Source of the DNA: Flammeovirgaceae bacterium
GTDB taxonomy: Bacteria > Bacteroidota > Bacteroidia > Cytophagales > Cyclobacteriaceae
NCBI GenBank assembly: GCA_023251155.1
Contig: JAHEZH010000054.1
Span: 1 to 34,412, forward strand
Reading direction: 5' to 3'
Length of the DNA stretch: 34,412 nt
The position numbers and the translations under genes were made by a program. Shown piece by piece: positions 1-34,412 of the stretch. The notes beneath the pieces are model-generated. The model was given only the letters and a program-made list of their open reading frames with translations. It did not search any database and was not told the origin of the DNA. The first letter of the stretch is position 1; each line of letters opens with the position of its first letter.

Positions 1-1
1 T

Positions 2-1090
2 CAGATTCTTGCCTGGCTTGAAGATTCCAATAGTGATTTGACTAAGCTGATTGCTGCCAATGATGCGACGCTGACTGGCGATATCTATATGGGCAATAGT
101 TTGAAGCAATGGTAGAAAGTAGTTAACTCATTCACATTACGCGTATTGGTGAGTCTTAGTAAAAAAGAAAGTGACAGCGATCTGAAAGTGAAGGAGAAGT
201 TTGCTGCTATTGTCGGTAATCCTTCAAAGTATCCCGTGTTGTCCAGCTCAGGTGATAATCTTCAGTTTACCTTTAATGCAGCGTATAATCCCTATCCTAA
301 GAATCCTACTTCATTGGGAAGAGATGGTACGCGTGAAAATGTGGGATCTGCTTTTCTTGATCTGACTACTACATTAAAAGATCCTCGTACGTTTATAGCG
401 GCCACTCCTGCTCCGGCAAAATTATTAGCAGGTAAAACGTATAAAGATTTTACGGCTTATGTAGGTGCACCCGCAGGACTGAGCATGGGAACTTTGGGCG
501 CGAATGCACAAGGTGGTGAATATTCCTATATCAATGCGCTCCGCTATTCGTTTGACTTTGCCGGATCGAAAGCAGAGGCCGCCATTATCATCGGTTATCC
601 TGAGCTGTGCTTCAACATTGCTGAAGGAATTAACCGTGGATGGGCCACAGGCGATGCGTCCACCTGGTATACAAAAGGAATTACGGCTGCTATGAACTTC
701 TTAGGCATTACTGAAGGCAGTTCAATCCCGGTTGGAAATTTAACCGGTACGACGGTCTATGGTTCAATTGATAATATCTCGATTGCAGCTTACCTGGCTC
801 AACCTGCCGTACAATATCAGGGTGGTACGGCCGGACTTACGCAAATTCTTCAGCAGAAATACCTGGCCTTCTGGCAAAACTCCAACTGGGAAGCATTTTT
901 TAATCAGCGCAGAACCGGAGTTCCCGTTTTCTCTGAAGGGGCCGGAAGTGGAAATGGCAATAAGATTGCAAAAAGATGGCAGTATCCAAGAGCAGAAGCA
1001 GATGCCAATACACTTAACTATAATGCAGCTGTTCAACGTCAGTTCAATGGCAGCGATGATCTGAACGGTAAACTTTGGATCATTCAATAA
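2..1090 (+). pseudogene. SusD/RagB-family nutrient-binding lipoprotein, 3' part, interrupted by an in-frame TAG
   Basis: SusD-like proteins sit on the outer membrane and pass oligomers to a SusC TonB-dependent channel. The frame is open from the left edge and reads through a helix-rich stretch ending in LKQW. It then meets TAG at 113-115 and continues with KVVNSFTLRVLVSLSKK, a typical SusD segment in which the Trp is normally followed by Gln or Lys. A CAG to TAG change explains it. After the stop the frame is intact to 1090 and ends with the family's usual pattern: RRTGVPVF, then RWQYPRAE, then LNGKLWIIQ. Restarts at TTG 146 or GTG 149 would lack the signal peptide and most of the fold, so I do not regard them as real starts. 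The 5' end and the expected susC partner lie outside the window. It could be a sequencing error. Family assignment is firm; loss of function is inference. Confidence 0.8.
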
Positions 1091-1143
1091 AGTCGTTGAA
1101 GTGACTTGCCTCACTGTATTCTCTTTCTCTTAGTATAGGGTTT

Positions 1144-1179
1144 TAACCGGGGGTTGTCATGGCCTCCGGTTATTTTTTT
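1144..1179 (+). terminator. Rho-independent terminator after the susD-like gene
   Basis: TAACCGG at 1144-1150 pairs with CCGGTTA at 1166-1172, and the stem extends inward by a G-T and a G-C pair. A run of seven T (1173-1179) follows at once. It lies about 55 bases after the SusD stop and just before the start of the phosphoesterase gene, so it probably separates the two transcripts or attenuates read-through. Confidence 0.7.
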
Positions 1180-1195
1180 AAATCAGAAAAAACAG

Positions 1196-2149
1196 ATGTC
1201 ATCGCGCAGAAATTTTATTAAACAATCAGCAGCAGGATTAGGAACGGTATTACTTCCTTCTGCTTTGTCAGCGAATACCGTACCGGCCTCTCAGAAGCGA
1301 AAGCGTGCGCTTCGCATTGCCCACATTACGGATGTACACATTCTCGGGCAGGCCAATGCAGAAGCAGCTCTCAAAAGAGTAGTGGAAGAAATTAATTCAT
1401 TGAAAGATAAACCGGACCTGATCATCAACACAGGTGATACCGTAATGGATGAAAACAGACAGACGCGGGAAGAAGTAGAAGCCCGGTGGAGTGTGTGGAA
1501 TAGGATTATGAAATCGAATACCATTCCCATGCGTAGTGCGTTAGGCAATCATGATGTCTGGTATGGACCGGATGACGTGCTGGACAAGGAGTATAAAAAG
1601 GATAAACGTTATGGAAAACAATGGGCTATTGAAATGCTCGGACTTCCTCATCGCTATTATTCTTTTGAAAGCCATGGCTGGCAGTTTATAGCTCTGGATA
1701 GCATCAACGGATCGTCCGGATATCAATTGGACGAGGAGCAGCTCAACTGGTTGAAAGACGAGCTGGCTCACTTACCGGCCACCCGTCCTGTGTGTGTATT
1801 TAATCACGTGCCCATTATTTCGATGGGGCCATTGATGTATGAAACCAAGCGTAAAGAAGTTGCCGAAGTGCATTTCCCCTCCGGAGATATGCATCATGAT
1901 CATCAGCTGATAAAAGATATTTTCTACCAGCATAAAAATGTGAAGTTGTGCCTGAGTGGCCATGTTCATTACATCGATGAAGTAGAGTACCTGGGGGTGA
2001 AGTATTTGTGCAACGGTGCCGTGTCCGGAAACTGGTGGGGAAACCCGATTGCGCTGGATGAATTTCCTCCGGTCTATGCCATTATCGACTTATACACGGA
2101 CGGAAGCAGTGAATGTGAATTGAAGTTTTATAATACGGCTTTGCAATGA
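1196..2149 (+). CDS. Tat-exported calcineurin-like metallophosphoesterase
   Basis: This 317-residue protein should hydrolyse phosphoesters outside the cytoplasm with a two-metal centre. The N-terminus SSRRNFIKQ fits the twin-arginine consensus S-R-R-x-F-[IL]-K and precedes a short hydrophobic stretch. The metal and catalytic motifs appear in order: DVH (D46, H48), GDTVMD (D81), GNHD (N118, H119, D120), NHVPI (H204) and GHVH (H256, H258). The ATG at 1196 is chosen because it places the Tat motif at the very N-terminus; a TTG at 1154 would overlap the terminator hairpin. Its last four bases overlap the next gene, a second phosphoesterase, so the two are translationally coupled. Position after a susD-like gene suggests release of phosphate from an imported or captured substrate. 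Substrate unknown. Confidence 0.88.
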   Translation: MSSRRNFIKQSAAGLGTVLLPSALSANTVPASQKRKRALRIAHITDVHILGQANAEAALKRVVEEINSLKDKPDLIINTGDTVMDENRQTREEVEARWSVWNRIMKSNTIPMRSALGNHDVWYGPDDVLDKEYKKDKRYGKQWAIEMLGLPHRYYSFESHGWQFIALDSINGSSGYQLDEEQLNWLKDELAHLPATRPVCVFNHVPIISMGPLMYETKRKEVAEVHFPSGDMHHDHQLIKDIFYQHKNVKLCLSGHVHYIDEVEYLGVKYLCNGAVSGNWWGNPIALDEFPPVYAIIDLYTDGSSECELKFYNTALQ

Positions 2150-4014
2150 CGCTTTCGAAAACCGGATGGGTTCTCCTTCTCGTGTTGAGTGGGAGCAACA
2201 TAGTGGCGCAAGACACGCCCTTGGAATTCTGGTTCTGGCCCAAATATACATTAGGTCAGAAAGCCGAAAACTATCCCGGCCCCCGGATGGAAGCCCCCGT
2301 GTCGCAGTTTAATGTCATTCAATCAGAGTCAGTACCGCTGATCTTTCACGGAGAAGAGCCTACGGAAAGGGTGATTGATTTTGTCAAGTCATCACAGCTT
2401 CCGAAGAATCCGTTTTCCATCGAAATGTGGTTAGTGAATCACGTCAATCAGCCGGTAGGAGTGATGGCGACTTTGAAGAATAGAATATCCGGTGAAGAGC
2501 CGGCATGGCTTGTCGGAGTATATGGACGCGATCTGGTGTACACATTGAAAACGGAAGACTCTCATTTTGCGACCATGATTCAACACAAAATAAAGGAGCG
2601 CGGATGGAAAGACTACTGGGGACATGTGGTGGCTACGTACGATGGAAACAACATGAAACTTTACCTGAATGGTGAATTGATTACCGAGGGAGCAGTAGGC
2701 AAGCGAAAGGCAAATGACGATTCCATGTATGAACTGGAGGTGGCCTCCTATATGAAGAATGAACCCTACATGGATTTAGGAAATCAGCTGAAGATGCTTC
2801 GCATTCACCCGCGGGCTTTGAGCAAAGAAGAAATCCGCCAGCGGATGGACAAGTTGATGTCCATGGTGACGGAAGGGAAACTCTTTCCCGGTCTCTTCCA
2901 CTTCACAGCAGGGCCTTACCTTAACAATGCCTCGCAGTCGGGCATCAGCATGGTATGGGAAACCGACCGTGCAGCAGACTTTGTTGTTGAATATGGCAAG
3001 CAGGTTCCTTATGATAAAAAGATCGTTTTGAATACACAAAAAATAGAGAAGGAGGCAGGTGGTGCTGAAAGTACTATTTATAAAGTGACACTGACCGATT
3101 TAGAACCCGAGACGCCGTATTTCTACAACATCAAAGCGACTGCACGTGACGGTACGGTGATGCAGTCCGGTCCACTCACGTTTACCACTGCAGTGCGGGA
3201 GTCCGGTTCGTACTCCTTTGCTGTAATCGGAGATACCGAAGCAAGACCTCACATCAACGATCGTATCTCAAAGATGGTTTGGGAAGAACGACCCAATTTT
3301 GCGGTGATCGTTGGTGACCTGACGGACGGTGGAGTGAAGGATCACAAATTTGAATGGAATTATGAATACTTTCAGGGGATCACCCAACTGGCAAGTCGTG
3401 TCCCCATTTTTCCTGTACCCGGTAATGGAGAGGATGATCTGTACTGGTATAATCAGTATCATGTTCTTCCCAAGAATGACGGGTATTACACTTTTCATTA
3501 TGGCAATGCACAATTCTTTATGCTGAACAGCAACCGGCCACAGGATTTTTCTACGGAAGGCAAACAGTATCAATGGCTGGAGGAAGAGCTGAAGAAGTCC
3601 ACCGCGACATGGAAGTTTGTGGCCCATCACCATGCCCCTTACTCGGCAGACGACGATGACTATGGTGATTCATGGAAGCAGAAGGCCGAGACCGGAGACC
3701 TCGCTATCCGAAAGATTGTTCCCTTATATGAAAAGTATAAAGTAGATATGGTCTTCTTTGGTCACCTGCATACCTATCAGCGTACACTTCCCATCAAGGA
3801 TAATAAGGTAAGTCAGCAGAATGGCGTCATCTACGTGCAAGGTGGCGGTGGCGGTGGTAATCTTGAAGATTTCGCACCATCGCGTGCGTGGTTTAGTGCG
3901 AAGACGTATCGTGGTCATCATTATTTTATCATTACGGTGCATGACCGGGAGCTTAATTTTAAAATGTATGATACGGAAGGAAGGATGAAAGATTATCTTG
4001 ATTTAAAAAAATAA
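2146..4014 (+). CDS. Exported LamG / purple-acid-phosphatase-like metallophosphoesterase
   Basis: The 622-residue protein begins with a signal peptide (cleavage near VAQ, about residue 22). A LamG/concanavalin-like domain spans roughly residues 60-240 (cues EMWLVNH, GHVVATYDG, LYLNGE). A fibronectin-III-like PAP N-terminal domain spans about 250-350 (GPYLNN, VTLTDLEPETPYFYNI). A phosphoesterase domain runs from about 355 to 560: GDTE (D363), GDLTDGG (D391), HHH (494-496) and GHLH (H540, H542). The usual GNH[DE] motif reads GNGE at 426-429, so the general-acid histidine is missing. The start ATG overlaps the stop of the preceding phosphoesterase (ATGA). Probably a secreted or periplasmic phosphohydrolase working with its neighbour; the carbohydrate-binding role of the LamG part is inference. 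Confidence 0.87.
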   Translation: MTLSKTGWVLLLVLSGSNIVAQDTPLEFWFWPKYTLGQKAENYPGPRMEAPVSQFNVIQSESVPLIFHGEEPTERVIDFVKSSQLPKNPFSIEMWLVNHVNQPVGVMATLKNRISGEEPAWLVGVYGRDLVYTLKTEDSHFATMIQHKIKERGWKDYWGHVVATYDGNNMKLYLNGELITEGAVGKRKANDDSMYELEVASYMKNEPYMDLGNQLKMLRIHPRALSKEEIRQRMDKLMSMVTEGKLFPGLFHFTAGPYLNNASQSGISMVWETDRAADFVVEYGKQVPYDKKIVLNTQKIEKEAGGAESTIYKVTLTDLEPETPYFYNIKATARDGTVMQSGPLTFTTAVRESGSYSFAVIGDTEARPHINDRISKMVWEERPNFAVIVGDLTDGGVKDHKFEWNYEYFQGITQLASRVPIFPVPGNGEDDLYWYNQYHVLPKNDGYYTFHYGNAQFFMLNSNRPQDFSTEGKQYQWLEEELKKSTATWKFVAHHHAPYSADDDDYGDSWKQKAETGDLAIRKIVPLYEKYKVDMVFFGHLHTYQRTLPIKDNKVSQQNGVIYVQGGGGGGNLEDFAPSRAWFSAKTYRGHHYFIITVHDRELNFKMYDTEGRMKDYLDLKK

Positions 4015-4140
4015 GGATTATCCGTACCTCAGGCCGTTGACGGTGAGTTCATAAAAAAAGGGGATGTACTCCATGCACGTGATTGCTCTTCGCTTCAAAG
4101 CCATTCCGTAAAAGTTCAAGGGATGAGGTGGCGAAGACGG

Positions 4141-6720
4141 TTACTCGTTGCGTAATCGTGTAACGGGATTCTCCTGTGCAGTGCGCCATCCATGGTAAAG
4201 CACGATGATGAGGGCTACCGCCAGGATAAGTGTGCCACCGGAAGCAAACATCCACCAGCGGAGAGGCACGCGGTAATTAAAATGGGACAGAACCCACCGG
4301 GCAACCCACACCGATAAAGGAATGACCAGCACCAGTGCGTAGAACACAGGACGGAGAAAATCCTGCGAAAGGGAAATGAGCACACGCAGAATACCGGCAC
4401 CAAATACTTTGCGTATGCTCATCTCTTTACTTCTTTGCTCGGCTACAAATCCGGAGAGTCCGAATAACCCCAGACAGGAGATAAAGATGGTCATACCCGC
4501 AAAGATGGAAATCATCAGGCTGGTGTCAGCCATTTCGTGGAAGTGCTGCTGGTATTCTTCTTGTGTAAACCGGAATTGAAACGGATGTTCAGGACTGATC
4601 TGCTTGCACATTTTCTCGATCGTGTCCAGCGTGGATTTCCAATTGTGGGTGTCATCCACACGAAGATACAGATGACGCACCGTATTCGGCTGGAGGAACA
4701 CGGCCATGGGTGCAATACTTCCAAAAGGATTATTGTAAACAAAGTTTTGAAATACACCCACCACCGTATGTCCACCCACTACACTGCCCACCGGATTCGT
4801 CAGGCCCATCTTCGCTACCGCGGATTCGTTAATCAGGCAGGAAGAAGAATCGCTGGCAAATTGTGGTTCAAAGTCGCGACCTGCCACCAAGGGTAGTCCA
4901 ATGGTGGTCGTCCAGTTGTAATCCACATCTGTAACCACAATTGACAACTCTTCGCCATCGCGTTTGCCTGTCCAGTCCATGCCCGTGACCGATCCACCGG
5001 AGTAAAGAATGTTTCCCGATCCACCGGTGACCGAACGGATGCCAGGCAATCGTGCGGCTTCATTTTTAAGATAACCGAATTTGGAAGACAGCGTGGAATC
5101 CAGACGGATGTCGATCAGGTTTTTCTGTTCATATCCCATCGGACGGTGTTGTACATAGTCAAACTGTGAATACATGATGATGGTACTGATGAGGCAGAAG
5201 ATGGAGATGATAAATTGAAACGTCACCAGTCCCTTGCGAAGGCCACCTCCCTTCAGGTCAGTGATTCTGCCTTTCAATACTTTCACCGGAAGAAAGCGGC
5301 TGAGGAAAAGCGCGGGATAACTCCCCGCCACGAGAGAGGTGATCATTACGATACCCATGAGTGCCGCCCATAGGGTGAAGCGGGTCAGGTGAAGTTGCGC
5401 CGAGGCGTGTGTCATGGTATTAAAGGAGGGGAGAACCAGGTACACCAGTGACAGAGCGGTAACCAGTGAGAGGGAAGTAATCAGAAACGATTCGTTCAGA
5501 AACTGAAAGGCAATTCCTTTGCGTGAGGCCCCCAGTACTTTTCGTACCCCCACCTCACGGGCACGGTATTCGGATTGTGCCGTAGCGATGTTCATGAAAT
5601 TAATGCATGCAATCAAGAGCATGAATGCTCCAAACCCGGTTAGCATATAGACTACCGTTATCCGTCCCCCGTCGGGATGCCCATTGGAAAAACTTCCATG
5701 CAGGTAAAGGTCTTTGAACGGATACGCAAACTGTGTCACGGTTTTGTCCTCCGAGCGTTCCTGCAGAAGACGGGTCATCTTACTGTTGAAAAGCGGAAGG
5801 TCAGCGGACGAATGAAGTTGAACGTATGTAGTGATACGGTTGTCGTCCCACTTTTTTAACCATTCATTCTCTTTTTCAAAAACGGAAAAAGGAATAATCA
5901 GGTCAAAGCGGATAGAGCTGTATACGGGAACATCTTCCATGACGGCACCGACAGTAAGCGCATGGTGCTTATTAAAAACAATCAATTGACCGATTGGATT
6001 GGTATCAGCAAAAAGTTTTGTTGCCATTGAGCGGGTGACCACCACGCCATTACCTTGCTCGAGGGTACTCACTGCATTTCCGGAAACAGAGGGAAAGGTC
6101 ATCATGCGCAGGAGATCAGGGTCCGCATAGATACCCGATTCATAGGTGATCTTGTCGTTGACATTCAATTGCTCACCGCCAAAACCGGCTACACGCGCGG
6201 CATATTTTACTTCGGCAAAGTCGGTGCGCAAGGCCGCAGCCATAGGCCCTGCTGTGGATTCACCGGTAGAAATACCATCATTGGTCTTTTGGTTTCTCAT
6301 CAGCACATGCAGGCTGTTTAACTCCTGGTGAAATTGATCGTAGCGCAGTTCATCCATTACTACCAGCAGAATAAGGATGCTGGTCGTCAGCCCGATGGTA
6401 AGTCCGGAAATATTGATCAACGAGGTGACTTTGTTCTTGAGCAGGGTTCTCCAGCTCATTTTGAAATAGCTAAGGATCATCATCATTTGGGTTGCGAGGG
6501 TAGGTGTGGGAGTACTTGATCGTTTTGAAGATTGAAATGGACGCAGTACGGTGAATACCGTGCGGATGTATTTCCAGCGTGCTTTGCGCAAACCGTATTG
6601 CTTTACCCAAAGCAGGAACAGTTCACGAAGATCTCCTTCCACTTCTTCCCGGGTAGCCTGCGCGCTAAACCGTTTGAGTAGTTGCTGTGCCCAACGTGGT
6701 GGGAGTGTGTTTTTAGACAT
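4141..6720 (-). CDS. MacB/FtsX-type ABC transporter permease with N-terminal prefix domain
   Basis: The 859-residue membrane protein has about 80 soluble N-terminal residues (APPxW-like helix, then a region containing EEVEGDLRELFLLW) typical of permeases paired with PadR regulators. Two FtsX-type halves follow. Each has a transmembrane helix, a large periplasmic MacB-core-like domain and three further helices. Recognisable family cues are FKMSWRTLLKNK before TM1, then EVGVRKVLGAS and, in the second half, EMSIRKVFGAG. No nucleotide-binding domain is encoded here, so the ATPase partner must be elsewhere. The start is the ATG at 6720, thirteen bases after the PadR stop; a TTG at 6747 would extend it by nine residues and overlap padR. 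Likely a mechanotransmission or export permease involved in envelope stress or peptide efflux. Confidence 0.88.
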   Translation of the reverse strand: MSKNTLPPRWAQQLLKRFSAQATREEVEGDLRELFLLWVKQYGLRKARWKYIRTVFTVLRPFQSSKRSSTPTPTLATQMMMILSYFKMSWRTLLKNKVTSLINISGLTIGLTTSILILLVVMDELRYDQFHQELNSLHVLMRNQKTNDGISTGESTAGPMAAALRTDFAEVKYAARVAGFGGEQLNVNDKITYESGIYADPDLLRMMTFPSVSGNAVSTLEQGNGVVVTRSMATKLFADTNPIGQLIVFNKHHALTVGAVMEDVPVYSSIRFDLIIPFSVFEKENEWLKKWDDNRITTYVQLHSSADLPLFNSKMTRLLQERSEDKTVTQFAYPFKDLYLHGSFSNGHPDGGRITVVYMLTGFGAFMLLIACINFMNIATAQSEYRAREVGVRKVLGASRKGIAFQFLNESFLITSLSLVTALSLVYLVLPSFNTMTHASAQLHLTRFTLWAALMGIVMITSLVAGSYPALFLSRFLPVKVLKGRITDLKGGGLRKGLVTFQFIISIFCLISTIIMYSQFDYVQHRPMGYEQKNLIDIRLDSTLSSKFGYLKNEAARLPGIRSVTGGSGNILYSGGSVTGMDWTGKRDGEELSIVVTDVDYNWTTTIGLPLVAGRDFEPQFASDSSSCLINESAVAKMGLTNPVGSVVGGHTVVGVFQNFVYNNPFGSIAPMAVFLQPNTVRHLYLRVDDTHNWKSTLDTIEKMCKQISPEHPFQFRFTQEEYQQHFHEMADTSLMISIFAGMTIFISCLGLFGLSGFVAEQRSKEMSIRKVFGAGILRVLISLSQDFLRPVFYALVLVIPLSVWVARWVLSHFNYRVPLRWWMFASGGTLILAVALIIVLYHGWRTAQENPVTRLRNE

Positions 6721-6733
6721 GGATGAAATAGGT

Positions 6734-7072
6734 TTAGTTTCCTGCAAGACCTAAAAATTTTGCTGGAAGTACCTTCCAGATTTTTTCTCTCAGTTCTCTT
6801 ACCTGCCGGATGGCTTTAATGCCCATGGCGGTAAGCGTAAAATATCTTTTTCTGCGGCCACCCCGTTCGGCAGAAGCGCCACCCATTTCAGAGACAATGA
6901 ATCCTTTTTCCTCCAGTCGCTGTAATGTTGTATGCACGGTATTAAACCCTACGGAGCGCCCGGATTGCTTTTCGATTTCCTGCGTGATGGTAACCCCGTA
7001 GGCATCGCCTTCCAGTGAGGCGGTAATCAGCAGTACCAGTTCTTCGAATTCACCTAACGTTATTCGTTTCAT
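6734..7072 (-). CDS. PadR-family transcriptional regulator
   Basis: A 112-residue winged-helix protein. It starts with LGEFEELVLLITASL and contains YGVTITQEIEKQSGR, the recognition region NTVHTTLQRLEEKGFI and the wing GGRRKRYFTLT, all hallmarks of PadR/PF03551. It sits directly upstream of, and on the same strand as, the MacB/FtsX permease, with 13 bases between genes, so it most likely represses its own operon until a ligand is present. A 7-bp inverted repeat at 7093-7114, about 20 bases before the start codon, is a plausible operator. Confidence 0.92.
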   Translation of the reverse strand: MKRITLGEFEELVLLITASLEGDAYGVTITQEIEKQSGRSVGFNTVHTTLQRLEEKGFIVSEMGGASAERGGRRKRYFTLTAMGIKAIRQVRELREKIWKVLPAKFLGLAGN

Positions 7073-7092
7073 GCCCGAGTGATTGATTATAT

Positions 7093-7114
7093 CTTATTTT
7101 GTCGATCAAATAAG
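7093..7114. promoter_or_regulatory. Inverted repeat, candidate PadR operator
   Basis: CTTATTT at 7093-7099 and AAATAAG at 7108-7114 form a perfect 7-bp inverted repeat with an 8-base spacer. PadR dimers usually bind dyads of this size that overlap their own promoter. It lies 21 bases upstream of the padR start and just before an AT-rich stretch that could be the -7 region. No other regulator-binding evidence is available. Confidence 0.4.
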
Positions 7115-7125
7115 GTGCCAGTTCG

Positions 7126-7146
7126 TCATGATCGCTTTCATGATCG
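7126..7146. repeat. Short direct repeat TCATGATCG in the padR/metal-operon divergent region
   Basis: TCATGATCG occurs at 7126-7134 and again at 7138-7146, twelve bases apart, close to one DNA turn. Each copy contains the palindrome TCATGA. Such phased repeats are typical of response-regulator half-sites, and the region separates padR from the divergent metal operon, but nothing shows which gene it would serve. Confidence 0.35.
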
Positions 7147-7303
7147 AAAAACGGGGCATTTGTCAAACACTACCTGTTCGCACCCGAACAATTGACGTTC
7201 ACAATAGCGACACTGCCGGTTAGTGCTTGGCCAGGCAGCCTGTTCACTACGTGCAGGAGGTTTACATCCGGTCAAAATGAGTTATTTCCTGTATTGCTAC
7301 CTT

Positions 7304-7331
7304 GAATTCAGAATCTCTTCAGATTCAATTC
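7304..7331. promoter_or_regulatory. Imperfect inverted repeat upstream of the metal-efflux operon
   Basis: GAATT (7304-7308) and GAATC (7311-7315) pair with GATTC (7322-7326) and AATTC (7327-7331), giving ten base pairs with a two-base bulge and a six-base loop. The element ends 18 bases before the first gene of the operon. It could be an operator for the operon's own response regulator or a leader hairpin; there is no T run, so it is not a terminator. Confidence 0.35.
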
Positions 7332-7349
7332 GTTGGTTTGGATTAATCG

Positions 7350-7733
7350 ATGATGCGACAATCCAGTGCCATAATCCTTTTACTTGTTTATCTTTCGGTT
7401 AACACCGAATTACAGGAGATTGCGCGTATTCCTGTCTTGTTTGAGCACTTTGCTGAGCACAGGCAGAGAAATACGGAGGTGAGTTTTATTGATTTTATCG
7501 TACTGCATTATTTCAGTGGTGATATCAGAGATAGTGACTACCAGCGTGATCAACAGCTGCCTTTTAAGAGTATGCATTGCGAAGGGGTGACGAATTTTAT
7601 TGCCATACCTGCCGAACCGGTGGAAGCACTTTTGCCAAAGACATGCTGTACGTTGGTTGAAGCGGGTATGTATGTGTCGCAGTTTAATTCTTCTTTGTTT
7701 CAGTTCACCATCTGGCAACCGCCAAGAGCTTAA
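7350..7733 (+). CDS. Small unnamed protein at the head of a metal-efflux operon
   Basis: A 127-residue protein with a hydrophobic N-terminus (about residues 5-17) that may be a signal peptide or anchor. The body carries the string LFEHFAEH, then SFIDFIVLHYF, D-x-D-Y, QLPFK and a final IWQPPRA. As I recall, small Bacteroidota proteins with the same order of motifs (EH, HY, DxDY, LPFK, terminal WQPP) sit beside CusA/CzcA-type pumps, but the family has no name or function that I know. It contains a CC pair at 99-100 and several His (33, 37, 53, 76), so metal binding is possible. The start is the first of two adjacent ATGs (7350 or 7353). It lies 93 bases upstream of the RND gene, in the same direction. 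Function not established. Confidence 0.7.
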   Translation: MMRQSSAIILLLVYLSVNTELQEIARIPVLFEHFAEHRQRNTEVSFIDFIVLHYFSGDIRDSDYQRDQQLPFKSMHCEGVTNFIAIPAEPVEALLPKTCCTLVEAGMYVSQFNSSLFQFTIWQPPRA

Positions 7734-7826
7734 TCAGGTTTCTGTTTTCATTCGTGTAGTGGTTGGCGATTATGACCCCGGTCAGAAAAGCCAAACTATT
7801 CTCCAACTTTAAAATGATTCAGCTTC

Positions 7827-10800
7827 ATGCTCCATTCCATTATTCAATTTTCCATACGCAATAAGCTCATCGTGGGCTTGTTCATTGCCGCACTCATCGG
7901 ATGGGGAAGTTATGAGGTCACTCAGCTTCCCATTGATGCCGTGCCCGATATCACGAATAACCAGGTGCAGGTGCTCACCATTGCACCTTCGCAGTCCGCG
8001 CTGGACATTGAGCGGCTGGTTACTTTTCCTGTAGAACAAACCATGGCGACCATTCCCGGTATTGAAGAGATTCGTTCCTTCTCTCGGTTTGGATTGTCGG
8101 TAGTGACCATTGTTTTCACCGATGCTACCGATGCCTACTGGGCACGGCAGCAGGTAAGTGAACGGCTTGGAGAAGCCAGGAAACAAATTCCTCCCGGAGT
8201 GGGCACTCCGGAGTTAGCACCCATGACCACAGGGCTTGGAGAAATTTACCAATACATCATAAAAACAAAGCCCGGTTATGAGAATACTTATACGGTAATG
8301 GAGTTGCGTACCATTCAGGACTGGATTGTACGCCGGCAGTTATTAGGTACTAAAGGTGTAGCGGATGTAAGCAGTTTTGGCGGTTACCTCAAGCAATTTG
8401 AAATCGCCCTGTCACCTGAAAAATTAAGAAGCCTTAACCTGTCGGTCAGTGAAGTATTTGCTGCACTGGAAAACAACAATCAGAATACAGGTGGTGCGTA
8501 CATCGAAAAGAATACCAGTGCCTACTTCATTCGCAGCGAAGGTCTGATCAAGTCCATCGATGACATCGGTAATATCATCGTACGCAGCACGGATACCGGT
8601 ATGCCACTATTGATGCGTGATGTGTCTACGATTAAGCTGGGTAACGCTATCCGCTTCGGAGCGATGACCCAAAACGGAAAAAGTGAAACGGTAGGTGCCG
8701 TGGTGATGATGCTGAAAGGAGCCAACTCTTCACAGGTGATTGCCAATGTAAAAGAACGCATCGCCATCATTGACAAAACATTGCCGGAGGGGGTTACCAT
8801 AGAGCCCTTTCTTGATCGTACCAAACTGGTCAACAATGCCATTGATACGGTGACGCGCAACCTGGCTGAAGGTGCGCTTATTGTCATCTTCGTCTTGGTT
8901 CTATTGCTTGGAAATGTAAGAGCAGGGTTGGTAGTGGCTTCTGTGATTCCACTGGCCATGCTGTTTGCCATCATCATGATGAACCTGTTTGGTGTATCGG
9001 GAAACCTGATGAGTCTGGGGGCGATTGATTTCGGGTTGATCATAGACGGAGCGGTAATTATCGTTGAGGCCACCTTGCATCACATTGCTACCTCAGGCAT
9101 CACTACCCGACTCACGCAGGATCAGATGGATGATGAGGTCGGCGCATCCGCCAATAAAATGATGCACGCTGCCGCTTTTGGGCAAATCATCATCCTTATT
9201 GTTTATCTTCCTATTCTTTCACTGGTGGGTATTGAAGGAAAAATGTTTAAGCCCATGGCACAGACGGTGATCTTCGCCATTATTGGGGCATTCATTTTAT
9301 CGCTTACGTATGTTCCCCTGGCTTCTTCCTTGTTCTTAAGCAGGGTGCCCGTACATAAAAAGAACATCTCGGACCGAATCATTAACCGAATTCATAAGAT
9401 CTATGAGCCAGCGCTGACATGGGCGTTGACCAAAAGAAGGACTGTCCTGGCCACCTCCGTTGTTTTGCTACTGGCGAGCATTACTCTGTTTGCTACCATG
9501 GGTGGTGAGTTTCTTCCTGAACTGGATGAAGGCGATTTTGCAGTAGATACACGCCTGATTACAGGTACCAACCTGACCTCTACCGTGCAGGCTACGCTCA
9601 AGGGTGAGGAAGTTCTTTTAAAGAATTTTCCTGAGGTGGAAAAAGTGATTGCCAAAATCGGCTCCGCTGAAATACCGACAGACCCCATGCCCATTGAAGC
9701 GGCCGATATGATGGTGGTCATGAAAGACAAATCGGAATGGGTGAGTGCCAGTACCAAAGAGGAGATGATCGCCAGGATGCAAAAGGCATTGAGTGAAAAT
9801 GTACCTGGTGTGTGGTTCGGATTTCAGCATCCCATTCAAATGCGCTTTAATGAATTGATGACGGGCGCGCGTCAGGATGTGGTAGTCAAAGTATATGGGG
9901 AAGATCTGGATCAGCTGACCACCTATGCAGCCCAGATCGGTAAACTGGCCAACGCCATAGAGGGAACAGAAAGTCTTTTCATTGAGAACATGACAGGCCT
10001 TCCGCAAATCATCATCCGCCTGAAACTGGATCAACTGGCGCGGTTTAATTTAACCATTCGGCAGGTCAATGAAGTAATTAATACTTCCATGGCAGGGCAG
10101 AGCGCAGGGCTTTTGTTTGAAGGAGAAAAGCGATTTGATATTGTTGTACGCCTGGACACTCAGAATCGTAAATCCATTGAGGATATCCGTAACCTGTACA
10201 TTACTTCGGCTAACGGAATGCAAGTACCCCTGTCGCAGGTGGCCGATGTGGTATTGGAAGTGGGACCGAACCAGATTCAACGCGATGATGCCAAGCGCAG
10301 AATTGTGGTGGGATTCAATACGCGTGGGCGCGATGTGCAAAGTATCGTACAGGAGTTGCAGAAGAAAGTAGATACCGGGGTGAAATTTGCTCCCGGCTAT
10401 TATGTTACCTATGGGGGTACGTTTAAAAATCTGCAGGAAGCCAAATCGCGCCTTGCTATAGCGGTGCCGGTATCGCTGGTGCTCATATTCATTCTCTTGT
10501 TTTTTGCGTTTGGCTCCGTGAAGCAAGGGCTGCTTATTTATACAGCCATACCGTTGTCAGCCATTGGTGGCGTGTTTGCCTTATGGCTTCGCGGTATGCC
10601 CTTCAGTATTTCAGCAGGTATCGGGTTCATCGCACTTTTTGGAGTAGCGGTACTTAATGGCATCGTACTCATTGCTGAATTCAATCAGTTAAAGAAATCC
10701 GGTTTAACCGATTTAAAAGACATCATCATGAAAGGCACCGCCACACGGTTACGTCCTGTGATAATGACGGCAATGGTTGCCTCGCTGGGTTTTTTACCGA

Positions 10801-11528
10801 TGGCGTTATCTCACGGCAGTGGTGCCGAAGTGCAGAAGCCATTAGCTACTGTAGTGATTGGTGGACTGCTGACCGCTACATTACTGACGTTGATTATTCT
10901 GCCCGTGTTGTACATGGTTGCGGAAAACATTTCAGCAAGAAAAACAAAACCATCCACGGTAGCCGTGCTCCTGATTTTCTTTCTGTTCGGTATTGGTAGT
11001 GTCACTCAGGCACAAACCACACGTGTGAGTATTTTTAAAACGGAAAGACAATTCCTTGAGCGTATTCCGGACCAGACGTTTGAAGTAAAGAATCATCCGC
11101 AAGCCGTTTCATTGGACAATCTTTCAACGCTCACTATCCGAGCCACCACCGGAACATATAAATTCGAATATGGTGATCTGTATGGGTATGCCAACGGTTC
11201 CGAATATCATCGTGCTTTTGGCAAGAGAAGCCCTCTTCATTTTTTTGGCTATTACAAAATAATCGACTGCCAGGGGTTAACACTTTACTCCAGAATGATT
11301 CATCACGGAAGAGGGGCAGGGGTGGATTATTTTTTCAGTACCGGCATATCCGAGCCGGTGCGGAAGCTTACGTTGCATGAATTGAAAAAAGCGTATTCCG
11401 GCAATCCCTCCTTCATTGAAAATGTGAAGCCTGTTTTTCGTGACTACTACATTGCCCTTACTTACAGAGACGGTAATGGCAGGGCGTTATTAAATAACCT
11501 GTACCTCCAATCCATCGATTCCTTATGA
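7827..11528 (+). CDS. czcA: HME-RND heavy-metal efflux pump with a C-terminal extension
   Basis: The inner-membrane proton antiporter of a tripartite metal exporter. Residues 1-1040 cover a complete CzcA/CusA protein: an N-terminal helix, two large periplasmic loops and twelve helices. The fourth helix has the HME signature D401-x5-D407-x6-E414 (GAIDFGLIIDGAVIIVEA), matching the proton-relay residues of CzcA. After VAENISARKTK, where CzcA homologues normally end, the frame continues for about 190 residues. This tail starts with a strongly hydrophobic segment ending in TQAQ (about 1044-1064), resembling a signal peptide or extra helix, followed by a soluble domain I do not recognise. Many Bacteroidota CzcA proteins instead carry a fused TolC domain. 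The stop overlaps the next start as ATGA. Metal could be Co/Zn/Cd or Cu/Ag; the sequence alone does not decide. Confidence 0.92.
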   Translation: MLHSIIQFSIRNKLIVGLFIAALIGWGSYEVTQLPIDAVPDITNNQVQVLTIAPSQSALDIERLVTFPVEQTMATIPGIEEIRSFSRFGLSVVTIVFTDATDAYWARQQVSERLGEARKQIPPGVGTPELAPMTTGLGEIYQYIIKTKPGYENTYTVMELRTIQDWIVRRQLLGTKGVADVSSFGGYLKQFEIALSPEKLRSLNLSVSEVFAALENNNQNTGGAYIEKNTSAYFIRSEGLIKSIDDIGNIIVRSTDTGMPLLMRDVSTIKLGNAIRFGAMTQNGKSETVGAVVMMLKGANSSQVIANVKERIAIIDKTLPEGVTIEPFLDRTKLVNNAIDTVTRNLAEGALIVIFVLVLLLGNVRAGLVVASVIPLAMLFAIIMMNLFGVSGNLMSLGAIDFGLIIDGAVIIVEATLHHIATSGITTRLTQDQMDDEVGASANKMMHAAAFGQIIILIVYLPILSLVGIEGKMFKPMAQTVIFAIIGAFILSLTYVPLASSLFLSRVPVHKKNISDRIINRIHKIYEPALTWALTKRRTVLATSVVLLLASITLFATMGGEFLPELDEGDFAVDTRLITGTNLTSTVQATLKGEEVLLKNFPEVEKVIAKIGSAEIPTDPMPIEAADMMVVMKDKSEWVSASTKEEMIARMQKALSENVPGVWFGFQHPIQMRFNELMTGARQDVVVKVYGEDLDQLTTYAAQIGKLANAIEGTESLFIENMTGLPQIIIRLKLDQLARFNLTIRQVNEVINTSMAGQSAGLLFEGEKRFDIVVRLDTQNRKSIEDIRNLYITSANGMQVPLSQVADVVLEVGPNQIQRDDAKRRIVVGFNTRGRDVQSIVQELQKKVDTGVKFAPGYYVTYGGTFKNLQEAKSRLAIAVPVSLVLIFILLFFAFGSVKQGLLIYTAIPLSAIGGVFALWLRGMPFSISAGIGFIALFGVAVLNGIVLIAEFNQLKKSGLTDLKDIIMKGTATRLRPVIMTAMVASLGFLPMALSHGSGAEVQKPLATVVIGGLLTATLLTLIILPVLYMVAENISARKTKPSTVAVLLIFFLFGIGSVTQAQTTRVSIFKTERQFLERIPDQTFEVKNHPQAVSLDNLSTLTIRATTGTYKFEYGDLYGYANGSEYHRAFGKRSPLHFFGYYKIIDCQGLTLYSRMIHHGRGAGVDYFFSTGISEPVRKLTLHELKKAYSGNPSFIENVKPVFRDYYIALTYRDGNGRALLNNLYLQSIDSL

Positions 11529-12760
11529 AACACACTTCGCTGGTTATGTTTTTAGTGACCATCTCTGCTTCCTGTTTCTCGCAGGAAACAGTGATCACAT
11601 TAAATGATGCACTGAAGCAAGCCCTCGAGAAGAATCCATCCATTCAGGCAGCAGCGCTGGAAACATCACGACAAATGACATTGAAGAAGACCGCTTTTGA
11701 ACTGCCAAAGACCGATGTCTCCCTGATGTATGGACAGTATAACAGCATTCAAAAAGGAGACAACAACCTGACGCTGACTCAGTCCATTCCTTTTCCCACG
11801 CTGTTCGGAGCACAAAATGGTTTGAATAAGGCAATGATTACTTCCGCGGAGCTGAAGGAGAACGTAAGCAAGAACGAACTCACTTTTCAGGTGAAACAGG
11901 TATTCAATCAGCTGTTGTATTTGAAACTGCGTCATCAATCCCTTATGCAGCAGGATAGCCTGCTCAGCGATCTTTTACGAATAGCCAATGTGCAATACAA
12001 AACAGGGGAGAGTACACTGGTGGCCAGGACCTCAGCAGAAACACAACTCTTCGAGATTCAAAATCAGAAGGCAAGAAATGAAGCGGATATACAAATTGCG
12101 TTGCGTCACCTTCAGTTGCTTTGTTTGTTGCCGGCACTCGCTGATGTACAGGGAAGTTTAGAAAATTTCAGTACTGTACCTGAAATGGATTCAACGGCCA
12201 TTCAGCAGAATCCATCCCTGGCCTACACCCGGCAACAGATGGATGTAGCGAACTGGCAGCGAAAGGTGGAGGCCTCCAGGGTTTTGCCTGATTTGCGTGT
12301 TGGTTACTTCAATCAGACGCTGATTGGTATTCAAAACATCGATGGCCAGGATCGCTACTTCGGTTCCAACAAACGCTTTCAGGGATTACAGGCAGGCGTA
12401 TCCATTCCGCTTTGGTTTGCTCCTCATATGGCGAGAATCAAGGCCGCTTCAATCGCTACGGAGGTAGTCAGGAAGCAGAGTGAATCCTTTACGCTCCAGC
12501 TGACGCAACAATACAATCAGGCCTTGCAGGAATTAATCAAGAACCGGAATAGCCTGGATTACTACCGAAGTGCTGCTCTTAAAACGGCAGACTTGCTCAT
12601 TACCCAAAGTCGCCTGGCATTCAAAAGCGGAGAGGTGGACCACACCGTGTTATTGCTTAACCTGAAGCAGGCACTGTCTATTCGTGAGGGATACCTGATT
12701 GCCCTGCAACAATACAATCAAAGCATCATTATTATCGATTATTTAAACGGCAAGATCTAG
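11525..12760 (+). CDS. czcC: Outer-membrane efflux channel (TolC/CzcC family)
   Basis: A 411-residue protein with a signal peptide (cleavage near CFSQ, residue 20). It has the two long helical-hairpin repeats of outer-membrane factors: NDALKQALEKNPSI and the conserved ITLNDAL-type start of repeat one, then the second repeat around LPDLRVGYFNQ and the long coiled helices near the C-terminus ending in ALQQYNQSIIIIDYLNGKI. Its length is normal for CzcC. It forms the trimeric duct through the outer membrane for the RND pump encoded just upstream, with which it shares an ATGA overlap. The next gene, the adaptor lipoprotein, starts 85 bases later. Confidence 0.9.
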   Translation: MKHTSLVMFLVTISASCFSQETVITLNDALKQALEKNPSIQAAALETSRQMTLKKTAFELPKTDVSLMYGQYNSIQKGDNNLTLTQSIPFPTLFGAQNGLNKAMITSAELKENVSKNELTFQVKQVFNQLLYLKLRHQSLMQQDSLLSDLLRIANVQYKTGESTLVARTSAETQLFEIQNQKARNEADIQIALRHLQLLCLLPALADVQGSLENFSTVPEMDSTAIQQNPSLAYTRQQMDVANWQRKVEASRVLPDLRVGYFNQTLIGIQNIDGQDRYFGSNKRFQGLQAGVSIPLWFAPHMARIKAASIATEVVRKQSESFTLQLTQQYNQALQELIKNRNSLDYYRSAALKTADLLITQSRLAFKSGEVDHTVLLLNLKQALSIREGYLIALQQYNQSIIIIDYLNGKI

Positions 12761-12845
12761 CATGAAATCGTCATTCACTGCGTACCCCATCGGGATGATA
12801 CCTGGAAGACGACTCCATGGCTGCGAACGAACTAAAAATGAACAC

Positions 12846-13973
12846 ATGAGAAATTTAGGACTATTCACTATAAGTGCCCTGCTCATCATGGCCTGTGGCA
12901 GCAAAAAACAGGAGCCCGCCTTAGTGGCGGATTCCTTAAGTGCAAACGTGATCACGCTTACGCCATCACAGTATACCGCTTCGGAGATTGCATTGGGTAA
13001 AATGGAAAGGAAGCGTGTGGCCAAACGGATTACCGTCAATGGCAAACTGGATGTGCCACCGCAAAACCTTGTGATTATATCGGCACCCCTGGGCGGTTTT
13101 GTCAAGTCGACTGATCTTTTGCAAGGGATGAAAGTAAACAAAGGAGATGTACTGGCCGTGCTTGAAAACCAGGACTACATACAGCTGCAACAGGACTATC
13201 TCGATAATGCGAGTAAACTGGAATTCCTTCAGGTGGAGTATGACCGCCAGCAGGAACTGGCAAAAGAAAATGTCAATGCACAGAAAGCCTTGCAACAATC
13301 GAAGTCGCAATATGAAAGTATGAAAGCGATGGTGAGCGGACTGGAAGCAAAGCTGGAGATGATTACTATTTCTCCTGCTGCTTTAAAGAATGGAAAGATA
13401 AAATCAACGATTCAGTTGCGGTCACCGATCAATGGATTTATCACGGTCGTGAACGTGAGCATCGGCCAGTTTGTAACGCCCACAGAGGTGATGTTTAAAA
13501 TTGTGAACCTGGAACACATGCATGCGGAACTTCAGGTGTATGAAAAAGACATCAATAAGATAGCCATTGGGCAACAGGTGACATTTCAGTTGGCCAACGA
13601 TACAACCACACACAAAGCGACTGTTCATCTGGTGGGCAAGGAAATCAGCCCAGAACGCACCGTTCGTATTCATTGCCACCTGGAGAAAGAGGACAAGTCG
13701 TTGCTTCCGGGCATGTTTGTTACGGCCACGATTGAAACTGCTTCCGAAGAGGCCGATGTTGTTCCCACCACGTCCATCTCCAACTTCGAAGGAAAGGATT
13801 ATATATTCGTATCTTCCGGTGATCACCAGTTCAGGGCCATTCCTGTCAATGCCGGTATCGCTGTTGGGGAATTTACAGAAGTACACGTGTCAGAGAAGAT
13901 AGCACCAGGAACATCGGTTGTAACCCGTGGGGCTTTTCAACTGATGGGATTATTGAAGAACAACCAGGAATAA
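12846..13973 (+). CDS. czcB: Periplasmic adaptor lipoprotein (CzcB/CusB family)
   Basis: The 375-residue membrane-fusion protein links the RND pump to the outer-membrane channel. The ATG at 12846 is chosen because it gives a lipoprotein signal, LLIMAC, with the lipid-bearing Cys at residue 17; an ATG at 12762 would bury the signal behind 28 polar residues. Family features in order: a first lipoyl half (ISAPLGGFVKS, then GMKVNKGDVLAVLE), an alpha-hairpin of about 70 residues rich in Gln/Glu/Lys, a second lipoyl half (LRSPINGFITVVNVSIGQFV), and beta-barrel and membrane-proximal domains (ERTVRIHCHLE, LLPGMFVTATIE). No extra His-rich metal-binding domain is seen. Confidence 0.9.
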   Translation: MRNLGLFTISALLIMACGSKKQEPALVADSLSANVITLTPSQYTASEIALGKMERKRVAKRITVNGKLDVPPQNLVIISAPLGGFVKSTDLLQGMKVNKGDVLAVLENQDYIQLQQDYLDNASKLEFLQVEYDRQQELAKENVNAQKALQQSKSQYESMKAMVSGLEAKLEMITISPAALKNGKIKSTIQLRSPINGFITVVNVSIGQFVTPTEVMFKIVNLEHMHAELQVYEKDINKIAIGQQVTFQLANDTTTHKATVHLVGKEISPERTVRIHCHLEKEDKSLLPGMFVTATIETASEEADVVPTTSISNFEGKDYIFVSSGDHQFRAIPVNAGIAVGEFTEVHVSEKIAPGTSVVTRGAFQLMGLLKNNQE

Positions 13974-13995
13974 ACAGAACTCCATTCATTCTAAT

Positions 13996-16500
13996 ATGTC
14001 AGCTACATCCGATCATGGTATAAAGGGCTTAACCTCATCACAGGTATCAGAGGCACGTGCACTCCATGGTCGCAATGAAGTGATTCGTGAAGCGCATTAT
14101 TTTCTCACCACAGTGAAAGGTCTTTTTAAAGACCCGATGCTTTTACTGTTACTGGTAGCCTCCTCGTTGTACTTTATCAGTGGCGAGGTGGGTAATGGCG
14201 TATTTATGATTTCTGCTATCTTCCTGGTCATCGGAATTTCATGGTATCAGGAGTCAAGAAGCCGTAACGCGCTGGCCGCATTGAAATCATTGACGCAACC
14301 CACGAGTAAAGTAATCCGTGATGGGGCCACGGTAGAAATCAGGAGAGAAGAGATTGTGGTTGGGGATTTTATGATAGTCGAAGAAGGTTCATCCGTTCCT
14401 GCCGATGGTGTCATCGTTCATTCCAATGATTTCTCTGTCAATGAATCCATACTCACCGGTGAATCGATGCCCGTGAGTAAAAATAAAGAAGAGAACCATA
14501 ACGAAGTATTTCAGGGGACAACGGTAACCGGAGGACTGGCCATCTGTGAAGTCAAAGCCATAGGAGCAGCCACTTCGTTAGGCAAGATCGGAAAGAGCCT
14601 TGAATCCATTGATGAAGAAGATACTCCGTTGCAGAAGCAGATCGGAAATTTTGTAAAGAAGATGGCCTATGTGGGTGCGGCCGTCTTCTTCATTGTGTGG
14701 GGAATTTACTATTTCAGATCGCACCAGGTACTTAGCAGTCTACTCAAGGCACTTACGTTGGCCATGAGCATTCTTCCGGAAGAAATACCGGTTGCCTTTA
14801 CCACCTTTATGGCGCTGGGTGCATGGCGCTTAATGAAGCTGGGGATTATTGTAAAGCATACGAAGACGGTGGAAACATTGGGAAGTGCCACCGTTATCTG
14901 TACGGATAAAACCGGAACGATTACGGAGAACAGAATGAGTCTGGCCCGACTTTTTGAGCTGGCAACGAATAAGATAATAACACCCGAAAAGGCAACATCC
15001 GAAGAGAAAGAGTTGATCACGGTTGCGATGTGGGCCAGTGAACCCATACCATTTGATCCGATGGAAATCGCCTTGCACGAGGCGTATGGAAAATCAACAG
15101 CTACGGATTCGCGACCGGAATACCACATGGTTCATGAATATCCGCTGGGAGGAAGACCTCCCATGATGACGCATGTTTTTGAGAATGCGGCAGGCCACCG
15201 CATCATTGCCGCCAAAGGAGCACCCGAGGCGATGATGCAGGTAGCTCATCTGAATGAAGAGGAGAAGAGGAATATCCTGTCTGCGATACAGACATTAGCG
15301 GAAGAAGGATTTCGCGTATTGGGTGTTGGTATTTCCACTTTCGCAGGAAATGATTTTCCGGTGAACCAGCAGCAACTTACATTCCGGTTCATGGGCCTGG
15401 TGGCCTTCTATGATCCTCCTAAGAAAAACATCGCCCGTGTATTCGATTCGTTTTACAAAGCCGGTATAGCAGTAAAGATCATCACCGGAGATAATGCAGC
15501 CACCACTTCCACCATCGCCCGGCAGATTGGCTTCAAAGGGGCAGAGAAAACAATGAACGGAGAAGAACTATTGAAGCTGAGTGAAGAGGAGCTGAACGTA
15601 AACGTAATGAAGGTCACTATCTTTACACGCATGTTCCCTGATGCGAAGCTGCGGATACTGAATGCACTGAAAGCCAACCATCAGATTGTGGCCATGACCG
15701 GTGACGGTGTCAATGATGGCCCTGCACTGAAGGCCGCACACATTGGTATCGCCATGGGAAAGAAAGGAAGCGAAATAGCGAAGGAAGTCTCATCGCTGAT
15801 ATTAAGTGATGATGATCTTGCCAAGATGGTCGACGCGGTGGCCATGGGGCGAAGAATTTATTCTAACCTGAAGAAAGCCATTCAGTACATTATTTCCATT
15901 CATATTCCCATTATCCTCACGGTATTTATCCCGCTGGTATTGGGCTGGATTTATCCCGGTATCTTCACACCGGTACATGTGATTTTTCTTGAACTGATCA
16001 TGGGGCCAACGTGCTCCATTATTTATGAGAATGAGCCAATGGAAAAGAATACAATGCAGCAACAGCCCCGACCGGTTACAGATACCTTTTTCAGTATGAA
16101 GGAATTAGGCACCAGTATTATACAAGGATTGGTGATCACCGCCGGTACATTGTTTATTTATCAGTATTCCGTTCGTCAGGGGTACAGTGAAGAGGTCACA
16201 CGGACAATGATATTTCTCACGCTGATCGCTGCCAATGTTTCACTTACTTTAGTAAACCGGTCTTTCTACTACTCCATTTTGACGACACTGGGCTACAAGA
16301 ATAATCTGGTGTTATTCATTACAGGTACGACCATTGGCTTGACCACTTTGTTATTACTCATTCCGGCCTTCACCCGCTTCTTTAAATTTGATGTGATGGA
16401 TGCATTTCAGCTGATGCTTAGTATCGGCATTGGGTGTGCCAGTGTGATCTGGTTTGAGTTGGTTAAAGCGGGTAAAAGAAGAGCAACCCTGCATGTATAA
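13996..16500 (+). CDS. Cation-transporting P-type ATPase (P2-like, not CPx type)
   Basis: An 834-residue ion pump with a cation-ATPase N domain (GLTSSQVSEARALHGRNEV), the actuator motif TGES, the phosphorylation site CTDKTGTITENR (D304), the nucleotide-binding cue KGAPEAMM and the hinge TGDGVNDGPALKAAHIGIAMG. Helix four reads LPEEIPV rather than the CPC/SPC of P1B heavy-metal ATPases, and there is no N-terminal heavy-metal-associated domain. It therefore groups with the P2/P3-like cation ATPases. About ten helices are predicted, with the C-terminal bundle complete. It lies 22 bases after czcB and 30 before the response regulator, so it is part of the operon. Substrate is uncertain: Ca, Mn, Mg or protons are all possible, and metal-stress homeostasis is inference. 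Confidence 0.9.
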   Translation: MSATSDHGIKGLTSSQVSEARALHGRNEVIREAHYFLTTVKGLFKDPMLLLLLVASSLYFISGEVGNGVFMISAIFLVIGISWYQESRSRNALAALKSLTQPTSKVIRDGATVEIRREEIVVGDFMIVEEGSSVPADGVIVHSNDFSVNESILTGESMPVSKNKEENHNEVFQGTTVTGGLAICEVKAIGAATSLGKIGKSLESIDEEDTPLQKQIGNFVKKMAYVGAAVFFIVWGIYYFRSHQVLSSLLKALTLAMSILPEEIPVAFTTFMALGAWRLMKLGIIVKHTKTVETLGSATVICTDKTGTITENRMSLARLFELATNKIITPEKATSEEKELITVAMWASEPIPFDPMEIALHEAYGKSTATDSRPEYHMVHEYPLGGRPPMMTHVFENAAGHRIIAAKGAPEAMMQVAHLNEEEKRNILSAIQTLAEEGFRVLGVGISTFAGNDFPVNQQQLTFRFMGLVAFYDPPKKNIARVFDSFYKAGIAVKIITGDNAATTSTIARQIGFKGAEKTMNGEELLKLSEEELNVNVMKVTIFTRMFPDAKLRILNALKANHQIVAMTGDGVNDGPALKAAHIGIAMGKKGSEIAKEVSSLILSDDDLAKMVDAVAMGRRIYSNLKKAIQYIISIHIPIILTVFIPLVLGWIYPGIFTPVHVIFLELIMGPTCSIIYENEPMEKNTMQQQPRPVTDTFFSMKELGTSIIQGLVITAGTLFIYQYSVRQGYSEEVTRTMIFLTLIAANVSLTLVNRSFYYSILTTLGYKNNLVLFITGTTIGLTTLLLLIPAFTRFFKFDVMDAFQLMLSIGIGCASVIWFELVKAGKRRATLHV

Positions 16501-16530
16501 GAAAGACGAGTGATCGATAGACAGTGAACG

Positions 16531-17205
16531 ATGAAAATACTGATCGTAGAAGACGAGCGTGAAATGGCTAAAAGCATTGTGCAATACCTGCGCCAGGAGA
16601 GTTACGTTTGCGAAGTAGCCTATACGGCAGCGGAGGCAGAAGAGAAAATTATGATGCACGATTATGACTGTGTACTGCTGGATATTACACTGCCGGATGG
16701 AAATGGGTTGACAGTAATGGAGAAGCTGAAGGGGCAAGGCAAACTGGATGGGGTCATCATTTTATCTGCCAAAAATTCGCTCGATGATAGAATTAAAGGA
16801 TTGAACCTGGGTGCGGACGATTACATTCCCAAACCATTTCACCTGGCTGAATTGGGGGCACGTGTATCGTCCGTTATTCGCAGGAAACGATTTGGAGGAA
16901 ATAATAAAATTACCCTGCATGAAATTACAATTGATCTGCTCGGAAAATCGGTCAGCGTGAATGGCCGGATGGTTGACCTTACGAGGAAAGAGTATGATCT
17001 TCTCTTGTTCTTACTATCCAACAAAGGCAGGGTAGTAATGAAGAATGCCATTGCGGAGCACCTTTCAGGTGATGATGCCGAAGTGTTCGACAACTTTGAT
17101 TTCATTTATGCCCACATGAAGAACTTAAAAAAGAAATTGAGTGAAGCCCACTGCCCGGATTATATTAAGACCGTTTACGGCCTGGGATACAAATTTGAAC
17201 TATGA
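16531..17205 (+). CDS. OmpR/PhoB-family response regulator
   Basis: A 224-residue regulator. The receiver domain (1-118) has the acidic pair VEDER (residues 7-10), phospho-acceptor D51 in LLDITLPDGNG, S79 in ILSAK and K101 in IPKPF. The C-terminal winged helix (about 125-224) shows LTRKEYDLLLFL and ends with the typical IKTVYGLGYKFEL. It overlaps the downstream kinase start as ATGA, so the two form a cotranscribed pair. Place at the end of the metal-efflux operon suggests CzcR/CusR-like autoregulation of the whole block from the region upstream of 7350. Confidence 0.92.
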   Translation: MKILIVEDEREMAKSIVQYLRQESYVCEVAYTAAEAEEKIMMHDYDCVLLDITLPDGNGLTVMEKLKGQGKLDGVIILSAKNSLDDRIKGLNLGADDYIPKPFHLAELGARVSSVIRRKRFGGNNKITLHEITIDLLGKSVSVNGRMVDLTRKEYDLLLFLLSNKGRVVMKNAIAEHLSGDDAEVFDNFDFIYAHMKNLKKKLSEAHCPDYIKTVYGLGYKFEL

Positions 17206-18461
17206 AGCTGCTTGACCGCACCATAAAAAATTACCTGCTGTATTCGATTCTGTTGGTAATTTCCTGCACGCCATTATTTTATTTTTCGATCCGGTATTTG
17301 TTTGAACACGACATGGACGAAGTGTTGATCGCCCATAAGGACGATTTTAACCGATCAATAGCGTACATGAAATCGGGTAAGGATATCGATTTTTATCACC
17401 TGATGAATAAGGAATTTGTACTCCGGCCAACGGCTGTTCTTCCTTTAAGAGATTCACTTTTTACGCTGGACTTGTATGACAGTAGTGCCGCCACACGTGT
17501 TCCGCATCGGATCTTCAGTACGGGGGTCACCGTAAATGGACAACACTATGAACTTCAGATCAGGGAATCGATGGTGAATACGAGGTCACTGATCGGAGCG
17601 ATCATGAGTATACAAGTGCTGATGCTTTCGTTATTGTTAGGAGGTCTGGTATTGATCAATCGCAGGCTTTCTAAAAAGATCTGGAGTCCCTTTTATATCC
17701 TTCTCGAAAGAGTAAAGAAATACCAGATCGACCAGGATAAAACACTGGAGCTTCCTCCTTCTTCCACAGCCGAATTCAGAGACCTTGGTCTGGTAATACG
17801 ACAGCTGATTGACAAAAACCATGATGCGTATCAAAGTCAAAAGGAATTCACCGAGAATGCGTCACATGAATTGCAAACTCCACTGGCGATCAGCCGGGCG
17901 AAGCTTGAGCTGCTGGCCCAGACCAAAGAGCTTACTCAGGAGCAGGCAGAGCTGGTAGAAAATTTACTGGATTCGATCGACCGGCTAACGCGGCTAAACA
18001 AGAGTCTGTTACTTTTATCAAAAATTGAGAACAGGCAGTTTTTTGAAACGGAGGACATTTCACTGAAGGCGGTAGTCAATCGATCCATAGAGGCTTATCA
18101 CCGGCAGGCGCGGGAAAGACACATTACCGTAAACTTTGAAGTAACCGAAGATGCGGTACTTCGGATTAATCCAATCATACTCGAAGTACTTACCAGCAAT
18201 CTGATTTCGAATGCCATTCGCTATACTCCGGATCAAGGAGAGGTGATGATCAAACAGACCGGAACTCAATTGCAGATCAGTAATACCGGATTACCACTTC
18301 AGCATCCTGAAAAATTGTTTGAGCGTTTTCATCGTGAATCAAGAACAATTTTGGGAAGCGGGCTCGGATTAGCACTGGTAAAGAAAATATGTGAGGTGAG
18401 TAATTATCAGGTTTCGTACCGGTACTCGTCAGCCATGCACCATTTTATCATTTCGTTTTAA
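17202..18461 (+). CDS. Sensor histidine kinase of the metal-efflux operon
   Basis: A 419-residue inner-membrane kinase with helices at about residues 12-32 and 137-157 enclosing a periplasmic sensor of roughly 100 residues. A HisKA domain follows with ASHELQTPLAISRAK (H222), then a HATPase domain with the N box NLISNAIRYTPD and the G2 box GSGLGLALVKKICE. The G1 region is short, as is common in Bacteroidota kinases that retain the rest of the Bergerat fold. The sensor has no Cys- or His-rich metal site that I can point to. It pairs with the upstream OmpR-type regulator through an ATGA overlap and is probably the CzcS/CusS-like sensor for the exporter. Confidence 0.9.
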   Translation: MKLLDRTIKNYLLYSILLVISCTPLFYFSIRYLFEHDMDEVLIAHKDDFNRSIAYMKSGKDIDFYHLMNKEFVLRPTAVLPLRDSLFTLDLYDSSAATRVPHRIFSTGVTVNGQHYELQIRESMVNTRSLIGAIMSIQVLMLSLLLGGLVLINRRLSKKIWSPFYILLERVKKYQIDQDKTLELPPSSTAEFRDLGLVIRQLIDKNHDAYQSQKEFTENASHELQTPLAISRAKLELLAQTKELTQEQAELVENLLDSIDRLTRLNKSLLLLSKIENRQFFETEDISLKAVVNRSIEAYHRQARERHITVNFEVTEDAVLRINPIILEVLTSNLISNAIRYTPDQGEVMIKQTGTQLQISNTGLPLQHPEKLFERFHRESRTILGSGLGLALVKKICEVSNYQVSYRYSSAMHHFIISF

Positions 18462-18490
18462 ACTCTAGAATATCCCAGCTCTTCGTCTGC

Positions 18491-19426
18491 TTATCTTTTA
18501 TACTGCAATAGCCGGTTCATTTTCACGGTGGCGTGGGCCGTCACATATCCGATTCCCAGAGCGAGCGGGTAGTCTCCGGCCCAATGCACTCCGTTGTTAA
18601 TCATGGCCAGGCCTACCAGGGTAATCAAACTTCCTCCCATATACCGGATCCATTTTCTCTCCGGGTAATTTAGTGCAAGTACCGTGACCGTAGCCATCAT
18701 CGTGGCGAGATGACCGGAAGGAAATGCATCATAATTCGACGTGTTTTTTTGATAGGTAGAAAAATCAGGAAAGGGTCTCCACCGGCCGCCACTGACCGTA
18801 GCCTGAAAAGCACTTTGTCTTCCGGAGATGCGTTTCATGGTTTGTGTCAATACACCTACCGCAAGTTGTACCTGTAGAATTTGATTTGCAGTTTGAATGG
18901 CACGGTAGTCTCTTTTTATTTTTCCATACGTAAACAACCCTCCGGAGATGGCTACACTGGCAAGCCCTTCACCTAACGAATAAACCATTGAGTTGGCATT
19001 GCGGGGAACATCATACACGTCGAATTTGACGTTACCCAATTTGAAACTCAGTGACTTTCCATAACTACGCGTTGGGTCAATATGCAGTTCATTTCCGAAA
19101 TGCTGGATTCCGTTGGTGATCTTCTGATCCACACCGATCAACCCAATAGTAGCCCCGGTGATCATTAAAATGGCAGGCACACTTTGTTTGCGAAAGGTAA
19201 TTCGTGCCGACATCGCCAATGTTTTAGGCAGTTGGGTAATCGGACTAAAGGGTCTGGGTTTCCGGTAGATCATGATCGTACTGTCCTGCATTACCACTAC
19301 GGTACTATCAGGATGAGGCGCTCTTCCTGATTGGTTTACAGTGTCCATGCCGGGCTGGGCATGAATAGCGCAAGGGAGTGTGAACATTAAAATGCAAGTC
19401 CAGGACAGGTGATGGAAGTGATGCAT
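18491..19426 (-). CDS. PAP2-superfamily phosphatase with an altered active site
   Basis: A 311-residue protein with an N-terminal signal (HHLSWTCILMFTLPCAIHAQ) and several later hydrophobic helices. PAP2 motif 2 is present as FPSGHLATMM. Motif 1 reads KRISGRQS, so the canonical RP is RQ. In motif 3, NNGVHWAGD, the His and Asp remain but the Arg six residues before the His is Met. The fold is therefore clear while full catalytic activity is doubtful. The ATG at 19426 is chosen because it places the signal peptide at the N-terminus; a TTG further upstream would prepend 47 unlikely residues. It follows a second PAP2 gene on the same strand. Such pairs usually act on undecaprenyl or lipid A phosphates in the envelope; substrate unknown. 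Confidence 0.8.
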   Translation of the reverse strand: MHHFHHLSWTCILMFTLPCAIHAQPGMDTVNQSGRAPHPDSTVVVMQDSTIMIYRKPRPFSPITQLPKTLAMSARITFRKQSVPAILMITGATIGLIGVDQKITNGIQHFGNELHIDPTRSYGKSLSFKLGNVKFDVYDVPRNANSMVYSLGEGLASVAISGGLFTYGKIKRDYRAIQTANQILQVQLAVGVLTQTMKRISGRQSAFQATVSGGRWRPFPDFSTYQKNTSNYDAFPSGHLATMMATVTVLALNYPERKWIRYMGGSLITLVGLAMINNGVHWAGDYPLALGIGYVTAHATVKMNRLLQYKR

Positions 19427-19527
19427 GGTATGGTAATTCGAAGTAAAGACTGTGTCAGAATTCCGGCACACACTGGTAAGGACAAGGTAGCTATACCCGT
19501 TCTTAGAAAGAATTCTTTTCTGGTCAT
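19387..19527 (-). other. Possible 46-codon reading frame with a signal-like N-terminus
   Basis: Between the two PAP2 genes a short frame begins MTRKEFFLRTGIATLSLPV. This resembles the start of an exported protein, with a basic head and a hydrophobic core, and an A-rich stretch precedes the ATG as in many Bacteroidota genes. It stops after 46 codons and overlaps the beginning of the next PAP2 gene by 40 bases in another frame. It may be a relic of a lost gene's 5' end, a small peptide or chance. Confidence 0.2.
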
Positions 19528-19567
19528 GGTGTTTTTTAGGTAATACGTTTAATACTGACTCATGCAA

Positions 19568-20395
19568 TTACCGGTGATAGGGCACCCGCAAGGAAAGATA
19601 CAGACCGGCCGAGTGCTGGCTGTAGCTGGGAACCACTGCTATTCCGGAAAGTTTTTTGCGCTTGTTGGATGGTATGGGTTTGTGCAGGAGGTAGGCGAGG
19701 TTGGTGGATAGAATTCCAATTCCGGCTCCCACCAATACATCGCTTGTCCAGTGACGGTTATTCAAAACACGTAAAACCCCAATGCCGGTAGCGGTGGAGT
19801 AAGCCACAATGCTTAATCCGGGATGATCTTTGCCGTATTCCTTGTAAAAGAAAGTAGCGGCAGCAAAGGCCTGTGCTGTATGACCTGATGGAAAAGAGTT
19901 AGGTGCACCGCTATCCGGACGGGGCACCGCTGTCAGTTTCTTTAACGGAATGACCATGGCCGCCATCAACACCTCTGACTCGATTAGCCGTACGGTTTGG
20001 TTTAATACATTATTCCTGCTTTTCATGCCCATCACCTGCAAGCCATACACTGCAGCCACAGGCGCGTATTGCAGATAATCATCGGCGTGCGTACGGAAGC
20101 GGGGCATTGACTCATTACGTTCTTCACGTACATACTTATTGAAAGCAGCATGATCTGATTTTACGGCCAGTCCTGTCAGAATGAATAAGGAAGGCGCCAG
20201 CAATGCTTTACCCCAACGTTGCCTGGCGTGCGTCTTTGCATTGAATGCAACCGAGTCCTGTGCATGAGCTACGGGTAAGGCCAGTAAACCGATTGCTAAC
20301 AGCAGGGCCGGTAAGTGGAATGTTAAAGCAGACCTTCCCGATGGAGGTAGATAAAGCGATTCCGGTGAAAAGGGAATCATTTTGAATGCGTTCAT
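19568..20395 (-). CDS. PAP2-superfamily phosphatase (lipid phosphatase)
   Basis: A 275-residue exported or membrane protein whose hydrophobic N-terminal segment ends in VAHAQ (about residue 46). The acid-phosphatase motifs are nearly complete: motif 1 KKLTAVPRP, motif 2 NSFPSGHTAQ and motif 3 LRVLNNRHWTSD, in which Arg, His and Asp are kept. It should remove a phosphate or pyrophosphate from a membrane lipid at the periplasmic face, such as undecaprenyl pyrophosphate, lipid A or phosphatidylglycerophosphate. The start ATG at 20395 leaves about 23 residues before the hydrophobic core; the ATG at 20380 is an alternative. It is divergent from the ECF sigma gene, so the 160-base gap probably holds both promoters. 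Confidence 0.86.
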   Translation of the reverse strand: MNAFKMIPFSPESLYLPPSGRSALTFHLPALLLAIGLLALPVAHAQDSVAFNAKTHARQRWGKALLAPSLFILTGLAVKSDHAAFNKYVREERNESMPRFRTHADDYLQYAPVAAVYGLQVMGMKSRNNVLNQTVRLIESEVLMAAMVIPLKKLTAVPRPDSGAPNSFPSGHTAQAFAAATFFYKEYGKDHPGLSIVAYSTATGIGVLRVLNNRHWTSDVLVGAGIGILSTNLAYLLHKPIPSNKRKKLSGIAVVPSYSQHSAGLYLSLRVPYHR

Positions 20396-20468
20396 AGGTA
20401 ACCAGGAGTGTTAATAATATCTTTAGTAGGCGCAGGTATGTATTCATCACGACTTAAGGGCGGCAGCC

Positions 20469-20504
20469 GTTGGTTCAAAAAAAATATTTATTTTCTGAAC
20501 CAAC
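20469..20504. promoter_or_regulatory. Long perfect inverted repeat between PAP2 and sigma genes
   Basis: GTTGGTTCA at 20469-20477 and TGAACCAAC at 20496-20504 are perfect 9-bp inverted arms around an 18-base A/T tract, which could itself pair in part. It lies 53 bases before the sigma-factor start and 73 before the PAP2 start on the other strand. It may be an operator, a hairpin in the leader RNA or a bidirectional terminator-like element. Confidence 0.5.
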
Positions 20505-20557
20505 CCTTTGAAGAAAAGCGCCGTGATGAGGAGGTGGGTACACTTATTTCTTAACCT

Positions 20558-21127
20558 TTGACTCACATCAGAGACGAAAAAGACATACTGACTCTGGTAA
20601 AAGCTTGTCGGAATAAAGATCCGAGAAGTCAGGAACTCCTGTATCGCGAATTCTACGGCTATGCCATGGGTATTTGCAGACGGTATTCGCGCTCCAGAGA
20701 AGAGGCCATTGAGATCGTAAATGATGGATTTTTTAAGGTAATGATGCACCTGGATAAGTACACACCCTCCTTGTCTTTTAAAGGATGGATGCGAAGAATC
20801 ATGATCAATTCAGCGATCGATTATTTCAGGAAGAACGAGAAGCATTACCATACGATTGATGTTTCTTATATGAAAGTGGATGATCAGTCTCCGGGGATCA
20901 ACAGTCAGCTTTCGGAAGAAGAAATACTGAAAGCCATTCAACGGCTTCCACCATCGTACCGCATGGTATTCAACCTTCACGTGATTGAAGGCTATAGCCA
21001 TGAGGAAATTGCACAAAAACTGGAAATCAGTGCCGGCACCTCGAAATCGAATTTGAGTATTGCCCGAACGAAACTGATGAAGATGCTGGGTAGTGAGTTT
21101 GATAGAAAATGGGAACAAAATGGATGA
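20558..21127 (+). CDS. ECF-type RNA polymerase sigma factor
   Basis: A 189-residue sigma-70 family protein. Region 2 spans about residues 22-90 (SQELLYREFYGYAMGICRRY, then NDGFFKVMMHLDKY and FKGWMRRIMINSAIDYFRK). Region 4 spans about 125-180 (LPPSYRMVFNLHVIEGYSHEEIA, then LEISAGTSKSNLSIARTKL). No region 1 or 3 is present, as expected for the ECF class. The start is TTG at 20558: an in-frame TAA lies two codons upstream and no ATG occurs until codon 37, which is inside region 2. The last eight bases overlap the next gene, a membrane/barrel protein likely to act as its regulator. Regulated genes cannot be told from the sequence. Confidence 0.9.
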   Translation: MTHIRDEKDILTLVKACRNKDPRSQELLYREFYGYAMGICRRYSRSREEAIEIVNDGFFKVMMHLDKYTPSLSFKGWMRRIMINSAIDYFRKNEKHYHTIDVSYMKVDDQSPGINSQLSEEEILKAIQRLPPSYRMVFNLHVIEGYSHEEIAQKLEISAGTSKSNLSIARTKLMKMLGSEFDRKWEQNG

Positions 21128-22442
21128 GCAGTCAGTTGATGATTTTATAAAGGGAAAACTGGATCAGTATGAAGATCCCTCCTTTGATGAGTCTGCTCTG
21201 TCGGACTTTAAGGAAAGACTTTCCTCTTTTCAGCCTCCTCCCTGGTACGTTCAGCATCGGGGAAAGCTGACCGCACTGGCAGCAGCTCTTCTTTTTACTA
21301 TGCTGAATGGCTACCTCTTAAGCATAGGAATTTTATCGGACAATCAGGAAAAAGCTGAACTCGCTGCCATTGAAAATGAAAAGATAGATTCACTTACTTC
21401 CATTATTCATCAGTTAATTCATGTGCAGGAAATAACATCAGCCAAGGTCGATTCGCTCAGCAGGTTGTACCGCACCATGGGAGAAAGGTACGAGCATCGG
21501 ATCAGTTTGTGGAGTGCTGAAAAATCCAATTGGCAGGAGACGATGGCCATGGAGAAAGAACGAATCCATCATGAATGGTTAGCTGTACTCGCCCGTGAAA
21601 ACAAGGTGTCCATGGAAGATAATCCATGGGGCACTGCCGATTCTTATCACAGTCGGGGTAGGTATGCTTCGGCTTTCCATTTATCGGATGTGGAGAAGAT
21701 GCACATTCACCTCAACGATCATTTCTTTCAACTGCTGAATGGTAGTACTCTTCACGCATCGCGCAGACCCGATCACGCGGTGTCAGCGAAAACACGAGCC
21801 GCTCTGGAGAAACACTACTTTTCAGGATTGGGTATTAATGTAGGCCCTCATGCCGATCTGATTCAGAATTTTATTCCTGCAACAAAAGGGGGAATATCAG
21901 CAAGAACAGGAGTTTCCGCTGACTGGATCGTTAGCCCGCGATTAAGTGTAGAGACATCGTTCGACTACAGTACTGTGAAGTATTTGGTGAAGCACGGTTT
22001 TGAAAACTTTGGCCTTCCTGACTATAATCAAAACCTGGGGGAATTGTCAGGCGCATCGGTTACTTCTCAACTCCTCTCTCTCCCCGTCAGTTTAAAATAC
22101 AGGCAATGGCTTACACACCGGGATCAATTCTATGTCAAAGGAGGATATACTCCCTACTACTCGATAGGCAGCCGGTATGAAATGAAGTACAGGATGAGTG
22201 ATCAGGGGAACTACGATACGGATGATGTCGGTACGATTAATCAGGTGGAAAAAAACGAACTGAGGAAATTTTATGGCAGCACGCTTTCTCTTGGTGCCGG
22301 CGTAACAAGGAACATTCGCAAAAGCGATAAGATAGAGTTAGGATTGTTTTATGAAAGAAGCCTGGGGTCGCTGGGGATGGATCGAATCCATCTCCAACTG
22401 ACCGGAATCAGGGCTGCGTACTGGTTTAATGTAAAAAAATAA
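21120..22442 (+). CDS. Putative sigma-regulating envelope protein: cytoplasmic head, one TM, coiled coil and beta-barrel
   Basis: A 440-residue protein. Residues 1-48 are acidic and probably cytoplasmic (pattern FIKGKLDQYEDP then FKERL). Residues 49-72 form one hydrophobic helix. Residues 74-160 are predicted coiled coil, rich in Glu, Lys and Leu. Residues 233-440 alternate as beta-strands with aromatic girdles (LGINVGPHADL, LSVETSFDYSTV, FYVKGGYTPYYSIG) and end YWFNVKK, like PorT/OmpA-size outer-membrane barrels. Overlap with the ECF sigma gene suggests an anti-sigma role for the head. If the topology is right, one chain would span from cytoplasm to outer membrane. I recall comparable architectures beside Bacteroidota sigma genes, but none with a function known to me. 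The start ATG 21120 is chosen over TTG 21093. Confidence 0.75.
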   Translation: MDEQSVDDFIKGKLDQYEDPSFDESALSDFKERLSSFQPPPWYVQHRGKLTALAAALLFTMLNGYLLSIGILSDNQEKAELAAIENEKIDSLTSIIHQLIHVQEITSAKVDSLSRLYRTMGERYEHRISLWSAEKSNWQETMAMEKERIHHEWLAVLARENKVSMEDNPWGTADSYHSRGRYASAFHLSDVEKMHIHLNDHFFQLLNGSTLHASRRPDHAVSAKTRAALEKHYFSGLGINVGPHADLIQNFIPATKGGISARTGVSADWIVSPRLSVETSFDYSTVKYLVKHGFENFGLPDYNQNLGELSGASVTSQLLSLPVSLKYRQWLTHRDQFYVKGGYTPYYSIGSRYEMKYRMSDQGNYDTDDVGTINQVEKNELRKFYGSTLSLGAGVTRNIRKSDKIELGLFYERSLGSLGMDRIHLQLTGIRAAYWFNVKK

Positions 22443-22559
22443 ACGGAGATGCATTTGTTCATTGTTTCAATAAATTCATAATGTATACAGAATCTTTTCT
22501 TTTCATTGCTTGTTACCGATGTTCCAAATTAAATACTGACTGCCCTACTCCTTATTTTT

Positions 22560-22940
22560 ATGAAGAAACAACCGTTTGTAATTATAGTTTATCTTCTGCT
22601 GATTCTCAGTGGAATCGTGCTTCTCAATTGCACACATGATCCGTTGACCCCTCTGGAAGATGCTCCGATAATCAGTTTCAAGGATGATGTACAACCGCTG
22701 GTTATTTCAAACTGCACGCAAGCCGGATGTCACGGAAAAAATGGTGGAGAATTTCCATTAACCACTTATGAAGAGGTCATGGGAAGAATCACTGCCGGAA
22801 AACCGCATAGCAGTAAATTTTATAAAGTAATTAATTCTAATGCGATCGGTGCGATGCCACCCAAACCCAATCCGAAAATGACGGATACCGAAATCAAAAC
22901 GATTTATCTATGGATCGCTCAGGGAGCTAATAATAATTAA
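22560..22940 (+). CDS. Small c-type-cytochrome-like lipoprotein with a C-x4-CH motif
   Basis: A 126-residue lipoprotein: a hydrophobic signal ends in the lipobox VLLNC (Cys24). The mature part has FKDDVQPLVISNCTQAGCHGKNGG, in which the haem-type Cys pair is spaced by four residues (NC-TQAG-CH) instead of two, followed by FPLTTYEEV and GAMPPKPNPKMTD, then TIYLWIAQGA. This layout is that of the small cytochrome-c-like domains common in Bacteroidota and planctomycetes, where a Met in the MPP segment is the likely second haem ligand. It heads a four-gene run with a second such lipoprotein, a DUF5777 barrel and a YceI protein. Electron-transfer role is inference; true haem attachment needs testing. 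Confidence 0.78.
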   Translation: MKKQPFVIIVYLLLILSGIVLLNCTHDPLTPLEDAPIISFKDDVQPLVISNCTQAGCHGKNGGEFPLTTYEEVMGRITAGKPHSSKFYKVINSNAIGAMPPKPNPKMTDTEIKTIYLWIAQGANNN

Positions 22941-22944
22941 TGCG

Positions 22945-23337
22945 ATGAGAAAAATATATGCTGGCGGCTTTTTGCTGTCTTTACTCGGTCTGATGATTTC
23001 GTGCTACAATGATAACTTATCTGAACTCACTCCTTCTTCCGGTGTAAGTGGTGGTTCGTGCGACACGACCGGGGTTATCACCTATACCAATCATATTGCA
23101 CCCATCCTGCGAACAAACTGCGGAACATCCAATTCATGTCATGGGCGAAATAACACCAGTGGGTATGACTTGTCTGCTTATGCCGGAGTCAATTCGGCAA
23201 CGGCCAGTGGCAAACTGATCAACTCGATCAACTGGACAGGAAATGCCGTGCGGATGCCGGAGAATGGCCCCAAGATGAATTCCTGCAACATTATTAAGAT
23301 TCAGAAATGGATCGATGCGGGTGCATTGAATAACTAA
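22945..23337 (+). CDS. Small c-type-cytochrome-like lipoprotein with a C-x5-CH motif
   Basis: A 130-residue lipoprotein starting four bases after its neighbour's stop, with lipobox LMISC (Cys20). The mature domain resembles the previous gene's: YTNHIAPILRTNC, then CH four to six residues later (NC-GTSNS-CH, a five-residue spacer), GYDLSAYAG, a central VRMPENGPKM segment and a final IQKWIDAGALNN. The paired position and similar order suggest duplication and divergence. An additional Cys pair sits near the mature N-terminus (SCDTT) and in MNSCNI. Probably anchored in the outer membrane facing the periplasm. Function is inferred from family only. Confidence 0.76.
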   Translation: MRKIYAGGFLLSLLGLMISCYNDNLSELTPSSGVSGGSCDTTGVITYTNHIAPILRTNCGTSNSCHGRNNTSGYDLSAYAGVNSATASGKLINSINWTGNAVRMPENGPKMNSCNIIKIQKWIDAGALNN

Positions 23338-23365
23338 GTTCAGATACATAATAAACTACTTTCCG

Positions 23366-24241
23366 ATGAAATACTTAGCCTGCCTGATCACGTTATTTTT
23401 TCCGTTGCTTGTAAAGGCACAGGATGACATGGCCCTGTTAGAAGAAACCGATAGCACTAAAGAATATGTGAGTGCCACCTTTAAAGGCACGCGCATTATT
23501 AATTTTCAAAGCGTGGAAGTGCCGGGCAAAGGGGTATTGGAGTTTATGATACAGCACCGGTTTGGTGATATCAACGGAGGGGCTAACTCTTTTTTTGGTC
23601 TTGATAACGGAGCGACCATTCGCTTTGGTCTGGGATACAGCATCAATGGCCGGTTAGAGGTAGGCATCGGGCGTACCAGCTATGAAAAACTGGTTGACGG
23701 ATATGTCAAGTACCGATTGATCAGACAAACAGCAGGAGAAGGTTCACCCATCAGCATTACGTTAATGGGTGCTACCTATTGCACCAGTGTTAAAGATCCG
23801 GACATCGCCATAAATGGATACGACAAGTATCACTATTTCGCTGACCGGTTGAGTTATTCCTTTCAGACGATTCTTGCACGTAAGTTCTCGGATGTGCTGT
23901 CTTTGCAGGTCAACCCCATTTTTATTCATTACAATCTGGTGGAAAATATCAGTGATAAAAACAATGCATTGGCCATTGGCTTTGCCGGTCGTTATAAATT
24001 CAGTAAGCGGATGGCGGTTACCCTGGAGTATGGGTTAAAATACAATTCGTACACGGCACAAACCTATTACAATACGGCAGGCATTGGTTGGGAGATTGAA
24101 ACAGGAGGTCACGTGTTTCAGATGTTTATCACCAACTCCAGCGGCATTGTGGAGCCACAGTATTTTCTTCATACCGCTACTTCGTGGAAGGATGGCGGAG
24201 TTCGTTTAGGTTTTAATATTTCAAGAGCATTCAATTTCTAA
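23366..24241 (+). CDS. DUF5777-family beta-barrel outer-membrane protein
   Basis: A 291-residue exported protein with a signal peptide (FFPLLVKAQ). The body has the DUF5777 pattern: SATFKGTRIINFQSVE, VPGKGVLEFMIQHRFGDINGG, FFGLDNGATIRFG, LEVGIGRTSYEKLVDGYVKY and a C-terminal FLHTATSWKDGGVRLGFNISRAF. Alternating strands and terminal Phe agree with an outer-membrane barrel. It stands between cytochrome-like lipoproteins and a YceI protein, an arrangement I have seen repeatedly in Bacteroidota, so the four may form one periplasmic redox or lipid-related unit. No substrate is known. Confidence 0.85.
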   Translation: MKYLACLITLFFPLLVKAQDDMALLEETDSTKEYVSATFKGTRIINFQSVEVPGKGVLEFMIQHRFGDINGGANSFFGLDNGATIRFGLGYSINGRLEVGIGRTSYEKLVDGYVKYRLIRQTAGEGSPISITLMGATYCTSVKDPDIAINGYDKYHYFADRLSYSFQTILARKFSDVLSLQVNPIFIHYNLVENISDKNNALAIGFAGRYKFSKRMAVTLEYGLKYNSYTAQTYYNTAGIGWEIETGGHVFQMFITNSSGIVEPQYFLHTATSWKDGGVRLGFNISRAFNF

Positions 24242-24245
24242 CACC

Positions 24246-24785
24246 ATGAGAACGATCCTTGTTTTACTGCTGCTTTCTTATTTTGTACATGGAAAGGCGC
24301 AAATCTACATCACGACTACCGGTAAGGTTCAGTTCTTTTCCGAAACACCGCTGGAGAATATTTCCGCTGTCAATTCCAGTGTCTCCTCTTTAATCAATAC
24401 CACGACCGATTCCGTTTTTGTGCGTATGAAGAATACCGGATTCGTATTTAAAAATGCGTTGATGCAGGATCACTTTAATGAAAACTACATGGAGAGTACC
24501 AAGTTTCCACTGGCCAGTTTTCGTGGAAAGATCAATGAGAAAATCGATTACACCAGGGATGGAGTTTATCCGGTAACGTCTACAGGCAAATTCGCACTAC
24601 ATGGTGTAGAGAAAATCGAAACCATTAAGGGAACATTAACCGTTAAAGACCAGGTCATTCACCTCGATGCAGGGCTCATGGTGCATACGGCTGACTTTAA
24701 GATTGAAATACCCAAGTTGGTTTTTTCCAAGATAGCCGAAGATATTAAAGTAACGATGGCTGCCGATTATAAAATAAAGAAATGA
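24246..24785 (+). CDS. YceI-like periplasmic lipid-binding protein
   Basis: A 179-residue exported protein (signal peptide ending HGKAQ) with the YceI lipocalin-like pattern: TTTGKVQFFSETPLENISAVNS, MKNTGFVFKNALMQDHFNENYMES, KFPLASFRGKI and YPVTSTGKFALHGVEK. YceI proteins hold isoprenoid chains such as quinones in a beta-barrel. It starts four bases after the DUF5777 gene and closes the run; a short hairpin follows. Proximity to cytochrome-like lipoproteins fits a role in quinone or respiratory lipid handling, but that is inference. Confidence 0.85.
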   Translation: MRTILVLLLLSYFVHGKAQIYITTTGKVQFFSETPLENISAVNSSVSSLINTTTDSVFVRMKNTGFVFKNALMQDHFNENYMESTKFPLASFRGKINEKIDYTRDGVYPVTSTGKFALHGVEKIETIKGTLTVKDQVIHLDAGLMVHTADFKIEIPKLVFSKIAEDIKVTMAADYKIKK

Positions 24786-24803
24786 GGACAGGTGTCCTTT
24801 ATT
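24785..24803 (+). terminator. Weak hairpin after the yceI-like gene
   Basis: AGGAC (24785-24789) and GTCCT (24794-24798) form a five-base stem with a four-base loop that is followed by TTATTCTT. It lies between convergent genes only 27 bases apart. The stem is short and the T run is broken, so it is at best a weak terminator. Confidence 0.35.
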
Positions 24804-24812
24804 CTTCTGCTG

Positions 24813-25310
24813 TTATGACTTTGCTCTCTTTTTCATGACTAGGCTGTCAGCCGGGTAAGTGCGCTTCAATGAATCCATTTGATTTTGTGCCCAGCTGATG
24901 ATGGCATTTTTATCCTCATCCGTTAATTGTGCGCCCTGATGTAACCCTAACCAGGTGTAAGAGGGGAGAGGCATTTCACCTTCTTTTACTGTTTCCATTA
25001 TTTCTTCCAGCTTATGGTTTTGCACGGCAATGGGTAGCTTGGTGAACGTTGATAAATTAAGATGTCTTTTTCCATCGGTCACATGATTGTTCAACCACCA
25101 GGCGAAAGGCTGTATCTCGGCATACCAGGGGTAAGTAGTTTTATTGGTGTGGCAGTCGTTGCACGCTGCCTGAAAAGTTGATTTCAATGCCCCGGATAAT
25201 ACATACCCTTTTGAAATGTCGTAGGTAAGGTCGTTGGAAAGATTTTTTTCCGGACGGATAAACTGAATCACGATCAGGATCACTCCCACAGCTAATAATG
25301 TCTTTTTCAT
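24813..25310 (-). CDS. Haem-binding-domain (Haem_bd) protein
   Basis: A 165-residue protein with an N-terminal hydrophobic anchor (LLAVGVILIVIQF). The family signature follows: FQAACNDCHTNKTTYPWYAEIQPFAWWLNNHV, containing a canonical CxxCH, then GKRHLNLSTF, EEIMETVKEGEMPLPSYTWLG with the likely Met ligand, and SWAQNQMDSL. It matches the Haem_bd (PF14376) type usual in Bacteroidota. It is convergent with the yceI-like gene and probably has its own promoter in the following 200 bases. It should carry one covalent haem in the periplasm, for electron transfer or peroxide-related chemistry. Partner unknown. Confidence 0.88.
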   Translation of the reverse strand: MKKTLLAVGVILIVIQFIRPEKNLSNDLTYDISKGYVLSGALKSTFQAACNDCHTNKTTYPWYAEIQPFAWWLNNHVTDGKRHLNLSTFTKLPIAVQNHKLEEIMETVKEGEMPLPSYTWLGLHQGAQLTDEDKNAIISWAQNQMDSLKRTYPADSLVMKKRAKS

Positions 25311-25510
25311 GTTGGCGCTTTTTATTTTATAATCAATACCTGTATCCGTTAGACACGATGCGGTCTGCTTTTATTCCCAGCGTCACTTCCTTTTTTTCTT
25401 TGCTGGAAGAAAAGTATGAGCGGATTGATTATCCCTGCTCCAATCTGGCGGTTAATTCTGTAGAATTTCTGAATACGGTGGATCAGTTGCGTTCAACGGA
25501 ATCAGGGTGC

Positions 25511-26802
25511 TTAAACATTAAACTTCCGGACCAAATAGATCAGCGTAACCACCGCGGTGAAGATACTAATGCCAACAATCTCTACGGGTTTGGATTGATA
25601 CAGGTACCAGAAAATCAAAATAATGGTGAGGACAGGAACAGTTAATCCTCCGGGTATGAGGAAAGACGCTTTGAATTCTGCCGATGGTTTCAACCGGAAT
25701 TTGATGGCCGCCAGGGCCACACCAAAGAAGGTGAGCAGCATGGTAATCGTAGCCAATATAATGAGCTGCTTGAATCCACCGGATATGGAAATAGTAAAAG
25801 CAACGATGCAGAACCAGATGATCGCCAGGTAAGGTGTATTGAATCGCGGATGAATGCGTGACAGCAATTTAGGTAACATTTTTTTTTTGCTCCGGCATAC
25901 ATTACTCTGGGAAATACCATCACTACCGAATTCAAACTTCCGGTTACCGAGATCACGGCACAACTGACTACAAATGTAAATCCCCATGGGCCTACCAGTA
26001 CGTTGGCCACCTGAGCGAGCGGTGCTTTGGTATGATTGATCAGATCAGCACCCAATACACCTTGTGCCACAAGATGAATCAGGCCAAAGAAGACCACCAG
26101 ACTTCCTACTCCCAGCATCAAACCCAAAGGCCCTGTGCGGCTTGGGTTCTTCATCTCTCCGCTAATGTTCAATGCCGTTTCTCCCCCGGCAAAAGCAAAA
26201 AAGAGAACAAGCGAAGCTTCACCGAGTCGGGCGAAGGAGGGCCATTCCGGCCAGCTGATGTTATCCGGATTAATAGCGAAAATGCCCAGCACGACTATTC
26301 CTACCAATGGAACTAACTTGATCGCGGTAAATGTTTTCACGGCAATCATGCCTTGCTTGATGCCCCTGATATTGATATAGGCAAACGCAGCTAGGATCAA
26401 CAGGAAAAGCAGTGCCCGATACGGCAGCGTGCTAAATGCGGGAAAAGGAACCGATAACAGATCACCGGCACCGTTGAGCAATGCTGCGGCAATCACCGTT
26501 CCGTACGCAAACCAGAATGCTTGATTGGCCAGAAACCCAACATAAGGGCCGAATGCTTTTTCAAGATAAATGTAAGAGCCACCCGATTCCGTAATCCGGC
26601 TACTCACTTCGGCATAGCACAGGGCCACCAGCAGAAACATGCAGCCACAAACCAGATAGGCGATAATGCTGGAGTTGCCGAGGATCACTGCGATCAGTGC
26701 AGGAAGCAAAAAGATGCCGCCACCCACCGTGATGTTGACAACGTTGATCGCCACATCCATGATCCCTAGTTCTTTCTTCAGTGTTTCCTGTTGCTCTTTC
26801 AT
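25511..26802 (-). pseudogene. APC-family amino-acid permease, broken by a frameshift in an A10 tract
   Basis: Joined across a frameshift, the gene encodes about 430 residues and twelve helices, normal for an APC permease. The first part has DVAINVVNITVGGGIFLLPA in TM1 and FAFAGGETALNISGEMKNP in TM6, and reaches FPRVMYAGAKKK. The rest, MLPKLLSRIHPRFNTPYLAIIW and five more helices, lies in another frame. The break is a run of ten T at 25879-25888 (A10 in the coding strand); one more A would restore the frame and give the family's usual length before LLPK. It is a recent mutation, a homopolymer sequencing error or a slippage site. Start ATG 26802 places TM1 normally; ATG 26856 would add 18 basic residues. 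Substrate unknown. Confidence 0.82.
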
Positions 26803-26957
26803 AGTTGCCGTGCTGCTGATGATGTGTTTCTGTTTATTACGTCGTGTTGCTGTCATGGTGGTTTATGTTTCCACAAAACACGTGGTCGTTTCGGCTTGGT
26901 GAGGACACAAGCCGGGGTGAATCGATTTAAACGGAGGTGAATGAACTTTAAGTTATT

Positions 26958-27164
26958 TCACCTGCCGTATTTCTTCAGAACTTTGATTACCGATTTGTGT
27001 GGCAATCCGTAAGCCTTGTTGCCATTCACCCTGTTCATGGTTCGGCAGCTACCATCGCATTGATGATGGCTTCTTGAACGGCCTGCACGGTAGCTTCGAA
27101 TAATGGATTAAATCAGGTCATGGCGCAGCTCAGTTATTTTAGTGAATCGGGTGTGCAAAGAAAA
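26958..27164 (-). pseudogene. Remnant of a DmpA/P1-family (S58) aminopeptidase 3' end
   Basis: In the gap between the permease and the hydrolase the minus strand encodes recognisable DmpA C-terminal sequence in pieces. From 27112 it reads FNPLFEATVQAVQEAIINAM then VAAE. After a one-base slip it continues MNRVNGNKAYGLPHKSVIKV and LKKYGR, then stop at 26958. Intact relatives read roughly NPLFEATVQATEEAIINAM, VAAETMTG, NGN, YALPH, LKKYGR at this place. A third piece, ITELRHDLI just before NPLFEA, lies in yet another frame, with one extra T. The remaining 300-odd residues of such an enzyme are absent. The remnant directly follows the proline-iminopeptidase-like gene on the same strand, so a peptidase cluster was probably trimmed by deletion. 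Residue comparison is from memory. Confidence 0.7.
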
Positions 27165-28199
27165 TCAAAATGCCTTGCTATCCACCTCTTTAATGAACTG
27201 AATCACTCCGCTCATGAATACGTTCTGATCATCCCACATGGCCAGGTGACTTCCGTTTGGGCAATACAGGTAGCGACCTCTCTGCACCATTTTGCTTTGT
27301 TCTTCCATGGCTTTCGGATCCATCGTGTCGTGTTTCGCACCAACCATCAGCGTAGGTACGGTAATCTCTTTTAATCGGTTTTTGATGTCCCATTGGGCCA
27401 GGCGAGCTTCGGCGGTCATTCCAAATTCACTTGGGCCTTGCATCAACGTATAGATGGTATTGTTGGCATGTTTGAAGGATCTGTTCAATCCGTCAGGCAG
27501 TTCAGGCAGGCGACAAAGGTGTTCGGTATAATAATACTTCATCAGTAATTCCATGTAGCGAGGATTGGCATAATCCTTTTTTGCTTCGAGTGCTTTCACT
27601 TCCGTCAGTACTTCCGCCGGCATTTGCTTCGCGAGTACTTCTTCTGCGTACCGGGTATATTCAGGAGCGCTGGCTACCATGTTCGCGACAATCAACCCTT
27701 TCAGATTTTTTTGATAGCGGAGAGCGTATTCCATTCCCAGAATGCCTCCCCATGAATTGCCCAATACATAGAAATTAGAACTATCTGCACCAATGGCTTG
27801 TCTCACCTGCTCCACTTCTTCTACGAAACGCTCCGTTGTCCATAAGCTGCTGTCAGCAGGCTGATCGCTGTAATACGACCCCAGCTGATCGTATTCATAA
27901 AACTCAAAACCTTCACGTTGAAAGAACGTCTCGAAGCATTCCATGTATTCATGCGTCATGGCAGGGCCACCGTGCAGCAACAGGATTTTTATTTTGGGAT
28001 GGGTGCCAAACCGTTTGGTCCATACTTTAAAATCACCCACCGGAGTTTTGATGGGAATCATTCTTACTCCACCCGATTCTACGGTTTCATTATAGGTAAA
28101 GTAATCGGTTAAGGTGGACGATGATTTTGTTTCTGTTTGGCAGCACATCAGGTAAATGGCCACGATACTGAACAATAGTGCGGTAGTTATTTTTCTCAT
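27165..28199 (-). CDS. Proline-iminopeptidase-like alpha/beta-hydrolase lipoprotein
   Basis: A 344-residue enzyme of the S33 type. The ATG at 28199 gives a lipoprotein signal ending in LMCC; an upstream ATG at 28298 would bury it. The hydrolase features are HGGPAMTHEY (oxyanion-hole loop, HGGPG-like), the nucleophile elbow GNSWGG, the acid HDTMDP and the catalytic His in GSHLAMWDD. A helical cap domain lies between about residues 180 and 270. Such enzymes release N-terminal Pro or other residues from peptides, here outside the cytoplasm. It follows the NTF2-like gene by 95 bases and precedes a DmpA peptidase remnant, so the locus may have handled short peptides. Confidence 0.87.
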   Translation of the reverse strand: MRKITTALLFSIVAIYLMCCQTETKSSSTLTDYFTYNETVESGGVRMIPIKTPVGDFKVWTKRFGTHPKIKILLLHGGPAMTHEYMECFETFFQREGFEFYEYDQLGSYYSDQPADSSLWTTERFVEEVEQVRQAIGADSSNFYVLGNSWGGILGMEYALRYQKNLKGLIVANMVASAPEYTRYAEEVLAKQMPAEVLTEVKALEAKKDYANPRYMELLMKYYYTEHLCRLPELPDGLNRSFKHANNTIYTLMQGPSEFGMTAEARLAQWDIKNRLKEITVPTLMVGAKHDTMDPKAMEEQSKMVQRGRYLYCPNGSHLAMWDDQNVFMSGVIQFIKEVDSKAF

Positions 28200-28294
28200 A
28201 TAGGGTGTTAAATGAATAGGGTGATTATACTTCAGAGGATACGATGTAATAATAGGTAGCCGACATACCCGGAGTAATGCGATGTTTTCCTGTT

Positions 28295-28753
28295 TCATCC
28301 TCGCGGGTTTTTATTGATTCGGGTGGAATGTAAAACCTTGATCTTCCACTTCTTTTCTTCCCTTACCGCAATCACCGTCTCCATCCAATCGACTTCCGTG
28401 TTTTTGCCGTTCGCCACAATGGAAGAATGCAGGTAATAGGTCGTCCAGGCTACATCATTTTTTATGGTAGTGCTGAGGAAGTTTATGGTGTTGGTACGTT
28501 TGAAGTCGGCTGCGGTATTTTTAGCAATCGCTTTATGGATGAGTGTATCCATCGGCCATGCTTCGCCGTATTCATTGAACCGCACATCGTTGGTGCATGC
28601 GCTTTTCAGGGCTTCCGCATCGCGGGCGGATAAAGCATCGAATACGTTGATCACACTTTGCTGCACTTCCGTTTGATCTTTTGAGAGCGATGGCTGAGCA
28701 TGAACATAAGGGAGGATGAGGAAGGCACTCAGAAATAAAATGATTGGTTTCAT
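28295..28753 (-). CDS. Exported NTF2-like / DUF4440-type protein
   Basis: A 152-residue exported protein: signal peptide ending VHAQ, then an SnoaL/NTF2-like cone fold. The pattern QSVINVFDALSARDAEALKS, CTNDVRFNEYGEAW, DVAWTTYYLHSSIVANGK, VDWMETVIAVREEKKWKIK and LHSTRI is typical of DUF4440 and related proteins. No catalytic set can be assigned from the sequence; members include both enzymes and binding proteins. It lies six bases after the DUF3500 gene and before the hydrolase, on one strand, so the three probably form an operon. Confidence 0.82.
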   Translation of the reverse strand: MKPIILFLSAFLILPYVHAQPSLSKDQTEVQQSVINVFDALSARDAEALKSACTNDVRFNEYGEAWPMDTLIHKAIAKNTAADFKRTNTINFLSTTIKNDVAWTTYYLHSSIVANGKNTEVDWMETVIAVREEKKWKIKVLHSTRINKNPRG

Positions 28754-28759
28754 GTGAGC

Positions 28760-29842
28760 TTAGTGTTTTTCGGTTTGATAATGTGCTTTCAGTACATCTT
28801 CACCAAAGTCATTTCCCTTCTCGCGCCAGATCGCATGAATATGATTGGCTCCATTGCGCGGCCCGCCATTGTTATCGAACTCAATCAGAAAGGTAGGTCC
28901 GTTCAGAATAAAGTAATGAGGCTTGTCTTCCGCGTATTCGCCAATCCAGCCGAAGTAAACGTTATCAAGGCCCGCTTTTAAAATCGCATCGTATTCCCGC
29001 ATCGCTTTATCGTACTCCAGGTTGAAAACGAATTCGCGGATAATGTAGTCGAGAATGGATTTTTGATTTTTATTCATCTCCGCAGCGGGTATTCCCCATA
29101 CATCGACCAGCCGTTTACCGCTTTCGGCTGAGGTGATGATGTCGCCCGGAACGGTTACGCTCGAAGTTGCTTTCTTCTGCTGTACTGGATTTAATAGATG
29201 AATGAGCTTGATTCCCAAGTCTTCCTCTTGTCCCAACACCCGCCAGCCCGCGTATTCGGTTTCAGGAAACTCCGCCGGATCCGTACCCAGGAAAAATGGC
29301 GTGACGCTGACCTTGTCTCCCGCAAAGGTAAAGTTGACAGACAGGTGATGGCCTTCCAGTTTATACCCCCATACCTTATCGGTTGGTTTTTCGTAAAAAG
29401 CGAAATAGAAATTTTTGTGCGACCATTGTAAGGACTTGATGAAGTGATAGACTGTGTCGTTGAATGCTTTCTTGTAGTGCAGACTGTCGAAATAGCGGTC
29501 CAGCAGGTCATCCAGGTGCATGATGCTGGTGGCTTTCAGATACCCCTGTGAACTTAATGAAACCGACAGGACGCGGTGCACCAGTTTTCGTTGCTCAATC
29601 GTCATGTTTCCAATGCTGGCTCCCTTTCGGGCGCGAAGCCCAATGGGAAGGTTAGTCCATTGCGTGCGCGACGTATCGGTGAAGTTCAATTTCCCTGACC
29701 TGTTCTGCCGTTCACCAAATGAGTGGTAAAGCAGGTTGGCTGTTTTACGGATTTCAGCTGCGTAGTTCTCCTGACCGTAAACACGTGTTGTCAGAATCAG
29801 AACAAGTATACAAGGCAGGATTAAGCCGTAGCGCTTTCTCAT
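28760..29842 (-). CDS. DUF3500-family exported protein
   Basis: A 360-residue protein with a signal peptide (ILVLILTTRVYGQ). The DUF3500 pattern is clear: WTNLPIGLRARKGASIGNM, TIEQRKLVHRVLSVSLSSQG, ATSIMHLDDLL, VWGYKLEGHHLSVNFTF, TPFFLGTDPAEF, AGWRVLGQEEDLGIKLI and the C-terminal FLIEFDNNGG, then ANHIHAIWREKGNDFGEDVL, followed by KAHY. The His-rich GHHL and NHIH motifs resemble metal ligands, but the family has no established reaction known to me. It starts the minus-strand run NTF2-like, hydrolase, peptidase remnant and is divergent from the three-repeat protein at 30062. Confidence 0.88.
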   Translation of the reverse strand: MRKRYGLILPCILVLILTTRVYGQENYAAEIRKTANLLYHSFGERQNRSGKLNFTDTSRTQWTNLPIGLRARKGASIGNMTIEQRKLVHRVLSVSLSSQGYLKATSIMHLDDLLDRYFDSLHYKKAFNDTVYHFIKSLQWSHKNFYFAFYEKPTDKVWGYKLEGHHLSVNFTFAGDKVSVTPFFLGTDPAEFPETEYAGWRVLGQEEDLGIKLIHLLNPVQQKKATSSVTVPGDIITSAESGKRLVDVWGIPAAEMNKNQKSILDYIIREFVFNLEYDKAMREYDAILKAGLDNVYFGWIGEYAEDKPHYFILNGPTFLIEFDNNGGPRNGANHIHAIWREKGNDFGEDVLKAHYQTEKH

Positions 29843-29958
29843 CGCGGATGGTTGAGGGTTTATTTTCGATAAGGTAAGAAATATCAGCGATCCTTTTTTA
29901 TCGGTTGACGTTTTCCAGTGGAAGAGCTAAATCTTCACTTTCTAATGATTCTCTTGAT

Positions 29959-29985
29959 GAGGCAGCCGTTTCAGCTGCCTCTTTT
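29959..29985 (+). terminator. Rho-independent terminator inside a divergent promoter region
   Basis: GAGGCAGC at 29959-29966 and GCTGCCTC at 29974-29981 form a perfect eight-base stem with a seven-base loop, followed by TTTT. It is oriented for the plus strand. The genes on both sides are transcribed away from this place, so it does not end either of them. It would stop a short RNA started to its left or attenuate transcription into the gene at 30062. Confidence 0.6.
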
Positions 29986-30061
29986 CCGGTTTCAATACCA
30001 TTGTGGACAGAACGGGCGGCCAGGTGTAATCTTGAAGCGGTTTATTCCCGTTATTTGTAAC

Positions 30062-31309
30062 GTGGAAAAGGCTCAACAATCAATCACGCGCACCATTTTA
30101 CTGGTGGTGGGTATAGCAGTGGCAATCTTACTGTGTGCAACCCATGGCATGGCACAGTCCGCTGCCGGCTTTATGTATGGCAAGGTGTACACCGCTTCGG
30201 CCACTTACGAAGGACAGATCCGCTGGGGAACGGAAGAAGCTTTCTGGACGGATTTTTTTAATGCCTCCAAAAAGTCGACAAGCAATTACAAAAAGCAGGT
30301 GACCCAGGATAGAAAAGAAGAAAGCTCATGGATGGATTTTGACTGGGACATTCTCAGCATCTGGGAGAACAAAACCACCATACATCAGTTCAGCTGCCAG
30401 TTTGGTGATATCAAAGAACTGGAGGTGCTCAATAGAAGTAATGCCCGTCTCCGTTTCAAAAATGGATTGCAGATGGAGGTGAATGGTGACGGATACAACG
30501 ACATCGGTACGAAAATACAAGTGCTTGACAAAGAACTGGGATGGACATCGCTCCACTGGGATAAAGTACAAAAGGTAGAGTTCGCTTCTATTCCGGCGGG
30601 GACTCCGGTATTGGCAACGGCACCCTTATACGGTACAGTAGAGACCAGTCGCAAGGAAAAATTCACCGGCTACATTCAGTGGGATCATGACGAGCGTGTG
30701 AGCACCGACAAACTGGATGGTGAATCACGCGATGGAAAAATCTCTGCTGCTTTCTCTGAAATTGTTTCCATTGAAAAAAATGATGGCGGAAGCGATGTGG
30801 CTTTTAAGTCTGGCCGTCAGCTTCACCTTACGGGAACCAATGATGTTAATTCGGACAACAAAGGAATCATCGTCATCCAACCGGGAAAAGGAATGGTGGA
30901 TATTCCATGGAATTCGTTCAAAAAAGTAACGTTCACAGCAGCGGCCAATTCAGGGCCTTCTTTTGAAAGCTTCGCTGATCCGAAAAAATTATCGGGTACT
31001 GTATTTCTGTATGACGCCAAAGAAATAGCAGGCAACTTGATTTATGACCTCGATGAATCGCTCGATGTGGAAACGCTGGAAGGAAAAGATAACAACATTC
31101 AGTACACCATCCCCTTTCGTAATATCAAAAGCATCAAACCAAAAAATCTGGACTATGCCACCATCGAATTGAAAAATGGCGAGACACTTTTGCTGGGCGA
31201 TGGGAGAGATGTGTCGGGCAGCAATGACGGAATACTGGTGATCGTGAAGGGAAAAAAAGAGCCGGTACACGTGCGGTGGAAAAATATCGATCAGATTATC
31301 TTTGACTAA
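30062..31309 (+). CDS. Exported protein of three tandem beta-rich modules (unnamed family)
   Basis: I recognise no named family. The GTG at 30062 is chosen because it gives a signal peptide with a helix at about residues 11-27 and cleavage near GMAQ; the frame extends upstream to an ATG-less stretch. The 415-residue product has three homologous modules of about 100-138 residues (37-174, 188-291, 310-415). Each begins with G-[KT]-V, then an [FY]-x-G-x-I-x-[WY] segment followed by acidic D-x-x, then DGES or related, FxxIxSI, an LKxGxxL strand, a G-x-[DN]-D-x-x-x-x-N-x-G-I turn and a final W-x-x-[FI]. Module one has a 40-residue insert (71-108). A close paralog starts at 33224. The stop lies two bases before a LytS kinase gene, so the two are cotranscribed. 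Confidence 0.8.
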   Translation: MEKAQQSITRTILLVVGIAVAILLCATHGMAQSAAGFMYGKVYTASATYEGQIRWGTEEAFWTDFFNASKKSTSNYKKQVTQDRKEESSWMDFDWDILSIWENKTTIHQFSCQFGDIKELEVLNRSNARLRFKNGLQMEVNGDGYNDIGTKIQVLDKELGWTSLHWDKVQKVEFASIPAGTPVLATAPLYGTVETSRKEKFTGYIQWDHDERVSTDKLDGESRDGKISAAFSEIVSIEKNDGGSDVAFKSGRQLHLTGTNDVNSDNKGIIVIQPGKGMVDIPWNSFKKVTFTAAANSGPSFESFADPKKLSGTVFLYDAKEIAGNLIYDLDESLDVETLEGKDNNIQYTIPFRNIKSIKPKNLDYATIELKNGETLLLGDGRDVSGSNDGILVIVKGKKEPVHVRWKNIDQIIFD

Positions 31310-31311
31310 TC

Positions 31312-32328
31312 GTGCGCATCACAAAACGATTTATTATTGGTTCGGTACTGCTGCTGGTGTTGATTGCCGCAGTGACCTGGTTTGAGATTCGGTTCAACCC
31401 GACTTCGCTCATCTACTTTACAGCTGCATGGGTGGTAGTAGTGCTTCTTCTTTTGTGGATAGGCAATCGTTTATTAACCAGGCTGTTCAATCGCTATCTC
31501 TCGTGGCTCAGCTATGGTAACATTCGTTTTTTTGCCCATCTGTTTTGCGGTGTGATTTATTCATTAATCGTGATCAATGGTTCCTATACGGCATTGAAAT
31601 ACCTGCTGACCATTGATCCGCCTACGCGTGCGCAGTTGATTGTGATGAATGTGTACGGGGCCATCCTTTTTATTCCTGCCTTCTCCATTTACTTCAGCCT
31701 TCACTTTCTCCGCAGCTGGCGCAGATCAGAAGTGGAATCAGAAAAAATTCAGAAAGAAAATGTCCGGTCTCAGCTGGATTCCTTAAAAAGTCATCTTGAT
31801 CCTCATTTTCTTTTTAACAACCTCAATATTCTTTCTTCACTGATTGAGAAAGATAAAGACCGCTCCAAAGAGTTTCTCGACAAGTTTGCCGAAGTATACC
31901 GGCTGTTGTTGCGCTCACGCACAGAAGACGTGATTCCTTTACACGAAGAGCTGGACTTCATCGCATCGTATTATTTTCTGCTGAAGACACGCTTCGACGA
32001 ATTGATTCAGGTGACAATTACAATTCCTGCATCGCTGCATCATTTGAGTTTACCACCACTTACATTACAAATGCTGATTGAAAATGCGATCAAGCACACG
32101 TTAATTACGGAAAAGAAACCATTGAAGATACATGTAGCGGCAAACGCGAAAACGATCATCGTCACCAATACCTTAAATGAGAAACGGAATACCACACCCA
32201 CTTCGGGCAGTGGACTGGAAAATATTCGCAGACGCTACAGCCACTTTACAAGTGAAGCGGTTGTCGTGGAGAAAACGGAGACCGAATTTAAAGTCACCCT
32301 ACCTTTACTTGAATTCACCAGCCAATGA
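31312..32328 (+). CDS. LytS-type sensor histidine kinase
   Basis: A 338-residue kinase with four predicted helices in the first 140 residues (about 7-25, 35-57, 72-92 and 108-130) and short loops, so it probably senses within or near the membrane rather than through a large periplasmic domain. The His_kinase (PF06580) motif DPHFLFNNLNILSSLIEKD carries H165. A HATPase domain follows with LTLQMLIENAIKH and GSGLENIRRRY. The start is GTG, two bases after the three-repeat gene, and the end overlaps the LytTR gene as ATGA. Its partner is therefore the next gene. It likely reports on something related to the repeat proteins on either side. Confidence 0.92.
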   Translation: MRITKRFIIGSVLLLVLIAAVTWFEIRFNPTSLIYFTAAWVVVVLLLLWIGNRLLTRLFNRYLSWLSYGNIRFFAHLFCGVIYSLIVINGSYTALKYLLTIDPPTRAQLIVMNVYGAILFIPAFSIYFSLHFLRSWRRSEVESEKIQKENVRSQLDSLKSHLDPHFLFNNLNILSSLIEKDKDRSKEFLDKFAEVYRLLLRSRTEDVIPLHEELDFIASYYFLLKTRFDELIQVTITIPASLHHLSLPPLTLQMLIENAIKHTLITEKKPLKIHVAANAKTIIVTNTLNEKRNTTPTSGSGLENIRRRYSHFTSEAVVVEKTETEFKVTLPLLEFTSQ

Positions 32329-33086
32329 CCATTCTTATTATTGAAGACGAAAACCTGGCCGCAGAGAAACTGAAAAACCTGTTGCTCGAAATTGATGCAA
32401 CTCATGAAGTGCTAGCTTCGCTGCGCTCGATCGAGTCGGCTACGGAATGGCTTTCGGAAAACACACCTCCCGATCTGATCATTACTGATATTCAATTGCT
32501 CGATGGCCTTTCGTTTGAAATTTTCAGGAATGTAAAAGTTACCGTGCCGGTTATTTTCACTACGGCATTTGATCAATATGCCATTCGAGCCTTTGAAGTA
32601 AACAGTATTGATTATCTGTTGAAGCCGGTGCAAAAAGATAAGCTGGCGGCCAGTATTCAAAAGATGAAGTCGCTGGATAAGGCAAAGCCATCCGTTGCTT
32701 ACGATGAAGTGCTGAAACTGCTTCGCTCCGGTTCCGGTCAGCCGGAATACAAGTCGCGTTTTATGGTGCGGATTGGTCAGCGTATTGTAGCTATTCCCGT
32801 TGAGAAAATTGCTTACTTCTTCAGTGAAAGCAAACTCACCTATATTGTCACTGACGATAACCGTAAATATCCTTTCGATCTTCCTTTGGATGAGATTGAT
32901 GCACAGATTAATCCTAAGTCTTTTTTTAAAATCAATCGCCAGTTCATCATCAGCTTTACTTCCATTGCGGAGATTCATCCTTACTTTAAAGGAAGAATCA
33001 AACTCAAACTGAATCCCGATCAGCCCGAAGAAATCATTGTCAGCTCAGAGCGTACACCTGAGTTTAAGAAATGGCTGGACCAGTAA
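32325..33086 (+). CDS. LytTR-family response regulator
   Basis: A 253-residue regulator. The receiver domain (1-120) has acidic residues in IEDEN, phospho-acceptor D55 in IITDIQLLDG, TTAFDQYAIRAF and the Lys in YLLKPVQKD. A LytTR DNA-binding domain occupies about residues 145-253: FMVRIGQRIVAIPVEKIAYF, then FSESKLTYIVT, LDEIDAQINPKSFFKINRQF and a final SSERTPEFKKWL. It overlaps the LytS start/stop as ATGA. The second three-repeat protein gene begins 137 bases downstream, so it may be one of its targets. Confidence 0.93.
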   Translation: MTILIIEDENLAAEKLKNLLLEIDATHEVLASLRSIESATEWLSENTPPDLIITDIQLLDGLSFEIFRNVKVTVPVIFTTAFDQYAIRAFEVNSIDYLLKPVQKDKLAASIQKMKSLDKAKPSVAYDEVLKLLRSGSGQPEYKSRFMVRIGQRIVAIPVEKIAYFFSESKLTYIVTDDNRKYPFDLPLDEIDAQINPKSFFKINRQFIISFTSIAEIHPYFKGRIKLKLNPDQPEEIIVSSERTPEFKKWLDQ

Positions 33087-33223
33087 GGCAAATTGAGTGC
33101 CCGGTAATCCCGATTCAGCCGGCAGGAGTTCCGGTTGGTCTGTAAATGCCTTAATTCATTGTCTTTGCTTTGCACTTTTGCGTTGATAGTTCCAGAAACA
33201 GATAACTTTAACCATCACGCAAA

Positions 33224-34412
33224 ATGAAAAAGATGTACCTCCTACTGATCAGCATCATGATCATCTCTTCCGTATCGGCCCAGGACGAAGGATTTATTTA
33301 TGGAAAAATTTACATGGACGATGACCGTTCTTATGAGGGACCCATTCGATGGGGAAAAGAAGAAGTGTATTGGGTGGATGTGTTTAATGCTTCCAAAGAA
33401 GTAAATGAAAACATCCGCTTTCTGACACGCGAAGAAAAAGAACGGCTGGATGAAAAACGCTCGTGGCGAAATGGAAATTTCTCGGCATCCTCTACGCTGC
33501 GCTGGATGGGTTTGGGATCGGGAAGTGATCGCTCGTATGAAGAAGACTACACGCACCAGTTCTCCTGCCAGTTTGGCGATCTGAAATCGATAAAGGTACT
33601 GAGCAGCAAACGGGTGGAACTGGAACTGCAAAACGGAAAGCAGGTACGAGTGAGCGGTGAGGGATATAATGACATCGGTGCGGATCTGAAAATTATTGAC
33701 AAAGAAATAGGGGAGATGGAACTGGACTGGCACCGCATTCAACGAATCGAATTTAAAAGTACCCCTTCCCGGCTTGCACAGAAATTCGGTGAGCCGCTGT
33801 ATGGATCCGTGCAAACATTCCAGGGAACATTTACAGGTTACATTCAATGGGATCATGATGAGCGTGTGTCAACGGATAAACTGGATGGTGAATCCGAAGA
33901 TGGAAAAGTAAGTTTGATGTTTGATAAGATCATTTCGATTGAACCACACCTGAACCGAAGCCATGTCATACTGAAGTCCGGGCGGGAACTGGAGCTGCGT
34001 GGCTCGAACGATGTGAATTCGGATAACAAAGGCATTATCATCACCGATGAAAAAGGAATGATGACGGATGTTCCCTGGGATGAATTCAAAAAACTAACAT
34101 TGATGTCCCCTCCATCAGTTGCCTTGCCTCGCTATGAAAGCTTTAAATCGCAAAAAGAGCTGACGGGCACCGTGGCTACCAAGAGCGGAAAAACCTTGTC
34201 AGGCCGGATAGTTCTTGACCTCGATGAGGAATATGATTTCGAATTGTTTCAGGGAAAGGAAGATGAAATTGAGTTTACAATCCCGCTACGTAACATGAAA
34301 CGGATAGAGGTAACCGGATACAATAGCACCGATGTGTATTTAACCAATGGCAAAAAACTTGCTTTGCATGAATCGCAGGATGTAGGCGAGTTGAATCAGG
34401 GCGTGCTGGTTT
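33224..34412 (+). CDS. Paralog of the three-module exported protein, 3' end outside the window
   Basis: The frame opens with ATG at 33224 and is open to the right edge (396 codons, no stop). A signal peptide ends near VSAQ (about residue 20). It aligns along its length with the protein at 30062. Module one has a FIYGKIY start, RWGKEEVYW, FNASK and HQFSCQFGDL, with a longer insert than its paralog. Module two has FTGYIQWDHDERVSTDKLDG, RGSNDVNSDNKGII and DVPWDEFKKL. Module three starts with LTGTVATKSG and continues with LDLDEEYDFE. The module-two core is almost identical in both paralogs, also at DNA level. It is separated from the LytTR gene by 137 bases and may have its own promoter. Function unknown; periplasmic or surface location inferred from the signal peptide. 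Confidence 0.78.
   Translation, partial: MKKMYLLLISIMIISSVSAQDEGFIYGKIYMDDDRSYEGPIRWGKEEVYWVDVFNASKEVNENIRFLTREEKERLDEKRSWRNGNFSASSTLRWMGLGSGSDRSYEEDYTHQFSCQFGDLKSIKVLSSKRVELELQNGKQVRVSGEGYNDIGADLKIIDKEIGEMELDWHRIQRIEFKSTPSRLAQKFGEPLYGSVQTFQGTFTGYIQWDHDERVSTDKLDGESEDGKVSLMFDKIISIEPHLNRSHVILKSGRELELRGSNDVNSDNKGIIITDEKGMMTDVPWDEFKKLTLMSPPSVALPRYESFKSQKELTGTVATKSGKTLSGRIVLDLDEEYDFELFQGKEDEIEFTIPLRNMKRIEVTGYNSTDVYLTNGKKLALHESQDVGELNQGVLV

Follow-up and report, generated by a model that had tools for sequence, protein, structure and literature searches.

The analyzed DNA, referred to here as the window, is a stretch of 34,412 nucleotides that ends with four genes, all on the plus strand and all with confirmed reading frames. 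The first gene, A (30062..31309 including the stop codon, start codon GTG), encodes an exported three-module protein of 415 amino acids, with modules at approximately residues 34–178, 186–296, and 301–415. It is followed by HK (31312..32328), which encodes a PF06580-type membrane histidine kinase with hardly any outside part (Pfam E 1.2e-20), and by RR (32325..33086), which encodes a receiver and a LytTR DNA-binding domain (PF00072, E 3.1e-15; PF04397, E 6.5e-21). The fourth gene, B (33224..34412), encodes an exported paralog of A, 45% identical to it. Because the end of the window is also the end of contig C315, B is incomplete and its third module is cut.

The initial annotation had described two exported paralogs enclosing a kinase and a LytTR regulator, the first of them two bases from the kinase. 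Both statements were confirmed: the frames and domain assignments agree with the former, and for the latter, two bases separate the stop codon of A, which ends at 31309, from the first base of HK at 31312. The HK and RR frames overlap by four bases.

Elsewhere in the window, an AcrB-type efflux pump gene adjoins a gene for an outer-membrane efflux protein (7827-12760, plus strand), and a cation-transporting P-type ATPase precedes a second two-component system, made up of an OmpR-type regulator and then a HisKA kinase (13996-18461, plus strand). An amino acid permease frame was found at 25690-26856 on the minus strand; its last approximately 50 residues, judged by eye, do not resemble a permease and overlap a second minus-strand frame, possibly reflecting a frameshift. 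The gene divergent from A (28760-29842, minus strand) encodes a DUF3500 protein (PF12006, E 3.3e-80), and the predicted regulator site of A lies within the gap shared by the two genes.

Both the receiver and the LytTR domain of RR exceeded the Pfam cut-off, and HK and RR together have the domains of a two-component system with a LytTR response regulator. Kinase motifs, including the phosphoacceptor region, were conserved across 60 aligned HK orthologs. Four membrane helices were read by eye in HK, leaving two outside stretches of about 10 residues each, with limits also set by eye. Mean identity of the 60 orthologs to the HK of the window was 0.52 for the kinase part, 0.43 (moderate) for the second outside stretch, and 0.13 for the first. 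Outside stretches this short suggest that HK detects its signal inside the membrane or with the help of a partner.

The kinase had initially been assigned to the LytS type. Its kinase part is indeed LytS-like, but the 5TMR-LYT input domain, said in the available part of PMC10653868 to mark all LytS kinases, was absent from the five Pfam matches of HK up to E 1. HK is thus not a LytS-type kinase in the strict sense.

A and B carry signal-peptide-like N-termini ending AQ-S or AQ-D, without a lipobox cysteine, as read from the sequence. The modules of A are homologous beyond chance in profile comparison (M1/M2, E 5.6e-12; M1/M3, E 5.7e-9; M2/M3, E 1.7e-20). No Pfam or NCBIfam model matched either protein above its curated cut-off. 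Weak Pfam matches were seen among 45 aligned members of the family, most frequently FERM_C (17 members, best E 2.7e-4). The protein database contained 1075 homologs at E 1e-3; among the 120 of these that were listed, none had a Pfam domain and one bore a functional name, a PRC-barrel label taken from its source. A sequence search of the PDB yielded no relative of A or B (best E 0.53), and no description of the family was found in the papers searched, a literature set poor in subscription journals.

Comparison of the module fold with solved structures gave weak matches, and the beta domain of HsiE/TagJ and the SH3-like/Sm-like small beta-barrel were compared. The former is a C-terminal beta domain of the ImpE type, and 1zbp is an ImpE protein.

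Two shared motifs proposed earlier for the modules were retained in part. The core [FY]xGxIxWxxDE was found in modules 1 and 2, but module 3 of A reads IAGNLIYDLDE. The turn DVxSDNKGI held as a feature of module 2, but not as a full motif, as only N-D-V and G were invariant among 12 distant relatives. This limited conservation does not support a conserved Ca site, and no support was found for the suggestion that the modules bind Ca or a polymer. Ca binding by DVNSDN was considered and rejected, its middle residues not being kept in Acidobacteriota. The function of A and B in the periplasm is probably structural or one of binding.

The distribution of the protein was determined with the genome of the window counted in each set. 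At the family level, it was detected in 65 of 295 genomes, representing 19 of 84 genera; among near relatives, 4 of 58 were positive, and in the class, 4 of 395 genomes. The surroundings of the copies were fetched, and A/B, HK, and RR were placed by tblastn. The order protein-HK-RR was observed in 57 of the 65 positive family genomes, including the window, and in 38 of the 57 a B gene followed on the same stretch, at a distance from RR of less than 1 kb in 36 cases and of 3.2 and 4.3 kb in the other two. The neighborhood survey thus revealed a conserved, unnamed four-gene unit.

The remaining eight family genomes, all belonging to genus g249, contained no HK ortholog. Their best kinase matches scored 165–188 bits, which is the level of paralogs (up to 205 bits in genomes with an ortholog), compared with 272–388 bits for HK orthologs outside the genus and 503 bits for the nearest relative.

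In gene clusters from 83 loci, the protein was represented 82 times and RR and HK 60 times each, while the next commonest neighbor reached 18. Related genomes were included in these counts, which are consequently not independent, and all distance matrices correlate with each other (r 0.86–0.91). The neighborhood could on these grounds be an accident of inheritance among related genomes, with the proteins unrelated to the regulator. The recurrence of other neighboring genes in at most 18 of the 83 loci speaks against such an accident, as does the promoter-phased site described below, which is common to both genes, is kept by relocated B copies, and is absent where the kinase is absent; we regard this explanation as highly improbable.

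In a tree of 124 proteins, with A and B labels assigned by position before tree building, 48 copies, all located before HK, formed an A clade (support 0.94), and 52 copies formed its sister, a B clade (support 0.92), of which 39 were located behind RR and 13 were unlinked. The joint clade of A and B had a support of 0.97, while some deeper nodes were weak. Twelve more protein-HK-RR copies and one unlinked copy branched outside both clades. Since protein-HK-RR copies occur outside A and B alike, this arrangement is most likely the older state, with B arising through one old duplication, as judged from the branching order.

Upstream of both A and B lies a direct repeat in which TATCCCGATTCR occurs twice with a 21-bp period. 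A site model was trained on 52 upstream stretches and tested on another 53. At period 21, scores above 15 bits were obtained for 37 of the 53 held-out upstreams (16/16 for B and 21/37 for A), compared with 1 of 1060 dinucleotide shuffles, while other periods from 14 to 33 gave at most 7 of 53. The 21-bp period in the held-out upstreams agrees with the geometry of LytTR sites, described in the available text of PMC4847170 as two repeats of 9–11 nt that are 11–13 nt apart.

The window was scanned on both strands with a model trained without it and without three relatives of its genus. The best dimers were located at 33106 (24.5 bits), at the overlapping position 33085 (18.2 bits), and at 29962 (18.1 bits); the next scored 13.9 bits. 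The predicted RR site before B accordingly occupies 33106..33138 on the plus strand. A possible third half-site (33085..33096, plus strand), in register with this pair, overlaps the end of RR. The predicted RR site before A (29962..29994, plus strand) starts exactly 100 bp 5' of the start codon.

With a model trained on linked copies, at least 12 bits were reached by 37/37 linked B and 46/60 linked A upstreams. Two of the 14 A upstreams below 12 bits, as well as L049, scored below zero. The lower proportion for A suggests that its control is less uniform than that of B.

A relation of the repeat to the promoter was also observed. The −7 box of Bacteroidota is given as TAnnTTTG at −12 to −5 (PMC9723704, available portion). 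With one mismatch allowed, this box was found at two exact distances behind the dimer, 34 and 55 bp, which differ by one 21-bp period, in 15+16 of 45 B promoters and 7+5 of 46 A promoters with a site; the largest pile in 200 shuffles was 4. The boxes of the window are in phase. The probable −7 box of B (CACTTTTG, 33173..33180, plus strand), with one mismatch to TAnnTTTG, is separated from the upstream repeat by 34 bp and from the start codon by 43 nt. For that of A (GTTATTTG, 30050..30057, plus strand), with two mismatches, the corresponding distances are 55 bp and 4 nt.

The distance from the end of TTTG to the start codon was exactly 4 nt in 15 of 60 A genes, including that of the window, and 3 nt in five more, compared with 2 and 0 of 59 B and unlinked copies; in the other genomes, the in-frame ATG lying farthest upstream was used as the start, and some starts are uncertain. 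This spacing places the first transcribed base approximately at the start codon, which supports 30062 as the true start of A, and the A transcript is probably leaderless.

Control of the genes at 30062 and 33224 by the LytTR regulator had been proposed for testing. By computation, with a direct repeat of LytTR geometry before both genes, such regulation is very probable, and A and B are most likely direct targets of RR.

In the genome of the window, a scan with a strict pattern gave 40 hits, compared with 25 for the reversed pattern. Besides the two sites before A and B, 38 hits remained, of which seven were inspected for a wider regulon; all seven lay inside open frames, and no further target was found among them. 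Seven pattern hits were also fetched from four other genomes, the strongest being L229 (26.0 bits), L231 (23.5 bits), and L233 (21.1 bits). The first of these (L229:1508-1540, genome G030) is a copy of the repeat with a divergent HK/LytTR pair on one side and the gene for an exported START-domain-like protein on the other; this arrangement may represent another system built in the same way.

Part of the motif is therefore shared by other LytTR systems, and the 26-bit site beside another pair means that a site alone does not name its regulator. Several kinase paralogs are present per genome, and the repeats before A and B might in principle belong to another LytTR regulator of the cell, a paralog of RR, the pair considered here controlling something else. 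B copies located away from the pair bear on this question and were scored with a model whose training set consisted of the 97 linked copies alone (60 A and 37 B).

In genomes with an HK ortholog, the site was present in 9/9 unlinked B copies (17.4–26.7 bits), two of which, L058 and L075, are only 3–4 kb off. In genomes without an HK ortholog, it was found in 0/7 (−8.9 to 4.8 bits); six of these seven copies belong to one genus, so that they represent few independent losses. Left out of this count were L113 (g249, −0.4 bits), L105 (9 nt upstream), L054 (none), L121 (11.6 bits, presence of HK not checked), and L122 (a fragment), and the linked copies L003 and L004 were dropped as duplicates of L071 and L078. 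The seven site-less copies reside in genomes that possess kinase paralogs but no ortholog of HK, indicating that paralogs alone do not maintain the site. Control by a paralogous regulator is accordingly considered improbable.

The initial annotation had left it undecided whether the repeat proteins are the sensor of the kinase or its output. That B keeps its site when moved and survives without the kinase favors output over sensor for B, and A may be either.

Relatives of the protein were detected by a contig scan in Acidobacteriota and Candidatus Electryonea. In six loci (L007, L008, L009, L010, L163, and L164; L007, L009, and L010 from the contig scan), the genes for an ECF-type sigma factor and a putative anti-sigma factor precede that of the protein. 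Pfam confirmed the sigma factor in L007, L009, L010, and L164 and a zinc-finger anti-sigma domain in L007; the anti-sigma factor of L010 had no Pfam match and was placed by position and similarity.

In a survey of Acidobacteriota, the protein was present in 26 of 297 genomes, with a copy behind the sigma/anti-sigma pair in three of the 26 (L008, L163, and L164). With the exception of one fragment (G866 contig 23), the copies were fetched. A tblastn search at E 1e-4 detected no sigma/anti-sigma pair at the remaining fetched copies; L170 had a weak sigma match on the opposite strand at a distance of 1.8 kb. None of the fetched Acidobacteriota copies was adjoined by a kinase or regulator. Several lone copies (L172, L174, L175, L177, L180-L182, and L188) appear by eye to carry an uncleaved N-terminal membrane anchor with a linker.

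No kinase match at E 1e-30 was obtained in the four contig-scan genomes outside Bacteroidota (three Acidobacteriota and one Electryonea), and the site model found no site in the four sigma-linked loci L007-L010 (1.4 bits or less). The occurrence of paralogs without the kinase in most genomes, earlier regarded as an argument against a common system, is therefore observed in Acidobacteriota but not in the family of the window, where 57 of 65 genomes have the kinase.

Kinase-free copies indicate that the protein does not need the kinase, and the linkage to ECF sigma/anti-sigma pairs, together with the mostly lone copies outside Bacteroidota, favors output over sensor. The simplest reading is that a useful exported protein was placed under envelope-type control more than once. 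Alternatively, the protein may be a portable outside sensing subunit employed by two unrelated machines, the LytTR two-component system in Bacteroidota and the ECF sigma/anti-sigma system in Acidobacteriota and Electryonea; its own gene would then be the first target and the amount of sensor the feedback variable. This alternative appears unlikely.

Taken as a whole, the pair probably forms a narrow, self-contained circuit in which the kinase acts through the LytTR regulator on the repeats before A and B, activating both. An envelope signal would reach HK, the membrane kinase with hardly any outside part, and HK would phosphorylate RR. The regulator would then bind the 21-bp-period direct repeat before A and the one before B, activating A-HK-RR and, as a second transcription unit, B. 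With A in an operon with HK and RR, the system would feed back on its own level. A and B, exported proteins of three beta modules each, would be made in response to the envelope signal. The families, gene order, single duplication, sites, and promoter phasing are supported by computation; phosphotransfer, binding at the repeats, activation rather than repression, the envelope as the place of the signal, and the role of A and B there are what we infer from the families.

A variant of this circuit assigns A to the input side, as the outside sensory subunit of HK, with B as the output and the induction of A setting the gain or ending the signal. It would suit a kinase with almost no outside part, whose second outside stretch of about 10 residues is moderately conserved, and all 48 copies of the A clade lie directly before HK-RR, while 13 of the 52 copies of the B clade do not (Fisher p 1.2e-4, relatedness ignored). 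The linkage of A is, however, already explained by the shared operon, and the protein occurs without the kinase in Acidobacteriota, as does B in genus g249. In a distance correlation over 39 genomes, A was not tied more closely than B to the membrane part of HK (partial r of 0.24 for A and 0.37 for B), and a sensor role of A deduced from coevolution was rejected for want of an A-specific signal. Three-component sensing of this kind is thus seen as a doubtful, if conceivable, alternative to the circuit in which A and B are both outputs.

In comparison with known systems, the proposed circuit resembles BtsS/BtsR-yjiY(btsT) and YpdA/YpdB-yhjX of gamma-proteobacteria, in which a PF06580-type kinase and a LytTR regulator likewise serve a small set of targets, with a site made up of two direct repeats. 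The GGCATTTCAT pair of YpdB also has a 21-bp period, as counted from the oligonucleotide in the available text of PMC4847170. In contrast, the targets of these two systems are transporters, whereas here both targets belong to an unnamed family of exported repeat proteins, one of the two being encoded in the operon of the regulator. Unlike in the LytS/LytTR systems of gamma-proteobacteria, the 5TMR-LYT input domain was not found here.

Autoregulation through direct repeats with similar half-sites is also a feature of the LytTR regulatory systems (LRS) and of the LRS-like operons of Bacteroides, according to the accessible part of PMC6193735. Their promoters, as given there, consist of the repeat, 11 bp, a 4-base box, 19 bp, and TATCTTTG, the sum of 34 bp being the same as here. 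In the same part of that source, an LRS comprises a LytTR regulator and a membrane inhibitor without kinase or receiver, whereas the present locus contains both and is a full two-component system, not an LRS. With respect to the six loci with ECF sigma/anti-sigma operons, in which the exported protein is located behind both genes, the regulator of the window differs in being a two-component system, and the protein is the common part.

With these results, a family of more than 1000 members without a Pfam or NCBIfam model gains a probable regulator, a promoter, and a phasing rule, so that a single reporter suffices to search for its inducing signal. The absence of the site where the kinase is absent provides a natural control for the prediction of LytTR targets in Bacteroidota. 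That the protein lies beside two unrelated signaling systems, each in a different phylum, hints at an envelope function of broad utility.
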